Shown here in pieces: positions 1 through 64,000 of a stretch of 64,000 bases of DNA; positions within the stretch are counted from its first letter, which is position 1; every line of letters begins with the position of its first letter. Location: positions 458,134 to 522,133 of the forward strand of contig NZ_LIVX01000005.1 in NCBI RefSeq assembly GCF_001905665.1, in the 5' to 3' direction. The position numbers were made by a program, and so were the translations under genes. This stretch comes from Streptomyces sp. CB02261. Its GTDB lineage: Bacteria > Actinomycetota > Actinomycetes > Streptomycetales > Streptomycetaceae. The notes beneath the pieces are model-generated. The model was not told the origin of the DNA and ran no database searches. It worked only from the letters and a program-made list of their open reading frames with translations.

Positions 1-965
1 TGGATCTGCGCCTCCGGGACGGCGTACGCGGCGCCGTCGGAGCGGCGGATGGCATCCACCGCCTCAGGCAGCCGGACCGGGGCGGCGATGGACGCGCCCT
101 CGGCGATCGTCGGCACCCGCTCGCCGCGGCGGCCCGGCTCGACACCGTTGAACGTGTCGGCGATGGTCGCCCAGTGCTCCGGCTGCCCGACGAACAAGCG
201 CGGACGCCTGTCGATCTGTCCGGCGGCGAGCAGTTCACCGAAGGCGAGGTCGCAGCCGATGACGTTGCTCCCGGCGCCGGCCACGAGGACGACGTTGTCG
301 GGCGCGGTGAATCCGAGGGACTCCCACATCTCGTAGGCGATGGTCTTGGTGCCCTGGATGAACATGGGGTGCCAGTTGTGGCTGGCGTAGGGGATGCGCT
401 CCGACTGGCGGATCGCCTCGTCCGAGACCTCGTCGCGGGTGCCGCCCACGAGCTCGACCTCGGCTCCATAGGCGCGGGCCTGGAGGATCTTGGCCGCTGA
501 GGTGGCGGCGGGGACGATGATCTTGGCGCGGATGCCGGCAGCTGCGGCGTAGGCGGCGACTGCGGCACCGCCGTTGCCCGAACTGTCCTCAAGCACGCGG
601 TCGGCGCCGAGTGCCGCGAGGTGGGACATCATCACCGATACGCCCCGGTCCTTGAAGCTGGAGGTCGGGTTGAACCACTCAAGCTTGAAGTGCACGCGCT
701 GGCCGGCCCAGTCGAGCGGGACCATGGGCGTGCACCCTTCGCCCAGGCTGACCCGGCGGGCGGCCGGGACGGGCAGGGCCGCGTGGTAGCGCCACAGGGA
801 CCGCTCGGCGGTGTCGATCTGCTCGGGGCGCAGGCCCGGCAGTGCACTCACGGCGAGGGGGCTGCCGTCCTTGCCCCGCCAGCAAGGGGCGTCAAGGGGG
901 TAGCGCTTTCCGGACCGGTCGTACAGGTCGGGGGCGGTATCGGCTGGGTGCTGTTCGGTGTGCAT
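1..965 (-). CDS. PLP-dependent enzyme, threonine synthase-like (3' end outside window)
   Basis: The minus-strand frame opens with an ATG at 965 (MHTEQHPADT) and stays open to the window edge, giving about 321 residues. Seen: the fold-type II PLP lysine motif SSFKDRG near residue 100 and the phosphate/substrate loop SSGNGGAA near residue 130, spaced as in threonine synthase and related beta-family lyases. Family knowledge: such enzymes convert O-phosphohomoserine or a similar amino-acid substrate through a PLP Schiff base in the cytosol. The N-terminal part also resembles stand-alone threonine-synthase-like proteins, so the substrate is uncertain. No thr pathway neighbour is visible; the next gene starts 1.3 kb away. 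Confidence 0.85.
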   Translation of the reverse strand, partial: MHTEQHPADTAPDLYDRSGKRYPLDAPCWRGKDGSPLAVSALPGLRPEQIDTAERSLWRYHAALPVPAARRVSLGEGCTPMVPLDWAGQRVHFKLEWFNPTSSFKDRGVSVMMSHLAALGADRVLEDSSGNGGAAVAAYAAAAGIRAKIIVPAATSAAKILQARAYGAEVELVGGTRDEVSDEAIRQSERIPYASHNWHPMFIQGTKTIAYEMWESLGFTAPDNVVLVAGAGSNVIGCDLAFGELLAAGQIDRRPRLFVGQPEHWATIADTFNGVEPGRRGERVPTIAEGASIAAPVRLPEAVDAIRRSDGAAYAVPEAQI

Positions 966-2249
966 GGGCGGTTCCGGCTTCCCCTCGCTCGACGTGCCGT
1001 CGCTGCGTCTTCCGACCCGGCAGGCACCCTGCCATCCCCATCCTAGATGAACTTTCCAGGTATACACAGAAAGTCTAAAGACTCGTGGGTAGCGCATCCC
1101 GGTTCTCGGCGGGTTCCCGGACGCACACGGACCGGACCGGCGGCCCCATCCCGCCAGCAGCGCCAGCCCTGCTCACGGCTGACATGACCTCCGCGCCCGT
1201 GCACCGGTACAGCGCCTGTTGCGTCCGTGGGGAGGCAACTCACACCTCGTTCTGATACGCGTCATAACGTCTTGTTCGTGTCCTGGTGTCGTTGTTGCGT
1301 CGGTTGTTCGCCGGGGGTTCGCAGGGTCGTAAGAGCTCCGGCCTCGGTATCGATGAGGCAGGGGGCTGGGTGGGGTCGATCTGATCGGCAGCGGCGACGC
1401 GTAAGGCCGGCCCTTCCCTGCGGCCGAGGGGGTAGAGCCCGTCGCCGGGGCGGCGACAAGGCCGCCGGTGACGATGGTGGGGGCGAGGGTTGCGGCGGCG
1501 AGTCCGCAGCCGGAGGTCCGGTAGCCGGTGAGAGTGCACTGACGGCCGTATCTGCAGTCGGAGGGGAGTCACGTCGCCGCCGAATGACCGGTCGTCACGA
1601 GCGTCTGCACGAACGTCATTCAGTTAGGCATGCTAGGGATGGCGACGGGTTGTACGAGACTGAGGTCCTTTCAACCTCAGGGGCGGGCAGAAGCACGCGG
1701 GTGTCGCCCCCGCTTGATCATGGTCGGCCCGCAGGGACCTCGAGTACGGAATCCAGCCGTCGCAGCAGGACGGCCAACAGGTCCACTTCCCTCTCCGCCG
1801 TACGCACCAGCAGGAAGCTCGTCTCGGGGCCCGTGCCACCACATGGGGGTCGAGGACCCCGTGCGCGGCACTCATGTCCGGCTTCGCCGCCTCACCGACC
1901 GCAGCGGAGCCTCCGCATGCGGCGCCTGCTCTCGAGGGTGGCCGTGCTCTGTTTGAGATCTCTCGGTATCGGCACAGCGGACTGAGAGACAGCGGGAGTC
2001 TGCGTGTTGCCGCACGGCAGCGTGAGTTCTCGGGAGGGACCACACGGCCATGTGTGTGAGAGATCGTGGCGATAACCACCGCCCGACGGTTCGAACCTTC
2101 GGCAGAGCCGCAGTTACTGTGGCGCACGGTCGGGCGCGGTTGGGCTGTGAGCGCGGGCCGTCACGCCGGCGGCGCCTCCATGAAGACCGCGCCCCTCTCG
2201 ATCGCGTCCGCCGCCGAGGCCATAGATCGCCGTGCATGCGGACGCGGCG
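966..2249. other. About 1.3 kb without a convincing gene
   Basis: Several frames are open because of high GC, but none has a ribosome binding site plus a sensible protein. A minus-strand stretch around 1727-1840 reads like a protein tail (AEREVDLLAVLLRRLDSVLE) and may be a remnant of an unknown gene. Just upstream of the PLP gene (1040-1080) is an AT-richer patch with TATACC on the minus strand and a GGATGGGGATGG purine run, plausible promoter and leader material. Confidence 0.4.
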
Positions 2250-2672
2250 CTACTGAAAGTCGTGGGATGTCTTGTGATGACGGCAGTAGGGGCGGGTGCA
2301 GATGAGTGACGGGGGAACAGATTCTTCTTCTTTGAAGGATGGGCAAGGGCATCTGAAGCAGTGAAAGCTGCTGCCTGGATCGTAGTTTGCGTCACGCAGA
2401 CGTGCGGTGGCAGCCTCGCGTACCGAGAGGGTGTGCTCCTCCAGTTCGGCGAAGTCGGATTCATTCTGTGTGAATGCATCGCGCTGAGCTCCAGTGAGGT
2501 GGGGCGGGTCAGGGTCGGTAGGCGTATGCGGAACCGTCCCAGCCGTGTGTGGCGGAGTGAACTCAGCGTTGTGTTCGACAGCGGCCTGATCGGCTTCATC
2601 TATGCTGTCGAACAGCTGCATGACGGCATGCCCTTCCTCCGGGCAGTGCACATCCCACTTACTTTCGGACAT
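2250..2672 (-). CDS. Small Cys/His-rich hypothetical protein
   Basis: The ATG at 2672 is preceded by GGAGG about 10 nt upstream, which decides this start over the longer upstream frame. The product is 140 residues. It is acidic in the middle and ends in a cysteine/histidine-rich tail: CFRCPC, then CTRPYC, then RHHKTSH, spaced like a small zinc site. The first half carries HCPEEGHAVMQLFDSIDEAD. No family was recognised; zinc binding is inference from residue spacing. Confidence 0.6.
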   Translation of the reverse strand: MSESKWDVHCPEEGHAVMQLFDSIDEADQAAVEHNAEFTPPHTAGTVPHTPTDPDPPHLTGAQRDAFTQNESDFAELEEHTLSVREAATARLRDANYDPGSSFHCFRCPCPSFKEEESVPPSLICTRPYCRHHKTSHDFQ

Positions 2673-3177
2673 GAAGGAAGTACCTCCGTGCGGAGAAATC
2701 CCGGGCTCTTGGGTTGAGCGGAAGCGGGGAAACTGTCCGGGACTGAAAGGTTGATCACGCAAACGGCTGGCCGGCAACCGGCATAGCCGTAAGCCCTGGT
2801 CCGCGCTGCTCGTAGTTCCATTGTCTGACTGGCGCGATGGGCCCACCACTGGACGTTTGGCATTCCCGTTTAACCCACTGCGCGGGACCTGGGACCGGAT
2901 CGCCGTGATGGCGACCGTGTTGACGATGTCGCTGACGAGCGCGCCGCGCGAGAGGCCGCTCCCCGGCTTGCGCAGGCCCTGGAGCACTGCGCCTTCCAAC
3001 CTCTTGGTCTTGAAGGCGTGTTGGACGGATTTGCGGAACGACGAAGCTCCCGGCAGGCACGGGTTCTCGACCAAACCCGTCTTCGATTGATCTGTCCGGC
3101 CGCTGCGGTGCCTGACCGGACGACTCGTTGTATGGCAAAGGGAGATCGGGACCCGATGACGGCGTCTGACCGCCGGT

Positions 3178-3315
3178 CGTCAGGCGCTCCTCGCCTTGGC
3201 CCACCTGTGGGGTGGTGAAAAGCGCGCCCAGCTCGCCGCGGGTTTCGGTATCGGCACCGCGGCCATATACCGCTACACATTCGAAGCCACCGACGTATTG
3301 GCCGCCGGGCCTTGA
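3178..3315 (+). pseudogene. DDE transposase N-terminal fragment (helix-turn-helix part)
   Basis: The frame reads RQALLALAHLWGGEKRAQLA followed by AGFGIGTAAIYRYTFEA, then a TGA. This matches the N-terminal helix-turn-helix of Streptomyces DDE transposases of the IS5-like type, where a homologous stretch precedes the DDE catalytic core. Only about 45 residues remain; the catalytic part is absent downstream. The fragment lies directly before the small membrane gene. Confidence 0.7.
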
Positions 3316-3349
3316 CCCGCGGCAAGGGGGGAGGACGTACGGTTCGCCC

Positions 3350-3733
3350 ATGCCCTCCAACAGTTCCGCTCCAGTCCACAGCGCCCCGTCTGGCATCCCC
3401 TCCGCCCTGCCCGCCTCCGTCAAGCGGGTGATCGCGGGGTTGTCCCTGTGGTGGCTGGCCTCGCCCGTCGCCTTCACTCTTTCCACCGTCGTCGGCCTCA
3501 GCTCGCGCGATCGCGATCCGTTCTGGGAGCTTGTCTCCGTCGTGCTGCTGTGGTCGGGCCTCGCCGGCGTGGTGGTCGCCCCCGCCGTCGGGCTCCTGAT
3601 CGCCTTCCGCTTACGGCAACGGCCGGCGCGTCGGCGCTTCACGATCATGGGTGCGTTATCCCTCGCCGTGTGCACCCTAGCTCTGCTCTTCTGGGAGTTC
3701 GCCATGGAATGCGCACCCGGCCACGCCTGCTGA
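3350..3733 (+). CDS. Small three-helix membrane protein with TTA codons
   Basis: The ATG at 3350 starts a 127-residue protein; the frame is open further upstream but that part is transposon debris. A purine-rich GGGGGGAGGA lies about 15 nt upstream. After a Ser/Pro-rich N-terminus there are three hydrophobic segments, roughly residues 23-45, 57-83 and 95-118, with an Arg-rich loop (RLRQRPARRR) between the second and third. Two leucines (in AFRLRQ and GALSL) are coded by TTA, the rare codon read only by the bldA tRNA in Streptomyces, so translation may be developmentally limited. No function is assigned. Confidence 0.65.
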   Translation: MPSNSSAPVHSAPSGIPSALPASVKRVIAGLSLWWLASPVAFTLSTVVGLSSRDRDPFWELVSVVLLWSGLAGVVVAPAVGLLIAFRLRQRPARRRFTIMGALSLAVCTLALLFWEFAMECAPGHAC

Positions 3734-4366
3734 CATGAGCCCTTTCCGCGCAGGCTGTACTGACCGAGGAGGGTTGGACAGTGCTGTGCAACGAAGCTCC
3801 TGGTAGACGGGTTCTCGACCAAGATCACCGGCCAGTCGACGCTGACTTTCAGAGCCGCAACAGGCTGCATCGGGTCGTCGAGGAGTCCTCCGGCGACGCG
3901 CAGCGCGTCGGCGAGGAGCGCGCGAGGGGTGACGGCCCGTTCACCGCCGTCCCCGGTTAGACGGGCCGTAGGCCCCGATCAGGCTCCGCGGAAGCGGCTG
4001 CGGCGAACTCGGCGTAGTCCATGCTGCCGAGCGTCAGCTTCGCATGCCCCGCGTGTATCGCGCGGGGCATCACGTCACGCGACACCGGTCCGCAGCACCT
4101 ACATCGCACCAGCCGGTGCACTCGGTTGGGAGCGTGTAACCGCCCGTAGGTGGCGATGGCGCCGTTCGGGAGCGGGCGGCAGCAGCCGAGGCACCCGCTC
4201 CCAGGTCGTCAGGAAGAAGATCAGCACGCACCCGAGACACTATGACGACCAAGGGACGACCAAGCTCGACGAGCACAGGACCTGCAGCTCGCCCCCTTCT
4301 GGGACGATCAATGAGCCCTGCTCGTCCAAGCCAACCGAAGCCTCCCCACGTGCGGGTCGAACGACT
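3734..4366. other. Gene-free stretch with remnant and short repeat
   Basis: No complete gene is seen. On the minus strand around 3785-3950 a frame reads ERAVTPRALLADALRVAGGL and then SVDWPVILVENPSTRSF, which looks like the tail of a lost gene. Its VENP segment is echoed at 3040-3076, where the DNA is similar (see findings). The rest up to the NACHT stop codon is unremarkable. Confidence 0.4.
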
Positions 4367-6928
4367 TCACCGTCGGCCCGTCATCTCCCCGCCGGAGGCC
4401 TGCCGCCATCGTTCGCCCGCGAAGCGTTGGAGCGCGTCATCCAATTCCGGGCTGATCGTCGCGTCGTCGGGGTCTCCGGTAGGGCAGTCGAGTGGCCACA
4501 GAGCCACCCAGCCGGTGCTGTTGACCCGGATCTGTGGCCCCGGGGTGGCCTCGGCGGTGAACCGCAGGTGAAGCATCACGGTGCCGTCGTCATTCTTGCC
4601 GAGCGGCGGTTCGAAGAGGCGCGGTGCGATGTCCGCGACCTCCCGCCATTCGATGCGGAGCGTTCGCTTACCCGAGGCGAACTCGATCCCTCCCTCGTCC
4701 AGGCTTAATTCGGCGCGCCGCCAGGTGAGGGGCGGAACCAACAGGTCGACGGCAGGGGGAAGCGCCACGAAGAAGCCCACGGTCTGCCATGCGCCAGGAT
4801 CCTGCCAGCCGTCCTGGTAGGTGATGATGGCGATCCACACCAGCGCGATCGTCCACATCCCCACGTACAGGGCTGGCTGACCTCTGGTGCTCCGCAGCCC
4901 GACGTAGCCGGGGAGACGTACGGACTGTTCAGTTCTGCTCGCTGTGGGTAGTGGGCGGACCGGCCAGGGCGCGCGGGTGGGGGCACGCCGCTGACGCGCC
5001 GGCGCGCCGCCGCGCTGATGTGCCGCGAGGCCCGCCTGGATCTGGGCGTGCCGGAACTGGTAGACGCCGCCGACCTGCCGCAGCAGGCCCACCCGACGCG
5101 CGTCCTCGAGGAACGCCATGGTCGACCACGGCAACTTGCCCAGGACCGCGAGAGTCACCTTCGCGAGCAGCCACTGCGTCCAGGGGCTGAGCGCCACGAT
5201 CACCGCGGCCGCCCCTGTGGTTCCGGAGATCCAGCTGCCCAACAGCACGGTGCGGTCGGGGACCTGGACGATGCTGAGGGTGCCGATGGCTCCGATCACC
5301 GGTGCGACACCGAGGACCATGAGCACGGTACTGGCCCGCTCGCCGCTGAGCAGTGCCCGCGGTCCGACGGCCTGCGCGGTGTCGGCGGGCGCGCCGACGA
5401 CCATCATGAGCAGCGGCGGGACAATGAAGCCCAGCGCCATGAACGGCTCGTCCTGTTGCAGGAGCAAGACGATGGGTGCCAGAAACATAAGAAGCCAGAA
5501 CAGGCCTGGGATGCGTGAGCGGTGCTTGCCGAACGCGGCGAGCCGACGAGGCATAGCCCCCTTCAACACGTGCGAGAGCAGGAGGAGTATGCCTCCCATC
5601 ATCCCGAACATCGTGGCGGCCCAGGCTCCCACGGCTACCTGGAAGGCTTGAAACGCATCACCTCGTGTGATCCAGTCCTGGAACCACGAGGAACCCACCA
5701 TCAGCAGCGCGTAGCCGGCCAGCAGCGCCGGTGCCTTGAGTAGCGTGGGCGCCTTCGCTCGGTGGAGCTCCCACCAGGCGAACTCCTTGGTCTTTGCCAC
5801 GGTGAGATGGGCGGCCAGGAAGCCAAGGGCACGCTGCGCCTGCGCGTGCCCCCACTCGCGTACCGGATGAGGCTGGTGGGGCGAGGCCGGTCCGGAGGGG
5901 AAGACCGCTGGAACGATCGAGTCGAGCAGGTGCCGTTCGATGGCCACGACGTCGGGAAAGCGGGTCTCGTCGGCGAGCTCGCCGGGCTCGGCGTCCGCGC
6001 GGGCATACACCGTGCGGGCCAGCCAGAGCATGAGGGGGGACGAGAGGGCCCTGGCCGCCGCGGATTCGGGGTGGTGGGTGATGTGGTCCAGGAGCTCCTG
6101 CCAGCGCCGGGTGCGCTGGGGGTGCGAAGAGCCGCGCAGGTACGCGGCCGCCGCGGCCCCTTCCACCGGCTGCGCCTTGATCACGGCCGCCGCCTGCAAC
6201 ACGGCCTCCTCTGCGACGAGTTCGGCGTACTCCGTCGTGCGGGAGGTGAGAATGAGCGGCGCGCTGCCGGCGCCCGTCCTGTTGAGCCCGGCCAGTGCCG
6301 CGGACCGAAGCGGACGCGGTAATTCGTCCAGGCCGTCAAGAACCGGAAGTATCCGCCGGTCGCGTACCAGTTCGCGGATTCGGGCGCGGTCGAGATCCTT
6401 GCTCAGGCCGGCGTACTCCTCATGGATGCGGCGCGCGAGCCAGGTGTCGAAGTGTTCCTTGCTCGCGTCCCAGGAGGAAACCAGCAGCGGTACGGGAACG
6501 GGCCTCGTCACATCGTGCAGGCTCAGCAACTGCAGCGCGAGCAGGATTGCCAGGGACGTCTTGCCCGTGCCGGGACCACCGATGATCACCAGACGCTGGG
6601 CGGGCAGAGCCTGGAAGGCGGCGGCTAGTTCGGCGAGGCCGGCAGTGCTGCCGGCCACGTCCGCCCCGATGTGCTCACGGTGATCGGCGACCGTCCAGTC
6701 GGCCCGCCAGCCCACCGCGAGCCTGGCGCTTCCGGCCAGGCCGAGGGCCCCCGCCTCATCCCGCCACTGGGCGAGTACCACGCGCGCCACCTCGGCGGCG
6801 GCGCGGTCCTCCGACGTCTGCGGCAACGGCAGATGCAGGTGGACGGCACTGAAGTCCCGACCCTGGATCACGTACGTCGCATTGCCCGAGAACACGTTGT
6901 GCACGTCGCCCTGCGCCTGCTCCGACAT
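4367..6928 (-). CDS. NACHT-type NTPase with N-terminal amyloid-like motif and membrane domain
   Basis: This 853-residue protein starts at ATG 6928. Domains in order: a short N-terminal motif (residues 7-32, GDVHNVFSG...VIQGRDFSAVH); NACHT core with Walker A GGPGTGKT (117-124), Walker B ILPVLDGLDEL (193-203) and sensor-like LILTSRT (225-231); about six hydrophobic helices between residues 395 and 580; two more near 690-730; and a C-terminal region (about 750-830) that reads like a PH-like beta domain (TLRIEWREVADI). Family knowledge: NACHT STAND NTPases act as NLR-like sensors that oligomerise on activation. Inference: the N-terminal motif recruits the product of the neighbouring gene. At least two TTA codons occur (in LDELPRP and AELSL), suggesting bldA dependence. 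No strong ribosome binding site precedes the start. Confidence 0.85.
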   Translation of the reverse strand: MSEQAQGDVHNVFSGNATYVIQGRDFSAVHLHLPLPQTSEDRAAAEVARVVLAQWRDEAGALGLAGSARLAVGWRADWTVADHREHIGADVAGSTAGLAELAAAFQALPAQRLVIIGGPGTGKTSLAILLALQLLSLHDVTRPVPVPLLVSSWDASKEHFDTWLARRIHEEYAGLSKDLDRARIRELVRDRRILPVLDGLDELPRPLRSAALAGLNRTGAGSAPLILTSRTTEYAELVAEEAVLQAAAVIKAQPVEGAAAAAYLRGSSHPQRTRRWQELLDHITHHPESAAARALSSPLMLWLARTVYARADAEPGELADETRFPDVVAIERHLLDSIVPAVFPSGPASPHQPHPVREWGHAQAQRALGFLAAHLTVAKTKEFAWWELHRAKAPTLLKAPALLAGYALLMVGSSWFQDWITRGDAFQAFQVAVGAWAATMFGMMGGILLLLSHVLKGAMPRRLAAFGKHRSRIPGLFWLLMFLAPIVLLLQQDEPFMALGFIVPPLLMMVVGAPADTAQAVGPRALLSGERASTVLMVLGVAPVIGAIGTLSIVQVPDRTVLLGSWISGTTGAAAVIVALSPWTQWLLAKVTLAVLGKLPWSTMAFLEDARRVGLLRQVGGVYQFRHAQIQAGLAAHQRGGAPARQRRAPTRAPWPVRPLPTASRTEQSVRLPGYVGLRSTRGQPALYVGMWTIALVWIAIITYQDGWQDPGAWQTVGFFVALPPAVDLLVPPLTWRRAELSLDEGGIEFASGKRTLRIEWREVADIAPRLFEPPLGKNDDGTVMLHLRFTAEATPGPQIRVNSTGWVALWPLDCPTGDPDDATISPELDDALQRFAGERWRQASGGEMTGRR

Positions 6929-7112
6929 GCCCGCTCACTCGGTCCTGGTCCGCGGTCTGTAGGAAAGCTCCATCGTGTACACCCCCGCCTCGCCCGACGC
7001 CGCGCTCCTGCCGTTCCGACACCGGGCGGCCCGCCTCCGGACGTGCGGACGCACGGAGGCGTACTGATGACTGCACGTCAGAGCGCCCCATCACGGCAGA
7101 ACCGGCTCCGCG

Positions 7113-7520
7113 TCATGGCTGGTTGAATGTGATGGGGCTGTGGAAATCCCGCCCCATGATCACAGTGCCCTGCCTGCCGCCTGTGACGCGATTGTCGACA
7201 TCACCCGCACCGGTTCGCGCCGCGGCGTCTTCCGCGGTACTCCGCCAGGCCGCGAGAGCGTCGCGGAACGCCTCGTCGTACGTGGCCCGCAACGCCAGCA
7301 CGCGGGCGAGCGCTCGCGCCCGCTCCGTGCTCTCGGCCTGCTCGCCCAGGGCCACGAGCTCTTCCTCCCCTGACGGGAGCTCCTCGGGTGCGCCGGTCAT
7401 CCTGTCCGCTGCGGTGCGGCGCCGCACGAGGTCGCGCAGCGACATCCATGCCTGCTGCCCTGCCGCACCCGCCGTACCACTGGCCAGCGCCGTGAGGAGC
7501 TCGGCCGTGATCACTTCCAT
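7113..7520 (-). CDS. Small helical effector-like protein with C-terminal amyloid-like motif (Bell-type)
   Basis: The ATG at 7520 follows GGAGG by 4 nt; the product is 135 residues. The N-terminus TAELLTALASGTAGAAGQQA is Gly/Ala-rich and likely amphipathic or membrane-interacting; residues 25-100 are predicted helical and charged. The C-terminus (106-132) reads GDVDNRVTGG...VIMGRDFHSPI and matches the N-terminal motif of the downstream NACHT protein at the same key residues (GDV, N, G, VI, GRDF). Family knowledge: in bacterial NLR amyloid signalling, a small helical (Bell) effector carries a motif shared with an adjacent NLR. The gene lies 184 bp upstream of the NTPase on the same strand. Cell-death activity is inference. 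Confidence 0.7.
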   Translation of the reverse strand: MEVITAELLTALASGTAGAAGQQAWMSLRDLVRRRTAADRMTGAPEELPSGEEELVALGEQAESTERARALARVLALRATYDEAFRDALAAWRSTAEDAAARTGAGDVDNRVTGGRQGTVIMGRDFHSPITFNQP

Positions 7521-8068
7521 GGATCCTCCGTTTCCCCGTCGTCCCGCCCAAACTCCCACGCCCCTAGTCGAGTTGGCGCCAGTGGAGGGGGCGTTACCCG
7601 AACGGTACCTGCCCGCATCGCCCCGCGCCCGAACCTCCGTGCCGGGATCCCGGGCAGGGCCGGCAGTGCATTCCGGCCCCGCCGTCACGCCTGTTCACCA
7701 ACCCAGGTCTCCGCTCGTCCGCTACCCCTCGGAATAACCGCCACTGTGAACAGGAGCCTGACCGAGACCTCGGCTTACTCGGAATGCCCCTCGGAATGCC
7801 CGCCACGTACCGGAATCACAGAACCGGCGCCACGGACCTCGGTCAGGACTGGTCTGAGACACGCCGTGTCCTCTCGACGTCGTCGACGACCGGCATGTGT
7901 CGACGAGCGGGACCCGGGTCGGCATGGTGAGCGCAGACACACCCTGGCGCACGTGCAATCCGGAATTCCGGGTAGGGGCAGTACTGGGAGTTCACGTGCC
8001 GAGTGAAGCCCGGACAGGGCATGCGCAATGCCGTGCCGCCTGACGATCACGGAAAGCGATTACTGATC
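7521..8068. other. Intergenic region before the desaturase
   Basis: No gene is supported in this 548-bp gap between two divergent genes. It holds a short direct repeat around 7779-7799 (CTCGGAATGCC twice). Promoters for the Bell-like gene (minus) and the desaturase (plus) must lie here, but no clear -35/-10 pair was identified. Confidence 0.4.
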
Positions 8069-9118
8069 ATGAACTCCTCACAGACGGTGCGTCCCCCTCC
8101 CGAGCGGGCGAGGCCGGCCAGCGACTTCGCCCGGCTCTCCCGGAAGATCCAGGAGGCCGGCCTGATGGACCGGCGCCCCGGCTACTACGCCTTGCGCATC
8201 ACGCTCGTGACGGCCCTGTACGCCGCCGGATGGACGGCCTTCGTCCTGATTGGTGACACGTGGTGGACGTTGCTGACAGCCGTTTTCCTCGCCTTCGTGT
8301 TCGGACAGGTGGCACTGCTCGCGCACGACCTCGCCCACCGACAGGTCTTCCGGCTGCGCAAGGCCAGCGAGGTGTCCGGGCGCATCGCCGGAAACCTCGG
8401 CATCGGCATGGGATACGGCTGGTGGCAGGACAAGCACACCCGCCACCACGCCAACCCCAACCACGAGGATCTCGACCCTGATCTCGACCCGGACATCCTC
8501 GTCTGGACGCAGGACCAGGCCCGTGCGGCCAGGGGACTGCCGCGGCTCCTCGGCCGCTCGCAGGCGTTCCTGTTCTTCCCCCTGCTCACGCTGGAGGGGT
8601 TCAACCTGCACGTGTCCGCGGTGCGGTCGCTGTTCGACCGCTCGCTCAAGCACCGCATGTGGGAGGGGGCTCTGCTCGCCACGCATGTCGCGGCCTACCT
8701 CGGCGCGCTGTTCCTGGTGCTGCCGCCAGGCAAGGCGGTCGTGTTCCTCCTCGTCCACCAATGCCTCTTCGGGGTCTACCTCGGCTCGATCTTCGCTCCG
8801 AACCACAAGGGCATGCCGATCCTGCGAGGCGCCGACCGCCCCGACTTCCTGAGGCGCCAGGTCCTGACCTCCCGCAACGTGCGCGGAGGCCGGTTCACCG
8901 ACATCGTCCTCGGCGGTCTCAACTACCAGATCGAGCACCATCTCTTCCCGAGCATGCCCAGCCCGCATCTGCGCAGGGCCCAGACCATCGTCCGCAGGTA
9001 CTGCCAGGAGATCGGGGTCAGCTACCTGGAGACCACCCTGGCCGACTCGTACCGCCAGACCCTCGCCAGCCTCCACGCCGCGGGAGCCCCCTTGAGAATG
9101 CCGCGCACCGCCGCCTGA
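8069..9118 (+). CDS. Membrane fatty acid desaturase family protein
   Basis: The ATG at 8069 (MNSSQTVRPP) is chosen; GGAAAG lies about 12 nt upstream. The 349-residue protein has the three histidine boxes of the integral-membrane di-iron desaturases: HDLAHR near residue 83, HTRHHANPNHE near 122 and IEHHLFP near 289. Hydrophobic pairs flank the first box (residues 45-75) and sit around 190-240. Family knowledge: these enzymes insert a cis double bond into acyl chains using oxygen and an electron donor at the cytoplasmic membrane. No ferredoxin or reductase gene is adjacent. The substrate is unknown. Confidence 0.9.
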   Translation: MNSSQTVRPPPERARPASDFARLSRKIQEAGLMDRRPGYYALRITLVTALYAAGWTAFVLIGDTWWTLLTAVFLAFVFGQVALLAHDLAHRQVFRLRKASEVSGRIAGNLGIGMGYGWWQDKHTRHHANPNHEDLDPDLDPDILVWTQDQARAARGLPRLLGRSQAFLFFPLLTLEGFNLHVSAVRSLFDRSLKHRMWEGALLATHVAAYLGALFLVLPPGKAVVFLLVHQCLFGVYLGSIFAPNHKGMPILRGADRPDFLRRQVLTSRNVRGGRFTDIVLGGLNYQIEHHLFPSMPSPHLRRAQTIVRRYCQEIGVSYLETTLADSYRQTLASLHAAGAPLRMPRTAA

Positions 9119-9536
9119 CGCCACGCCCGGCAGCCGGCACGTGCACGGTCCGTCGGTACTCGGAACACCGGCCCGCCTCATCGCGCTCGTCACCGAGCCC
9201 GAGGCGCCCGGTCCCAGGCGTGAGCCAGCACGGAGAGCACTTGTGGGCCAGCCGCGTCGTCGCCGTCCTGCGGCACCAGGGCCGCGACAGCTGCTCGGCC
9301 GCCATCGCGCAGGACGTGCGGCGCAGCCGAAATCATCGCGATGAGTGCGCCGGACAACGAGCTGCGACGCGGAAACCGCGCCTGGAATCCTGCCGAACCG
9401 GCGAGTACAAGCCCCGCTCCTGGGGCATCGAGTCGGGACCGCTCCACAGCAGAACGGTCCAGCTCTTTGTGGGATTCATCTGTTCATACAACTTTACGGG
9501 TAAGGCGAGCCCGCCTGTTCCTCTCTGGAGGTCATC

Positions 9537-9617
9537 ATGGCGACCGCTCATCGCGCGCCCATCGAAGGGCATCCGGACCTGGTGGAGCTGCGGGCCCGAT
9601 GCACGTCCGCGCCGTAG
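9537..9617 (+). pseudogene. N-terminal stub resembling SPW-repeat membrane proteins
   Basis: A good ribosome binding site (CTGGAGG, 5 nt before ATG 9537) leads into a 26-residue ORF, MATAHRAPIEGHPDLVELRA..., ending in TAG. The sequence resembles the soluble N-terminus of Streptomyces SPW-repeat membrane proteins (HPD.LELRARY), which normally continue into hydrophobic SPW repeats; none follows. Likely a truncated copy. The assignment rests on a short match. Confidence 0.4.
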
Positions 9618-9634
9618 CGACTCCGCGAGCCCAG

Positions 9635-9870
9635 ATGATCGAGGCCCTGGCCCTGATCACCAAGCACCCCATCGACCCTCGACGAGGCCCGCAGGCAGCT
9701 GACCTGGGCCCGGTGGGCGGTCTCAGCGGGTCGCGTCGGCGGCGGTGTCACACAGCCCGGCAGCGTCGAATCCCGCAGGGAGAGCCGGCTCGACTTGCAC
9801 CGACTGCTCCTGATCTGCTCACTGTCCGCCCCGGCCCCGGTCCCGCCCCCGGCCCCGGTGGCGGTGACGG
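9635..9870 (+). pseudogene. Frameshifted hypothetical protein
   Basis: The frame from ATG 9635 reads MIEALALITKHP. At about 9672 the sense moves to another frame, TLDEARRQLTWARWAVSAGR and then RLDLHRLLLICSLSA, which reads as a natural continuation. A one-base change inside ATCGACCCTCGAC would restore a single frame. After 9830 the DNA becomes a low-complexity GGTGGCGGTGACGG repeat. The family is unknown. Confidence 0.45.
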
Positions 9871-10108
9871 CTCCGGTGGCGGTGACGGCCCGGGGCGTGG
9901 CATCGCGCTGCTCATGGGGGCCGGAACGGGTCCGGGGCTGTCGTAGGCAGAGCTGTGGGACGGGACTCGGCCAGGTGGGCGCCTCGCCTGGCAGGAGCCG
10001 CCGTGCACGCTGAGCCTGATTCCACTGGCCGTGGCCGCAGGGACGTCCATGTTGTGTACTCCAGCCGCGGCTGCCCATACCCCCATCCCCCGCGCGAGGA
10101 GAGCCATC

Positions 10109-10393
10109 ATGCCCAGAGCCGCTATGACCAAGGTGACCCAGCCCGTCACGGACGACAGCATCAAGGTGCGTCAGCTCAGCCACTACCAGTTCAGCTGGGT
10201 CGCCGGTGAGCCCGCCGCCCGGGGCACCCTCACCCTGCAGCTCGTACTCGATGAAGGTGCCTGGGAGGAGGTGCTGACCGTCGACGCCGACGACGCCGAC
10301 GTGCTCCAGGGCCTCCTGCGCAGCACACCGACCGTGCACTATGACGTCGGTCGCCGGACCCTGATGTTCGGTGTCACGGCCGTCGGCACCTGA
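10109..10393 (+). CDS. Small hypothetical protein
   Basis: The ATG at 10109 has GAGGAG 7 nt upstream, which selects it over the upstream in-frame start. The 94-residue product is soluble and has no Cys. It opens MPRAAMTKVTQPVTD and has an acidic centre (TVDADDADVLQGLL) suggesting a mixed beta/alpha domain. Codon use is typical for the organism. No family was recognised and it stands alone between debris and the SCO4225-type gene. Confidence 0.6.
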   Translation: MPRAAMTKVTQPVTDDSIKVRQLSHYQFSWVAGEPAARGTLTLQLVLDEGAWEEVLTVDADDADVLQGLLRSTPTVHYDVGRRTLMFGVTAVGT

Positions 10394-10621
10394 ACGGGCC
10401 ATACCTGCCCGTTACGAAGAGGCTCGCTGGCCGCCAGTGGCCAGGGGCGCCCGCAGCGTCGGACAGCCCCACGTTTCGGCCACAGTCACTGGAGAACGAC
10501 GGCGGGGCGGGCACCAGGATGGCTGCCTGGTAGGACTCGGCGGTCTTGTCATCGGGGGTGGCCAGGCGGCGTCACTGCTTCATTTCCGGGGGGTCGAGCA
10601 GCGCGCGTCGGGGGAGGGTTT

Positions 10622-10948
10622 TCACGTGGTGGTGCGCACCTGCCGGCCCGGGTTTGCCCGGAGCCCTCGGTATGCCAGGCCGAGGAGGAAGGAGTGGAGC
10701 AGCGCGGAGAGGGCCAGCGCCGCGAGGAAGTAACCGGTCGCCAGGGCCGAGTCACCGTCCGCGAAGTCGGGGAGGAGCAGGAGCATGCTGGTGGGTGCAG
10801 TGATCAGGAGGACCCAGACGGCTGCGAAGCCGGGGTCGGCGGCTGCTGAGGCGAACACCAGCGGAAGGGCCGCCGCGACGACGAGGCCGAGGTAGACCAG
10901 CGAGGCGGGGTTGGCGAACGTGAGCCGGATGATCGTGCGGGGAAGCAA
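10622..10948 (-). CDS. SCO4225-family small membrane protein
   Basis: The 108-residue product begins LPRTIIRLTFANPASLVYLG, matching the conserved start (RLTFANPASLVYL) of the Streptomyces SCO4225 membrane protein family. Three hydrophobic helices follow (about 16-40, 42-62, 68-95). The only start available is a TTG at 10948; the DNA just upstream is an ISL3 transposase fragment on the other strand, so the native start and promoter may have been replaced. The function of the family is not established. Confidence 0.7.
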   Translation of the reverse strand: MLPRTIIRLTFANPASLVYLGLVVAAALPLVFASAAADPGFAAVWVLLITAPTSMLLLLPDFADGDSALATGYFLAALALSALLHSFLLGLAYRGLRANPGRQVRTTT

Positions 10949-11165
10949 AAACCGGCCCCGGCCCAGCAGGCTTCACCCTGACAAGCCCTACCTGGAACGG
11001 CGATTCGCGGAGGGATGCACCGGCGCCACCCAGCTGCAGGGCGAGCTGGTCGCCGAGCAAGATTCCGCCACCTACGGCATGGTCCGCGCCCACGTCGCCA
11101 CCGTGCGCGGAGCTCCGTCCGCCGCACCGCCACGGCCGCCGACGGTCGGCAGTGCCCCCCCAGGA
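10925..11165 (+). pseudogene. ISL3-family transposase fragment
   Basis: The plus frame reads RPSRLHPDKPYLERRFAEGC, then TGATQLQGELVAEQ and TYGMVRAHVATVRG, matching the segment after the zinc-binding N-terminus in ISL3 transposases (D..KPYL..R..EGC.NA..L..EL...GY..V...). Only this internal segment survives; the DDE core is missing. It overlaps the first codons of the SCO4225-type gene. Confidence 0.7.
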
Positions 11166-11397
11166 TCCTCACCAATGTCGGGTCAGTCCACTCGACAAAG
11201 CGATGGACGCGAAAGGACGTGGTGGTTCGGTTCACCGCTTGCCGAGTCCACTCAGTAGCGGCCGGCGGCGAAGTCGAGGGTGGTGCTGTCCGTAAGAGTC
11301 TCGACCTCAGTGCCGAACGAGGCGTCGAGTCGGCGCCCCGCGGCGCACAGCCTCCTGAAGGGTGGAACCGGCGGCTTCGTACACGCGTCGGAAGGCC

Positions 11398-11745
11398 ATG
11401 ACTGGGAGAGCTGGAAAGATCATCCTCGCCCTCACTCTGGCTGCGGGGGTGCTCACAGGATGCACTCAAGCCGCTGGGGACGTGAACACCGGCCGAACGA
11501 TTCCCTTCGACCTGTATACGCATTGCGGAATCAAGGAGGCGTGGATCGGCTCGACGTACTTCGAAGCGGAAGCCCAGCTCTCCGACGGCTCGGGAAACCC
11601 GCCTGAGGGCTGGGACAACCCCTTCCAGCGCGGCACGATGACCTTGGCGTCCGAGACGGAGGCCGTCTTCACCGACGACGCTGGGCACGAGGTGAAGTTC
11701 CGTGCCCAACCGCGCACGAGTCCCTCAAAGCCGCTCTGTGCCTAG
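11398..11745 (+). CDS. Conserved lipoprotein
   Basis: The ATG at 11398 starts a 115-residue protein with a lipoprotein signal: basic MTGRAGK, hydrophobic IILALTLAAG and lipobox VLTGC with the lipidated Cys at residue 22. The mature part contains IPFDLYTHCGIKEAWIG and LSDGSGNPPEGWDNPFQRGT, a pattern seen in small Streptomyces lipoproteins of unknown function. It should be anchored on the outer face of the membrane. A lone Cys pair (in THCGI and the last CA) may form a disulphide. No partner gene is adjacent. Confidence 0.8.
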   Translation: MTGRAGKIILALTLAAGVLTGCTQAAGDVNTGRTIPFDLYTHCGIKEAWIGSTYFEAEAQLSDGSGNPPEGWDNPFQRGTMTLASETEAVFTDDAGHEVKFRAQPRTSPSKPLCA

Positions 11746-11903
11746 AGGGCCTCACACGATGCCTTGTCGTCGAATTAGGACTTCTTGGACACCCTGGCAG
11801 CCCTGTCCGCCTCTGGCCTCGGCGCCGGGAGGGGGCGCTCGCGAGGTGTCTCTGCCTGAATGCCGCGCGCGCCGGCGAGGTGGTCAGCCGGGTCGGGTAC
11901 CGG

Positions 11904-12185
11904 TCAGGTTGCGGAGGTGGAGGGGTCGGCGGGATCCATCGGATCGCCATCGGTGAGACGGCGGGCCAGGACGTGCGGGGCAGGAGCCTGATGCCCGCCT
12001 GAGGCGAGAATGCGCACCTCGTTCCGGTCGCTGATCTCCGCCCGGATGATGCCGGTGGGGTCGGCGTAGACCGGATGGCCGCCGGGCCCTTTGGAGGAGG
12101 TGCGTCCGACGATCACGACATCCTGGGTGGAGCCGGTGTCATCGGAGAACACCAGCTCGTATCGGACTGAGTTCATTTCATCCAT
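11904..12185 (-). CDS. DUF6296 family protein
   Basis: The 93-residue protein reads YELVFSDDTGSTQDVVIVGR, then GPGGHPVYADPTGIIRAEIS and VRILASGGHQ, the recognisable pattern of the actinomycete DUF6296 family. Two starts are possible, ATG 12185 and ATG 12176; the second has GGATG close upstream and gives the family's usual MNSVRYEL-like beginning. A small beta-rich cytosolic protein without known function. Confidence 0.8.
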   Translation of the reverse strand: MDEMNSVRYELVFSDDTGSTQDVVIVGRTSSKGPGGHPVYADPTGIIRAEISDRNEVRILASGGHQAPAPHVLARRLTDGDPMDPADPSTSAT

Positions 12186-12717
12186 TTTACGCCGGTCGCC
12201 GGTATAGGCTCCTCGGCCGACCGACTGAGAACGAGCTGGTCAGAGCGGTGTGAGGCCGTGCCGCCGCACCGACGCTGCCATGGAACCCCTATCGGTCAGC
12301 ATCTGCGACCTTCGGTAGTGATCGGCGTTGCTGGTTTGGACGTGGACGGCGCGTCATTGCACATCATGTTGCAGTTCTGAGCGAAGGCCCGACCGGGACG
12401 GCGCCGACTTCCTCCTCCATGCGCTGACCGAGTGCGTTGCGACTTTCGGGTGAAGGCGGCACTGAACGGCTGACGTCACAACGTTGGGGTGAGCGGGCTC
12501 CTGCCAACTGGCTCGGAGGACCCGAGAGGAAGCCGGCAAGGATGCGCAGGAGCAGGGCGGCTCGGTCTGTGTACTCGACGGCCTCGACATGCGGCCGTTG
12601 GGCGGGTGGTTTCCTTCACTTCTAGGGGCAGCGTGTGTCCGCCAATGTGGGCGGCAGTCGGGGATCTTGGGGCCCGTCAATGTCCACGAGAAATAGCAGC
12701 GCGAGCGACGCGGTGCG
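12186..12717. other. Gene-free 530 bp
   Basis: Open frames on both strands lack ribosome binding sites and read as compositional noise. No repeat or hairpin stands out. It separates two minus-strand genes. Confidence 0.4.
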
Positions 12718-13494
12718 TCACTGCCTGGCGGGTGCTCGGGTGAGTTCGATTCCGACCGTCGTCAGCATCTGGCCGAGGAGGTGGAGGGCTCGTGGCCGGG
12801 CCGGCGCTCCGCGAGGTGTTCCCGTCCAGTAGGCGTCAGTGAGCTTCTCCGTCGCCGTGAGGATCTGGTCCTCGTTCTGGGCGGCCAGGACGAGGACGAA
12901 TCGCACGTAGTCGCCGATGTCGGTGCCTGGGGTGTGCTGACGCGTGAAGGTCCGCAGGCGCGGTGTCAGGGCGGGGAGGGTGCGGTCCGTCGGGAAGACC
13001 ACGGCGAGTCCGGCGAGGGCGAGGCGTACCGCTGGGCATTCGTCCGACCAGCGGGCCAGCAGAGTTGGAACGTGAGCCTGAGCCGCGCTGCGGGCCCGGG
13101 CCTCGCTGTCGGGATCGGCATGCTGTGGGGTGGCCGGCCAGGTCTCGGCGAGATGGCGATCAGCGACAGTGGCAGCCCTGAACAGCAAGTCGACGGCTTG
13201 GAAACGGTGCCGGGCGGGAGCGCGGTCGTCGACTGCGAGGGCCGTTACCAGGGCGAGGCCGTCAGCGGTGGCCGGCTGGCAGGTGTCCTGGTGAAGGATC
13301 TCGCTGTAGAAGTCGCCGAGGAAGCTCCGGTCGTACCGGCAAGAGTCGGCCTCGCCGTCGAACAGCATCGCGGCCTGGGGCGGCCGGGGACCCTGCATGC
13401 GGTCGGCGATGACGTCCCGGAACAGCTGCCGGATCGGCGGACCAGCAGCGTTTGTGGTGTGCCGGGTCTGCTCGGGTTCGGCGTTCGTATCCAT
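12718..13494 (-). CDS. Hypothetical helical protein
   Basis: This 258-residue ORF has codon use like its intact neighbours. The protein is alanine- and leucine-rich with repeated helices (DGLALVTALAVDDRAPARHR, VRLALAGLAVVFP, YVRFVLVLAAQNEDQI), suggesting an alpha-helical, perhaps HEAT-like fold. The N-terminus (MDTNAEPEQTRHTTNAAGPP) is polar and probably disordered. No catalytic motif was recognised. Downstream is debris; upstream is an IS21 fragment. Confidence 0.65.
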   Translation of the reverse strand: MDTNAEPEQTRHTTNAAGPPIRQLFRDVIADRMQGPRPPQAAMLFDGEADSCRYDRSFLGDFYSEILHQDTCQPATADGLALVTALAVDDRAPARHRFQAVDLLFRAATVADRHLAETWPATPQHADPDSEARARSAAQAHVPTLLARWSDECPAVRLALAGLAVVFPTDRTLPALTPRLRTFTRQHTPGTDIGDYVRFVLVLAAQNEDQILTATEKLTDAYWTGTPRGAPARPRALHLLGQMLTTVGIELTRAPARQ

Positions 13495-13578
13495 GGCTGG
13501 CGCAGCCTACTGGAGCTTGTCGGGCCGACGGCCGTCGCCTGGATGGGGGCGGGGTAGTCGACCCTGAGTCTGTCGCGG

Positions 13579-13905
13579 TCAGTCGGCCTTGGCCGATTCC
13601 TCCGCTCGGGCTCGGGTGGAGGCGAGGCGGTAGGAGTCGGTGCCGGTCTCGATGATGGTGCCGTTGAAGGTAAGACGGTCGACGATGGCCGCGCAGAGCC
13701 GGGGTCGGTGAAGGTCTTGCTCCAGCCGCCGAACGACTCGTTCGAGGCGATGGCGACGCTGTTCTTCTCTTCCCGCTCGGTCAGCACCTGGAACAGCAGC
13801 TCGGCGCCGTGCCGGTCGAGCTCCATGAGGCCGAGCTCATCGACGCAGAGCAGGTCGACGCGACCGTAGCGGGCGATGGTCTTGTTCAGTTCCTTCTAGG
13901 AGCTG
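13579..13905 (-). pseudogene. istB: IS21 helper ATPase (istB) C-terminal fragment, frameshifted
   Basis: The minus frame reads ELNKTIARYGRVDLLCVDEL, LDRHGAELLFQVLTEREEKN and SVAIASNESFGGWSKTFTDP; then one base is missing at about 13695 and the sense resumes as RLCAAIVDRLTFNGTIIETG ... SAKAD and a stop at 13579. This is the Walker B (CVDELG) to C-terminal half of IS21-type IstB proteins. The Walker A half is absent here, but one lies at 19068-19304 on the opposite strand. Confidence 0.85.
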
Positions 13906-13932
13906 AACGGCCGATCATGCGATTCTTGGCTC

Positions 13933-14397
13933 GTGATTGATCACGGTGTTGCTCTGCCGTACTACCGCCTCCATGTGGTGCCTGCCGTCGTGGCGCTGGC
14001 GAGTCCGACATGGCAGCGAGAGGTGTGGCTCGATCCGGGTCAGTTCGAGGACCTCAAGTACACGGTGCATGTGCTTTTCGACGACTTCTGCGATGCGGAC
14101 AATCCGTGGCCCTGGCTGGGGCAGTGTCTTCGCAGCGAGGAGGAGGTTGAACTGATGGCAGGTCTTGGTACCGCCTACAACGCGGTGCAGGACTCGATCG
14201 GCTCCGCTGCCTGCGACAAGGTCTATCTGGACTCACCAGGCTGGTTTGCCGTAGTCGCCGCGGCAGCCCGGTTGGCCCAGGTGATGGTGTCCAATGATCA
14301 CTCGGCGCTGAGCAAGCTGCATGACGCCGGCTATCGCTGGCCGCTCGGCGCCGAGCCGGTTGCGTCCGGGACGGATGACCAGCACGGCGAGTCATGA
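13933..14397 (+). CDS. SCO4402-like hypothetical protein
   Basis: The ATG at 13933 gives 154 residues. The layout (RLHVVPAVVALASPTWQREV, then FEDLKYTVHVLFDDF, then a DPWPW-like turn and VELMAGLGTAYNAVQDSIG) resembles the SCO4402-type family of small actinobacterial proteins of unknown role. The last codons touch an IS5-type fragment on the other strand, so the C-terminus (VASGTDDQHGES) may be altered by that insertion. Confidence 0.55.
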   Translation: MIDHGVALPYYRLHVVPAVVALASPTWQREVWLDPGQFEDLKYTVHVLFDDFCDADNPWPWLGQCLRSEEEVELMAGLGTAYNAVQDSIGSAACDKVYLDSPGWFAVVAAAARLAQVMVSNDHSALSKLHDAGYRWPLGAEPVASGTDDQHGES

Positions 14398-14790
14398 AAC
14401 GCAGCCAGATGACCTGGGCCGCAGCGGTGACCGTTCCAAGGAAGACGTAGTCGCGCTTGTCGTACCGCGTTGCCGCGGCCCGGGAGTTCTTCAGTCGATT
14501 GACGGCCCGTTCGACGGTGTTGCGTTCCTTGTAGCGCTCCTCGTCGAAGCCCGGCGGTCGACCGCCTCGTGAACCTTTGCGGAGGCGGGCGGCATGACTG
14601 TCGATCTTCTCCGGAATGGTGTGCCGGATACCTCGTCGCTGCACGTACTCGCGGCAGGTGCCGCTGCTTTGCTGTATCCCTTGTCTGCCGCGATGCTGTT
14701 GGGTTTCTTGCGGGGCCTGCCCGGACCGAGGCGGGGAACGCGGATCTTCTCCAGCCCCGGCACGAACTGAGTGCAGTCCGTGGGGATCTC
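14396..14790 (-). pseudogene. IS5-type transposase C-terminal fragment
   Basis: Minus frame: EYVQRRGIRHTIPEKIDSHA, RGGRPPGFDEERYKERNTVE, RAVNRLKNSRAAATRYDKRD, YVFLGTVTAAAQVIWL. This is the last third of an IS5-like DDE transposase; the E of the DDE triad is expected in ERNTVERAVNRLK. Upstream, SIAADKGYS in another frame shows a frameshift. Both ends are truncated, and it separates a SCO4402-like gene from a SMI1/KNR4 fragment. Confidence 0.8.
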
Positions 14791-15229
14791 CCTCCATGGG
14801 GATCTGCGAACGTGGCTGTTGCAGAACAGTCTGGATCTGCCTGAGGAAGATGTCGACGACGGAGTGGCATGTTGCGGCTTCGACGGGTTCCCGGACGAGG
14901 GAAGCTTCTTTCTGGGCATTCGGGCGATGGAGAAGCTGTACGCGAACCGCTCCATGCCCGGTGGATTCGACCCTCCGGACCAGCCGGACAATCCGTTCTG
15001 GCGTAATGAGTGGATCCCGTTCCTGTCGGACCAGGACGGCTGGATGGGCAAGTTCATCGATGTGCGGGACGGGCGTGTCGGACGCTGGTTCGTGGGTGAG
15101 ATCACGGTCACGGGCGAGTATGAATCGCTGGCCCAGTACTTCGACTCCGTGGCGGAGATGCTGACGAAGATCGCCAATGGGACCCACCCGGTCTGCGCGG
15201 TTGCCGAAGGCCGACTCGTCTGGTCGTGA
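14771..15229 (+). pseudogene. SMI1/KNR4 (SUKH)-like protein, 5'-truncated
   Basis: Residues 18-152 read as the latter two thirds of a SUKH/SMI1-KNR4 protein: LYANRSMPGGFDPP, WIPFLSDQDGWMGKFIDVRD, VGRWFVGEITVTGEYESLAQ, YFDSVAEMLTKI. Family knowledge: these act as immunity or peptidoglycan-synthesis regulators, often against secreted toxins. The first part of the frame comes from the IS5 end, so the native N-terminus is lost. No cognate toxin gene is nearby. Confidence 0.65.
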
Positions 15230-15234
15230 GGCGG

Positions 15235-15735
15235 TCACCCTGGAACGGCAATGAGCTTCGTCAGCGTTGCCCCTCCAGGGTGGGGAGCCTGCTGGTCGGT
15301 GTGGTCACCCAGGGCCGGCGGAACGCCCTGGCTTTCACAGATTCGGATGATGCGGTGGTTTCGGGCCGCGGTCAGGTCATGGGCATGTGGCCGTACGTTG
15401 CGTGGTACTGCCGAATTGCGGCCGGCCAGGCAGAGGCCGTTCTCCCGGCTGCAGACGACGTGCCGCAGGGGTAATTCGTCCAGTACGACCCACAGACTCA
15501 ACGGGCGGGCTGGGGTCGTAGACCCGGTGCGGGCGTCGGTAAAAAAGGAATCCCTGCTCGGCGAGGCGGCGAGCGAGGCGATCGCCGCTTCTTCGTCCGC
15601 CGCGTTCGGGATGCCGGGCGCGGTGGCGATTCGGTCCGCGTGCGTACTGTTGGCGACTCGAATACGGCGAACGGCTCCGCCCCTGGAAGAAAAGGGGGGA
15701 GCCGTTGCACGGTGGTGCAGTCCTACAGAGGCCGC
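15235..15735 (-). other. Unassigned 500 bp with a weak minus-strand ORF
   Basis: An 88-codon minus ORF (15235-15501) begins MSLWVVLDELPLRHVVCSRE; the frame is open further upstream without a better start. The first 20 residues look protein-like, but the remainder (NHRIIRICESQGVPPALGDH) fits no family I recognise. No ribosome binding site was seen, so it is left as unassigned. Confidence 0.3.
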
Positions 15736-16005
15736 TCAGGCGTGTCGTCGGTTACCCGTGACGACACGATAGAGGGCCAGCAGGATGACGGAGCCGATGA
15801 TGGCCGCGATCCAGGTGGACAGGTCGAAGAAGCCGTCGATGGAATCGACGCCGAATATGACCTTGCCCAGGAAGCCGCCCAGCAGACCGCCCGCGACGCC
15901 GATCAGGATTGTGATGATGACGCCGCCCGGGTCCTTGCCCGGCATGATCGCCTTGGCGATGAAACCGGCAATCAGACCGATGAGAATCCACGCGATGATG
16001 CCCAT
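15736..16005 (-). CDS. GlsB/YeaQ/YmgE family stress-response membrane protein
   Basis: The ATG at 16005 has AGGAG 8 nt upstream. The 89-residue protein has three hydrophobic segments: IIAWILIGLIAGFIAKAI (2-20), GVIITILIGVAGGLLGGFLG (28-47) and WIAAIIGSVILLALYRVV (64-82), with the family signature PGKDPGG between the first two. Family knowledge: transglycosylase-associated, stress-induced small membrane proteins. A sigma-B-like promoter lies just upstream, which fits stress induction. Confidence 0.9.
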   Translation of the reverse strand: MGIIAWILIGLIAGFIAKAIMPGKDPGGVIITILIGVAGGLLGGFLGKVIFGVDSIDGFFDLSTWIAAIIGSVILLALYRVVTGNRRHA

Positions 16006-16051
16006 GATGCGTCTCCTACCTGCTGATATAAAGTCTGCGTCAATACGGCGT

Positions 16052-16076
16052 ATACGCGCTCCGGCGGCGTTCAAAC
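16052..16076 (-). promoter_or_regulatory. Candidate sigma-B-type promoter
   Basis: On the minus strand GTTT (16076-16073) and GCGTAT (16057-16052) are separated by 15 nt, close to the Streptomyces general-stress consensus GNNT-N14-16-GGGTAY. It ends 47 nt upstream of the start codon of the GlsB-type gene. Confidence 0.5.
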
Positions 16077-16359
16077 CCCTCATGCACACATCACAGGAGG
16101 GATGAGCTGGCCCAGGCGCCGGCTGCGACGAACATGACAGCGGTGCCAGGACTGGATCAGGGCCGTAACTCCACCTGCTCCGCCCGCGGCTGACACCGTC
16201 CTCGCGGCCCGCACGCCGGCATGTTCCGCTTGGTTGGCCGTTGACAGCTCACCACCACGACCGGCAACTTCTTCCCGCTGCCTGAAACCGGAGGAGGGTC
16301 GAGGCACGCAGGTCGCAGCCCTGAAACGGGCCGGCCCCGTCGGCGCTGTCATCCGCTCG

Positions 16360-16388
16360 GTTGGGCTTCCGTCACGACGGAGCCCAAG
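16360..16388. terminator. Inverted repeat, possible terminator
   Basis: TGGGCTTCCGTC and GACGGAGCCCA form a stem with one mismatch around a 2-nt loop. It lies in the gap before the frameshifted gene at 16455-17052 and may terminate it, although no T-run follows. Confidence 0.3.
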
Positions 16389-16443
16389 CTTTGGTCACCG
16401 ACGGTGTCTGCCTCGGCGCGGGGGCTTCATGTACGCCGGCTTG

Positions 16444-16461
16444 GACATCGTTTCTTATGGC
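16444..16461 (+). repeat. Left copy of an inverted 18-mer
   Basis: GACATCGTTTCTTATGGC matches the reverse complement of 17954-17971 at 17 of 18 positions. It overlaps the last codons of the frameshifted gene at 16455 and points inward, like an insertion-sequence end. Confidence 0.55.
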
Positions 16462-17052
16462 TGCGGTGTGGAGTGGACCGCTTCAGGGAAGCCCAGCTCG
16501 TCCAGCAGCGCGTCGAACAGCTCCTCCACGAAGGTCTCCTGTGCGCGCAGCAGTTCCTCGATTCGAGGCTGCTGCGCCGCCGTGGCTTGGACACCAGCTG
16601 CTGACGCCCACATGAGCGCCTTCGGCGTCGGCCGGAACCTCCGCATCGAGCTCTGCACGCTTGTGTCCGATGGCCTTTTCGAACTCCGGGGTGGCCATCC
16701 ACAGGCTCAGGTCGTCCACGTCCTCCGGTTCCTCGACGAGGAGGGCCGCGGCGTTGTCCAGGTTGAGCCATGCCTGCCAGCGACGCCCATTGGTGTGCAG
16801 GCCGGTCACGAGGGCGACACTGCTGTCGGAGGCATCAGCCACGCAGGCCGGCGCGCCGGTCCATTCCACCAAGGCGAACAGGCAATCGTCCTCCCAGATG
16901 CCCTGCTCCAACTGCAGGGTCTGCCAGCCGCCCGGTCGCGGCTGCCACCCGTGCACGTCGTCCCTCAGCTCTGGACCGGTACTGCTGAACAGGGGTGCTT
17001 CCAGCAGCGGGCGTTCGCTGCGTGCAAAGACCAGATGACCGGAAAAGCCCAT
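16455..17052 (-). pseudogene. Conserved Streptomyces hypothetical protein, frameshifted
   Basis: From ATG 17052 the protein reads MGFSGHLVFARSERPLLEAP, WQPRPGGWQTLQLEQGIWED, ALVEWTGAPACVADASDSSV, AALLVEEPEDVDDLSLWMAT and FEKAIGHKRAELDAEVPADA, a pattern I know from a widely conserved Streptomyces hypothetical family. Near 16600 the sense jumps to the frame AAQQPRIEELLRAQETFVEE ... FDALLDELGFPEA and stops at 16455. A single indel explains this. The final residues lie in the inverted 18-mer, so the 3' end may also be replaced. Confidence 0.7.
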
Positions 17053-17122
17053 GGAACCTCCTCGTCGAATACCAGCGCACCCTATGAGCTGTCACTGACA
17101 CCACCGGTGCTGGCCGACTGGC

Positions 17123-17600
17123 TCACCGGATTAGTCGGCGGTAGCCGATGAGGGTCGCGGCTATGCCGACGAAGGCGAGGAAGTGTTCGGCCTTGCGTTC
17201 GTAGCGGCGGTGGAGGCGCCGGCAGCCGGCCAGCCAGGACACGGTTCTTGCGACCACCCACCGATGTCTGCCCAGCCGCTGTGAGGACTCGATGCCCTTG
17301 CGGGCGATGCGGTGGGTGATGCCGCGCTTGCGAAGCCATCGGCGCAGGTGGTCGTAGTCGTATCCCTTGTCGGCGTGCAGTTTCGCCGGGCGCCGGCGGC
17401 GCGGGCCGCGGCGGGCCCGGATGGGCGGGATGCCGCGCACGAGCGGCTCCAGGCCCTGGCTGTCGTGCATGTTCGCGCCGGAGATGCCCAGCGACAGCGG
17501 CAGTCCGTTCCGGTCACAGATCATGTGGATCTTCGATCCCAGCTTGCCACGGTCGGTCTGATTCGGTCCCGTCAGTGGCCCCCATTTGCAGCCCGGAGAC
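17123..17600 (-). CDS. IS5-family transposase, second reading frame (catalytic part)
   Basis: The frame carries GPLTGPNQTDRGKLGSKIHM, LPLSLGISGANMHDSQGLEP, LHADKGYDYDHLRRWLRKRG and the C-terminal HRWVVARTVSWLAGCRRLHR followed by RYERKAEHFLAFVGIAATLI. The DDE residues are expected in the SGANMHDS and ADKGYD regions and the E position of the last block. There is no start codon of its own; it would be made by a ribosomal frameshift from the upstream frame near GCAAATGGGGGCC. The open frame extends upstream to 17767, but only this part is meaningful. Confidence 0.75.
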
Positions 17601-17931
17601 TGACCGAGTCGATCGCGCACCGCGACCAGTCCAGCTCGCCCCGCGCTCCGAGTTCGTCGAGGATCAAGCGGTAGAGCTTTGCCCAGACCCGGTCCCGGCT
17701 CCACTGTGCGAAGCGCCGGTAGACCGTGGGCCAGGCGGGGCCGAACACCGGCGGCAGCTGCCGCCATGTGCAGCCTGAGGTCGCCACGAAGATGATGGCA
17801 GCCAGAGCCTCACGGTCACCTGCCCGCCGCCGGCCACCGCCCTGCGGACGTATCACCACCGTCGGCGGTACCACCCGCCGGAACAGCACCCACAACTCGT
17901 CCGGCACCAGCCGTTCGACCAGATCCGCCAT
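17572..17931 (-). CDS. IS5-family transposase, first reading frame
   Basis: The 119-residue product starts MADLVERLVPDELWVLFRRV and contains REALAAIIFVATSGCTWRQL and FGPAWPTVYRRFAQWSRDRV, the N-terminal domain of IS427-group IS5 transposases, ending DSVSLRAANGGH. The last residues overlap the second frame, the usual arrangement for programmed frameshifting in this group. All expected motifs appear intact, so this copy may still be active. Confidence 0.8.
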   Translation of the reverse strand: MADLVERLVPDELWVLFRRVVPPTVVIRPQGGGRRRAGDREALAAIIFVATSGCTWRQLPPVFGPAWPTVYRRFAQWSRDRVWAKLYRLILDELGARGELDWSRCAIDSVSLRAANGGH

Positions 17932-17953
17932 GCACGGTTCATCGAATGATCAC

Positions 17954-17971
17954 GCCATAAGAAACGACGTC
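17954..17971 (-). repeat. Right copy of an inverted 18-mer
   Basis: On the minus strand GACGTCGTTTCTTATGGC, 17 of 18 identical to 16444-16461. It lies 23 bp upstream of the IS5 start codon, where the element's terminal repeat is expected. Confidence 0.55.
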
Positions 17972-18160
17972 TTAGGAATTCTTGGGAAGCGCTGCTTCAT
18001 CGGGCTGGACGCCAAGGTCTACGGGCACGTCCTGACCACCCGTAGCGCCACTCTGAGCAACGGGACCGCTCTCCCGGGCGATTGCCCTCACGACATGCCC
18101 CAGTCCCTGCATCCGTGCGGGTGGAAGGCAGGGACTGGGGCCGTTCAGGAACGGGATCGG

Positions 18161-18592
18161 TCAGACGCGAGGTGCGGTCGGCAGGGCCGTGGGGTCCACC
18201 CCGGACAGTTCCACGATGCGGTGCGCCGGTACGCCGGCGGCCAGGGCCTTGTGCAGCAGGGCGTCGCGGCCCTCCTCGCTGTCGCGGTAGGACAGCAACT
18301 CCTCCTCGACGACCGCCACCGGATCGGTGGCGCCGGCCCGGCGCACCCGCTCCAGCTCCTCCTCGGTCAGCGGCACCGGCAGCCGCTCGACCCCATCGGG
18401 GATCATCCCGGTCTGTTCGGGCGGCACGATGCACAGCGCCGGAGAGGTGGCGTCGGTCTCGTGGGCATCGAGCCACGCTTGCACAGCCGGTGTCTGCAGG
18501 CACTCCAGCTCTCCGGTGAGGGAGACGGGCGTGCCTGGCAAATCCGAGCCGGGGGTGGTGTCGGCGAGAAAGAGGTAGGCGTCATCGGTCAT
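18161..18592 (-). CDS. DUF6003 family protein
   Basis: The 143-residue protein starts MTDDAYLFLADTTPGSDLPG and has ELECLQTPAVQAWLDAHE, VERLPVPLTEEELERVRRAG and LLSYRDSEEGRDALLHKALA then AGVPAHRIVELSGVDPTALP, matching the DUF6003 family of streptomycetes. The last block resembles a recognition helix pair but no DNA binding is established. The 5' leader and first six codons occur again as a relic at 26809-26960. Confidence 0.75.
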   Translation of the reverse strand: MTDDAYLFLADTTPGSDLPGTPVSLTGELECLQTPAVQAWLDAHETDATSPALCIVPPEQTGMIPDGVERLPVPLTEEELERVRRAGATDPVAVVEEELLSYRDSEEGRDALLHKALAAGVPAHRIVELSGVDPTALPTAPRV

Positions 18593-18970
18593 GGCGGATC
18601 ACTTTCCAAGGTCTGTCGCGGCGTCGTTGCGCTGCCGCCTACCCAATTTCGCCCCGCTATAGCTGTTCGGCGTGGCGGCCGGCACTTCCTGCTCACAACG
18701 ACTGGTGGAAGAGGGGCGAGTGCCGGTCGTGCGCGGGACAGGTGCAAGCGAGATCGACTCCACCAACGCGCTGCAGAGCCGACCGGAACCAGGCACGCCC
18801 CGCACCAGTGGCCCCGGGATCTCTCGAGGGGCGCGCTGTCCGTGATCGCTTGGGGCGCGATCAGGTGCGATGTGTCGGCTTCACGGTGGTGAGGTCATGT
18901 CGGTGCCGGCTGGCCAGGCGCGGCGTGTTCTTCCAGGTCTCTGGCCGATGGCGATGGTTGGTCGCTGACA

Positions 18971-19057
18971 CGAGGTGGTGTCTTGTGTTGCGGTGGCTGA
19001 CAGGGCGCGTTACATCCCCAGGCGGTCCACTGTCGTATAGGCGGGGCACATCGCAAC
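18971..19057. repeat. Dispersed repeat, copy 1
   Basis: The block around GGTGGCTGACAGGGCGCG and TACATCCCCAGGCGGTCC recurs at 22600-22688 with few differences. It ends just before the istB N-terminal fragment. It is not coding in any convincing frame. Confidence 0.6.
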
Positions 19058-19067
19058 TGCCCCTCTG

Positions 19068-19304
19068 CCTCTCATCGGGGATTCCGGCGCCGGCAAGTCC
19101 CACCTGCTGGTCGCACTCGGCATCGAGGCCGTGATGGCCGGCCACCGGGTCGCGTACGTCCCGGCGGCCGAGCTCGGCAACGAGCTCTTCGAAGCCGTCG
19201 ACGAGAAGCAGCTGGCCAAGACCATCTCCCGCTACGGCCGCGTCGATCTCCTTTGCACCGACGAACTGGGACACAGGGAACACGACCGCCGCGGCACGTC
19301 CTGA
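19068..19304 (+). pseudogene. istB: IS21 helper ATPase (istB) N-terminal fragment
   Basis: The plus frame reads PLIGDSGAGKSHLLVALGIE (Walker A GDSGAGKSH), AVMAGHRVAYVPAAELGNEL, FEAVDEKQLAKTISRYGRVD and LLCTDELGHREHDRRG, then a TGA. This is the first half of the IstB core, ending just after Walker B; the second half is absent here but a diverged one lies at 13579-13905 in inverse orientation. Confidence 0.85.
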
Positions 19305-19339
19305 TGATGCTTCGTGGCCTCGCCGGCGGCGCGCCTTCG

Positions 19340-19775
19340 GGTGGTGCTTGGCCAGAGGCCAACATGCCCGCGCTGTGAGCGGGTGGTGGGGCAGTGAGGA
19401 CAGCGACCACAGCCCCGCCAGCTTGTCGGTCGCGTGGTCGCCGCGGCTGATCGAGCCATGGTCCGCCGGGAACCCACGTCATCACGGTCCAGTGCTTGGA
19501 GAAGCGCGCGCTGGGACGGTTCGCCGCACCGCACCGCACTGCACCGGGAGCAGCAAGCGCGAGGCCAGCACCGGTAGCCACCGCCCTCTTTTAGCTGGAG
19601 CTCCGGAGTGGGATCCATGCGCTGCATGCGCACAACCAACTCGTCCCCGAGGCGCCACATTTGATGGCCCCACCGCTCGCCCCCCCGGATGGCCAGCCCT
19701 GCAAGGGTCTGGCTGTTGCTCGTGCAGCAGGTGGCGGACCAGGTCCGCGGTGATCTCGAACTCGGCGTCGGTCAT
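19340..19775 (-). pseudogene. Aminoglycoside phosphotransferase-like gene, multiply frameshifted
   Basis: From ATG 19775 the sequence reads MTDAEFEITADLVRHLLHEQ, continues in a second frame as MWRLGDELVVRMQRMDPTPE (LQLKE) and in a third as ARFSKHWTVMTWVPG. This is the N-lobe of an APH/choline-kinase-type phosphotransferase: the nucleotide-binding GDELVVRM strand and the hinge-like TVMTWVPG. The catalytic HGD motif is absent. It is beyond repair by one indel, so truly decayed. Confidence 0.7.
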
Positions 19776-20171
19776 TCGAAGTCACGGTTGCGAAGTTACG
19801 GTACTGAGGCGCATGCGGAGCGACTTTCGCTCTCCGGAACACTCGCTGTGATCCCTGTGACAGCATCACCAATTCGGTCGCTGAGAGCTACAGATCAGAG
19901 GCTTTGGGATGGAACGAACCCAATGGAGAAGGTTTTCACGTCAGCCTCGCCGGTTCCGAAGCTAAGTTGACCCGGATCGACGACCGGACCGTCTACCCCG
20001 CCATGCCCGACCCCAGCCGCATCGCCAGCCGAACGACTACCACGATCGGGACTTTGGCATCGACAAGCGGTGGGGTCATCGATCGGAGGCCCGACGGCCT
20101 GATCGGTCGCCGTCGGGCGGCATGGGGAAAGCCGGTGGCAGGCAGCGTTACCACCAGGCGATAGTCGCTGC

Positions 20172-20648
20172 ATGCATCGACCGGACGGGCCCAGGGACAG
20201 CCTCGCGTTCAGCGCAGAGGAATCCGACGCTGTGCAGGCTGCCATCACCGCGGTCGCTCCCACTTGGGCAGGCGGACAACGGGTCACCCTCCATGGGCTG
20301 TTCGATCGTTGGAAGAGCGTGATCGGCGAGGTGGAGGAGGGCTACTCGTGGTGCGCTCCTGAGTTGAGCGACGACATCTGGTGCCGCGGCGTCCTGGCGA
20401 AGATCTGGCCGAAGCTCCCAGCACGCGTCCGGGAGATCAGACGGCCGGAGCTCGACGGCGTCGACGAGCGGTATCGCCGCGCCACGATTCCGTGGCCGGG
20501 GCGTGCTGAGGACGACGCCGAATGGTGGATCTGGCGGATTCCCCGGCGTCTGGAGGTCGAGGCGTCGGAGCAACGCGGAGAAGGCTGGCCCCTGGGTTGG
20601 GCAATGATGCCGTTCCCCAAGCCGGATTCCGTGGAGGTCATCTCTTGA
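20172..20648 (+). CDS. Conserved hypothetical protein
   Basis: The 158-residue ORF contains TLHGLFDRWKSVIGEVEEGY, SWCAPELSDDIWCRGVLAKI, WPKLPARVREIRRPELDGVD and DDAEWWIWRIPRRLEVEA. The Trp-rich layout (FxW.APELxxDLWCR...LA.xWP.LP) recalls a small actinobacterial family of unknown role. The first 15 residues are uncertain because no ribosome binding site marks ATG 20172. Directly downstream is an integrase remnant. Confidence 0.65.
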   Translation: MHRPDGPRDSLAFSAEESDAVQAAITAVAPTWAGGQRVTLHGLFDRWKSVIGEVEEGYSWCAPELSDDIWCRGVLAKIWPKLPARVREIRRPELDGVDERYRRATIPWPGRAEDDAEWWIWRIPRRLEVEASEQRGEGWPLGWAMMPFPKPDSVEVIS

Positions 20649-20649
20649 G

Positions 20650-20905
20650 ATTGCTTTAGCCGGTCCAGAATCCACCAGCGTGAGTGGTTCCGAGAAGCTT
20701 GCATCCGTTGCCCGGATGACCACGTCAATCCCAAGATGCTCGCCCGGCTCTCCAAGTCGGGCGACCTCCTGCAACGCAGGACGCGGGCCGAGACCGGAGG
20801 CTGGATCGGTGAGATCGAGGTTCTCGACTCCACCCTCACCTTCCTTCGCGCGGAGCGCGCCGAAACCCAACGCCGAGCCCAGCGACCAGCTGTCCACCTC
20901 GGCAT
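20650..20905 (+). pseudogene. Site-specific recombinase C-terminal remnant
   Basis: The plus frame reads FSRSRIHQREWFREACIRCP, DDHVNPKMLARLSKSGDLLQ, RRTRAETGGWIGEIEVLDST and LTFLRAERAE. The CxxC-VNPKML-...GW.GEIE..D.TLTFLR pattern resembles the extreme C-terminus of some long actinobacterial tyrosine recombinases of the tandem-integrase type. The catalytic domain is absent. The assignment is from remembered patterns and should be checked. Confidence 0.45.
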
Positions 20906-20971
20906 CCCACGCCGCCGTCCGCAAGAGTCCGAACGATCTTCCCCGGACCGATGCCAGGAAGCGACCAGCCG

Positions 20972-21790
20972 TCACTCAAGGATGGCGCTCACGCCCCGTT
21001 CCTCGAAGATCTTCAGGATCAGGTCGAACACTGTAACCTCGCGGTCGCCGACGGGGACGCGTTCTACCAGCCGTGCCCGAGACTCGGCCGAGGACTCCCA
21101 GTGCAAGGTGAATGGAGCATTGGCGCCCCAGCCCCCGCAAAGGCAGTCGTCCAGCGCGTCCAGGTTCCAGCCGAAGTATCCGCCGGGTCCATTGACGGCC
21201 TCACCGATCGCGCAGTAGAAGCTGTCTTCGTCGACGATGTGCCGACCGTCGAAGGCGAACACCTGGCCTGCCGGGGCATCGGGTTTTCCCTGGCGTCGGT
21301 ACGCCCGGGACCACAGCGCCACCGATAGCCACGCGCGCCTCTCTTGAGGTGCGAGTGCATGCCACATGCCGGTGCGATTCAGGTGACCCGTGCGGACCAG
21401 GTCCCACGCTCGTTCCGCTCCGGGCAGGGTGTCCTCGCACCACAGCGTCACCGTCAGGTCGACGAGGCCGGTTCCGCGGGCGGAAGGCTTGACGTCGACG
21501 ACGGTGACCTCGTAGACGGAGTAGGACCCCATGGTGGCACCGTCGCCGTCGAGAAGAGCGAGCCAGGCGTTCCCCGCCATGGCGGGACGACCACCGACAT
21601 GATCGACGCTCTCCCGTAGGCCGCCCTGCGGGAGGCACCCCTCGAGGTGCACCCGGCGTGCGCCCTCTTCATCTGGCAGAGGCGTGAAGAGCCACTGGGC
21701 CTCGTGAGCAAAGCCCCAGAAGTCGCCGTCGTCCTCCTCCGAGATCAGTGCGTACTTCTGCCCCTCGCTGCCCCGCTGTGATGTTCGCAT
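20972..21790 (-). CDS. Barstar family protein with N-terminal extension
   Basis: The start chosen is ATG 21790 (MRTSQRGSEGQKYALISEED), with AGGGG upstream; the frame is open for 59 more codons. The last 95 residues of 272 read VFAFDGRHIVDEDSFYCAIG, GGYFGWNLDALDDCLCGGWG and VFDLILKIFEERG, the barstar ribonuclease-inhibitor fold (the FGWNLDALDD segment is diagnostic). Residues 1-175 form a separate domain (WLFTPLPDEEGARRVHLEGC) that resembles no family I can name. Family knowledge: barstar binds and blocks barnase-type RNases. No barnase gene is in the window. Confidence 0.8.
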   Translation of the reverse strand: MRTSQRGSEGQKYALISEEDDGDFWGFAHEAQWLFTPLPDEEGARRVHLEGCLPQGGLRESVDHVGGRPAMAGNAWLALLDGDGATMGSYSVYEVTVVDVKPSARGTGLVDLTVTLWCEDTLPGAERAWDLVRTGHLNRTGMWHALAPQERRAWLSVALWSRAYRRQGKPDAPAGQVFAFDGRHIVDEDSFYCAIGEAVNGPGGYFGWNLDALDDCLCGGWGANAPFTLHWESSAESRARLVERVPVGDREVTVFDLILKIFEERGVSAILE

Positions 21791-22044
21791 CGCACCCCTA
21801 ATGAGAGCGCCGACCTTACCGACGCCCGACAACTCGCTGGGCTGTCGTCGGCGCTGTCCCCACCCTTGACTCCAACCCATTCTGAACTCGACGTCATGGA
21901 CAGTTCGTGTGAGCGTCCTTGGCGTCGGTGTGTGTTGCCTCGGCGCCTGGACCGTCCACCGGGTCAAAGCCGCGGGGCTCGCCGTCTAGGTGGCCCGGGC
22001 AACGCTTCCGACTCCACCGCCCCGAGGGGCGTTCTGGCGGGGGC

Positions 22045-22240
22045 ATGGAACCGATTGACCCGATCCACCGGAGCGATCGCGGCCTGATCGTCCTGGACAT
22101 CACCGCCACCGACGACGAGACTCCAGGCAGCCGTCGAGCAACTCGGTCGGCACCGGGCGACCTCCGGGACACCGCAGGTACGACGCGCCCCCGGAGAGCC
22201 GGGTATGACAGCACGGCTCTCCGTCGACGCGCGCCGCTGA
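22045..22240 (+). pseudogene. DUF6207 family gene, copy A (frameshifted)
   Basis: ATG 22045 opens MEPIDPIHRSDRGLIVLDIT then ATDDET; two bases are missing at about 22127, after which the sense continues LQAAVEQLGRHRATSGTPQV, RRAPGEPGMTARLSVDARR and stop at 22238. This is the approximately 65-residue DUF6207 family. DNA flanking it on both sides is shared with copies B (35434) and C (53052). Confidence 0.75.
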
Positions 22241-22427
22241 CCCGCAAGCCGTATCTGCGGTTCACTGCGCCGACCCCTGGCAGGCCCGGCCTGGCTTTCC
22301 GGGCTGCTCGGTCGGACGGCTGGGTGTGGGTCGGGGGATCGGGGGCATGCGGGTGCTGAGCACTTGGGACCGCGCTCTGGATATGCAGGGTCTGCCGGAC
22401 CTCCCCTCCCGGGGGTTCTTGGGTGGT

Positions 22428-22461
22428 GAACGGCCGCACGGGGTGCCGGTGCGGGCCGTTC
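22428..22461 (+). terminator. Hairpin downstream of DUF6207 copy A
   Basis: GAACGGCCGCAC pairs with GTGCGGGCCGTTC (one bulge). The equivalent hairpin after copy C is perfect. It is probably a terminator or part of the mobile cassette. Confidence 0.5.
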
Positions 22462-22599
22462 GGCGTGGGGCCCGCGATGCCGGGTGCAGGTAGACCGGCA
22501 GCGCTGCCGCTTGCCATCCGGGTCCGGTCTTCCGGCTCGGCGGGGCAGGCCTGTGGACCCGCGAAGGGGCTCCTGCCGCGCCCCTTCGCCACCTCGAAT

Positions 22600-22688
22600 A
22601 GGAGGTGCCGGTGTCTTGTGTTCTGGTGGCTGACAGGGCGCGCTACATCCCCAGGCGGTCCGAGGTGATGCAGGCGGCGCATCGCAAC
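22600..22688. repeat. Dispersed repeat, copy 2
   Basis: Matches 18971-19057: GGTGTCTTGTGTT, GGTGGCTGACAGGGCGCG, TACATCCCCAGGCGGTCC, with scattered differences and a shared GCATCGCAAC tail. No function is visible. Confidence 0.6.
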
Positions 22689-22769
22689 CGGACAGGACCC
22701 GAAGTCAGGGGACACGCGCCCACCGGATGCCCAGCTTCCGGCTCACGCTCACAGCCCGCTGGCCCGATC

Positions 22770-23510
22770 TCACGTTGGTTTGCGCCACACAGAGATGTGC
22801 TTCGCTGAGTCCCGGGTGAACGGTGCCCCGTCCCAGTCCGCGACGCGACGTTCCAGCTCGAGCCCGGCGATCCGTGCCATCAGGTCGAGCTCTGTAGGCC
22901 AGGCATACCGGTGCCGGGAGTTTTCGCGGCGGTATCGGCCGTCGTCGCCGTCGCGGGTGAGGTGGTGCGAGACGAGAATCTGCTCAACCAGGTCGAAGGT
23001 GTCGAAACCGAGATGCTGCTCAGAGACGTCGAACGGCACCGCGACCTGGCCGGGCGGAAGGAACCGCAGTGGCGGCACGCCCAGCTCGATGACGAATCGG
23101 CCGCCGGGCTCCAGATGACGTGCGGCGTTGCGGAAGCACTCGACCTGCTCGTCCTGCGTGAGCAGGTTCGTGATGGTGTTGTAGACGAGATAGACCAGGG
23201 TGAACTCGCCGGGAACGACGGTGGTGGCCATGTCCCCGATGATCACCGGGAGGAAGTCCTCGTCGATCTTGCGCCGTAGCACCGCTGCCATGTGCTCGGA
23301 CAGTTCGATGCCCATCACCGGCACGCCGCGTTCACGGAGCGGGACTCCCACTCGTCCGGTCCCGATGGCGAACTCCAGTGCCTGTCCGTCTCCAGCGAGC
23401 TCGGCGAGAAAGGCGAGAGTCGGTCCGAGAACGGCAGCCGAGGACATTTTGCTCTCCTCGGCGTCGTAGCGATCGGCGGTCGCACGGGTCCACAACTCAC
23501 TGCTCGTCAC
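22770..23510 (-). CDS. Class I SAM-dependent methyltransferase
   Basis: The start is GTG 23510 (VTSSELWTRATADRYDAEES), the beginning usual for this Streptomyces family; the longer frame to 23684 lacks support. The 246-residue protein has motif I LEFAIGTGRVGVPL near residue 43, the acidic post-I region VMGIELSEHM, IIGDMATT and the motif-IV-like FTLVYLVYNTITNLLTQDEQ. Family knowledge: a Rossmann-fold methyltransferase (methyltransferase_25 type) using S-adenosylmethionine. The substrate is unknown, and neighbours give no hint. Confidence 0.9.
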   Translation of the reverse strand: MTSSELWTRATADRYDAEESKMSSAAVLGPTLAFLAELAGDGQALEFAIGTGRVGVPLRERGVPVMGIELSEHMAAVLRRKIDEDFLPVIIGDMATTVVPGEFTLVYLVYNTITNLLTQDEQVECFRNAARHLEPGGRFVIELGVPPLRFLPPGQVAVPFDVSEQHLGFDTFDLVEQILVSHHLTRDGDDGRYRRENSRHRYAWPTELDLMARIAGLELERRVADWDGAPFTRDSAKHISVWRKPT

Positions 23511-24726
23511 GGGCGGCCACTTTGCCGGGTACCGAGGGACGCTGTCGACGCATTTATCTTTCACCGGCCCCGACCTCAGGGCTCGCGGCGGGCTACGGAC
23601 GTTCCAGGGCACCCTCCGGCTCGGGGCCGGCAGGGGAAGGGATGCGGCAGCCGGGTCGGCCCTTCCCGCCGACGTGGCCGACAACCGTGCTCCACGGCGG
23701 CGCCCTGGGGGAGTGCGGGCACCCGTCGCGTCTGCCTCTCCCCGCCCGGACCCACATAGCCATCACGGTCGCGCATCCCGTCCCTCCCGCAACCTGAGCG
23801 GCACTGCAGATCTCGCGGACGACGGTGACGACGGTGACGACGGCGTGATGGCCGCGTGCACGCGCCCGGCCGAGTCCTCGATCCGGCCATGTATGCGGGG
23901 GCGTGCTTCCTACTCGGGTGCGGGTGAGTATCTGCGCTCTGATGCGGGCGGGTTAGTGCCGGGGAGGCTGGGGTCATGACGAACGAACAGCAGAATTCCG
24001 TCGCCCTGTACAGAGGAAAGGCCGGAGCTGGCGGACCCGGGCGCTGACCCCAGCCAAGGCAACGGCCCCGGGCCCAGGTGAGCCCTCCCTCGCCTCTCGC
24101 GGCGCGGGTGATGCGCAGCGCGAAATTCTTGATTGAGGCCATGAGGGGTGGCGCCAACGAGCCAACTCGGTCGGGCGGCAGGTGTCCGGCTCTCCCCCCC
24201 CCCGCGCCCCTGGAGCCCGGCTCGCCCGGCAGACCCCAGCATCACACCACGCCACGGACTGACATTACGAAGCGGGTCACTCGGGCGCGACGCTTGAGCG
24301 TCAGGGTCTGGGGTCGGCTCCAGCCCGGGCCGATATGGCGTGCGCGGGCCAGGCTCGGAGCCCAGGCGTGCTCTGGGAGCAGTATCGCCGGACCGCCTAG
24401 GCGGACAAGCCGAGGCCGACACCGCCGTTCGAGCCCTGCTGCGCGCCGGGGAAGACAACGACTCCGTCGCTCGAGATGTCGTCGCTTGTCTCGACCGCAT
24501 GGGCCCGGCCGCACGCCCCGCTCTGAATCCGGGAAACACTCGCACCACCCCGCCGCGGCGGGAAATCCTCGGGATGGGGCGTCGTCTTCGACCTGGAACT
24601 CCAGCACTCCGGCCGCGCCATACTCACACGCCTGCACGATCTGCCCCGGCAGAGGAGAAGTACCCGCTACGGCAGATGATGGGCTTGATCAGCGTGCTCG
24701 GAGTGGGCCCCGGGCGTCCGCGGACC
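23511..24726. other. Gene-poor 1.2 kb with remnants
   Basis: A run of ten C (24195-24204) sits in this stretch. One short ORF with a good ribosome binding site is listed separately (23976). Around 24385-24535 a plus frame reads ADTAVRALLRAGEDNDSVAR then DVVACLDRMGPAARPAL, which resembles one HEAT-like repeat of a lost gene. Nothing else is supported. Confidence 0.4.
23976..24047 (+). CDS. 23-residue ORF with strong ribosome binding site
   Basis: GGGGAGG lies about 8 nt before ATG 23976, which opens MTNEQQNSVALYRGKAGAGG and stops at 24045-24047. It may be a genuine small peptide, or the surviving start of a longer gene that lost its frame; the next open frames are not convincing. Confidence 0.3.
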   Translation: MTNEQQNSVALYRGKAGAGGPGR

Positions 24727-25027
24727 GGCCCGACCGTATAGTCGCAGACAAGGGCTACAGCTTTCGCAAGTGGCGCTTCTACCTGCGGCGACGCGGCATT
24801 CCGCCCACGATCCCCGAACGCTTCGACGAGATCCTCGGGCGGTTGAACCGAGACTTACGAGGCGGCCGGACACCCGGCTTCAACCGAGCGATCTAGCCCC
24901 GCTGCAACGTTGTTGAGCGCTGCTTCAACAGGCTCAAGCAGTGACGCGGCCCGGCCACTCGCTACGACAAGACTCGTGAGTTTTACCAAGCCGCCGTCAC
25001 CATCGTCTCAATTCTGCTCTGGCTCTG
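24727..25027 (+). pseudogene. IS5-type transposase C-terminal remnant
   Basis: Plus-strand reading: RIVADKGYSFRKWRFYLRRR, GIPPTIPERFDEILG, RGGRTPGFNRAI stop, CNVVERCFNRLKQ stop, GPATRYDKTREFYQAAVTIV, SILLWL. Two in-frame stops interrupt the block that normally carries the last DDE residue. It is distinct from the copies at 14396 and 17060. Confidence 0.75.
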
Positions 25028-25044
25028 ACCTTTGGAGATGATCC

Positions 25045-25731
25045 CTAGGGCTTGGCGGGGTCACACGACGCCAGATCCTGGCCATCCGATTTCGAGGACG
25101 GGTGCAGTTCGAGGCGCTCCGTGACCGCCCGCGTTCCCCTCCTCACCTTCACTGTCACCGCGCCTAGAGTGAGGTCGGGGAATTCGATGGCGTGGATCGT
25201 GCGGCGTCCGTCCGCCAGCACGCCGACGTTCCGCACACGGACCGGTTCACCGTTGCAGGTGACTGACTCAACTGTCTCGTGCTCCGTGCCGAAGACCACG
25301 TTCCATCCCGTCGCCATCATGCGGACCAACGGCACGAGTCGCGGGTTATCCCCCACCGGGGGGGTGTTCGGGCGGGAAGCGCACGCGACGGTCGTCATCC
25401 CTTGCGTCTTCGCGACACCATGACAGGATCGGCCGTCGGCCGTCTCCCAGACGAAGAGCGCCCCGCTAGCCGCTTCGGCGGCGACCAGCAGACCAGGGTG
25501 GGCCGGCGCATTGGCGCCGGTGGCGGCGGCGAGCATGTGGCCTGTCGCCTGGGCGACGGCTTCGGCCGTGTTCGACGACTCCGCCGGTGAGGGCTGCGAA
25601 CCTGCCTTCCCGGGCATGCTCCCGCGCTCGGCCGTCGGCAGTGGCGTCCGGGCCGGCTCCTCCGGAGCTGCACAGGATGCCATCGCAAGGACCACGCATC
25701 CCACTGCCACTCGGATTACTAGGTCTCGCAC
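25045..25731 (-). CDS. Lipoprotein of unknown function
   Basis: The start is GTG 25731 with GGGAAG just upstream. The 228-residue product has a lipoprotein signal: MRDLVIRVAVGCVVLAMASC, Cys at residue 20. After a Pro/Ser/Thr-rich linker the mature part contains GALFVWETADGRSCHGVAKT, TTVACASRPNTP and FGTEHETVESVTCNGEPVRV, with four cysteines likely forming two disulphides, and a C-terminal FPDLTLGAVTVKVRRGTRAV. No family was recognised. It should be exported and membrane-anchored. Confidence 0.75.
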   Translation of the reverse strand: MRDLVIRVAVGCVVLAMASCAAPEEPARTPLPTAERGSMPGKAGSQPSPAESSNTAEAVAQATGHMLAAATGANAPAHPGLLVAAEAASGALFVWETADGRSCHGVAKTQGMTTVACASRPNTPPVGDNPRLVPLVRMMATGWNVVFGTEHETVESVTCNGEPVRVRNVGVLADGRRTIHAIEFPDLTLGAVTVKVRRGTRAVTERLELHPSSKSDGQDLASCDPAKP

Positions 25732-26067
25732 TGCTTCCCTGCCTCTTCATGCGCCGAGGAACCGCGACACATCACACGACGCACACCACATCACTCCGGT
25801 TCCCTCTCACCAACGCCGCCCCCGCATCGCCCGCATCCCCATGTGTGCGGCGGAGCCTGTCCGCAGCCGATCCCGCATGGCGCGTCGAGCCGACCTTTGC
25901 CCGGCGACCATCACCGAAGGCTCCTCTCCCGTACGACATCACCATCCGAACGGTGACTCGCCCAGGACCTAGCTGCCGATGTACGTGGCGGGCTCGGACG
26001 GATGCGTGCCCTGGACTGGGCCGAAAATGCGATGACCTGCGGTGACGGATCGTGGCACAGTCCCTTC

Positions 26068-26703
26068 ATGTCCAACGACATCGCCTACCCCGTCTTCCAC
26101 GGCCCCGACCCGGCCCTTGCCCTGAGCATCGCGCGCCGCCTCATGGAGCTCGGCCGTTGCGAGTACACAAACGTCTCCCTCTACGCAGAGCTACGCTCTG
26201 TCGACGAGGTGCGGCGGCGGGCGAAGGAGCTGCCCGAGGGGTGGTTCCGGGGGCAGGAACAGTACGGGGAGTTCGACGATCGGGTGCTGCTCGAGGACCG
26301 CCCTGCATGGCTCGTAGGTGTCCGGGGGCCGGACCTGCCGACCGAACCGTCGGCGTACGAAGGGCGGCTGCCGGTGGACTACGAGTTGCTCAACCAGGCG
26401 GTCGACAGCGTCGAGGGCGCCTTCACCTCGGCGATCGGTCCGAGCGTGGGCGAGATCAACTGGCAGGACCTGTGCTGGCCGGACGCGCCCGAGGTGGGTT
26501 TTCGCGGCGAGTCCAAGCACGCAGAGGTGACGCTCCTTCTCAACACCAGCACCCGCCAGTACGACGGCCCCGCCGGCTACCACACCGTCCTCGTCCACGT
26601 TCGCAGCGTCGATGTCGACGGCCGTCAGAGGAGAGAGCCGTACGCACACTGGCTTGCCGGGCAGGTGGGACTTGCGGTCATCGGGCCGGGACAGCGGTGC
26701 TGA
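26068..26703 (+). CDS. Hypothetical protein
   Basis: ATG 26068 gives 211 residues (MSNDIAYPVFHGPDPALALS). Readable blocks are IARRLMELGRCEYTNVSLYA, ELPEGWFRGQEQYGEFDDRV, VEGAFTSAIGPSVGEINWQD and TRQYDGPAGYHTVLVHVRSV. Codon use matches intact genes. No Shine-Dalgarno sequence stands out, so an upstream start at 26002 cannot be excluded. No family was recognised. Confidence 0.6.
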   Translation: MSNDIAYPVFHGPDPALALSIARRLMELGRCEYTNVSLYAELRSVDEVRRRAKELPEGWFRGQEQYGEFDDRVLLEDRPAWLVGVRGPDLPTEPSAYEGRLPVDYELLNQAVDSVEGAFTSAIGPSVGEINWQDLCWPDAPEVGFRGESKHAEVTLLLNTSTRQYDGPAGYHTVLVHVRSVDVDGRQRREPYAHWLAGQVGLAVIGPGQRC

Positions 26704-26808
26704 AGCCTGGCGGCGAGTGCGATGAGTTGCGGGGCAGGCGGGCGGCGTAGTCCGCAGAGGTGGGAGTTCAGGGGGGGTTGCCCGGGTATTCCCGGGCGGG
26801 TGCCCTCT

Positions 26809-26960
26809 TCACATTCCCATGTAGGCGTCGTCGGTCATGGTGAATGACTTTCCTAGGTCTGCCGTGCCGTCGTCGTGCCTCGCCCACCCGCTTTCGCCCC
26901 GCCATAACTGCTTGGGCTGAGGGCGGGGACTTCATGCTCATCGACGACCGGTGGAAGCCG
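26809..26960 (-). pseudogene. Relic of a DUF6003 gene start and leader
   Basis: On the minus strand ATG 26838 reads MTDDAYMGM and stops at 26809. The first six codons and about 120 bp of upstream DNA match the start and leader of the intact DUF6003 gene at 18592 (for example GGTCATGG...ACTTTCC.AGGTCTG and TTTCGCCCCGC.ATA). The body of the gene is gone. Confidence 0.65.
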
Positions 26961-27627
26961 GTCGAGGAACCGGTCGGGGCGTCATGGCCCCCGCCTGAGG
27001 GCGGGACGGAGCACCTTGCAAGCGATGGAAGAACGCGTGCCGGGACGAGGTACCCCCCCCTGCTCCGCCCTGCCCCGGCTCCGACCGACTTCGCGCGGAT
27101 ACGATCGACTTCGGCTGATCCGACGACAACGGGGCTGGACAGATCGGTGTCGCGGTCGTAGCCAGCACTCGCAGCTCCCCGCGCGCCAATGCCGTGAGGC
27201 ATGAAGCCCGAGTGTGAAGGGCCGGAACTTTCGGCAAGGGGTGGTCGCCCGCCGGGCACACGGCGGCGACCCGCGAGCACTGAAGCCCGGGATCGCCGAT
27301 GAAAGAACGCCTGTGGTCGGAGGCGCATCGAACTGATCGTGTGTCGCATGGCGTGCGATCCGGCCTTAGTACGATCATTCAGCCTGGTCAGTGTCTAGTC
27401 GTGGCCGAAAGCACGTCCTCCGCAACGGGGTCGGGCGCCCCGGTCCGTGCGTGTGATGGGCGCCATGGATCCTTCAGTGCCTCGCGAATCAGGTCGCGGG
27501 CGTTGAGCTGGGATCTGTCGGTGAGGCGTGTCCTTCTTCTGCTGAAGGCCGGTGTCGTTCCCGCTGATGGTTGGCCGGGGCGTGTGTGGGCGTGTCGTGC
27601 GGGCTGATCTCCTCGCGCTCGACCTGT

Positions 27628-27697
27628 AGCAACCGACCCCGTACCCCGTACCCCGTTCCCCCGTTCCCGAAGAAGCGGGGGAACGGGGTCGGTTGCT
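27628..27697. repeat. Large stem-loop with a 7-nt tandem repeat bulge
   Basis: The 3' arm CGGGGGAACGGGGTCGGTTG(CT) at 27676-27697 is the exact complement of the 5' arm once two extra copies of ACCCCGT are removed: AGCAACCGACCCCGT (27628-27642), ACCCCGT, then ACCCCGTTCCCCCG (27650-27663). The loop is 12 nt. It lies about 300 bp upstream of the GNAT gene, outside any gene. Confidence 0.7.
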
Positions 27698-27994
27698 CGC
27701 GGGTCCGAGGCGGTGGCCGGCGCTTTCGTGCGACACCGCAGGTGATTGCCGCCAACTGCGGGCCTTTGAGAGAGCTCTGCATCTTCCCGCGAACCCCTCC
27801 TTCAAGAGGCGCGAAAATCCGTGGACGGATCCGCGGAAGATCACGTACGGTGTGGCTTCACGCCCTGAGATGGATGGAAGGAGGCGAGTGCCGTGCGGTT
27901 CACACCTTTCCAGCGCTCCCTTTTCCGCTGTCCCGGCGTGTTTCGTCAGTTCTGACCGGGAGCGCTCCAAGCAGCCTGTATCCCGGAGGAATCC

Positions 27995-28894
27995 ATGACC
28001 GATACGGTCATCCGCACGCTCTCCGCGAGCGACGCACATCTTTTCGACGCACACCCCGACCCCCTCGGCGCCGGTGAAGGCCACCGGCGTACCCGGTTCC
28101 GCCCCGACTGGAAGCGCGTCGCCCTGCGCGACGGCGAGGTCGTCGCACGCGGCGCGTGGTGGGGCGGCCCCGACGACTCGGAGCCCGTCAACATCAACTG
28201 GTTCGACGTGGCCGAGGGCGAGGAGGCGGCCGGGGCCGAACTCCTGCGCTCCGCTCCCTGGCAGGTCGAACTCGAGATCAACCTGCCCGGCGGCTGGCGG
28301 GAAAAGACCTACCTGCGCGCCGGAGCCGAGGCGCGCTTCGCCGCCGCACGAGCCGCAGGGTACGAACTCCTGGTGGAACGCTTCCTGTACCGCTGGACCG
28401 CCGAGCGAGGTCTGCCCGAGCGGCCCGGACGCCTGCGCTTCAGCGCCGAACCCGACGACGCCGTGTTTTTCGACGCGTTGCGCCGCATCCACTCCGCCAC
28501 CCTGGACGCCCACGCGCTCAGGGCCATCGAGGAGGGCGGCCTCGACCAGGCCGCCCAGGAGGAACTCGACTTCTTCCACTGGTGCCCCTCCCCACGGGAG
28601 TGGTGGCAGATCGCACACACGCCGGAGGGCGACCTGGCCGGCATCCACATTCCGGCCCACAACCCCTCCGGCCCGACGATCGGCTTCATCGGAGTCGTCC
28701 CGGAGCAGCGCGGTCGCGGCTACGCCTACGACCTCCTCGCGGAGTGCACCCACCTCCTCGTCGAGCAGGGCGCGGAGTTCGTCAGCGGAGCGACGGACCA
28801 GGCCAACTTCCCCATGGCCGCGAACTTCGCCAAGGCTGGCTTCCCCGTCATCCGTGAACGCATCAACTTCCACCCGGCGGGCCAAGCGGCCTAG
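27995..28894 (+). CDS. GNAT family N-acetyltransferase, two-domain
   Basis: ATG 27995 has GGAGG 6 nt upstream. The 299-residue protein has an N-terminal half (residues 1-120) and a C-terminal GNAT domain with the acetyl-CoA-binding motif GVVPEQRGRGYAYDLLAE near residue 230 and the later ATDQANFPMAANFAKAGF, typical of GNAT motif B. Family knowledge: acetyl transfer from acetyl-CoA to an amine. The substrate is not indicated. A strong terminator follows 17 nt after the stop, so the gene is monocistronic. Confidence 0.85.
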   Translation: MTDTVIRTLSASDAHLFDAHPDPLGAGEGHRRTRFRPDWKRVALRDGEVVARGAWWGGPDDSEPVNINWFDVAEGEEAAGAELLRSAPWQVELEINLPGGWREKTYLRAGAEARFAAARAAGYELLVERFLYRWTAERGLPERPGRLRFSAEPDDAVFFDALRRIHSATLDAHALRAIEEGGLDQAAQEELDFFHWCPSPREWWQIAHTPEGDLAGIHIPAHNPSGPTIGFIGVVPEQRGRGYAYDLLAECTHLLVEQGAEFVSGATDQANFPMAANFAKAGFPVIRERINFHPAGQAA

Positions 28895-28910
28895 CGAGGA
28901 GTAGCACACG

Positions 28911-28949
28911 GTGAGCGGTCCGGTCCGAGGGCACGTCCGGACCGCTCAC
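28911..28949 (+). terminator. Terminator of the GNAT gene
   Basis: GTGAGCGGTCCGG and CCGGACCGCTCAC form a perfect 13-bp stem with a 13-nt loop, starting 17 nt after the stop codon. Confidence 0.75.
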
Positions 28950-29342
28950 TGGTGCCCGGCGGCATGCGGGCGGACAGTGAACGTGAAGGATCTTGCCGTG
29001 GAGGGACCACCGTCTCGTCGTCAGTCCCCACCGACGATGATCAACGGCGGCCGCGCCCGTTCCCTTACGGGACCCACCAGCGGGATGGCCAGCAGGCTCT
29101 CTTTCCGTCACGGTTCCTCCCCGGTTCCTGACGCGTCGCGGACGAGTTCCTGACGCGCGGGGACCAAGACTGGGACGCCGTTCATGGGCGCTCGCGATCG
29201 GCATCAAGAAGGCGTCGAAGACTGCCTGGTCACGGCAATGCCAAGAGGTGTGGTTGTGCTTGGGGATGGCTCCACGGGGAGAGCGTGGGCACGGGCCGCC
29301 GGTGACGGGAGACGGAAAGTCGAGATGGAGCAGGGGAAAGCC

Positions 29343-29452
29343 ATGGGGGGAGTTCCTTGACGTAGCCTTCGGCTTCCCCTCGCTGTCGTTCAGTGGGGCC
29401 CTGGTCGTGGTTGCGGTGTTCTGGCTGCTGGTGCTGTTCGGTGCCGAGGAAC
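29343..29452 (+). pseudogene. N-terminus of a YqiJ/DUF1449-like membrane protein, frameshifted
   Basis: ATG 29343 is followed by six G; with one G fewer the frame reads MGEFLDVAFGFPSLSFSGAL then VVVAVFWLLVLFG, which resembles the first transmembrane segment of OB-fold membrane proteins of the YqiJ type. The sequence breaks off after GAEER. Only about 35 residues survive, so the family call is tentative. Confidence 0.4.
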
Positions 29453-29494
29453 GCGAGGGCCTCGCGGCGACCTGGACACCGAAGCACTGCCGCG

Positions 29495-29670
29495 TGCACC
29501 CGGTTCGCACGCCCGCTCTCGCCTGCCATGCGCCGACCGGCATGACGCCCGGAGGCCGTCCACAGCTGCCGTGGCCCGTCCAGCGCCACGCAGGCCGTCT
29601 CCAGGTCGACGACGGTGACGTCCAGGACGCCCGCGCCCGGTTCGGCAAGGTGCTGCTCATGGATCTGCAT
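29495..29670 (-). pseudogene. DUF6207-like gene, copy D (decayed)
   Basis: From ATG 29670 the minus frame reads MQIHEQHLAEPGAGVLDVTV, VDLETACVALDGPRQLWTAS and GRHAGRRMAGESGRANRVHA. The HLAEPG.xVLDVT and WATSG-like segments match DUF6207 proteins. The C-terminal YADxRR end is lost. It is more diverged than copies A-C and lacks their shared flanks. Confidence 0.5.
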
Positions 29671-29889
29671 GCCCCTCGCGACTGCAGTTCCGGGCAGGGT
29701 GGTTGCACCCGACAGCGACCCGCATCCGTTCGAGTGAAAGAGGCCGAGCGTGAGTCAAGGCCATGTCAGTCGCCGTCAGGCCGTCTCCGATAGGCCTGAG
29801 TCGCCCACGCCAGCCTAAAATCCGCCGTACTTGGAGCGGTCTACGAACCGGAACGAGGCACGGCCCTCAGCCGACCTCGACATAGACGA

Positions 29890-30174
29890 TCAAGACGGTC
29901 GTGCCGATGACGCTATGACGGTCGGGATGCACACCACCCGAACGCGCTCGTTTCGGTGCTCCCCCTCCAGCTTGCCCTCGCCGCTGGACCCCGATCCGGT
30001 GGTCGAGGGAGAGCCGGACAATCGCAGCGTCCAGGACTTGCACTCGGCGTCGTGGTGATGGGCACGGCAGGACGTCGACTCGGCGACGGCCGGAAAGATG
30101 CCGTTGGTACCACCGGTCCATGACTTTGCCTTGTCCGGCGTGTTCGCCACAGGCTGGCCGGTGTCGCCGCGCAC
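29890..30174 (-). pseudogene. C-terminal fragment of an unknown protein
   Basis: The minus frame from GTG 30174 reads VRGDTGQPVANTPDKAKSWT, GGTNGIFPAVAESTSCRAHH, HDAECKSWTLRLSGSPSTTG and HRNERVRVVCIPTVIASSA. Codon third positions are GC-rich as in real genes. The sense continues upstream (EATKTAAHDFT) past an in-frame TGA, which suggests the 5' part was cut when the neighbouring plus-strand gene arrived. Three cysteines suggest an exported protein. The family is unknown. Confidence 0.45.
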
Positions 30175-30231
30175 AGTGAAGTCGTGGGCCGCCGTTTTGG
30201 TGGCTTCGCTTCACGACGAATGGAGATGTCG

Positions 30232-30645
30232 ATGACCGTGGTCAGTGACAGCGCGACGGGGGAGGAGCTTGCTGAGAGTTTGCTGGAGGGGGTGGTGAAT
30301 GAGCCGATGCGGGCCGCGACGAAGTTGCTGGGAGCTCACAGCGACGGTTACTGGCTGCGGCGTCTCACCCATGACCAGGAACTGGCGGCCGCGGTCGACC
30401 ATCCGCTGATCGACCTCTCCGCCCGGTATCCGGCGGTCGACTGGGACGGCGTCGGCCACCTCCTGCAGACCCCAACGTGGTCCCAGGAGGCGTCCAGGAG
30501 CCAGGCGGCCGTGCTGCAGTTCGCCGCGTCCCTCGTGAGCCGGTGCCCCGTACAACTCGGCAGGGTGACCCACGCGCTCGCTGACGCCGAATTCCAGCTA
30601 CTTCTGACGGCGATGGAAGAGGCTTCGTACGGCGATCCACGCTGA
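30232..30645 (+). CDS. Hypothetical protein
   Basis: ATG 30232 has GGAG 6 nt upstream; two further in-frame starts exist at 30184 and 30220. The 137-residue product (MTVVSDSATGEELAESLLEG) is helical and soluble, with LTHDQELAAAVDHPLIDLSA, WDGVGHLLQTPTWSQEASRS and VTHALADAEFQLLLTAMEEA. No domain was recognised. Confidence 0.55.
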   Translation: MTVVSDSATGEELAESLLEGVVNEPMRAATKLLGAHSDGYWLRRLTHDQELAAAVDHPLIDLSARYPAVDWDGVGHLLQTPTWSQEASRSQAAVLQFAASLVSRCPVQLGRVTHALADAEFQLLLTAMEEASYGDPR

Positions 30646-30878
30646 GCTGCGCGGGGGCTCGTGACGGAGGCACAGCGCAGCACCTGGCGAGCGGATGATG
30701 CAGTTCTCTGGGCGCCGTGTGTGCTTGGAGGATCGGACGGTGGGGGCGTATGAAGGCCCGGTGAGCCGGCCCGGGTGGGCGAAGAACCTCGGGTCGGCCA
30801 CCTTGAGTAGACCGGTCCGCAGATAGCAGGTATCCAGGGCACGACCCTTGACCCTCGATCCTCGGCCGCCGTGATGGC
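30646..30878. other. Short gene-free stretch
   Basis: A minus frame reads ALDTCYLRTGLLKVADPRFF over part of this region, without a start or recognised family. Nothing else is visible. Confidence 0.3.
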
Positions 30879-31457
30879 TCAGGAGTAGGTCATGGGGCAG
30901 CCGTACCGCATGGAGTACTGCGCGGCGCGCAGGTAGAGAGCCACGTAGAAGGCCGCGTCCCGGTCCTCGGCCCACGGTCCCGGCCGCGCCCGGGCGGCCC
31001 GCCCCGCCCCGCCCTCCAGAAACCACAAGCTCAGCGCGAGGTTCTCGCCCGCCGGTATCGCGTCCACAGGCAGTTCGACGGCGCCGGCGAGCCGCTCGGC
31101 CAGGGCGAGCACCTGCGGGGCCCCGGCGACCACTGTCTCTTCGCCGGAGAAAGCGGTGCCGACAGGGAGCACGATCGCCTCCTCCAGTGCGAAGGGCACT
31201 AGCACGCTCCAGTCGAGGAGGGTCGACAGCTCCACATCGGTCAGCCGCGTCCTGCACAGGGTCACGAAGCCGTCCATGGACGGGCTGACCTTCTCCTCGA
31301 ACCAGCCCGGCGCCTCCCATACGGCCTGCCCCAGCTCGTAAGGGGGCAGGCCGCGCCGCTTCAGCTCGGTGTTCAACGCGACGGCGACGTCCCCGTACCC
31401 GTCCTCCCCGGGCTGCGACCAGTCCTGCGCGGTGACACTCACCAGATAGATACCCAT
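30879..31457 (-). CDS. Conserved Streptomyces hypothetical protein
   Basis: The 192-residue protein starts MGIYLVSVTAQDWSQPGEDG and contains VALNTELKRRGLPPYELGQA, FEEKVSPSMDGFVTLCRTRL, LLDWSVLVPFALEEAIVLPV, GAPQVLALAERLAGAVELPV and ends AAFYVALYLRAAQYSMRYGC PMTYS. This block order is familiar from conserved streptomycete proteins without assigned function. It looks intact and full length. Confidence 0.75.
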   Translation of the reverse strand: MGIYLVSVTAQDWSQPGEDGYGDVAVALNTELKRRGLPPYELGQAVWEAPGWFEEKVSPSMDGFVTLCRTRLTDVELSTLLDWSVLVPFALEEAIVLPVGTAFSGEETVVAGAPQVLALAERLAGAVELPVDAIPAGENLALSLWFLEGGAGRAARARPGPWAEDRDAAFYVALYLRAAQYSMRYGCPMTYS

Positions 31458-31544
31458 GGTCGCAACGTACCGGCCGCCACCGACAGCATCCCTGGCCCGT
31501 GAGACAACCAGCGGGGCAAGCCCCGCAGCAGGATCACCAGGTCT

Positions 31545-31735
31545 TCATGCTGCGAGCGCGCGGTCTGCCATCGAGGTGTCATTCGGCTGCTGCATGCTCA
31601 TAGTGCCGACCCAGTAGGCCCAGTAGGCCCAGTAGTTCAGGTTTGTGGCCTCTGCGATGTCGTCATCGGCCAAGGCGTAGTCGATCAAGTCCAGCAGGGA
31701 CCGAATGCCGTCGTGTGAGGGCCTTTTGACGGCGG
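31545..31735 (-). pseudogene. C-terminal remnant of a transcriptional regulator with tandem YWA repeat
   Basis: The minus frame reads GIRSLLDLIDYALADDDIAE, ATNLNYWAYWAYWVGTMSMQ, QPNDTSMADRALAA and stop at 31545. The ATNLNYWAYWVGE-like segment occurs near the C-terminus of Streptomyces XRE-type regulators next to DUF6879 genes. Nine bases (CCCAGTAGG on the plus strand) are repeated in tandem, duplicating YWA. The helix-turn-helix half is missing. Confidence 0.55.
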
Positions 31736-31756
31736 TGTCCCGGCGCGGGGCGGTCG

Positions 31757-32053
31757 ATGCGCAACTGTCCCCAACCGGTTGGCTTCGGAGGCGCGCTCAC
31801 GGCGCTACTTTTCTTCGGTACGGATCCGAACTCGGGCGTGGGTAACTGCCCGGCGGTGTGGGTGGACACCGACTCCGACGAGGGCCCGGAACTGGTCCTG
31901 CAGGGCAAGTTCGGCGACGAGGTGACCCGGGCCGCCTGCAGTGCGGACAGTCCGTCGGCGGACGATGAGACGGTCATCCGTATCCCGGCCCGGATGGTGG
32001 CCCAGATAAAGGAGGCGTGTGATGCCGCAGAAGCCGCCGGTCCCCAGCTTTGA
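31757..32053 (+). CDS. Small FGTDPNS-type protein (start codon uncertain)
   Basis: The readable protein is LLFFGTDPNSGVGNCPAVWV, DTDSDEGPELVLQGKFGDEV, DETVIRIPARMVAQIKEACD, a small family found beside XRE regulators and DUF6879 genes in Streptomyces. GGAGG (31787-31791) is placed for a start at 31799, but that codon is ACG; the nearest ATG, 31757, has no ribosome binding site and adds 14 atypical residues. The native ATG may have mutated. The stop lies 31 bp inside the DUF6879 fragment, which is the usual overlap. Confidence 0.6.
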   Translation: MRNCPQPVGFGGALTALLFFGTDPNSGVGNCPAVWVDTDSDEGPELVLQGKFGDEVTRAACSADSPSADDETVIRIPARMVAQIKEACDAAEAAGPQL

Positions 32054-32320
32054 GGAGCTGCTCGACTCCGCACGACATCGCGCCCTGCACTTGGAGATGC
32101 GCGGCGTCTACGTGGTGGGGGAGGAGCGGGAAGTCTACGGCACCTTCCTGTGCGACGGGAGCGTGCCCGCGGACGACTCGGAGTTCTGGAGTGGGCGACT
32201 GCCGTTGGTGGAGCGGACCGTCGCCCGAGGGGTGAAGGTCCACCGCGCCCGGATCGTCTCCGAGCCCGTCACCGGCTACATCCGCTTCGAGCACGCCATC
32301 ACCGGTCCACAGCCGGGCGT
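32022..32320 (+). pseudogene. DUF6879 family gene, 3'-truncated
   Basis: ATG 32022 has GGAGG 6 nt upstream. It reads PSFEELLDSARHRALHLEMR, GVYVVGEEREVYGTF, LPLVERTVARGVKVHRARIV and SEPVTGYIRFEHAITG, the DUF6879 pattern. After ITGPQPGV the expected WLPRR...F.DG..V core is absent and the frame runs into unrelated sequence up to the next gene. Family role: companion of XRE regulators and small proteins in conserved actinomycete gene sets. Confidence 0.7.
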
Positions 32321-32484
32321 GGGCGGCGGCGGTGCCGTTTGCGGGCACGTTTCGAAAGCCTTCGAAAGGCTGTCGGGCCGGCGGGCCGCCCCGCGAGACT
32401 CCTCGGTACCGGGCAGGCCGCGACGGGTTCGCGACCGCAAGGCATCGGGCCCTGTGACCCACGTATGTCAGGAGCACACCAGTG

Positions 32485-33423
32485 ATGAGGAGAGCGTTCT
32501 CTCGACGGCCGGGCCCGATCGGCCTACGCCGGCCGACGGCCACGGCGCTTGCGGGGACGGCCCTCCTCCTCGCCGTCACCGCCTACGTAAGCGCCGGGGC
32601 ACCGGCAGGCGAGGGCGGAGCCCCGGCACCAGCGGGGACCGTCGCCGCCACCACCGCCACTGGGCGGAGCCTGCTGCACGACGCGGAACAGGAGCTCCAG
32701 CGCCGGTGCATGACGACGGCCGGGTTCCGGTACTGGGCCAAGCCCGAGAACCCACTGCCCGAGGCGCGTGACTTCCCGTACGTCGTCGACGACGCGCAGT
32801 GGGCCGGGAGGTACGGCTACGGCAGCGTCCTCGAACCGCGGGTCGAGGCGCTCCGCCGCCAGGACCCGAACCGGAAGCACCTCGGCGGCCTGTCCCCGGA
32901 ACGCCGCCACGCCGCCATGACCGCCCTCAACGGCACCACCGACGGGCAGGGGCTGCGTGCCGAACTGCCCGGCGGCGCGGTCGTGGGACACAGCGGCAAC
33001 GGCTGCCGCGTGACGGCCTGGCGCGCCCTGTACGGAGACGTTGCCGGCTGGTACGCGGCGAACACCCTCGTCGGCAACCTGGGCGGCATCAGGCGGCAGC
33101 GGGTCGCCGCCGAACCCGAGTTCGCCGCAGCCGTACGGGAATGGTCGGCGTGCATGCGCGAACACGGCTTCCCGTACCGGACCCCGCGCGAGGCCAGGGA
33201 CGTCTTCCTCGGCGGGAAGGGCGCTCCCGACAGGGCCCGCGAGGTGCGCGTGGCCGTCCAGGAAGCGCGGTGCGCACATGACAGCGCCCTGGCGGCCGTC
33301 GCCCAGCGCCTCGACCACCATCACGACCGGGAACTCCGTCGTGAGCACCGCACCGCCGTGGAGCGGGTGGAGCGGCTCCGGGCCGCCGCCCTGCCGCGGG
33401 CGCGTGCCGTACTGGGCCGCTGA
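32485..33423 (+). CDS. Secreted or membrane-anchored hypothetical protein
   Basis: ATG 32485 (after GTG 32482) has AGGAG 10 nt upstream. The 312-residue protein has a basic start (MRRAFSRRPGPIGLRRP) and a hydrophobic segment ATALAGTALLLAVTAYVSAG, probably a signal peptide or anchor. The mature part has the cysteine-containing blocks LQRRCMTTAGFRYWAKPENP, HSGNGCRVTAWRALYGDVAG, WSACMREHGFPYRTPREARD and QEARCAHDSALAAVAQRLD, a layout seen in exported Streptomyces proteins with four conserved Cys. Function is unknown. Confidence 0.7.
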   Translation: MRRAFSRRPGPIGLRRPTATALAGTALLLAVTAYVSAGAPAGEGGAPAPAGTVAATTATGRSLLHDAEQELQRRCMTTAGFRYWAKPENPLPEARDFPYVVDDAQWAGRYGYGSVLEPRVEALRRQDPNRKHLGGLSPERRHAAMTALNGTTDGQGLRAELPGGAVVGHSGNGCRVTAWRALYGDVAGWYAANTLVGNLGGIRRQRVAAEPEFAAAVREWSACMREHGFPYRTPREARDVFLGGKGAPDRAREVRVAVQEARCAHDSALAAVAQRLDHHHDRELRREHRTAVERVERLRAAALPRARAVLGR

Positions 33424-33512
33424 CCGGCGGTCCGCCACCCCATGGCCCCCGTGCACACCGGCGCGGGTCGCTCACCCCTGCACCGACAGTCGAGATCACA
33501 CGAGGAGAGTCC

Positions 33513-33965
33513 GTGTCCAAGAACCGCATCACCCACCTCATGGCCACCGCGCTGGCTGCGGCCACGATCGGCCTGTTCCCGTCAGCGGCGCACGCCGAGA
33601 CCGCGCCGACGGCCGGTTCCGCGGTGGCGGCCGGCACCACCACCGCGGCGGCCGACGGCTACCTGTACGCCTGGGAACACTCGTGGAAGGGCGGGCGACA
33701 GGCGACCTGGTCCGGCGACAGCGACAACTGGGCCGACCGGAACATGCGCAACCAGGCGACGTCGGTGCACAACAACGGCTTCGCCGGCGCCTACGAAGAC
33801 GTGCGGCTCTTCTGGCACACCGACCAGAGCGGGGCCTGGTACTGCCTGGGCAACGGCAGCTACCTGATGGACATGCGCTACGACCGCTTCCCGTACAACG
33901 GAAACGGCGGCGGCGAGCCGATGAACGACAACATCTCGTCGCACGACTGGGTCAACGCCTGCTGA
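33513..33965 (+). CDS. Peptidase inhibitor I36-like secreted protein
   Basis: The start is GTG 33513 with GAGGAGAG upstream. The 150-residue protein has a signal peptide (HLMATALAAATIGLFPSAAHA) and a mature part YLYAWEHSWKGGRQATW, NNGFAGAYEDVRLFWHTDQS, GAWYCLGNGSYLMDMRYDRF and PMNDNISSHDWVNAC. This matches the beta/gamma-crystallin-like I36 family that includes a Streptomyces metalloprotease inhibitor. Two Cys likely form a disulphide. Inhibition of a specific protease is not shown by the sequence. Confidence 0.75.
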   Translation: MSKNRITHLMATALAAATIGLFPSAAHAETAPTAGSAVAAGTTTAAADGYLYAWEHSWKGGRQATWSGDSDNWADRNMRNQATSVHNNGFAGAYEDVRLFWHTDQSGAWYCLGNGSYLMDMRYDRFPYNGNGGGEPMNDNISSHDWVNAC

Positions 33966-34012
33966 TCACCCCCACCGCACACCGGGTCCGACCGCTCACC
34001 GGCCGGCCCCCT

Positions 34013-34039
34013 GCCCCCGCCGCCCGCGCGGCGGGGGTT
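34013..34039 (+). terminator. Terminator after the I36-like gene
   Basis: CCCCCGCC and GGCGGGGG form an 8-bp GC stem followed by TTTC, 48 nt after the stop codon. Confidence 0.65.
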
Positions 34040-34147
34040 TCGGTCGTCCTCCCCCACCATCCGGCCAACGCCCGTCCGGGGAGGCGCCGTCCCCCTAGGC
34101 TCCCAGCCGACCGGGGACGACCGGTCACCCAGGGGAACCATCGGGGG

Positions 34148-35085
34148 ATGGCCATGCCAAAGGAACCGACCGTGCCCGTCGGCCCCACGGAAGACCTGCG
34201 ACTGTCGGTCAGCAGGCTCCCGGGCACGACGCTCTTCTCCGTCATCGCCGACACCTTCGGCCACGCCTCCCACGGGATGCCACCGGAGTGGCGGCGCGTC
34301 ATCCGCGACACGGCACCTCCCGCGGCCGCGGCGACCCTGCGGGCACTGCTCGCCTCCAGCCATCCCTGGGCACCCGACTCGCTCGCCCTGACGTCGGGCG
34401 TCGGCACCGGGGGCGGAACGGGCACCGCGACCTCGATCACCGACGAGCTGGACCGCATAGAGCCGGACACCCTGCTCGGTGAGGTGGAGCACCGGTTCGG
34501 CAGCGCCGTCCCCGCGCCGTGGCAGCACGTGGCCGAACGGCCGGGGGAGTTCGTCGACACCTACCGGACCCTCACGCGCGCCGTCTGGGACGCCTTCGCC
34601 CCGCTGTGGCACCAGGCGGACGCGCTGCTGGGCCGCGAAGTCGAACGCGTCGGGGTCGCCTCCGTCACCGGTGCGCTCGACACTCTCATCAACGACCTCG
34701 GCGCCCCCGTCCGGTACGCCGACGGCCGGCTCCACCTGCCGCACCCGTGCCCGCAGCACGCCACCGGACCGTGGCGGCGCCGGTTCGTCCTGGTCCCGCT
34801 GGCGTCCGGGTTCGGCGCCTGCACGTACAGCGCGGAGGACCCGGACCTGCTCTGGGTCGGTTACCCGCTCCCGGGGCTGGGCCGGCTCGCGCACCGGTCC
34901 ACCGAGGCGCACCCCCGCCCGCGCAGGACCGCCTCGACCTCGTACTGGGACCGGTCCGCGCCGCCCTCCTGCGCCACGCGCGCCGGCGACCGTCCGTGTC
35001 GGAAGCCGCGAGTCTCGCCCACATCACCGTCAGTACCGCGACCTACCACTGCGACCGGCTCACCCGCTCGGGCCTGCTGCGGCGT
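34148..35085 (+). pseudogene. ArsR-like transcriptional regulator, frameshifted
   Basis: ATG 34148 opens MAMPKEPTVPVGPTEDLRLS; the frame continues through LRALLASSHPWAPDSLALTS and RRFVLVPLASGFGACTYSAE. Near 34900 the sense shifts one frame and ends as DRLDLVLGPVRAALLRHARR, PSVSEAASLAHITVSTATYH, CDRLTRSGLLRR, a winged helix-turn-helix typical of ArsR-like regulators with a long N-terminal sensor domain. One indel separates the halves. The last residues are replaced by a ricin-lectin fragment. Confidence 0.65.
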
Positions 35086-35221
35086 CCGGGCTGTCACCTC
35101 CGCCGGCTTCCGGGCCGGCCGATGCCTCGACCTAGCCGGTGCGACGGAGACCGACAGCACCCGCCTGCTCGTCTGGGGCTGCCACGGCCCCGCCAACCAG
35201 CGCTGGACGCTGACCAGCTGA
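35086..35221 (+). pseudogene. Ricin-type lectin domain C-terminal fragment
   Basis: The frame reads GRCLDLAGATETDSTRLLVW then GCHGPANQRWTLTS and stops. This is the last QxW repeat (GRCLD....ST.L..W.C.G..NQRW) of a RICIN beta-trefoil lectin, as found at the end of secreted Streptomyces hydrolases. It directly abuts the regulator, so two unrelated gene ends have been joined. Confidence 0.7.
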
Positions 35222-35433
35222 GTGAACGCGGATTCCCTGCTGTGAAAGTGGCAGACCAGGGCGGGAGACCCTTTCGCATGGTCGGTCACGACACGGCTCG
35301 TCAGATCATGAAGAGAGCCTGGCTTGGCGCCTGGACCGTCCGTCGGGTCAAATCCGCGCGGAGCTCGACCCGTCCAGGTGGTCCGGGCGATGCTCCCGAC
35401 TGCGCCACCCCCCCAGGGGTGTTTCGGGCGGGC

Positions 35434-35631
35434 ATGGAACCGGTTGACCCCATCCCCGTCAGCGAGCCCGGCCTGATCATTCTCGACATCACCGACACCG
35501 ACGAATAGACCCTCCAGGCAGCCGTCGAGCAACTCGGCCGGCACTGGGCGACCTCCGGGACACCGCGGATACGGCGAATCCTGGGGGCCCTGGGTGTGAC
35601 TGCACGGCTCTACGCCGACCTGCGCCGCTGA
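35434..35631 (+). pseudogene. DUF6207 family gene, copy B (in-frame stop)
   Basis: ATG 35434 opens MEPVDPIPVSEPGLIILDIT DTDE, then a TAG at codon 25, then TLQAAVEQLGRHWATSGTPR, IRRILGALGVTARLYADLRR and stop in the same frame. Length without the stop equals copy C exactly (66 codons). Upstream flank (CCTGGACCGTCC...GGGTCAAA.CCGCG) and downstream flank are shared with copies A and C. Confidence 0.75.
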
Positions 35632-35735
35632 CCCACGAGCCGTTCTCTGCGGTCGCCTGCGCCGGCCCTTGGTACCGACACGGACTCTAGAGGGTCCTCG
35701 ATGCACTCGACCCCCCGATAACGGTACCCAACAGC

Positions 35736-36546
35736 GGATGGAGGCCGCGCACGGCGAAGCGGCCCACCGCCTCGCCGTCACGACCAGCCTGCCCTGCGTG
35801 TAGGGATGGAACGGCCGCACCATCAGCTCCCGCGCCGGCACCGACCACTGGCTCCGCGTCGAAGCCACCCCCGACGACCGGGCCGGCACTCCCTCACCAC
35901 TTCAGGGCATCACCCGTGCCGAGAACGTCCCGGACGCCGTACCGCGCCCACGCCTGCACGCCATCGTCCCCTTGAACAAGGACGGCTGGACCCACGACGC
36001 CAGCTTCCTCACCCACATCCCCACCCCGTCGTGCCCCCGCACACGCCAGAACTCATCGCCGACCCACACCTCACCGACGGATGGTGGGCCGACCTCCACC
36101 GCGCCCTCGACCACCTGGCGGGGGTGCAGACGGAGCGGGAGACGGTACGGACGCTCCGGATGCGCCGCTCCTTTCCCCTCTTCCTCGGCATTGACGCCCC
36201 CGGCCGCATCGAGCGTGCGACGGGGCACGGAGACCTGCACCGCGCCAACCTCACCCATGCCCCGCGCACGGTGATGGACCGGGAGCGGTGGGGCAGCGTG
36301 CCGGTCGGCTTCGACGCGGGCCTTCTGCTGGCCCACAGCCTGCGCGTCCCCGCGGTCGCCGCGCGAGTGCGGCACGAATTCGCCGGCGTTCTCGCCACCC
36401 CGGCAGGACTACTGGGGGAGCTCGCCGCGCTCTGTGAACTGCGTCATTCGGTCGCCCGCGGCGAATACGCCGACATCGCGGAGCCCCTCATGGATCGAGC
36501 CGCAGCCCTCACCGGTCGCAGACCACCCGCCCCCCCCTCACGCTGA
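35736..36546 (+). pseudogene. Phosphotransferase-like gene with stop and frameshift
   Basis: The N-terminal part reads MEAAHGEAAHRLAVTTSLPC V, a TAG stop, then RTISSRAGTDHWLRVEATPD and LHAIVPLNKDGWTHDASFLT. Near 36030 the sense changes frame and continues TPELIADPHLTDGWWADLHR, IERATGHGDLHRANLT and FDAGLLLAHSLRVPAVAARV. GHGDLHRAN is the catalytic-loop motif of APH-type phosphotransferases, and FDAGLL corresponds to the following DFG-like Mg-binding position. It is not functional as read. Confidence 0.65.
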
Positions 36547-36880
36547 CGGGTACTTCGTGAAGGGCCGCCAACGCTGCCGCAGCTGCGGTTCTTGTCCTGC
36601 GTGACCATTCCGCCCTGGGCCACGCGCAGGTCTCCAGTGCCGCGGTCGGGGTGACCGCGCTTGGCTCTGGACCGGGCACAGGTGCATCTGGTTCACGCCT
36701 CAGGTCGCCTTTCGTCGCATGCCGGGCACAGTTCGAGGTGGATCGGTCGACCTTGTGCGTACGCAACGCCGTCTGCGCCGTTCAGCACGTGACAGCCGGG
36801 GCGTGAACGAAGGTTCGCCGGGTAGGCGCGGTCACACACGACGAAGCGTCACCGCACCACCGAGGAAGTGGGGTCCAACC
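36547..36880. other. Intergenic, no gene seen
   Basis: No supported ORF. The last 60 bp carry the leader of the DUF6411-type gene with GAGGAAG 14 nt before its ATG. Confidence 0.4.
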
Positions 36881-37123
36881 ATGATGATCGCTGGAATCAT
36901 CGCCGTCTGCGTAGTACTCGCCGTTCTGGCGTTCTTCCTGCCCCGCCTCTCCAAGCACCCCGAACGCGGCACCCAGAAGACCCTCGGCCTGGGCTCCCGC
37001 GCGGGCGGCAAGGCCCCCGGCCCGCTGGGCCGCCTCTTCAGCAAGCCGTTCCGCAGCAGCTCGAAGGCGGTCGGCAAGAGTGGCTCCGCCGGCCGCCGCA
37101 TTCGAGGCCACATGCCCTTCTGA
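36881..37123 (+). CDS. DUF6411 family small membrane protein
   Basis: ATG 36881 gives 80 residues: one N-terminal transmembrane helix (MMIAGIIAVCVVLAVLAFFL) followed by a basic tail with PRLSKHPERGTQKTLGLGSR, GPLGRLFSKPFRSSSKAVGK and RIRGHMPF. I recognise it as the small DUF6411 family of streptomycetes; the role is unknown. The tail has a strong positive charge and should lie in the cytoplasm. A terminator-like hairpin follows. Confidence 0.75.
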   Translation: MMIAGIIAVCVVLAVLAFFLPRLSKHPERGTQKTLGLGSRAGGKAPGPLGRLFSKPFRSSSKAVGKSGSAGRRIRGHMPF

Positions 37124-37137
37124 CCTCGCGCCCCTAT

Positions 37138-37173
37138 CGGCCCGGCCCCCGACCCCCGTCGGCGGCCGGGCCG
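37138..37173 (+). terminator. Hairpin after the DUF6411-type gene
   Basis: CGGCCCGGCC (37138-37147) and GGCCGGGCCG (37164-37173) form a perfect 10-bp stem 14 nt after the stop. Confidence 0.65.
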
Positions 37174-37502
37174 CGGTGTGTCTGGTCTGGACCCGACTAC
37201 GGATGGCTGGTCGGGTCGCAGAAGCAGCCGGAAGAACGCTTCTGGCGACATGGCTGTGCTCACCATCCAGATGTCTGGACCGGCGACATCGAACGCACCG
37301 CAGCCGGGAACCTGCTGCGGTGGTCGGGCTCTCCCGAGCAGCCGTCCTGCATGGTGAAGTGAGGGACAGTGCGGGGCTGAGCGTTGGCGCAGGTCAAAGC
37401 AGTTTCGCACCCGCGCGTTCCAGGATGTACCGCCCGGAAGAGATGGCTGCCCCGAGGCGGCTGCGGGTTCCCTTGTCATAGCCAGTTGGCAAGATCGAGT
37501 TC

Positions 37503-37605
37503 ATGAACAGCACCCCGACCACTCCGCCCCGGCCGTTCGACGTGACCACGGTCTTTCCCGAGCTGGCTCCGCTGGCCCGCACGGCGACCCGGTTGCACCA
37601 CCGTG
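37503..37605 (+). pseudogene. N-terminal fragment of a conserved hypothetical gene
   Basis: ATG 37503 opens MNSTPTTPPRPFDVTTVFPE then LAPLARTATRLH, the start of a common Streptomyces hypothetical protein (FPELAPLARTATRLHPRPG...). After TRLHHRG the sense is lost and the DNA belongs to the opposite-strand pseudogene. It has been cut at the junction near 37600. Confidence 0.55.
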
Positions 37606-38439
37606 GACACGTTGTAGAGAGCCGCCCTGTTCTTCGCTTCCGGCGAGACCTCACCGGTTCGGTGCCAAAGGTTCGCGTCCACGATCAGCCAGCCGATCAT
37701 GAGCGCGACGGACCCGACCGTGGCGATCACCAGGCGTGGCGTGCTCAGGGAGGTGGCCAGGTTCCAGAAGGTGGAGTTCACAGTGGCGACCGCTCCCGTG
37801 GCGAGTGCGGCCGCTAGGGCTTTCGACAGACCCGGCACCAGCCGCCACGGCCGGTTGGCGCGGACCGTACCGAAGCGCACCCTCGGGTATCCGTACGGCC
37901 CACGGACGACGTACCGGAGATCCGCGATCTCCTCCTCACCGCCTGTCCTGGACGGATGGGCATGAGACGGCCGGAGAAGGGCCCCCGCAGCGGCTTGGTG
38001 CTCGGAGGCCCCTCGGACCCGGTGACCTGCGGACCCGACAAGCTGAGCACGACCTCTTCCACGGCCCGCCGGGCCCTGCTCTGCAGCCGGAGGCCCCCCC
38101 CAGCGTGGGAAGAGACAGCAGCGCCAAGCCGTGTTCGTGACTCAGATCCACCACGAGCTTGCGCCCGTGTGCGTGCAGCGGAAGGTCGGTGAGGGCTACG
38201 ACGAGATCCCAGTTCCCCGTACATGCGCGGTCCACGATCCGGCGCGTCACGGTGGACAGGTCCTCGGTCCCTGCGGTGAAGGGCTCACTGACCACCTCGA
38301 CGTCGAACCGCCGTTGCCGGCCTGACCTGGCGGCGAGCCGATCGGGAAGTATCCGATCCATGCGCTGCGCGATCTCCGTCGGCGCATCCGGATCCGCCAG
38401 AAGAGTCACGACCGTAACGTCCTGAGACGACACCCGCAT
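37600..38439 (-). pseudogene. Membrane protein gene broken by two frameshifts and truncated
   Basis: From ATG 38439: MRVSSQDVTVVTLLADPDAP, TEIAQRMDRILPDRLAARSG, WDLVVALTDLPLHAHGRKLV; then in a second frame LQSRARRAVEEVVLSLSGPQ; then in a third FGTVRANRPWRLVPGLSKAL, AAALATGAVATVNSTFWNLA and LVIATVGSVALMIGWLIVDA, ending RAALYNVSTVV. The first part is a cytoplasmic domain and the third has two hydrophobic helices. The remaining transmembrane part expected downstream is missing at the junction near 37600. Confidence 0.65.
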
Positions 38440-38739
38440 GACTCCCTACCGCCGGCTGCCCAGCGATCGCACGTGGCCACAGGATGCCCCGCAGAGGTAA
38501 CGCCGACGCCACGTGACACGCTGGCTCCTGCCGGCAGGCACAGGCGGTCCGGCCGGATCTCCGCGTGCAGCGGCCTGTCCCGCCACCGGGCCACACGGTT
38601 GCGTGCGCCATCACGAGCGGGAGCTCGGCGCCCCCGGTCGGCGCATCCACGGTCGAGCACTCTCGAATGTTCCCCGGGAGCGGGGCCCGGTGACGGCGCC
38701 CATCGCGCGGTTCGCGGTGCGATCAGGTAATCAGGAACG
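38440..38739. other. Intergenic region before the UvrA-like gene
   Basis: No supported ORF. AGGA lies close before the GTG start at 38740; no clear promoter was identified. Confidence 0.35.
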
Positions 38740-41208
38740 GTGAACGAGGATGCGACCGACCCTTTCGTGCATGTCCGGGGCGCCTGCGAGAACAACCTGC
38801 GGAACATCGATGTGGACGTTCCGCGGGACGCGCTGGTCGCCTTCACCGGCGTCTCCGGTTCGGGCAAGTCCTCGCTCGCGTTCGGCACGCTCTACGCGGA
38901 GGCCCAGCGGCGCTACTTCGAGTCCGTGGCACCGTACGCCCGAAGGCTGTTGCAACAGGTCGGCGCACCGCACGTGCAGGAGATCACGGGACTGCCGCCG
39001 GCCGTGGCCCTGCAGCAGCGACGCGGGTCGCCCAGCTCGCGCTCGACGGTCGGAACCCTCACCACGCTGTCGAATCTGCTGCGCATGCTGTACTCCCGCG
39101 CCGGCACCTATCCGCCCCGGGCCGCACGGCTGGAAGCCGAGTCGTTCTCCCCCAACACTGCGGCCGGCGCCTGCCCGGAGTGCCACGGACTGGGCGTCGT
39201 GCACGACGTCGCCGAGGACCTGCTCGTCCCGGATCCCTCGCTGAGCATCCGCGAGGGGGCGATCGCCGCGTGGCCGGGCGCCTGGCAGGGCGCCAACCTG
39301 CGCAGTGTCGTGAACGGCCTGGGGATCGACATCGACCGGCCGTGGCGCAGGCTCAGGAAGAAGGACCGGGACTGGCTGCTGTACACCGACGAGCAGCCCT
39401 CCGTGTACATCGAGCCGGAGGAGGGCCGCGTCGACTACGGCTACCAGGGGAAGTTCTGGAGCGCCCGCAAGCACGTCATGCACGTCCTCGCCGACTCCAA
39501 GAGCGAGAAGACGCGCGACCGGGCGCTGCGGTTCGTCAGGAGTGTGCCCTGCCCCGCGTGTCACGGCAGCGGACTGCGGCCCGAGGCGCTCGCCGTGACC
39601 TTCGCCGGACGTTCCATCGCCGAGATCAACGCGATGCCGCTCGCCGAGGTCGTGGCGCTGCTGCGGCCCGTCGCGGGGCGGTCCGAGGCCGACGCCACCA
39701 CGTCGACCGCCCGCTCGGGGGAGACGACCGAGGTCGCGGTCCGGATCTGCGGCGATCTTGTCGCGCGGGTCGAGGTACTGCTCGACCTGGGCCTGGGATA
39801 TCTCAGCCTCGGGCGCCGCTCGACGACCCTGTCGCCGGGCGAGGCGCAGCGCCTGCGGATCGCCACCCAGCTGCGCTCGGGGCTGTTCGGTGTCGTCTAC
39901 GTCCTCGACGAACCCTCCGCGGGCCTGCATCCGGCTGACGCGGAACCGCTGCTGGAGGTGCTGGACCGCCTCAAGGCTGCGGGCAACTCGCTGTTCGTCG
40001 TGGAACACGACATGGACGTGGTACGGCGGGCGGACTGGGTGGTCGACATCGGTCCCGGTGCGGGCGAGGGCGGCGGACGCGTGCTGTACAGCGGTCCGGT
40101 CGCCGGTCTTGAGCGGGTCGGGGAGTCGGCCACGGGCCAGTACCTCTTCGGGCGCGCCCGGCCGCTCGGTCACCGCCCGCGCACACCGCACGGCTGGCTG
40201 CACCTGCGCGGCGTCTCCCGACACAATCTGCACGACGTGTCCGTCGACGTACCGCTCCGTGTACTGACGGCGGTGACGGGCGTGTCCGGATCCGGGAAGT
40301 CGACACTGGTGACGCAGGTGCTCGCCGAGGTCGTCCGCGGCCACCTCGGACTCGTACCCGAGGAGCCCGACGAGGCGCAGCTGGAGGTTGACGTCGAGGA
40401 CGCGTCGGGGGTCGAGTCGTTCGACCGGCTGGTCCGGGTCGACCAACGGCCCATCGGCCGAACGCCCCGGTCCAACCTGGCCACATACACCGGGATGTTC
40501 GACGCGGTGCGCAAGCTGTACGCGGCGACGGACGAGGCCAGGGCGCGTGGCTACTCGGCCGGGCGTTTCTCCTTCAACGTGCCCGAGGGGCGGTGCGAGA
40601 CCTGCCAGGGAGAAGGATTCGTCGCGGTGGAACTGCTGTTCCTGCCCGGCACCTACGCGCCGTGCCCGACCTGCGAAGGCGCCCGGTACAACGCCGAAAC
40701 GCTGGAAGTCGCCTACCGCGGCAAGAACATCGCGGACGTACTGGCGCTGTCCGTCGACGCCGCCGCCGAGTTTCTGTCCGCCGTCCCCGCCGCCTCCCGC
40801 AGTCTGGAGACGTTGCGCGAGGTAGGACTGGGGTACCTGCGGCTGGGCCAGCCCGCGACGGAACTCAGCGGCGGTGAGGCGCAACGCATCAAACTGGCCA
40901 CCGAACTGCAACGAGCCCGCCGCGGGCACGCGCTCTACCTGCTCGACGAGCCGACGGCGGGGCTGCACCCCTCGGACATCGCGCTACTGCTGCGACAGCT
41001 GCACCGGCTCGTCGACGCCGGCAACACGGTCGTCCTTGTCGAGCACGACCTGGACACGATCGCCACCGCCGACTGGGTCATCGACCTCGGCCCGGGCGGC
41101 GGCGACGCGGGCGGAAGGGTGGTCGCGGCGGGCCCGCCGGCCAAGGTCGCGAAGACCCGGCGCAGCGTCACCGCGCCCTATCTCGTGGCCCGGCTGGCGC
41201 GCTCCTGA
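38740..41208 (+). CDS. UvrA-like ABC-class ATPase (UvrA2/DrrC type)
   Basis: GTG 38740 starts an 822-residue protein with two ABC ATPase modules. The first has Walker A GVSGSGKSSLAFGTLYAEAQ (about 38-57), zinc-finger cysteines ACPECHGLG and VPCPACHGSG, signature SLGRRSTTLSPGEAQRL and Walker B VVYVLDEPSAGLHP. The second has TGVSGSGKSTL, CETCQGEGF...CPTCEGARY, ELSGGEAQRIKLA and LYLLDEPTAGLHP. It is shorter than UvrA1 of nucleotide excision repair (about 950 residues), as expected for UvrA2/DrrC proteins, which are linked to resistance against DNA-binding drugs or to repair. No uvrB or drug cluster is nearby. Confidence 0.9.
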   Translation: MNEDATDPFVHVRGACENNLRNIDVDVPRDALVAFTGVSGSGKSSLAFGTLYAEAQRRYFESVAPYARRLLQQVGAPHVQEITGLPPAVALQQRRGSPSSRSTVGTLTTLSNLLRMLYSRAGTYPPRAARLEAESFSPNTAAGACPECHGLGVVHDVAEDLLVPDPSLSIREGAIAAWPGAWQGANLRSVVNGLGIDIDRPWRRLRKKDRDWLLYTDEQPSVYIEPEEGRVDYGYQGKFWSARKHVMHVLADSKSEKTRDRALRFVRSVPCPACHGSGLRPEALAVTFAGRSIAEINAMPLAEVVALLRPVAGRSEADATTSTARSGETTEVAVRICGDLVARVEVLLDLGLGYLSLGRRSTTLSPGEAQRLRIATQLRSGLFGVVYVLDEPSAGLHPADAEPLLEVLDRLKAAGNSLFVVEHDMDVVRRADWVVDIGPGAGEGGGRVLYSGPVAGLERVGESATGQYLFGRARPLGHRPRTPHGWLHLRGVSRHNLHDVSVDVPLRVLTAVTGVSGSGKSTLVTQVLAEVVRGHLGLVPEEPDEAQLEVDVEDASGVESFDRLVRVDQRPIGRTPRSNLATYTGMFDAVRKLYAATDEARARGYSAGRFSFNVPEGRCETCQGEGFVAVELLFLPGTYAPCPTCEGARYNAETLEVAYRGKNIADVLALSVDAAAEFLSAVPAASRSLETLREVGLGYLRLGQPATELSGGEAQRIKLATELQRARRGHALYLLDEPTAGLHPSDIALLLRQLHRLVDAGNTVVLVEHDLDTIATADWVIDLGPGGGDAGGRVVAAGPPAKVAKTRRSVTAPYLVARLARS

Positions 41209-41488
41209 CGACAGCGCGAGCGCTGAGCATCGGTCAGCTCCGCGCGACCTCGCCGGTGTGCGACCGCTCTACCGCCACGCAAGGTTGTCACGTGGGCTCA
41301 CGGCTGAGCAGTGGAGATTGAGGAACATCGATGCCGGATCGCGCGCTAGTGCCGATCGCCGCTGATGGGCGGCCTACGGGCCGCCGGCAATGGGGGGGTG
41401 CCCCTCTATGCCTTTGGTCAAGGTGGTCTGGTGGCACTGTGGTTGGCATAAGTGGTGACGTGTCTGTCCGAGGCCAGCGGGCGAGGGC
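41209..41488. other. Intergenic, nothing recognised
   Basis: No gene is supported between the UvrA-like gene and the zinc-ribbon stub. Confidence 0.3.
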
Positions 41489-41605
41489 ATGCGGCTGTGC
41501 GACTTCTGTGGTCATCCAGTCGTGATGGACTCGGTCGATGAGCGGGACTGCCCTGTGTGCGGCGAGGCCGCTGAGGATCAGCCGGTCGAGGCTGGAAGGT
41601 TCCGT
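41489..41605 (+). pseudogene. Zinc-ribbon-like gene stub
   Basis: GAGGG precedes ATG 41489 closely; the frame reads MRLCDFCGHPVVMDSVDERD then CPVCGEAAEDQPVEAG. The two CxxC knuckles form a rubredoxin-like zinc ribbon. The frame then continues into DNA that is an IS110 fragment on the other strand, so only about 38 residues look native. Confidence 0.4.
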
Positions 41606-41800
41606 CACGGAGCACGGCGAAGAGGACGTCGGCTCGTCGTCTGGCGAGGCAGGGCAGGGCGTGGGTGTGGTGCTTGCCCTGGACGATCTTCTTGTCGTAG
41701 TAGGCCCGCGATGCCGGATCGCCCAGGGCCGCGAACACGAAGAGGATGAGGGCCCGTTTGAGCAGCTTGTTTCCTCGTCTGGAAGGGGTCCACAACTACG
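41606..41800 (-). pseudogene. IS110-family transposase C-terminal fragment
   Basis: The minus frame reads RRGNKLLKRALILFVFAALG, DPASRAYYDKKIVQGKHHTH, ALPCLARRRADVLFAVLRDG. This is the C-terminal transposase_20 region of IS110 elements (GN..LKRALF..AFAAL.DP.SRAYYDRK...GK.H..A...LARRR.DVL.AMLRDGT). Both ends are missing. Confidence 0.8.
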
Positions 41801-42239
41801 CGAAGTAGCCGGAGACGGCCGCAGCCTCGCCGTCCGCATCCCCGGACACTCCAGCGCCCGAGCACGGCCCGCACCGCCGGAACGTGAGGGGGCCCACCGA
41901 ACTGATCACCGCTGACCACGCCCGTCAGAGAGCCGCCGCACCGACGGCCGGGCACGCACCGACCTCGAGCGACGCCTCCTGCCGCCCGTCTTCCGCTGCC
42001 CGTGGCCCGGCCCGCTTCGTCACCCCACCGAGGACGCCGACGTGGTGAGCTGAACCGACAGCCCTTCTCTCCAGGCTCGCGGCGGCGCTCACTCGATGGT
42101 GTGGACTTCCACGAGAGGAACGTTCGTGCCACATGCGCGATGAGGGCCTGATCCACCGCCAGTTCGGCCAAGACAGGCCGCGACCGCCACACCATCCGAG
42201 GCGGGGCTGTCCTACGTCGCCCTCCTAGGCTCTTCTCCC
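41801..42239. other. Gene-poor region before the DUF4239 gene
   Basis: A minus frame reads LAELAVDQALIAHVARTFLS near 42120-42190, possibly an unidentified remnant. No complete gene is supported. Confidence 0.3.
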
Positions 42240-43031
42240 ATGTCCCTCTGGCTGCTCAACCATCTCAGCACCTTCACCCTGGCCGTGGTCACCGTCGGCG
42301 GCACCGTCCTCGTCGCCGTGTCCGGCAGCGTACTGCTCCGTCGCCGGTATCCGTCGCTGGCCCGGGGCGAGCACAACGACATGGTCGGGGTGACGCTGGG
42401 GATGTTCGGCGCCATCTACGGGATCATTCTCGCGTTCGTCATCGTGACCCTCTGGACCCAGCTGGACAACACGCAGACCGTCGTCGCGTCGGAGGCCACC
42501 GACATGGCGCTCATCGCCCGTGACGCCGTCGCCTTCCCGCCGCCGGTCCGCGCCGACCTGGACGCCGCGCTGAGCGGCTACGTCCACGCCGTCGTCGAGG
42601 ACCAGTGGCCACGGATGCGCGCGGGGCAGCCGGACTACGGGGCCACGGAAGTCCACCTCCGGGCCGCGTTCGACGTCCTTCAGGCGTACGACCCGAAAAC
42701 CCCGCGCGAAGAAGTCTTCTACGAGGAGGCGGTCAGCCATCTCAACGACGTGGCCGCCCAGCGCAGGGCTCGCCTGACCATGGCCGAGCAGGAACTCCCC
42801 CCGCTGCTCCAGGTTCTGGCCTTCGGCGGAGCGGTCGTCCTGATCCCCCTCACCTTCCTGTACGGCATGCGCAGACTGCGCGTACAGCTTCTCTTCGTCG
42901 CTTCGGTCGCCGCCCTCATCGGCTTCAGCCTGCTCCTGGTCCTCGTCCTCGACCGCCCCTTCGCCGGCGAACTGAGCGTGAGCCCCGCTCCGTACCGAGA
43001 GGGCGCCCTCGCCCAGTACTGGACCCAGTGA
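42240..43031 (+). CDS. DUF4239 (bestrophin-like) membrane protein
   Basis: The 263-residue protein has two N-terminal hydrophobic segments (LAVVTVGGTVLVAVSGSVLL, 14-33; MVGVTLGMFGAIYGIILAFV, 48-67), a polar central domain with WTQLDNTQTVVASEATDMAL, and two C-terminal helices (VLAFGGAVVLIPLTFLYGMR; LLFVASVAALIGFSLLLVLV). The order and the GMFGAIYGIILAF-WTQLDNT core match the DUF4239/bestrophin-like family, of unknown transport role. It stands alone with no operon partner. Confidence 0.85.
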   Translation: MSLWLLNHLSTFTLAVVTVGGTVLVAVSGSVLLRRRYPSLARGEHNDMVGVTLGMFGAIYGIILAFVIVTLWTQLDNTQTVVASEATDMALIARDAVAFPPPVRADLDAALSGYVHAVVEDQWPRMRAGQPDYGATEVHLRAAFDVLQAYDPKTPREEVFYEEAVSHLNDVAAQRRARLTMAEQELPPLLQVLAFGGAVVLIPLTFLYGMRRLRVQLLFVASVAALIGFSLLLVLVLDRPFAGELSVSPAPYREGALAQYWTQ

Positions 43032-43245
43032 GCCGGCCGGCGGCGGTCTCGCGGATGGAACAGCAGGCGCAGCCGGAGGACTGGAAGGCCTCGGGGCCGG
43101 AAGTGCTGCCCCGAGGATTCCTCGTGATCTCGCGCTCAGTGTGCAGGTCCGGCGTCCGTGCGTCGCGCGCCGTGTGCCGGCCCGGCGTCCGTTTCCTTCG
43201 AGTCCGCAGGGCGGCCGCGTGGAGCCCACGGTCCCTTGCCAGGTC

Positions 43246-44760
43246 TCACACGGCGAGGTGCTGCTTGGTCTCGGAGCCGTCGGCAGCGGTCTCGGAGGTG
43301 ACGCCGTGCTGCTCTTCCTCGGGGCGGCCCTTCTTGGGCAGCAGGAAGGTGATCGCGAGGAAGGCCACCAGCAGGCATGCCTGGACGAGCAGCGCGTGGT
43401 GGAAAGCGGTGGTGAAGTCACCGGTCTTGGCCTGGGCGAAGAACACCGAGCCGAAGATCGCGACGCCGACGGATCCACCGACCGCCTGGACCGCGGTCAG
43501 GACGCCGGAGGCGGATCCGATCTCGTCGTCGTCGACCGCAGCCAGGATGAAGCTGAACAGGGCGGCGATCACCATGCCGGCGCCCATGCCCGCCACCGCA
43601 GTTCCGGGAACGATGTCCCAGATCGAGAACGAGGCGGGGTCGAGGCCGTCGAGCTCGAACCACAGCACCGCCGCGCCGGCCAGCTGGACCAGCGGCCCGA
43701 TCTGCAGCACCTTGCGGCCGATCCTGTCGGCGAGGAACGCACCGCTGACCGCGCCGCCGATCGCCGTGCCCACCGCGAGGGGCAGGTTGCCCAGTCCCGC
43801 GTCACCGGCGGTGAAGCGCTGGCCGATCTGGAGGAACAGGGTCAGTACGAGCTGGGTGCCGATCAGCCCGCCGAAGAAGAGGGCGATGCCGCCGAGTCCG
43901 ACGGTGAAGGCACGCTTGCGCAACACGCCCGGCGTCACCAACGGCTCGTGGCCCGCGGCGGCGGTGCGGCGCTGCTGGACGGCGAAGAGGGCGAAACCGA
44001 TCACCGAGGCGGCCATGCAGAGCCACGTCCACAGCGGCCAGCCATCCTCCTGTCCCTGGTTGAGCGGCAGCACCAACAGGGCGCAGGCCACCACGACCAG
44101 GGCGGCGCCGGTCAGGTCGACCCGTAGGGTGCGGTCGCCCGCCTTTTTGGGCACGAATTTCGCGGCGACGATCAGTGCTCCGATGCCGATGGGCAGGTTG
44201 ATCAGGAACACCGACCGCCAGCCCAGGCCGAAGAAGTCGCCCTCGATGAGGAAGCCCCCCAGGACCGGGCCGACGATCCCGCCCAGGCCGAGGACGGGCC
44301 CGAAGATCGCGAAGACCCTGGTGAGCTCGGGGCCGGAGAAGTTCTCCCGCAGCAGGCCGAGGCCCTGGGGCAGCAGCATCGCTCCGGCGGTGCCCTGCAG
44401 CAGGCGAAAGGCGATCAGCGCCCCGATGGTGGGCGCGATCGCGCACAGCAGCGAGCTGGCGGTGAAGGCCGCAAGGCCGATCAGGAACATCCGGCGTCGC
44501 CCGTAGCGGTCGCCGAGCCGTCCGCCGAGCACGAGTCCTGCGCCGAGGGTGAGTGAGTAACCGCCGATCACCCACTGCAGTCCGACGGAACCGGCACCCA
44601 GGGATTTCTCCAGGTCCGGCCCGGCGACGTTGACGATCGAGGCGTCCAGGAGGTCCATGATCTCCGCGACGATCATCACCGCCAGGATCAGCCAACGCCA
44701 CCGGTACGGCTCGGTCGTCCCGTCGGTGGGGGAGGGGGCACGCACGTCAGATACCTCCAT
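43246..44760 (-). CDS. MFS transporter, DHA2 drug:H+ antiporter family
   Basis: The 504-residue protein has about 14 hydrophobic helices, motif D1 LDASIVNVAGPDLEKSLG, motif A GGRLGDRYGRRRMFLIGLAA and motif C-like GPVLGLGGIVGPVLGGFL, as in EmrB/QacA exporters. Family knowledge: proton-driven efflux of lipophilic drugs or metabolites across the cytoplasmic membrane. It is divergently arranged with a MarR gene 99 bp away, and a near-consensus promoter lies in that gap, so repression by the MarR protein is likely (inference). Confidence 0.9.
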   Translation of the reverse strand: MEVSDVRAPSPTDGTTEPYRWRWLILAVMIVAEIMDLLDASIVNVAGPDLEKSLGAGSVGLQWVIGGYSLTLGAGLVLGGRLGDRYGRRRMFLIGLAAFTASSLLCAIAPTIGALIAFRLLQGTAGAMLLPQGLGLLRENFSGPELTRVFAIFGPVLGLGGIVGPVLGGFLIEGDFFGLGWRSVFLINLPIGIGALIVAAKFVPKKAGDRTLRVDLTGAALVVVACALLVLPLNQGQEDGWPLWTWLCMAASVIGFALFAVQQRRTAAAGHEPLVTPGVLRKRAFTVGLGGIALFFGGLIGTQLVLTLFLQIGQRFTAGDAGLGNLPLAVGTAIGGAVSGAFLADRIGRKVLQIGPLVQLAGAAVLWFELDGLDPASFSIWDIVPGTAVAGMGAGMVIAALFSFILAAVDDDEIGSASGVLTAVQAVGGSVGVAIFGSVFFAQAKTGDFTTAFHHALLVQACLLVAFLAITFLLPKKGRPEEEQHGVTSETAADGSETKQHLAV

Positions 44761-44781
44761 GGTGAAGTAATTCCATCATGA

Positions 44782-44810
44782 AGGTAAAGTCGTTGCAGGT
44801 AGGTTGTCAA
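44782..44810 (-). promoter_or_regulatory. Promoter of the MFS exporter gene
   Basis: Minus strand TTGACA (44810-44805), a 17-nt spacer and TTACCT (44787-44782), 21 nt before the start codon. It sits in the shared intergenic region with the marR-type gene; AAGGTAAAG and CAGGTAGG around it could form part of an operator. Confidence 0.6.
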
Positions 44811-44859
44811 AGTGGGTCGACCGCTCTGAAACAACAGGAGAGAAGGGTGAAGAGCCGGC

Positions 44860-45384
44860 ATGGACGACGTCGTGCGCGACGGTGTGGCGGAGCAGCGTGA
44901 GCGGCTGATGGAGTCGCTGCGGATCTATGGCGGCCACTACGCCGAGCTCAGCCGACGCTTCGCCGCCTGGCTGGGTCTGCACTCCACCGACGCGACCGCG
45001 GTCCTGGAGATCGCTGCCGCCGAGGAGCGTGGCACCCCCTTGTCGCCGGCGCGGTTGAGCGAGCGGATCTCCCTGTCCACGGGCGCCACGACCGCGCTGC
45101 TGAACCGCCTCGAAGCGGCAGGGCACATCACCCGTGCCCGCGAGCACTCCGACCGGCGCATCGTGACGCTGCGCAGTGGCGGGCACATCCAGGAACGGGC
45201 GGACGAGTTCTTCGGTCCGCTCGCGAGCCGCCTCGATGCCACGATGTCGCACTATCCGCTGCGGCTACTGGAACAGTTCGAAGCGTTCATGGCCGACCTG
45301 AACGGCACCATGGGCAGCCATCTGACCGAACAGGATGCGGTGGCACCGCGCTCGGCCCCCGCCCCTGACAGTCCTACTCCCTGA
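44860..45384 (+). CDS. MarR family transcriptional regulator
   Basis: The 174-residue protein has a winged helix-turn-helix: LHSTDATAVLEIAAAEERGT, LSPARLSERISLSTGATTAL (recognition helix) and LLNRLEAAGHITRAREHSDR followed by RIVTLR (wing). N- and C-terminal helices provide dimerisation. Family knowledge: MarR proteins repress divergent efflux genes and release DNA on binding small phenolic ligands. The MFS exporter on the other side is the obvious target. Confidence 0.9.
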   Translation: MDDVVRDGVAEQRERLMESLRIYGGHYAELSRRFAAWLGLHSTDATAVLEIAAAEERGTPLSPARLSERISLSTGATTALLNRLEAAGHITRAREHSDRRIVTLRSGGHIQERADEFFGPLASRLDATMSHYPLRLLEQFEAFMADLNGTMGSHLTEQDAVAPRSAPAPDSPTP

Positions 45385-45565
45385 CCGGCAACCGTGCGGT
45401 GCCGCTACGGCAGCGGGCGGTCTCGCGGCTGCCCGCCACGCCATGACCGCGGACGTCAGGCGCGCGCCGCATGGAGACGAGGCGGCCAGGGGGGGCGCTC
45501 AACCGCCCACCGAGAGTGCCGAAGTCGCCCCTAGCGGAACGAGGGTCGTCGACCTCGCGTATTCC

Positions 45566-46276
45566 TCACAATCCCTGGTCTCGGAGGTCTTCGAGGCGCT
45601 CGGCGTCGTCGTGCACCGATTCCCGCTCCTCCCGAGTGAGGTGAAGCGCGGCGGCTCGGTCGAGGGCCGTGGTCGCGGCTGTCCTGTCACCGAGGCGCTC
45701 GGAGATGTCCGCTCGCAGCACCAGGAGGCGGAACAGTTCCACGCGCGTGGGCCGCTCGTCCTCGAGGCGGAGCGCACGGTCGATGATCTTCGCGGCTCCT
45801 GTCGGGTCGTCCTTCGAGTCCGCGAAGAGGCTCGCCATGTGAAGGGCCTTGGCGAAGGTCTCCTTGGGGGCGGGGCGGTGGTGTGGGTCCTCGCTCGTCT
45901 GCTGCCCGATTCGGATGCAGTTGCCGCCGGGGTCGGTCATGAGGAACTGCCGCATGCCGTGCGAGGTGTCCTTGAGCGCCCCGATACGGGGGAGGCCGCG
46001 CGTGGGGATCCTTCCGAAGGTGGCCTTGAGGCCGGCTCGGAAGGCGTCGTACAGCCTGTCCACGTCGTCGGTCACGACGTAGCACGTGCTGACCGACTCG
46101 GCCGGCTCGTACTGCCTCGTCCCGAAGAAGTGGAGCTCGATGCCGCCTCGTGCGACAACCGCATAGGGGTTGGGGCTCCGCTGCTGGAACGTCACTTCGA
46201 ATCCGAGAGCGGTGTAGAAGTCGAGAACGGGCTGGATGGTCCTGCAGGGCAGGATCGGAATGGTCTTCTCGCTCAT
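45566..46276 (-). CDS. VOC family protein with C-terminal helical extension
   Basis: The first 125 residues read MSEKTIPILPCRTIQPVLDF, YTALGFEVTFQQRSPNPYAV, IELHFFGTRQYEPAESVSTC and QFLMTDPGGNCIRIGQQ, a vicinal-oxygen-chelate (glyoxalase/bleomycin-resistance) fold; the metal ligands would be the E/H in IELHFF and the later strands. Residues 140-236 form a TPR-like helical region (ALHMASLFADSKDDPTGAAK, LFRLLVLRADISERLGDRTA). The start codon lies 6 nt after a TAGAGT -10 box within a palindrome, suggesting a leaderless message. The substrate is unknown. Confidence 0.85.
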   Translation of the reverse strand: MSEKTIPILPCRTIQPVLDFYTALGFEVTFQQRSPNPYAVVARGGIELHFFGTRQYEPAESVSTCYVVTDDVDRLYDAFRAGLKATFGRIPTRGLPRIGALKDTSHGMRQFLMTDPGGNCIRIGQQTSEDPHHRPAPKETFAKALHMASLFADSKDDPTGAAKIIDRALRLEDERPTRVELFRLLVLRADISERLGDRTAATTALDRAAALHLTREERESVHDDAERLEDLRDQGL

Positions 46277-46280
46277 TCGT

Positions 46281-46308
46281 CCACTCTAGTCAAACTTGAC
46301 TAGAGTGG
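46281..46308 (-). promoter_or_regulatory. 28-bp perfect palindrome overlapping a leaderless promoter
   Basis: CCACTCTAGTCAA and TTGACTAGAGTGG flank a 2-nt centre. On the minus strand the arm nearest the gene contains TAGAGT (46288-46283), 6 nt before ATG 46276, the distance expected when transcription starts at the ATG. A dimeric repressor binding here would block the promoter. Confidence 0.65.
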
Positions 46309-46619
46309 GAAGTCGGGGCGCGCCGGATGGCTGACGACGGCCGAGGTGCGACCCAAGCCACTGAGGGAGCTGCTCACCGTCGAGTACGGGCGGAGCGCCA
46401 AACCTCCGCACCTGCTGGCCATGGGTCGAGGGGTCGACCACAGCCACTGCCGACAGATGAACCGACGGCTCACCAGTCGCAGCGGCTCGGCACCGGGCGG
46501 AGGCTCTCGCACTCCCCAGCCGCGCCCCCCCCTGGAGCGTAGGGCGCGCGGTCCAGGGATCGGGCCACCGTGGCGTCAATGCGGGAGGGACGACGGTGCT
46601 CAGGTAGCGGCCGAACCGT
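46309..46619. other. Gene-free stretch upstream of the VOC gene
   Basis: Open frames on both strands read as noise. No regulator gene adjacent to the palindrome was found here. Confidence 0.35.
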
Positions 46620-46913
46620 TCACGGCCTGGCTGCACCAGTGGCGGTGTGGCGGCTGGTGGGAAGCCTCGGGCCCTCGACGGGGCCGGCCGAAGCGGGATC
46701 CAGCGACACGTCGATCACGTCGACGAGCCTGCACAGCTTGTGTCGTGCGCGCGGGGCGTCGGACAGCGGCACGCGTACGACGGCCGAGGCCGAGCCCGGT
46801 GAGGAGATCGTGTAAGCGAGGTCGAGAACGCGGTGGTTGTTGAGGGTGGCGGCAAGACGCGCGAGCGTGCCGTGGCCGGGGCGAAGTGTGACGGTGAGCC
46901 GGGCGTGTTCCAT
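46620..46913 (-). CDS. ACT-domain protein, IlvM-like
   Basis: ATG 46913 opens MEHARLTVTLRPGHGTLARL, AATLNNHRVLDLAYTISSPG, SASAVVRVPLSDAPRARHKL, CRLVDVIDVSLDPASAGP. The beta-alpha-beta pattern and the end KLxRLVDVxxV resemble small ACT-domain subunits such as IlvM of acetohydroxy acid synthase II. No large catalytic subunit is adjacent. The C-terminal 25 residues are Pro/Arg-rich and may be non-native. Upstream is an attenuator-like terminator, consistent with amino-acid control. Confidence 0.6.
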   Translation of the reverse strand: MEHARLTVTLRPGHGTLARLAATLNNHRVLDLAYTISSPGSASAVVRVPLSDAPRARHKLCRLVDVIDVSLDPASAGPVEGPRLPTSRHTATGAARP

Positions 46914-46952
46914 GGGGTGGGGGTCCTGTCTGCGGAGGGCCGTCGTGGGGCC

Positions 46953-46990
46953 GGAAAACAGAAAGACCTCTCGCGAGGCGCGAGAGGTCT
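46953..46990 (-). terminator. Attenuator-like terminator in the leader of the ACT-domain gene
   Basis: On the minus strand a perfect 12-bp stem AGACCTCTCGCG / CGCGAGAGGTCT with a 3-nt loop is followed by TTTCTGTTTT. It lies 40-77 nt upstream of ATG 46913 and downstream of an 18-codon leader ORF. Confidence 0.7.
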
Positions 46991-47016
46991 GCGTGCGGGC
47001 GGTGAACCGGGGAGGG

Positions 47017-47073
47017 TTACTCCTGCGGGCTCGGTGCCGGCACGCTGCCGCTGATAATCAGCTGCTGCTGCAT
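47017..47073 (-). CDS. Candidate leader peptide for the ACT-domain gene
   Basis: An 18-codon ORF MQQQLIISGSVPAPSPQE ends 27 nt before the terminator hairpin. It contains a Leu-Ile-Ile...Val cluster, which would fit branched-chain amino-acid attenuation. No strong ribosome binding site was found, so it may not be translated. Confidence 0.35.
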   Translation of the reverse strand: MQQQLIISGSVPAPSPQE

Positions 47074-47239
47074 ACGGGCATGCTGGCAGAACCCGGCTGC
47101 CGCCAGGAAGGTCATCTCACACTGCGGACGACTCGCACTGAACCCCAGACCCAGGTCGGTTCCAGTGCGGTGTCGGGATCATCAAAGGGAGGGAGATCCG
47201 GCATTCCCACCGCACACCAGCCTTGTCCAGCACGACGTG

Positions 47240-47450
47240 GAACTGAGGCGAGTCGCTTCTGCAGGGCGCCCTGCTTGCGGGATCCGGCCGCGTGCTGGTG
47301 GGCCCGACAGACCGTGGAGTCGACGCTCAACTCGCAGACGGCACACCTTTCGCGTCGGCCAGGGACTGGAGCCGCGTGAGTATCCGCTGCCAGGCGCCGA
47401 TCCGCTGCCACCGGCGGAACAGGATCTTTGGGTCAGCCGCTGCTACCGAA
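47240..47450 (-). pseudogene. IS5-type transposase fragment, frameshifted
   Basis: The minus frame reads DPKILFRRWQRIGAWQRILT, RLQSLADAKG and then, in another frame, CELSVDSTVCRAHQHAAGSR KQGALQK. The SVDSTVCRAHQHAAGARK block is the first catalytic Asp region of IS5-like transposases. The rest of the element is missing. Confidence 0.75.
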
Positions 47451-47614
47451 GGGTTACTGCAACCACACCGTGCTTGCGCAGGAGCGAGGCGCCAGCAGGC
47501 CCTTCACCTGGGCGGCAGGTAGCACGTCCCTTCTGGACCCCGTAGGCGTGCCCGGAACGGAGTTGACGGCAAGAGGGGCCTGGCTCGGCGAGCGGCGTCG
47601 GTTCCGGCATTACG
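47451..47614. other. Short spacer, nothing recognised
   Basis: No gene or site is supported between the IS5 fragment and the long palindrome. Confidence 0.3.
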
Positions 47615-47677
47615 GCCGTACGCAACTGAGGAGGGCCTCCGCCGTAGCGGCGGAGGCCCTCCTCAGTTGCGTACGGC
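47615..47677 (-). terminator. Perfect 30-bp hairpin, terminator of the phage-fibre-like operon
   Basis: Arms GCCGTACGCAACTGAGGAGG... (47615-47644) and its exact complement (47648-47677) are separated by TAG. It begins 16 nt after the stop codon of the 53-residue gene (47694). The stem length and perfection are unusual for a simple terminator. Confidence 0.75.
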
Positions 47678-47693
47678 TCCCCGGCCGTCCCGC

Positions 47694-47855
47694 TCAGGCG
47701 GCGGGGTCCGGGCCGGACTTCGCCTCCGCCGCTTCCAACCGGGCCTTCAACTCGGCATTCTCCGCCTCCAGACGCGCAATGCGCTTACGGGCGAAGTACA
47801 GCTCCATGACAGCATCGTGGAACTCCGAGATCAGCTCTTCCGGGGTCAGTTGCAC
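47694..47855 (-). CDS. 53-residue coiled-coil protein
   Basis: Too short for usual ORF cut-offs but well supported: GGAGG lies 6 nt before GTG 47855. It reads VQLTPEELISEFHDAVMELY, FARKRIARLEAENAELKARL, EAAEAKSGPDPAA. The heptad pattern (IARLEAENAELKARLEAAEA) predicts a coiled coil. It follows the fibre-like gene by 13 nt, so the two form an operon. Such small coiled-coil genes are common next to phage-derived tail genes; the role is unknown. Confidence 0.7.
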   Translation of the reverse strand: MQLTPEELISEFHDAVMELYFARKRIARLEAENAELKARLEAAEAKSGPDPAA

Positions 47856-47868
47856 CCTGGTCCTCCCT

Positions 47869-48558
47869 TTACGCCGACGCGACTTCGGTGACGGTGCCGT
47901 TGCCGCCCTTCCAGAACAGCTTGCCGTCCTGAGCGAAGAGGGAACCGCCGCCGGCTGCGGCGGGCGCGTTGGTCGGTGCGGCGGGGACGTTGGCGAGCCG
48001 CACCGACCCCTCGGCGAAGATGGCGGAGGGAGCGTCGGCCGCCGCGACCACGTGGAGCTGGGACTGGGGCGTGGCGCCGCGGGCTACGCCGATGCCGGTC
48101 CGGCCGGTGCCCTTGACGACGAAGTCCTCGACCCCCGGGTTGTTCCGCAGGACGATCAGGGCACCCTTGGTCGGACCGTCGGTCGCGGTGACGAAGATGC
48201 CCTGAGCGGCGGTCCCGGCGGTTTTGAGGTCGATCGAGAGACCGGAGGCCCCGGGGTCCGAGCCGTCGGCGTATCCCTTGTGTGAGATCTTCAGTGTGCC
48301 GCGCGAGGTCTCCACGCCGGTCAGGTACATGGCCGAGGTGGCCGGGTTGTCGGATGTGACGTTCAGCGCCGCGGTGTCCCCCGAGGGAGCCTTGTGGTTG
48401 ATGGTGACGGTGTGCGCCGTCGTCGACGCCCCATAGAACTGGGCCGGCGAGGTGTACAGGGTGTACTCGCTGTCTGCGGCCGCGGCTTCCGAGCCTGCGG
48501 CGACGGTGACCGCGCCTGCGGTGAAGGCGCCGAGGAACACTCTTCGTCCCACTGCCAT
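47869..48558 (-). CDS. Tat-exported phage-fibre or hyaluronidase-like protein
   Basis: ATG 48558 (GTG 48570 is the alternative). The product of 229 residues begins MAVGRRVFLGAFTAGAVTVA with a twin-arginine signal (GRRVFLG) and AAAADS cleavage region. The mature part reads YTLYTSPAQFYGASTTAHTV, ALNVTSDNPATSAMYLTGVE, GTLKISHKGYADGSDPGASG, GALIVLRNNPGVEDFVVKGT and ends LFWKGGNGTVTEVASA. The repetitive beta layout resembles phage tail-fibre or phage-type hyaluronidase proteins that Streptomyces secretes. Enzyme activity is not proven. It forms an operon with the coiled-coil gene. Confidence 0.6.
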   Translation of the reverse strand: MAVGRRVFLGAFTAGAVTVAAGSEAAAADSEYTLYTSPAQFYGASTTAHTVTINHKAPSGDTAALNVTSDNPATSAMYLTGVETSRGTLKISHKGYADGSDPGASGLSIDLKTAGTAAQGIFVTATDGPTKGALIVLRNNPGVEDFVVKGTGRTGIGVARGATPQSQLHVVAAADAPSAIFAEGSVRLANVPAAPTNAPAAAGGGSLFAQDGKLFWKGGNGTVTEVASA

Positions 48559-48684
48559 GGGGGAACTCACTCTCGTTGTAGGTGGTTGTGCCGCCGAAGC
48601 TGCGTGAAGACCATGTGATCATCCATCAGGAGCCGAGCGCTAGGGAGTACCGGAAACGGCCGCGCTCCGGTCGTCGCTTGTCCT

Positions 48685-49158
48685 CTACAGCGCGGGCGAT
48701 CTGCAAGGAGACGTCCTCTCGTCCATCCGCCTGCTAGTCCTCAGCCATCCGTACTGGGCGTACGGTGAAGGCACCGTGAGGCCCGCGCCACCCGCATGCC
48801 CCGGTACGGAAAAAGGAGGTTCTGATCCCAGGCAGCAGCCCGTGCAGGTGCTCCCTCGGTCAGTGTCCTCATGCGCGGCAGTGATCACGGTGCGGAACCC
48901 GACGACGGTTGCCGTACAAGCGCCCGAGCCGCCGCTCCCATCCGACGACGTATAAAGCCGCCCGGCCGTCCGGGCGATCGAGCCGCTGCCCGTCCAGGCC
49001 GGCTGGACCAGATCGCCTTTGGCGTCCTGCCGGGCCAGCTCGGCCACGCCGCCACCAACCCAGCGGGCCTCAATCACGCGGCGCCAGTCCTCGCTCGTGG
49101 CGCCATCGTGAACCACGACGCTCGCTTCAGCCGACGGTGTCTCCCCGCTTCCAGCCAT
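48685..49158 (-). pseudogene. Trypsin-like serine protease fragment
   Basis: The minus frame reads GRLYTSSDGSGGSGACTATV, VGFRTVITAAHEDTD, FSVPGHAGGAGLTVPSPYAQ. ITAAH is the catalytic-histidine segment of S1 proteases and the following PGHxGG...VPSPYAQYG is typical of Streptomyces secreted trypsin-like enzymes. The Asp and Ser parts are missing and the signal peptide region upstream is not recognisable. The Cys after the His (normally AAHC) is lost. Confidence 0.65.
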
Positions 49159-49417
49159 CGTGCCCGGACCCTTAGCGCTTCAGTTGGCCCCATCGGCCAT
49201 GTGGAGCGCTCAGGCCGCGAGGCTCTGCCCAGGTAAGCGTCGAGCGGCGAATCCTCAGCCGGAAGGTTGACCTTGGGGGAGGCTGCGGTCTGGGAGGCCT
49301 ACGTGGGCTGACCAGCGACGGCTCGGCGCCCTGACGTCGGCTGGCCCCCGACTAGGTCTTGCTCCGCACCCGACGGCGTCGGCCTGGCGGCTGTCCAGAC
49401 CGGCGGACGGGGGGATT
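49159..49417. other. Intergenic, nothing recognised
   Basis: No gene, repeat or hairpin is supported here. Confidence 0.3.
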
Positions 49418-50023
49418 TCACGCAGGGACGCCGAGTGGCGGATGATCGAGCACGCGGGGCTTGTATTCGACCAGCTGGATACGGCCGTCGAAGGTGCGGT
49501 GCTCGATCATCTCGAGGGCAACGTCTGGATAGCCGTCGTAGATGCGTTCTTCGCCCGTGCTCCCGGTGATCACCGGGAACATTACGACCCGGAAGCGGTC
49601 GACGAGTCCGGCTCGTAGCAGGGACCGGCTCAGGCTGAGGCTGCCGATCGTGCTGAGGAGTCCCGAGCCATTCGACTTCATGGCGCGGACCGCCTCGACG
49701 GCGTCATCGCGGACGAGCGTGGAGTTGGCCCACGTCAGTGGTTCCTCGAGCGAGGAGGAGAAGACCACTTTGGACGCTTGCGTGAGCTCGTCGACGGAGG
49801 CCTCTTCTTCGGGCCTGAACTCGTCTTGCCCATGGGGGACCTGGCCTTCAGCGAAGCCCGACATAAGGCGGTAGGTGTTCGCTCCCATCAGGTAGGTGGC
49901 GTCGGGCTGCTCGCCGAGCCATGCGAGGTACTCCGGTCCCTCAAGGCCCCAGAACCCGGGCCATCCCTCTCCCGATGCGTAGCCGTCGAGGGAGGTGATG
50001 AAGTCAACGAGAAGCTCTGACAT
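49418..50023 (-). CDS. Dihydrofolate reductase family protein (RibD C-terminal type)
   Basis: ATG 50023 is preceded by AGGAAAGGA. The 201-residue protein reads MSELLVDFITSLDGYASGEG, WLGEQPDATYLMGANTYRLM, SKVVFSSSLEEPLTWANSTL, GLLSTIGSLSLSRSLLRAGL and VDRFRVVMFPVITGSTGEER, matching the RibD C-terminal/DHFR-like fold common as stand-alone reductases in Streptomyces. Family knowledge: NAD(P)H-dependent reduction of pterin- or pyrimidine-type substrates; the actual substrate is unknown. No folate or riboflavin gene is adjacent. Confidence 0.85.
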   Translation of the reverse strand: MSELLVDFITSLDGYASGEGWPGFWGLEGPEYLAWLGEQPDATYLMGANTYRLMSGFAEGQVPHGQDEFRPEEEASVDELTQASKVVFSSSLEEPLTWANSTLVRDDAVEAVRAMKSNGSGLLSTIGSLSLSRSLLRAGLVDRFRVVMFPVITGSTGEERIYDGYPDVALEMIEHRTFDGRIQLVEYKPRVLDHPPLGVPA

Positions 50024-50394
50024 GGCGGTGTCCTTTCCTGTGGTGTCACGAGCTTGGACTGGCCGGGAGCCACAAACTCATCGGCCGCGCCGTGGAGTAA
50101 CGAGAAACCCATGACGCAGCAGCCGAACAGATTGGCGGGGCCCCACCCGCGGTCGGCCCGGGCCGACCGTCCCGCTCAGCCGGGCCAAGTACAACGAGCG
50201 GGGCCCAACTAAAGCGCTCCGTCACAGCCGAGCGAAAGGCACCCGTTTTCCGTAACCGACGACCTGCCCAAGAGCTCAGAAGGCCACGAGAGGCCACGTG
50301 CGGGCCTCCCGGCTGGTCGCAGGTCGATCCATACCAGGCATGCCGAGTTCGGCGATTCAAGGGCCCATTCTGGGTGTCGCTCTTCGCCGTCGAT
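50024..50394. other. Intergenic, no gene seen
   Basis: No supported ORF in this gap. The start of the FG-GAP pseudogene that follows is truncated, so part of its lost N-terminus may once have been here. Confidence 0.35.
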
Positions 50395-51989
50395 TGACGA
50401 TGCCCTGGTCCAGTTCACCGTGGACAACGTGCGGAAGTGGGCTCTGCTCGATCTCGCCACCGACACGATCGGGAAGAGCTACGACGTCCCGGCGGGGGCC
50501 ACGATCAGCGCCGTCTCCGAGACCCACGTCGCCTGGTCCAAGGGCGACGCCGACACGCACCCGGAGATCTTCCTCCTGGACAGGGCCACGGGCACCGTCC
50601 AAGAGGTCCCTGTCAGCGGGGCGGTGCATGGCGAGTTCCTGGTCCGTCTCGTCGGCGGCTGGGTCGTCTACGCCACCACGGGCGTCTTCGACAGCACCAA
50701 TGTCGCCTCCACGCTGGCCGACGTCGCCGCGTACAACCCGGCGACGAAGACGACGAAGAAGCTGCTTGACCACATGACCTCGGCCGCCATGGCCGGTGAC
50801 GGCAGCCTGTACCCTGCGGGGTGGCAGCGTCGCCCAGGGCGAGGGCATGTACAAGGTCACGGCGACGGGCGACGATGCCCCGGCCGTCACGCTGGTGGCG
50901 AGCACCGGCGAGCCCACCGCGATACAGGTCACGGGCACCGATGTCCCCGCCATTGTCGACCTCGACAAGAACGGCGGGACGGCGAAGTTCACCTGGAACC
51001 TGTCCCGGCCGCCCGCCGACACGATGCTCCGTATCCGGCACACCAGGACCGGGGCGGACTACAAGTTCTACGACGACCCGGGCATCGCGCGGACGACGTT
51101 CGACTGGCAGGGCGGGCACAACGGCGACTACACCTGGGAGCTGACCGTCGTACCGTCCAACTACATCGGTCCGGCGCTCACCGTGACCGGATCGTTCACC
51201 GTGGTCCGCAAGACCGCGCCGCGTGACTTCGACGACGACGGCGCCCCCGACGTCTTCCTCCGGGACGGCTCCGGTCAGTTGTGGCGTGCCGACACCGCGT
51301 ACGACACGCAGCTCCACGCTCGCCTGCATCGGCTGATCGGACCGGGCTGGCAGGTCTACGACCAGATCGAGGTCACCGGGAACATCGCGGGCTCGGCGGT
51401 CGCCGACCTCGTTTCCCGGCACAAGGCCGGTGTCCTCTGACTGCACCAGGGCGACGGACGCGGGAGATACACCGCCCGTGTCCGTGTGGGCGGCGGCTGG
51501 CAGGTGTACAAGCAGATCGCGGGCGGCAGCGACGTGACCGGCGACGGACGCGCCGACCTCGTGGCCATCGACAAGGCCGGCGACCTCTGGCTGCACAAGA
51601 GCACGGGATCTGCCACGACCCCGTTCGCCGCCCGCAAGAAGATCGGACCAGGCTGGGGCGTCTACAACCAGCTGGTCGCCGTGGGCAACGTCGCCCGCGG
51701 AGCGGCCGGCGACCTCTTCGCCCGGGACAGGGCCGGCGTCCTGTGGCAGCACCTGGGCCAGGGGGACGGGACGTTCGCGCCCCGCACGAGGGTGGGCGGC
51801 GGCTGGAACGCGTACCAACACCTCGTCGGCCTCGGCGACGCCAACCGGGACGGCCGCCCCGACGTCCTCGGCGTCGGCACTCAGGGCGAGTACCTCTACC
51901 GCGGCACAGGCGATTGGAAGGTCCCGCTGCGCGGCCCGCAGCTCGCAGCCCTCACCTTCGACGGCGGGCCGTACAACAGCATCTCCTGA
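50395..51989 (+). pseudogene. FG-GAP/VCBS repeat protein, truncated, with frameshift and stop
   Basis: The plus strand reads VDNVRKWALLDLATDTIGKS, GATISAVSETHVAWSKGDAD and FLLDRATGTVQEVPVSG; an extra C at about 50815 shifts the frame to TLRGGSVAQGEGMYKVTATG, then DFDDDGAPDVFLRDGSGQLW and VYDQIEVTGNIAGSAVADLV. A TGA at 51438 (probably once TGG) interrupts before DVTGDGRADLVAIDKAGDLW, NRDGRPDVLGVGTQGEYLYR and the end at 51989. These are FG-GAP (VCBS) calcium-binding repeats of a large secreted Streptomyces protein. The N-terminus with its signal peptide is missing. Confidence 0.8.
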
Positions 51990-52204
51990 GCCCGGATGAA
52001 CCCCGCACACCCCGAAGGCGTACCCGGTGACCGGGTATGCCTTCTGCGAGCAACGATCAAAGGACAGTTCCCGGTCATCCCTTGAGCGCAAATGGAAGCG
52101 GCCGGGGACCGGAGCGCCTCGAACAGCAGAGCGACCGAGAGCCTGTACCCGGCCTCGAGGCCGGCAGGAGTGCCGAATCGGCTGACAGCTCCGCCGGCCC
52201 GGAC
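51990..52204. other. Spacer between two pseudogenes
   Basis: Nothing recognised. Confidence 0.3.
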
Positions 52205-52950
52205 CTGGCGTTTCCGGTACGACCGAGATTCTCGATGTCATCTCGCCGCGCGACGAGCCCGGCTGGAACTCTCCTCGCGGGCCCGGATGCTCGCCGAACG
52301 GGCCGCCGCCCTGGTCCGGGTCGCGGTCGCCCCCAGGCCCGGGGACCTGATCACACAAGCGACCACACTTCAGGCGCTGGTGGAGGACCGGCTTCGCGCA
52401 GCCGTCGTGGCAGAGGGGGAGCAGGGCCTGACCCCGGCCCGGATCCAGGAATTCACCGGCAGCCGGACTTGGAACGAGGCCGTACTGCACTGGGCGCGCG
52501 ACGGCCGGCGCAACCGCAGCGGCATGCCCGCCCCGGCGCTCACCGAGAGCCTCGACTCATGGGCCGCGGAACAGACCCCCGGCACGCCTCGCCCGGTCAC
52601 CGAGGGACTGGACGCGACCCGCTTCCCCGGCTCGGCGCAGTTCGAGGCGCATCAGCGGGCCCGCGCCGAGCATCTCCACACGGCCTCGGCCAAAGCCGGT
52701 TCAGGAGTACGCCAGCGCCTGGGTGGAATTCAACGCGCTGGCCGACGACGATGACGCCGGCGTCGAGCATCCCGTCAACGTACGGGTCGTCGCCGTGTGC
52801 AGGAACCTGGCCGAGATCTACCGGGAGCTCGCCCTGGCCGAACCCGCCTTCTCCCCCGAATACGGGGCCGAGGCCCACAACTTCAGCCGCGCGGCGGACC
52901 GCTTCGCCGAGCACGGGCCGCTCGGCTACCCGGCAGAGTACAACCGCTCA
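52205..52950 (+). pseudogene. Unknown protein gene, frameshifted
   Basis: First frame: ARRARLELSSRARMLAERAA, ALVRVAVAPRPGDLITQATT, LQALVEDRLRAAVVAEGEQG, LTPARIQEFTGSRTWNEAVL. Near 52700 the sense moves to another frame: WVEFNALADDDDAGVEHPVN, VRVVAVCRNLAEIYRELALA, EPAFSPEYGAEAHNFSRAAD. The protein is helical and Ala/Arg-rich; no family was recognised. Its end is joined to the flank of DUF6207 copy C. Confidence 0.45.
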
Positions 52951-53051
52951 CGATCGTCCTCTCGCGGGACCGTCCGCCGGGTCAAAGCCGCGCGGAGCTC
53001 GAGGTGGTCCGGGTGATGCTCCCGACTCACCCCCAGGGTGTTCTTGCGGGC

Positions 53052-53249
53052 ATGGAGCCGGTTTACCCGACCCACGTGAGCGAGCCCGGCCTGATCGTCC
53101 TGGACCTCACCGCCTCCGACGAAGCGACCTTGCAGGCAGCTGTCGAGAAACTCGGCCGGTACCGGGCGACCTCCGGGACATCGCGGGAACGGCGCGTCCC
53201 CGGAGAGCCGGGTGTGACCGCACGGCTCTACGCCGACATGCGCCGCTGA
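53052..53249 (+). CDS. DUF6207 family protein, copy C (intact)
   Basis: The 65-residue protein reads MEPVYPTHVSEPGLIVLDLT, ASDEATLQAAVEKLGRYRAT, SGTSRERRVPGEPGVTARLY, ADMRR, the full DUF6207 pattern. It is the only uninterrupted member among four in the window. An upstream in-frame ATG (53013) is possible; the ribosome binding site is weak for both. About 550 bp including the downstream hairpin are shared with copy A. Function is unknown. Confidence 0.8.
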   Translation: MEPVYPTHVSEPGLIVLDLTASDEATLQAAVEKLGRYRATSGTSRERRVPGEPGVTARLYADMRR

Positions 53250-53424
53250 CCCACAACCCGCCTCTGCGGGCGGCTGCGCCAGCCCCGGCCGGCTGTCCGG
53301 GCTGCCTGGTCGCGTTACTGGGTGTGGGCCGTGATTTCGGGGGCATGCGGGTGGTGAGCGCATGGGACCGCTCTGGATATGCAGGGCCTGCCGACCCCCC
53401 CTTCCGGCGGGCGCTTGGGTGGAT

Positions 53425-53459
53425 GAACGGCCCGCACCGGGTGACGGTGCGGGCCGTTC
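53425..53459 (+). terminator. Hairpin downstream of DUF6207 copy C
   Basis: GAACGGCCCGCACC and GGTGCGGGCCGTTC form a perfect 14-bp stem with a 7-nt loop. It is homologous to the hairpin at 22428-22461. Confidence 0.6.
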
Positions 53460-53716
53460 GGCGTCGGGGCGCGTGGTGCCGTGCGTGTGCCGGGCGGCTG
53501 CGTGTATCGGGGGGAGTCTGCACGACGTCGGGCCTTGGCCTTAAGGTGCCGCCGTTCCTCGGTCTGATCGTCCGCGGTCGGTGTGCCCTGACGTCGTCGG
53601 CGCGCCGTCACCGGCGACTTGGTGCGCAGCTGGTCCCGCCCGCCGATGAGCAGTCGGGGGTCGTGCTCCCGGTCCTCGGCCGTTGAAGGAAGGGTCCAGG
53701 TGCGCCCAGCGCCGTG

Positions 53717-53850
53717 TCAGCGTTTGGTGTCGCACATGTCGATGACCTTGCCGGTGTCGTCCCGCACGGCCCAACGGTCCCATCCCTGCTGGGGGTCGTT
53801 GCTGAAGGTGTATCGGTGGCGATGCGCTCCTGGCGCGTTGGGGTGATCGG
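53717..53850 (-). pseudogene. C-terminal protein remnant
   Basis: The minus frame ends HRYTFSNDPQQGWDRWAVRD then DTGKVIDMCDTKR and a stop. This reads like a genuine protein tail; the upstream part changes frame and is not recognisable. The family is unknown. Confidence 0.35.
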
Positions 53851-53926
53851 CGCGGTGCCCGCCCGGTGGAAGGAGTCGACCAGGCTCGGGTCGTGCTCGC
53901 ATAGTCCGCCATCAGGTCGGATGTGG

Positions 53927-53973
53927 CCGAGGCCCTTGCGGTCGACTCGTTCGTCGATCCGCAAGGGCCTCGG
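53927..53973 (-). terminator. Long hairpin downstream of the 53990 gene
   Basis: CCGAGGCCCTTGCGG and CCGCAAGGGCCTCGG form a perfect 15-bp stem with a 17-nt loop, 16 nt after the stop of the minus-strand gene. Confidence 0.65.
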
Positions 53974-53989
53974 TTTCGGTCGTGCAGGA

Positions 53990-54475
53990 CTACGGCTGGA
54001 CCGGGTCGCCGCTTCCCAGTTGCAGCCACCACGCGTCATCGGCGTGGGACAGCTGCACGGTCTGGGTCGTTCCGTCGGCGTACTTGAGCTCGACGCTCGC
54101 CAGGTAGGGGACGACGGGGTCGGCGACTGTCGCCTTGACCGCCTTGTCCGCCTTGTCGCCGTATTGGTCGATGAGGGCCTTGGCCGCCTGCTGCTTGGTC
54201 GTGAACCACGGCGCGCCCAGGGCGGCCAGGTCCTTGTCGTCGCCGATACGCAGCCGCTGGACGTATGCCTTGATCAGGAGCTCGGCCTCTTCGGCGACCT
54301 CCTGGGCTTTCGAGTCGGAGGACGGAGCCGCTTGGATGTCCACCTGTACCTTCGGCGAGTCGAGCAGGGAGTATGGCTCGTCATCCCCCAGGACCCACCA
54401 GGTGGTCCCGGCTCCCGCGAGGGCGGCAGAGAGCGCCGCGGCGACGACCCACTTGGTGCGCGTGGATTCCGGCAT
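53990..54475 (-). CDS. Membrane-anchored hypothetical protein, coupled to the amidase gene
   Basis: ATG 54475 overlaps the stop of the upstream gene (TGATG), indicating translational coupling. The 161-residue protein has one N-terminal hydrophobic segment (WVVAAALSAALAGAGTTWWV, residues 9-28) and an exported domain with EVAEEAELLIKAYVQRLRIG, DKDLAALGAPWFTTKQQAAK and VELKYADGTTQTVQLSHADD, resembling lumazine/NTF2-like helical-plus-sheet proteins. With the amidase it probably acts at the cell wall (inference from context). Confidence 0.7.
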   Translation of the reverse strand: MPESTRTKWVVAAALSAALAGAGTTWWVLGDDEPYSLLDSPKVQVDIQAAPSSDSKAQEVAEEAELLIKAYVQRLRIGDDKDLAALGAPWFTTKQQAAKALIDQYGDKADKAVKATVADPVVPYLASVELKYADGTTQTVQLSHADDAWWLQLGSGDPVQP

Positions 54476-55205
54476 CAGTACCACCTTGGCTTGACTCGGA
54501 CGATGTTGGCCCACGTGCCGCGCTGGCTCTGCACATAGACGTCGAGTCGCTGGTTGAGTCGGTTGTTGTTGTGGGCGCTGACGTAGGCCTTGCCTCCGGC
54601 CATCTTGGTCACGACTCCAGCGTGGTCCCAGCCGCCCTTGCCGCCCCAGTTGAAGAAGACGACGTCACCGACCGCAGCGTACCGCTGGTGCGATTCCTGG
54701 TACACGGCCCCGTTGCTGTTCCTCGACAGGAACCTTTCCATGTTGTCGGCGACGGTCCACGTGTGGGACCAGAGGTAGTACATGCCGCCACCGGAGTGAG
54801 GCGGGGACATGTGCTTCGTCCGGTACCAGTTGTCGACGTTCTTCTTGTCCTTGTTCACTCCCTTCATCCGCATGCCACCGCCGAAGTGCAGCGCCTTGGA
54901 GATGTAGTTGGTGCAGTCCTGGGGGTAGTCGTGGCGGGCGTTCCAGTTGTTCCGCGCCCATTGCGCGGTGCCGTTGGCGGAGATCGAGGCGAACGGGGCG
55001 ATCTGCACATCGGTGGAGGAGGGGGCAGTAGCCGTGTATGCCGTGCGCTGGGGCGGGGAGGTCGATCCGGGCCCGTCATTGTCGACGGTTCCGTACACGA
55101 CCGCGTTGAAGGCGCTCTCGTCCGTGGCCAGACGCTGTTCGACCTGGCCTGCGCTGGCCTTGCTGCGCAGCTTCGGGCTCGTGCCGCTGGAGAAGGAGTA
55201 GTAGT
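54475..55205 (-). pseudogene. Amidase_6-type cell-wall hydrolase, 5'-truncated
   Basis: The minus frame reads SKASAGQVEQRLATDESAFN, ARNNWNARHDYPQDCTNYIS, KALHFGGGMRMKGVNKD, VGDVVFFNWGGKGGWDHAGV, VTKMAGGKAYVSAHNNNRLN. The DCTNY.S.AL..GG and W.HAG motifs mark the amidase_6 (putative CHAP-like) domain; the Cys in DCTN and His in DHAG are candidate catalytic residues. The N-terminus and signal peptide are cut off at about 55205, where a sugar-permease fragment begins on the other strand. A GTG at 55098 could start a shortened product. Confidence 0.75.
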
Positions 55206-55740
55206 AGGGCCCTTCACCGTCTTCTCCGTGGTCCTGGGCGGCGTCCTCATGCCGGCCACCGCGCTGGCCCTGCCGCTGTTCCTGATGTTCGCCGAACTCG
55301 ACGCCACGAACACCTTCTGGGCGGTGTTCCTGCCGAGCGTCGTCAGCCCGTTCGGCGTGTACCTCTCCCGCGTCTTCGCCGCCGCCTCCGTCCCGGACGA
55401 GGTGATGGAAGCCGCTCGTATGGACGGCGCGGGCGAGTTCCGCATCTTCCGCACCATCGCCCTGCGCCTCATGGCACCCGCTCTGGTGACTGTCTTCCTG
55501 TTCCAGTTCGTCGTCATCTGGAACAACTTCCTGCTGCCCCTGATCATGCTCCAGGACGAGCGCCTCTACCCCGTCACCCTCGGCCTGTTCACCTGGCAGA
55601 CGCAGACGAGCCGCCTGCCCGAACTGCAGACCCTGACCATCGTGGGCGCCCTGGTCTCCGTCGTACCCATCGTGCTGACCTTCCTCCTCCTGCAGCGCTA
55701 CTGGCGCGCGGGACTCGCCGCTGGAGCCGTGAAATCGTGA
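55206..55740 (+). pseudogene. Carbohydrate ABC transporter permease (MalG type), 5'-truncated
   Basis: The frame reads VLMPATALALPLFLMFAELD, TFWAVFLPSVVSPFGVYLSR, VPDEVMEAARMDGAGEFRIF (the EAA-like motif EAARMDGAGEFRIF contacting the ATPase), LMAPALVTVFLFQFVVIWNN and VGALVSVVPIVLTFLLLQRY. About 175 of some 280 residues remain; the first transmembrane helices are missing. The stop overlaps the GTG start of the beta-galactosidase gene, so it was the upstream gene of that operon. The other transporter components are absent. Confidence 0.8.
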
Positions 55741-57785
55741 ACCACCCCGACGCCCCGGGCCACCACCTCACCGGCGTGACGCGCACCCTGGGCGGAATCG
55801 CATACGGCGGCGACTACAACCCGGAACAGTGGCCCAGAGAGGTCTGGCAGGAGGACGTACGTCTCATGCGGGAGGCGGGTGTCAACCTTGTCACCCTCGG
55901 CGTCTTCTCCTGGTCCCGCCTCCAGCCGCGCTCCGGCACCTACGACTGGAGCCTCCTGGACGAGGTGCTCGACCTGCTGTATGAGCACGGCATCGCCGTC
56001 GACCTCGCCACCGCCACCGCCGCCCCGCCCCCGTGGTTCACCCGGCAGCACCCCGAAGCCCGCCCGGTCACCGCCTCCGGCACACGCCTCGCCCACGGCA
56101 GCCGCCAGGTCTTCTGCCCCAGCAGCCCCGCCTACGCCGAAGCCGCCGACGCCCTCGTCACGGCCATGGCGACCCGCTACGCAGGACACCCCGCCCTCGT
56201 GATGTGGCACGTCCACAACGAATGGGGCAACCACAACGCCCTGTGCTACTGCGAGACCAGCGCTGAGGCGTTCCGCGCCTGGCTCCAGGAGCGGTACAAG
56301 ACACTCGACACCCTCAACGACATGTGGGGCACCGATTTCTGGAGCCAGCGCTACGGCGATTGGGCCGAGATCGACCCGCCGCGGGACACCACCGCCTTCC
56401 GCAACCCCGGGCTGGAACTCGACTACCGCCGTTTCTCGTCCGACGCGCTGCTTGCCCGACACCAATCCGAGGCCGACATCCTGCGCCGGCTCGCCCCCCA
56501 TCTGCCGCTCACGACCAACGTGATGGGCACCCTGGAGAAGAAGGTCGACGGGCACGCCTTCGCCGCCGCGTGCGACCTGGTCTCCGTCGACCACTATCTT
56601 CCGGCCGACGACCCCGCCGGCCACATCGACCTCGCGCTCAACGCCGACCTCGCCCGCGGCATGGCCCGCGGCCAACCCTGGATGCTCATGGAGCACTCGA
56701 CCTCCGCCGTCAACTGGCAGCCGGTCAACGTCGCCAAGCAGCCCGGCGAGGCCCGCCGCAACAGCCTCACCCACCTCGCCCGCGGCGCGGACGGAGTGAT
56801 GTTCTTCCAGTGGCGTCAGTCCCGCGCCGGCGCCGAGAAGTGGCACTCCGCGATGCTCCCGCACGCCGGCACCGAGGGCCGCGTCTGGAAGGAGATCAAG
56901 TCACTCGGCGCCGAACTCTCCCGCCTGAGCGAGGTGACCGACAGCCGCGTCCGCAGCGACGTGGCGCTGCTGTTCGACTGGCACGCCTGGTGGGCGCTGG
57001 AACTCCAGGCCCGCCCCTCGGAACACCTGCGCTACCTGGACGTGGTCCGGGACTGGTACGAAGCGCTGTGGACGCTGAACGTCACCTGCGACCTCGTTCC
57101 GCCGGGCGCCGACCTGACCGGTTACCGCGCCGTCGTCGCCCCCAACCTGTACCTGCTCTCCGACTCCGACGCCGACAACCTCACCCGCTACGTCGACCAA
57201 GGCGGTCATCTTGCCGTCGGCTGCTTCAGCGGCGTCGTCGACGTGTACGACCGGGTCCGCCTCGGCGGACACCCCGGGGCGCTGCGCGAGCTCCTCGGCC
57301 TCGTCGTCGACGAGTACCTGCCGCTGCGCCCAGAGGACCACGCCCTGCTCGACGACGGTTCCCACGTCCGCCAATGGACGGAACGCGTCGAACCCCGGGG
57401 CTGCACCACCGTCACGCGCTTCGCCGATACCGCCGACGGCGGTCCGGCACGCAACGGCCCCGCCGTCACCCGGCACACCTACGGCCAGGGCGCCGCCTGG
57501 TACACGGCCTGCCGCCTGCCGGCACCGGCCTTGCGCGAACTGGTTCGTACCCTCTGCGCAGACGCCGGGGCCGCCCCCGTCGTCGAAGCCCCGCCCGGGC
57601 TCGAAGCGGTGCGCCGCACTGGGCCTGATCACGCGTACCTCTTCCTGATCAACCACACGCAGGACACGGTGCAGGTCGCCGTCACCGGGACGGGGCTCGC
57701 CGGGGCCACGATCACCGACGGCTGGGCGGCCGTACCGCCCGGCGGCGTCGTCGTCCGTGAGGACCTCGCGACCATCTCAGCCTGA
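55737..57785 (+). CDS. GH42 beta-galactosidase
   Basis: GTG 55737 overlaps the permease stop by 4 nt. The 682-residue protein starts GGIAYGGDYNPEQWPREVWQ and carries the acid/base Glu in MWHVHNEWGNH (E162) and the nucleophile Glu in WMLMEHSTSAVNW (E319), with the GH42 trimerisation and C-terminal domains following (CDLVPPGADLTGYRAVVAPN). No signal peptide is present, so it is cytosolic. Family knowledge: hydrolysis of beta-galactosides, often short plant or milk oligosaccharides after import. It lies in an operon with the alpha-galactosidase and under likely LacI control. Confidence 0.92.
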   Translation: MNHPDAPGHHLTGVTRTLGGIAYGGDYNPEQWPREVWQEDVRLMREAGVNLVTLGVFSWSRLQPRSGTYDWSLLDEVLDLLYEHGIAVDLATATAAPPPWFTRQHPEARPVTASGTRLAHGSRQVFCPSSPAYAEAADALVTAMATRYAGHPALVMWHVHNEWGNHNALCYCETSAEAFRAWLQERYKTLDTLNDMWGTDFWSQRYGDWAEIDPPRDTTAFRNPGLELDYRRFSSDALLARHQSEADILRRLAPHLPLTTNVMGTLEKKVDGHAFAAACDLVSVDHYLPADDPAGHIDLALNADLARGMARGQPWMLMEHSTSAVNWQPVNVAKQPGEARRNSLTHLARGADGVMFFQWRQSRAGAEKWHSAMLPHAGTEGRVWKEIKSLGAELSRLSEVTDSRVRSDVALLFDWHAWWALELQARPSEHLRYLDVVRDWYEALWTLNVTCDLVPPGADLTGYRAVVAPNLYLLSDSDADNLTRYVDQGGHLAVGCFSGVVDVYDRVRLGGHPGALRELLGLVVDEYLPLRPEDHALLDDGSHVRQWTERVEPRGCTTVTRFADTADGGPARNGPAVTRHTYGQGAAWYTACRLPAPALRELVRTLCADAGAAPVVEAPPGLEAVRRTGPDHAYLFLINHTQDTVQVAVTGTGLAGATITDGWAAVPPGGVVVREDLATISA

Positions 57786-57823
57786 CCGCCGCTGCCGGAG
57801 AACACACGCGAGAGGAGCGCCCC

Positions 57824-59992
57824 ATGAAGCCGAAGCACACCCCACCCGCTCCGTCGGCTCAGATCGACGAGGCGAGCGGCACCGTCCTGCTGCGCACCGC
57901 CCGCAGTGCATACGCCCTACGGGTGGACCGTGCCACCGGATCCGTGTTGCACCTTCACTGGGGCGCCGTCCTGCCCCAGGCCGACGCGGTCGCCCTGCCG
58001 GTGTGGTCCGAGCACGACAACAGTTTCGCCGGGCGCTGGGACGGGGTGGAGGAGTTCCCGGTCGACGGCGGAGCACGCTTCGGAGTACCCGCCCTCGAAG
58101 TACGGTTCGCCGACGGCTCCAGCCCCGTGGAACCCATGGTCCGGGACGTGGTCCTGGAGGCGGACGACCACGTCATCGTCCGCCTCCAGGACCGCACCCG
58201 GCCGCTGGCCTGGGACCTCCACTACCGCCTTCCCGTAGCCGGTGACGTACTGGAACGCTGGACTGAGTTCCACCACACCGGCACCGCCGCCGACGGAGAC
58301 ATCCTGCTGCTGCGGTACGCCTCTGCGCACTGGCCGATGCCGCAGCGCCCGACCTGGCGGATCGGCTCCGTCCACGGAGGCTGGTCCGGCGAAGGCCGCC
58401 TCGACAGATCCGGGCTGCCGGTGGGCGAGACCGTCCTGGGCAGCCGACGCGGCCACACCGGCCACCACGCCAACCCCTGGGCGACCCTCGACGCCGACGA
58501 CGCGAGCGAGGAACACGGCGAGGTCTGGACCGTCGCGCTCGCCGCGAGCGGCAGCTGGCGCCTCACCGCCCAGCGCACCGCGGCCGGCCGCACCGGCATC
58601 GTGGCCGGCGAGGGGCACGAAGGCACCGAACTGCGCCTCGCCCCCGGTAGTAGCCACTGCACGGCGGTCAGCCTGGCGCTCTACACCGACCGCGGATTCG
58701 GGGGCGCCTCCCGCGCCTTCCAGCACCACCTGCGCACCCACATCCTGTCCCACCCGCAAGAACTGCGGCCCGTCCTCTACAACTCCTGGGAGGCGACGAC
58801 GTTCGCGGTGGACGAGGAGAACCAGATCGCTCTCGCTGGACGTGCCGCCGCCCTCGGCGCCGAGCTCTTCGTCCTCGACGACGGATGGTTCCGCGGCCGC
58901 GACGACGACCGGGCCGGCCTCGGCGACTGGACACCCCACCCCCGGCGCTTTCCCCAGGGACTGCGCCCGCTCGCCGATGAGGTGCACCGCCTCGGCATGG
59001 CCTTCGGCCTGTGGGTGGAGCCGGAGATGGTCAACGCCGACAGCGACCTCTACAGACGGCACCCCGACTGGGTCCTGCACCTGCCCGATCGCACTGCGAC
59101 CGAACTACGCAACCAACTGGTACTTGACTTCTCCCGACCTGAGGTCACCAGTTGGTCCCTCTCATGGCTGCGCCAGGTCATCGCGGAGAACGGGGTCGAC
59201 TTCCTCAAATGGGACTTCAACCGCTCCTTCAGCGAAGCCGGCGTGCCGGGTCCCGTCCCTGATGCCAGGCGCGTCCACGTGGAACACGCCCGGGGCGTCC
59301 ACCGCGTCCTCGACCGCCTGCGCGCGGACTTCCCGCATCTGCGCATCGAAGCCTGCGCGGGTGGCGGAGGACGCGTCGATCCCGCCATCCTCGCCCGCAC
59401 CGACCAGGTGTGGACCTCGGACAACACCGACGCGGTCGATCGCCTCACCATCCAGCACGGCTTCAGCCAGATGTATCCAGCCGGTGTCATGTCCGCATGG
59501 GTGACCGACAGCCCGAACCCCCTGACGGGCCGCGTGGTCCCGATGTCCTTCCGCTTCCACAGCGCGATGGCGGGCGTGCTCGGCATCGGAGGGGACCTGA
59601 GCTGCTGGACCGAAGCCGATCTCACCGAGGCCGGCCGACTCGTCCAGGTCTACAAGGACATCCGTCCCGTAGTGCAGCAGGGGAAGCAGTTTCGCCTCCT
59701 GGCTCCAGGCGACGGGCCGCTGACAGCCGTGCAGTACCTCGACGCGTCTGGCGAACGCGCGGTCGTGCTGGTCTGGCGGCCCCGCACGGCCTTCGGACCG
59801 TCGCACCCGCCGCTGCGGTTGCGAGGACTCGAGCAGGAAGGCCGGTACCGCGACGAGGACACGGGGCGGGAGTGGTCTGGGGCGACTCTGACGGGGTTCG
59901 GTCTGCCGCTCCCAAGTCTTCCTCCGGGCGACTGCGCCAGCGCTCTGGTACGGCTGCGCCGGGTCGACGCTCGGGCACGAGGCACCCGATAG
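57824..59992 (+). CDS. GH36 alpha-galactosidase
   Basis: ATG 57824 has GAGAGGAGC upstream, 38 nt after the GH42 stop. The 722-residue protein has an N-terminal beta-sandwich (1-320), a TIM barrel with FVLDDGWFRGRDDDRAGLGD, FGLWVEPEMVNADSDLYRRH, the nucleophile Asp in FLKWDFNRSFSE, the acid/base Asp in TDQVWTSDNTDAVDRL, and a C-terminal beta domain. The length matches GH36 (about 720). It is cytosolic. Family knowledge: removes terminal alpha-galactose from raffinose-type or galactomannan oligosaccharides. Confidence 0.92.
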   Translation: MKPKHTPPAPSAQIDEASGTVLLRTARSAYALRVDRATGSVLHLHWGAVLPQADAVALPVWSEHDNSFAGRWDGVEEFPVDGGARFGVPALEVRFADGSSPVEPMVRDVVLEADDHVIVRLQDRTRPLAWDLHYRLPVAGDVLERWTEFHHTGTAADGDILLLRYASAHWPMPQRPTWRIGSVHGGWSGEGRLDRSGLPVGETVLGSRRGHTGHHANPWATLDADDASEEHGEVWTVALAASGSWRLTAQRTAAGRTGIVAGEGHEGTELRLAPGSSHCTAVSLALYTDRGFGGASRAFQHHLRTHILSHPQELRPVLYNSWEATTFAVDEENQIALAGRAAALGAELFVLDDGWFRGRDDDRAGLGDWTPHPRRFPQGLRPLADEVHRLGMAFGLWVEPEMVNADSDLYRRHPDWVLHLPDRTATELRNQLVLDFSRPEVTSWSLSWLRQVIAENGVDFLKWDFNRSFSEAGVPGPVPDARRVHVEHARGVHRVLDRLRADFPHLRIEACAGGGGRVDPAILARTDQVWTSDNTDAVDRLTIQHGFSQMYPAGVMSAWVTDSPNPLTGRVVPMSFRFHSAMAGVLGIGGDLSCWTEADLTEAGRLVQVYKDIRPVVQQGKQFRLLAPGDGPLTAVQYLDASGERAVVLVWRPRTAFGPSHPPLRLRGLEQEGRYRDEDTGREWSGATLTGFGLPLPSLPPGDCASALVRLRRVDARARGTR

Positions 59993-60045
59993 GCGTCGAG
60001 AAACGCGGACCCGCACTGGCACCCGGCGCCCACGAGGCTCAGGTA

Positions 60046-60055
60046 CAAGCGCTTG
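60046..60055 (+). promoter_or_regulatory. Candidate LacI-family operator
   Basis: CAAGCGCTTG is a perfect palindrome with the central CG pair typical of LacI-family sites, 52 nt upstream of the regulator's GTG. It could serve autoregulation. Confidence 0.5.
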
Positions 60056-60106
60056 CCCGGCGGCACCAGCCGTGGCATAGGGTGACCGCAGAAGGGAGCG
60101 TGTGCT

Positions 60107-61099
60107 GTGCGCGAGCGGGTCACCATGGCGGATGTCGCCCGTGCGGCCGGAGTGTCGTCCGCGACGGTCTCCTACGTGCTCTCCGGGAAACGGCAGGTCG
60201 CCCCCGAAACCCGGGCCGCGGTCGAGGCGGCCATCGCCGAGCTGTCGTTCACCGTCAACACCACGGCACGCAGCCTGCGTACGGGCAGGTCCAGCCTGGT
60301 GGCGCTAATCGTTCCCGACATCGCCAACCCCTTCTACGCGCAGCTCGCGGCCACGCTGCAGGAGGAACTGCGAGAGCGGGGACTACACGTAGTCGTCTGC
60401 AATACGCGGGCACGCCGGGACGAGGAGCAGGCACTCCTTGCGGAGGCCGTGCAGCAGCGGTTCGCGGGCGTCATCATCACCCCCTTCCGGCTCAAGCCAC
60501 GCGATTTCGAACCCCTCGTCGAAGCGGGTCTGCCCGTCGTCGTCAGTGCCGATGTCTCCTTCGGCCCGATCGACCAAGTGACACCCGATGCCCGCGCGGC
60601 CACCCGTTCCGCGTTGGAACAGGTGGCGGCAGCGCAAAGGCGACGCATAGCCATGATCGCGGGGCCCCGGGACGCCACGGGCGGCGATCCTCGTCTGGAA
60701 CAGCTCAGAGGCCTGGCGCTCCAGCTGGGCATGGCGCTTCCCCACGAATTGGTCGTCCGGGGCGAACACACCAGAGAAGCCGGAGCTACCGGATTCGCCG
60801 AACTCATGAGCCGCCGCCACCGGCCCGACGCGGTCTTCTGCGGCAATGACGTGATCGCAGTCGGAGCCATGGAAAAGGCGCACGAGCTGGGCTTCGATAT
60901 CCCGCGAGATGTTGCCCTGATCGGTCACGACGACGCATCCTTCGCCTCCTTGGTGCGCCCCCGGCTGACCACGATCCGCTACCCGGCGGCCGAGGTCGCA
61001 CGAGCCGCCGCCAAACTGCTCACCGAACGCCTGGACGGCCGTGAGGTCCACAGAGCGGTGCAAGTCAAAGCCGAATTCGTGTCCCGCTCATCCATCTGA
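60107..61099 (+). CDS. LacI family transcriptional regulator
   Basis: GTG 60107 (ATG 60125 possible) starts a 330-residue protein. The helix-turn-helix VTMADVARAAGVSSATVSYV L and hinge helix NTTARSLRTGRSSLVALIVP are typical. The sugar-binding core has IANPFYAQLAATLQEELRER, GPRDATGGDPRLEQLRGLAL, DAVFCGNDVIAVGAMEKAHE and VALIGHDDASFASLVRPRLT. Family knowledge: it binds palindromes like that at 60046 and releases on sugar binding. Its position after the galactosidases suggests control of this cluster. Confidence 0.92.
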   Translation: MRERVTMADVARAAGVSSATVSYVLSGKRQVAPETRAAVEAAIAELSFTVNTTARSLRTGRSSLVALIVPDIANPFYAQLAATLQEELRERGLHVVVCNTRARRDEEQALLAEAVQQRFAGVIITPFRLKPRDFEPLVEAGLPVVVSADVSFGPIDQVTPDARAATRSALEQVAAAQRRRIAMIAGPRDATGGDPRLEQLRGLALQLGMALPHELVVRGEHTREAGATGFAELMSRRHRPDAVFCGNDVIAVGAMEKAHELGFDIPRDVALIGHDDASFASLVRPRLTTIRYPAAEVARAAAKLLTERLDGREVHRAVQVKAEFVSRSSI

Positions 61100-61351
61100 C
61101 GCAAGCTGGCGTCGCACCGGCCTCGCTGCCAGCGCCGCACAGGATGTCAGTGGGCTCTTCCAGCTCGCCATGGGTGTCCAGCCAGTAGAGGAGGGCGAGC
61201 CCGCCGCACGCTGAATCCCGGCGGCGCGAATTTGTCATATGCATTGACCAACTCTCCAGGTATAGACCAGGGTTACCGCTCGTCGGAGCGGACGTCCTGT
61301 GATGTGCACCGATGACGTTCTGCCAGCAGATTCCCAACAAGGGAGTCCATT

Positions 61352-61765
61352 GTGCGCAAGCCTGTGAACGCACTGCTCACGACCCTCATGGCCGTGACCG
61401 GCGGTCTCGGGTAACGCTCGCCTCCGCCACCTCGGCCGCAGCGGCGACCCCGACATGCAACTGGAGCGCTTCGTACGCCGGCGCCTGGGTGCCCAACTGC
61501 GGCACGACGAGCGGCAACGTCAACTGCGCACTCTCCCAGGGGGCCATGAACAACGTTGCGGTGGGCGCACTGCAGGAAACCCTCACCATGTGTTACGGAG
61601 AGAAGCTGGTGGTGGACCAGGACTTCGGAAGCGCGACCGAAGCTGCGCTCAGACGCGCACAGCAGAAGGCCGGCACCACTCGTGGATGGCGACTACGGTC
61701 CGCTCACTCGGAAGGTCGTCAAGCACAAGCCGGTGAGCGGCAGCACATGTGTCCGTGTCCCTTAG
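61352..61765 (+). pseudogene. Secreted peptidoglycan-binding protein, two frameshifts
   Basis: GTG 61352 (GGGAG upstream) opens VRKPVNALLTTLMAVTGGLG; one indel near 61410 leads to TLASATSAAAATPTCNWSAS, GNVNCALSQGAMNNVAVGAL, QETLTMCYGEKLVVDQDFGS, ATEAALRRAQQKAGT, and a second near 61675 to DGDYGPLTRKVVKHKPVSGS TCVRVP. The VGALQ..L...YG..L..D..FG..T..A....Q...G...DG.YGP.T pattern is a peptidoglycan-binding (PG_binding_1) domain behind a signal peptide. Confidence 0.75.
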
Positions 61766-61958
61766 TTAGCGCTGTGACCGCGTAGGTCGTCGGGTTGGGT
61801 CGTACCGAAGGCTCCCGCGCTCGTGTAGTCGGCGTACTGAACAACCAGAGCGGTCCCGGTCCGCAAGAAGAGGAAGCAACGCTGAGGGTCACGGCCGTGG
61901 GCCGTGGCCCTCAGGTGGATACGTCGTGCTTTTCGAAGTCGTTGTAACGCAGTTCGGA

Positions 61959-62100
61959 TTACCCAGCTGGAAGCGCGCGGCGGATGGCGCGCGTACGCAC
62001 CATCCCCTCCTCGGCCTGCCCTCTGAGTGCACCTGAACGCAGAAGTCGACGGACGTCGTCGGTCGCGTCCGCATCAATGGCGTAGGGGCTGTGCTCCGTG
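61959..62100 (-). other. Possible protein tail
   Basis: The minus frame reads LTEHSPYAIDADATDDVRRL, LRSGALRGQAEEGMVRTRAI, RRALPAG and stops at 61959. It reads like real coding sequence, but no start codon or ribosome binding site was found. The rest of 61766-62125 shows nothing. Confidence 0.3.
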
Positions 62101-62125
62101 AGTAGGACTGGCGGGCATGCGCAGA

Positions 62126-62158
62126 TCTCATCGCCGACGGCAGCCGTCGGCGATGAGA
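62126..62158. terminator. Perfect 16-bp hairpin
   Basis: TCTCATCGCCGACGGC and GCCGTCGGCGATGAGA flank a single A. It lies downstream of the minus-strand HTH gene (stop 62292) and could terminate it. Confidence 0.55.
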
Positions 62159-62291
62159 ATGCAGCCGGGCACGGCTCACCGGGAGCCGACTGCCCGCACC
62201 GCGCTGGCATCCTGCGGCACCAAGGGCTTGAGCGTCGCAGGATGCGCGTCCGCTTGGAGCGGGGTGGAGCGTCGTCGGCTTCCGGACTCCG

Positions 62292-62651
62292 CTACCTGGT
62301 GGGAGGGGCGCCGGTCAGATGTGGCTGTGCTTCTGTCCCGCGGGCGCGGTGTGCCTCGTCCTGCACGAGCAGGGAGAGGAGGGAGGCCACGGGCAGGCCC
62401 GCCTCCGCCGGGTGGCGCAGCACCCTGTCCGGCTCGATGCGGTACGTGTTGCTGCGTCCGTCGCGGGTGTGGGAGAGGTATCCGCCCTGCTCGAGGTCGG
62501 AGATGATCCGTTGGACGGCCCGCTCTGTCACCCGGCAGCGGGCGGCGATGTCGCGGACCCGGGCGCTGGGGTCGTCGGCGATGGCCGCGAGTACGCGTGC
62601 GTGGTTGGTGAGGAACGTCCAGCCTCTGTGGGGTTCGGGCACTGCAGTCAT
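62292..62651 (-). CDS. Winged helix-turn-helix regulator
   Basis: ATG 62651 has GAGG 5 nt upstream. The 119-residue protein reads GWTFLTNHARVLAAIADDPS, ARVRDIAARCRVTERAVQRI (helix-turn-helix), ISDLEQGGYLSHTRDGRSNT YRIEPD (wing), then a helical tail VASLLSLLVQD. It resembles small MarR/ArsR-like single-domain regulators common in Streptomyces. It is divergent from the STAS gene 105 bp away, so regulation of that gene or of itself is plausible. Confidence 0.8.
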   Translation of the reverse strand: MTAVPEPHRGWTFLTNHARVLAAIADDPSARVRDIAARCRVTERAVQRIISDLEQGGYLSHTRDGRSNTYRIEPDRVLRHPAEAGLPVASLLSLLVQDEAHRARGTEAQPHLTGAPPTR

Positions 62652-62756
62652 GTACCTCATTCTAGGGACCGGCATTGCATGAGAAGCAATACATGACATA
62701 GTTTTCGTGCAACAGGTGGCATGATTCTGAGCGGGAACCACAGGAAGGGGCCGACG

Positions 62757-63167
62757 ATGTCTCTGGACGGGACCGTCATGACCAGGCGCGAGTCCGGTGC
62801 CGCTACAAGCGGGCAGGGGGCGGCCGAACAGGCCGCTGGAGAGTTCCTGGACCGGCCCGCGGTGCTGCAGTACGAAGCACACGGCACATGGGTGGTCGTC
62901 GCGAGCGGCGCCTACGACATGGAGACCATCGCCCCGCTGTCGGCAGCGCTGGAGACCGCGGCCGAGAAGTACGAGAGGGTGGTTCTGGATGTCTCCGGCG
63001 TCACCTTCGCGGACTCGACCTTCCTGAATCTGTTGGTCTCCACCCATCGCAGAACCGATCTGCGCCTGGCCGGCCCGACACCGCAGGTGAAGCGGATCCT
63101 GGAGATCACGGGGCTCGACACCGTCCTGAAGATGAGGGACACACTGAAAGACGCCACCGCCTGTTAG
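62757..63167 (+). CDS. STAS-domain anti-sigma factor antagonist
   Basis: ATG 62757 has GGAAGGGG 7 nt upstream. In the 136-residue protein the STAS domain spans about 40-130: VLQYEAHGTWVVVASGAYDM, VVLDVSGVTFADSTFLNLLV (the phosphorylatable Ser region DST/DSS), RLAGPTPQVKRILEITGLD. Family knowledge: unphosphorylated antagonists free a sigma factor by binding its anti-sigma kinase. No kinase (RsbW-like) or sigma gene is nearby, so the partner is elsewhere. Confidence 0.88.
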   Translation: MSLDGTVMTRRESGAATSGQGAAEQAAGEFLDRPAVLQYEAHGTWVVVASGAYDMETIAPLSAALETAAEKYERVVLDVSGVTFADSTFLNLLVSTHRRTDLRLAGPTPQVKRILEITGLDTVLKMRDTLKDATAC

Positions 63168-63221
63168 GACTGGCGGAAGCCGACGCGGTCCCCAGAGGCT
63201 GAGCGATGGACGGCCGGTGTG

Positions 63222-63452
63222 TCAGTGAACAAGCCTCAGCGCGGATGCGGCGATGGCGGTGAGTACGGCCACCGGGAGCATGACGCCCCGAAGCCGGGAC
63301 AGCTGCTCTCTGATACCCCGGCCTGTGACGCCGGGCCCGGCGCTGTGTGACTGAAGTGGCGTTCCACACTGCGGACAAGGCAGATCCTGCTCGTGCAACT
63401 CGTACGCTGCCTCTGGGCGGACCGCGCTGGGATTCTCGTCCTTCAACCTCAT
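63222..63452 (-). CDS. Small zinc-ribbon membrane protein
   Basis: ATG 63452 gives 76 residues: MRLKDENPSAVRPEAAYELH, a half zinc-ribbon LPCPQCGTPL, a basic linker and a C-terminal hydrophobic segment LRGVMLPVAVLTAIAASALR. Only one CxxC is present, so zinc would need a dimer, or the Cys may be redox-active. No family was recognised. Confidence 0.55.
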   Translation of the reverse strand: MRLKDENPSAVRPEAAYELHEQDLPCPQCGTPLQSHSAGPGVTGRGIREQLSRLRGVMLPVAVLTAIAASALRLVH

Positions 63453-63643
63453 GCATGAGACAACGCCGCGTCGGGACGCAGGTAGCGGGCATGGCGCCCG
63501 GTGCTGATTCCGTCGCCGCGTCGGGCGCTATCCAGCTTCAGTGGAGTCCTGTCCTGCCGTCGACCGAGCACGCCCAGCCCCCGTACATGCTGCCGGGGCG
63601 CCGGGCCGCCACCGGGCACCCCGTCGCAGCCGCGACCGCTAGG

Positions 63644-64000
63644 TCAGGCGTCGCCGAACGCGATCAGAAATCCGTCCTGCGCCGGCGCGAACACCCTCCC
63701 CTGCGCCGTTCCGAGCCCCGACACGGTAGCCCCGCCAGTCGCTCTCCGCGACGACGTTCTCCATCGGATGCGGCTCCGCGGACAGCCGGTACGACCAGAC
63801 CCTCTTCCCTGTCTGCTCCTCCAGGACCACCAGCTCGCCGGAGCCGTCGGCCACGTACACGTGCCCCCCGGCGACCAGGCGTACCGTCGCCGCCTGGCGC
63901 GGGCTCGTGTACGTCCAGCGCGTGGCGTATCCGGCGGTGGTGTCGAGGGCCTTTACCACCCCCCTCGGTTGGCGACGTACACCCGTCCCGTGCCGAACGC
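63644..64000 (-). pseudogene. PQQ-like beta-propeller C-terminus, frameshifted (5' part outside window)
   Basis: From the window edge the minus strand reads AFGTGRVYVANRG, shifts frame to VVKALDTTAGYATRWTYTSP, VRLVAGGHVYVADGSGELVV and LEEQTGKRVWSYRLSAEPHP, then shifts again to GLGTAQGRVFAPAQDGFLIA FGDA and stops at 63644. GxVYVADGSGxLxVLEExTGKxxW is the repeat of PQQ-type eight-bladed propellers, often the sensor half of Streptomyces Ser/Thr kinases. Two indels in 350 bp. Confidence 0.65.

What the first reader, a model, noticed from the sequence alone, without database searches (positions are those of the whole stretch)
4367..6928. NACHT protein with an integral membrane block and PH-like tail instead of repeat sensor
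Most NLR-like receptors end in LRR, WD40 or TPR repeats. Here the NACHT core is followed by about eight hydrophobic helices and a PH-like beta domain. That suggests membrane-embedded sensing, for example of membrane stress or depolarisation. At least two TTA codons also suggest that it is translated only when the bldA tRNA is active.
Basis: partly seen in the sequence, partly recalled or inferred. Interest (0 to 1): 0.55.

Follow-up and report, generated by a model that had tools for sequence, protein, structure and literature searches.

The report
Membrane-split immune receptor with helper gene
This Streptomyces-type gene pair encodes a predicted immune-type receptor whose molecular switch is cut in two by six membrane-crossing helices, next to a small helper protein carrying the same prion-like tag, which suggests that the bacterium may sense trouble at its membrane and then trigger its own death.

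Summary
In detail: 4367-6928 (-) encodes an 853-residue NACHT protein with six hydrophobic helices in one block, two more near the end, a PH-like beta tail (model only) and two TTA codons. The interpretation needs three corrections. (1) The six-helix block does not follow the NACHT module; it is inserted inside its winged-helix domain, the part that locks the switch in animal NLRs. Profile alignment to 32 block-free NACHTs becomes continuous only when the block is removed, and loop charges fit both winged-helix halves being cytoplasmic. The two genes form a sharply bounded unit in two other species, and the tags are among the most constrained parts. (3) bldA control is weakly supported. The NACHT-plus-membrane core recurs in actinomycetes with exchangeable ends. 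Most likely it is a membrane-anchored NLR that seeds its helper and kills or arrests the cell; trigger, amyloid formation and killing are untested. New variant of a known kind.

The parts
4367..6928 (-). NACHT receptor gene, 853 aa, with a transmembrane block inside its winged-helix domain
6821..6907 (-). residues 8-36: amyloid-signalling-type (BASS-like) tag, GDVHNVFSGNATYVIQGRDFSAVHLHLP region
   Evidence: profile built from 16 other effectors finds residues 6-28 at E 1.3e-4 among 8549 ORFs; dN/dS 0.16 and 0.07
6140..6595 (-). residues 112-263: NACHT NTPase domain, Walker A GGPGTGKT and VLDGLDELP present
   Evidence: Pfam PF05729 E 2.8e-8; sequence
5753..5848 (-). residues 361-392: first part of the winged-helix domain (helices 361-378, 385-390)
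   Evidence: model; continuous alignment to block-free NACHTs when the block is removed
5138..5752 (-). residues 393-597: six-helix transmembrane block inserted in the winged-helix domain
5003..5137 (-). residues 598-642: second part of the winged-helix domain, GLLRQVGGVYQFRHAQIQAGLA
   Evidence: matches GLLREP..VDFVHRTFQDYLAA of block-free NACHTs
4724..4876 (-). residues 685-735: second hydrophobic hairpin, probably transmembrane
4409..4720 (-). residues 737-840: PH-like beta domain with C-terminal helix (model only)
   Evidence: no family match
7113..7520 (-). partner gene, 135 aa: five-helix bundle plus disordered C-terminal tag; GGAGG 4 bases before its ATG
7116..7208 (-). partner residues 105-135: C-terminal tag, GAGDVDNRVTGGRQGTVIMGRDFHSPITFNQP region
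   Evidence: E 9.3e-11; low pLDDT; dN/dS 0.15, 0.18
6929..7112 (-). 184-base gap between the two genes; 0.63-0.73 identical to the two nearest orthologues in the two 60-base pieces printed
6320..6322 (-). TTA codon 203
4706..4708 (-). TTA codon 741

Best explanation
A two-gene, membrane-anchored NLR signalling unit. Shown by computation: the receptor is a NACHT protein whose winged-helix domain is split by a six-helix block with the marks of membrane helices, so that NTPase and both winged-helix halves would lie in the cytoplasm; its N-terminal tag matches the C-terminal tag of a small predicted helical-bundle protein made by the gene before it. Inferred: at rest the receptor sits in the membrane with its switch closed. 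A change in or at the membrane (or something bound by the block or the PH-like tail) shifts the split winged-helix domain, the NTPase exchanges nucleotide and assembles in the plane of the membrane, the clustered tags nucleate a cross-beta (amyloid-like) seed, the partner's tag is templated onto it, and the clustered helical bundles damage the membrane, killing or arresting an infected hypha. The membrane anchor would place the seed where the effector acts.
For: NACHT in 65 of 65 aligned rows; NOD2, NLRC4 and NLRP3 NACHT modules are the best structural matches of the model (Foldseek E 1.1e-4 for NOD2; VIA Z 16.8, 330 residues, rmsd 4.3 for NLRP3). Insertion: Walker A to F-x-H distance 508 here and 507-609 in 61 of 65 family rows, 289-327 in 31 of 32 block-free NACHTs, none of which 31 has a 19-residue peak >=1.6 between the two motifs; profile alignment to the 32 runs 16-340/9-343 (score 152.9, E 5e-20) with the block removed, but stops at column 219 (score 137.5) with it present, the second half then matching separately at 315-343. 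Six crossings, both ends inside. Tag pair: a profile from 16 effectors, window and S. megasporus left out, picks the window receptor N-terminus at E 1.3e-4 of 8549 ORFs; the window tag pair scores above all 2000 shuffles, z 6.8. Discrete unit: the DNA shared with L107 and L108 at this place covers just the two genes (4392-7540 at 82.7%; 4371-7545 at 79.1%), with 60-base pieces outside at 0.23-0.53. Tags are among the most constrained parts (dN/dS 0.07-0.18 against 0.29-0.36 for whole genes). Partner: five helices in 6-104 and a tag without confident structure.
Against: No experiment; amyloid formation, membrane insertion and cell killing are all inferred. The tag is not of the BASS3 (RHIM-like) class: no similarity above shuffles to the published Frankia BASS3 peptide, and its class was not identified. 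The cognate receptor is the best-scoring partner for only 2 of 9 effectors, one of them a tie, so exclusive pairing is not shown. 11 of 15 named PH-tail receptors have no recognisable partner beside them (partner sought with the window's own, so diverged ones would be missed). The partner's N-terminal helix is only weakly hydrophobic (19-residue maximum 1.23), below the 1.6 used for transmembrane peaks, and the partner matched no solved fold convincingly. No link to phage was found (no phage record matched the partner); the defence-system models that matched the receptor did so only within residues 100-142 (215 in one profile's own numbering).
Confidence: 0.55

Rival explanations
1. The membrane block is a passive anchor (or the conducting part itself): sensing is done elsewhere, and on assembly the six-helix blocks come together and form the pore, with the partner only stabilising it.
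For: The block evolves faster than the NACHT part (dN/dS 0.32 and 0.50 against 0.25 and 0.25); the partner has no clear transmembrane helix; the same core occurs with N-terminal DNA-binding or protease parts, where the block could just anchor.
Against: An anchor needs one helix and no insertion in the switch domain. The insertion site is kept in the family and positions P523 and R531 in the loop between helices 4 and 5 are nearly invariant.
Confidence: 0.25
2. The hydrophobic helices are buried helices of a soluble helical domain and the protein is a cytosolic NLR.
For: NLRs have helical domains after the winged helix (general knowledge); the structure model contains no membrane and is less confident at about 460-520.
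Against: Six segments with family-mean hydropathy 1.52-1.93 and an alternating Lys+Arg loop pattern over 65 rows; the block lies inside the winged-helix domain, not after it.
Confidence: 0.05
3. The shared tags are an ordinary adaptor (a folded or induced beta interaction), not an amyloid; receptor and partner form a stoichiometric complex that regulates development or stress response rather than death.
For: No amyloid test was possible; family members with SARP/BTAD or helix-turn-helix N-termini look like regulators; TTA codons would fit developmental timing.
Against: Tag position (receptor N-terminus, effector C-terminus), lack of confident structure in the model, and gene adjacency match the published layout of bacterial amyloid signalosomes (PMC7889193, section 9 read).
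Confidence: 0.25
4. The tag similarity is chance or common ancestry without functional pairing.
For: A receptor tag of another locus often scores higher than the cognate one; many relatives lack an adjacent partner.
Against: Shuffle test 0 of 2000; profile E 1.3e-4; the two genes are conserved as one bounded unit; low dN/dS in the tags on both sides.
Confidence: 0.07

Closest known systems
Bacterial amyloid-signalling NLR/effector pairs (BASS motifs, BELL domain; Dyrka et al. 2020, not held; described in PMC7889193, section 9 read)
   Same: Adjacent genes; motif at the NLR N-terminus and at the C-terminus of a small helical-bundle protein; filamentous actinomycetes.
   Different: Here the NLR has a membrane block that splits its winged-helix domain and a PH-like tail; the motif does not resemble the one published BASS3 peptide tested and its class is unassigned; BELL membership not established.
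bNACHT / NLR-related antiphage proteins (bNACHT25 and others; PMC12169576, passages seen)
   Same: Central NACHT module with tripartite layout.
   Different: The passages seen describe no membrane block; here the block interrupts the winged-helix domain and signalling would be by a separate partner protein, not a fused nuclease.
Animal NLRs (NLRP3, NOD2, NLRC4)
   Same: Best structural matches of the NACHT module; that their winged-helix domain locks the switch is general knowledge.
   Different: No transmembrane helices in the switch domain and LRR sensors (recalled); different N-terminal domains.
[quoted passage not shown] that it concerns KAP is recalled; the paper is not held)
   Same: The principle of membrane segments inserted inside a P-loop NTPase module.
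   Different: Not the same family: Pfam names NACHT in 65 of 65 members and lists no KAP family; here the insertion is in the winged-helix domain, not the P-loop core.
EACC1-caspase and EAD conflict systems (PMC7159879, passages seen)
   Same: Multicellular bacteria; paired genes coupled by short shared modules; membrane association.
   Different: Different core domains; Pfam found no caspase-type domain in either protein.

Membership tests
NACHT/NLR STAND NTPase | NACHT domain with Walker A and acidic Walker B | tested here: met
   PF05729 E 2.8e-8; G117, G120, G122, K123, D201, E202 invariant and D198 nearly so in 65 rows
NACHT/NLR STAND NTPase | winged-helix domain after the NTPase | tested here: met
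   present but split by the membrane block; the first half alone found nothing in block-free NACHTs
NACHT/NLR STAND NTPase | C-terminal repeat sensor (usual, not defining for bacterial NACHTs) | tested here: not met
   a hairpin and a predicted beta domain instead; no repeat family matched
BASS/BELL amyloid signalosome | adjacent NLR and effector genes sharing a terminal motif | tested here: met
BASS/BELL amyloid signalosome | effector is a small alpha-helical bundle | tested here: met
   model helices in 6-104, mean pLDDT 74.1 with 6 sequences
BASS/BELL amyloid signalosome | hydrophobic transmembrane helix in the effector | tested here: inconclusive
   maximum 19-residue hydropathy 1.23
BASS/BELL amyloid signalosome | motif is of the BASS3 (RHIM-like) class | tested here: not met
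   z -0.8 to 0.1 against one published BASS3 peptide
BASS/BELL amyloid signalosome | motif matches one of the other published BASS families | not testable with these tools
   their sequences were not in the passages I saw; supplements could not be read
BASS/BELL amyloid signalosome | motif forms seedable amyloid | not testable with these tools
   needs bench work
PH domain | beta barrel capped by a C-terminal helix | tested here: inconclusive
   strand order and helix in the model; no PH family in Pfam or PDB sequence search
KAP NTPase | match to the KAP family | tested here: not met
   none of the 20 Pfam families found among 65 members at E <= 0.01 is KAP

The most novel reading that the evidence does not exclude
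A membrane-gated NLR: the winged-helix lock of the NACHT switch is physically threaded through the membrane, so that a change in bilayer tension, potential or composition, or a ligand in the bilayer, directly opens the switch, and the resulting ring seeds prion-like polymerisation of a death effector at that membrane. The same membrane-gated core is a reusable module in actinomycetes, coupled in other members to transcription regulators (SARP, helix-turn-helix), a protease, or WD40 repeats.
Probability: 0.35. Interest if true: 0.82.

Novelty: new variant of a known kind. Interest (0 to 1): 0.58.

Why it matters
NLRs are thought of as soluble sensors with C-terminal repeats. An actinomycete family in which the switch domain itself spans the membrane would give a direct physical route from membrane state to NLR activation, and a system in which the open question of what triggers bacterial amyloid-signalling NLRs can be tested. 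It also shows one switch core exchanging N-terminal outputs (prion-like tag, transcription factor, protease).

Tried and rejected
The nearest of three published peptides was a fungal sigma motif: 18 of 1000 shuffles reach it for the window effector tag and 11 of 1000 for a consensus tag that I composed, but 546 of 1000 for the receptor tag. (b) Cognate specificity of tags: not shown, 2 of 9. (c) Conserved TTA position: not conserved. (d) Known defence family: NCBIfam matches all far below their cut-offs; PADLOC matches confined to the P-loop region. (e) Sequence relatives in PDB: the 60 rows shown of 373 were P-loop matches apart from one receptor matched over the membrane block, E 0.0082. (f) Fold of the partner: no significant match (Foldseek best E 1.5; VIA best Z 4.2), which does not exclude a relation to HeLo/MLKL-type bundles. 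(g) The first half of the winged helix alone found nothing in block-free NACHTs; only the joined profile and the second half did, and of the second-half hits 2 of 32 reached E < 0.01. (h) Literature: eight searches that bear on NACHT, NLR, amyloid or TTA (two of them, 39 and 80, found no paper) showed in their capped listings no paper whose title or abstract start describes transmembrane segments inside a NACHT winged-helix domain; most subscription papers are not held, and Dyrka 2020, Kibby 2023 and Aravind 2004 were not held. One search returned mainly unrelated Streptomyces papers.

Limits of the counts. Of the 47 of 150 genomes with a partner homologue at E <= 0.01, the weakest may be chance. 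The classes used regular expressions written after I had seen the sequences; they are rough (35 of 119 N-termini unclassified, 2 without a Walker match). Background ORFs were selected by GC3 > 0.85, which biases against TTA. Two effectors found (L051, L049) are the same places as training loci L094 and L097. Alignment A3 holds 64 of the 80 named loci: I left out L127, L130, L138, L141, L144, L150, L161, L165, L167, L169, L172, L176, L179, L181, L183 and L184 as fragments, odd lengths or near-duplicates. The block-free NACHT set is 32 of the 33 loci tried (L198 dropped, no frame found); 31 are of the window's genus and one (L193) of another family, which is also the one without an F-x-H match. 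I had seen only part of that set free of hydrophobic peaks when I first drafted, and checked the rest.
Full report
What is there. The ORF 4367-6928 on the minus strand encodes 853 residues. It has a Pfam NACHT domain (E 2.8e-8), two TTA codons (203, 741), and hydrophobic segments at 393-579 (six) and 686-734 (two). An AlphaFold2 model on a 65-row alignment (A3: the window and 64 of the 80 named loci) has mean pLDDT 82.7 and pTM 0.78.

Where the membrane block sits. In the model, helices 361-378 and 385-390 come before six long hydrophobic helices (395-580), and helix 603-612, a hairpin 616-619/622-625 and helix 628-640 follow: together these read as a winged helix cut between its second and third helix. 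Three sequence tests agree. The segment GLLRQVGGVYQFRHAQIQAGLA matches GLLREP..VDFVHRTFQDYLAA of block-free NACHTs (best E 6.6e-4, 2 of 32 below 0.01). The distance from Walker A to that F-x-H is 508 in the window and 507-609 in 61 of 65 family rows, against 289-327 in 31 of 32 block-free NACHTs; none of those 31 has a hydropathy peak >= 1.6 between the two motifs. In profile alignment to these 32, the intact family aligns only up to column 219, with the second half found separately; with residues 393-596 removed, one alignment covers 16-340 against 9-343 and scores higher (152.9 against 137.5). The first winged-helix half alone finds nothing significant, so its assignment rests on the model and the joined alignment.

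Membrane topology. Family-mean hydropathy over the six segments is 1.52-1.93, and mean Lys+Arg per loop alternates 2.92, 0.72, 6.54, 0.62, 2.78, 1.08, 3.52 from the N-terminal to the C-terminal side. One inside loop (helices 4-5) has as many acidic as basic residues, so its net charge does not follow the rule; the Lys+Arg counts do. Counting single peaks >= 1.6 per member gives 5 in 29, 6 in 20, 4 in 8, 7 in 4, 3 in 2 and 8 in 2 of the 65 rows, so the number six rests on the model and the family mean. Six crossings with both ends cytoplasmic is what an insertion into a cytoplasmic domain requires. Structural searches of the whole model put NOD2 and NLRC4 and NLRP3 and NOD2 NACHT modules first.

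The missed signalling end. Just upstream on the same strand lies a 135-residue gene (7113-7520) with GGAGG four bases before its ATG. Its model is a five-helix bundle with a C-terminus of low confidence. Its relatives occur in 47 of 150 same-genus genomes at E <= 0.01, some of these weak; 18 of them aligned end in a conserved tag (consensus GDVxNxISGGTxxGPVVQGRDFSG). The receptor begins with the same kind of tag. A profile made from 16 effector tags, leaving out the window and the S. megasporus locus (L087, the same place as L108), and run on 8549 ORFs, gives 20 hits at E <= 0.3: 8 effector C-termini (two of them training places), 11 NACHT receptors (in one, L124, at the C-terminus) and 1 other ORF; the window receptor scores 1.3e-4 and the window effector 9.3e-11. 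The window tag pair beats 2000 of 2000 shuffles and each of the nine adjacent pairs I chose beats at least 1987 of 2000, but the cognate receptor ranks first for only 2 of 9 effectors (one a tie), so the tags form a shared family rather than private keys.

A two-gene unit. Compared with Actinacidiphila glaucinigra (L107, receptor 81% identical) and Streptomyces megasporus (L108, 76%), the DNA shared around this place covers 4392-7540 and 4371-7545, that is, the two genes and nothing beside them; one separate stretch far away, 17141-17661, also matches L107. With the more distant Planosporangium locus L109 only parts of the receptor match at DNA level, though a partner with a similar tag lies 12 bases before its receptor. 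Identity per 60 bases is 0.78-0.93 in the gene pieces printed and 0.23-0.53 just outside. Only 6 of 150 same-genus genomes, this one included, have the tail, and of the other five one is close (71% over the tail). This patchy, sharply bounded pattern is what a transferred functional cassette looks like. dN/dS is below 1 throughout and low in the tags (0.16 and 0.07 in the receptor, 0.15 and 0.18 in the partner); the first winged-helix half against L107 is lower than the tag, 0.08, and the second hairpin is loosest, 0.73 against L107 (NG86 on short segments, so rough).

The wider family. All 65 aligned members carry Pfam NACHT. The family profile finds matches in 20 of 148 genomes of the class at E <= 1e-20, the single sequence in 29 of 61 genomes, mostly near relatives, at E <= 0.001. 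On plasmids 44 records match: 16 reach residue 631 or beyond, 26 match only over the NTPase part and 2 only over 497-631. N-termini are exchanged: SARP/BTAD with a DNA-binding domain (L129, L132), helix-turn-helix (L037), trypsin-like protease (L045); WD40 repeats follow the core in L031 and L175. So the membrane block is part of a reusable core, not a sensor peculiar to this gene. In a rough classification 13 of 14 labelled PH-tail members carry a tag-like N-terminus, but they may be one clade. Of 15 named PH-tail receptors, a recognisable partner lies beside 4 (L107, L108, L109 upstream, L110 downstream) and not beside 11 (L120's contig begins 1.1 kb upstream).

How it most likely works. General knowledge: animal NLRs are held closed by their winged-helix domain and assemble into rings on nucleotide exchange. 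From papers: bacterial tag pairs of this layout have been proposed as amyloid signalosomes with a BELL effector hypothesised to target membranes (PMC7889193, section 9 read), and a GFP fusion of a Streptomyces BASS3 motif forms foci in Podospora (PMC9815663, passages). Inferred here: membrane-coupled opening of the split winged helix, assembly in the membrane, tag nucleation, partner polymerisation and membrane damage. The trigger is unknown. Rivals are a passive anchor or the block as the pore, and a non-amyloid adaptor in a developmental regulator.

The bldA point. TTA codons are present in this gene and in both close orthologues but at different positions; four other tail-bearing receptors looked at had one (L021) or none (L088, L089, L090). 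They are about twice as frequent per codon in Streptomyces family loci as in selected neighbouring ORFs. This is compatible with late, bldA-dependent translation but does not establish it; the partner gene has no TTA.

Novelty. NLR/effector tag pairs and bacterial NACHT receptors are known, and insertion of membrane segments into a P-loop NTPase domain has a precedent (title of Aravind et al. 2004 seen in a reference list; KAP NTPases, recalled). In the capped listings of my searches I saw no description of a NACHT whose winged-helix domain is split by membrane helices. I therefore rate it a new variant of a known kind.

Noticed in passing
L124 (residues 940-964 of ORF 5917-8859) and L126 (934-965 of ORF 5869-8862): Two PH-tail receptors (S. 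netropsis, S. triculaminicus) carry a tag-like motif at the C-terminus as well as the N-terminus, e.g. IHNEISGQAHAGGVIQAGSVHGDIT; the profile hits are weak (E 0.15 and 3.8; sequences). A receptor tagged at both ends could cross-link.
   Followed up: no
   Followed up: no
L129, L131, L132, L139, L140, L145, L155 and others: Amycolatopsis, Pseudonocardia and Saccharothrix members have a SARP-like N-terminus (Trans_reg_C plus BTAD confirmed for L129 and L132; the others by eye) on the NACHT-membrane core: a possible membrane-gated transcription regulator.
   Followed up: partly
own genome, G000:C12:31103-31585 (L187): A second NACHT protein without the block (936-residue open frame, NACHT E 3.0e-26) exists in the same genome; the window receptor's own search found one match there, itself.
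   Followed up: partly
14054-15238 (-) and 14771-15229 (+): Weak DDE transposase remnant (E 0.0022, below cut-off) overlapping a SUKH-family gene (SMI1_KNR4 E 1.7e-5), suggesting a mobile or immunity-gene region.
   Followed up: no
8003-9118 (+): Fatty-acid desaturase gene (E 1.1e-40) divergent from the pair; no DNA match there to the orthologous loci L107-L109, so probably not part of the system.
   Followed up: partly
L098, L100, L102: Homologues of the same partner protein lie directly before Walker-A-bearing proteins with a similar N-terminal tag that did not match the window receptor's core: one effector family may serve several receptor types.
   Followed up: partly
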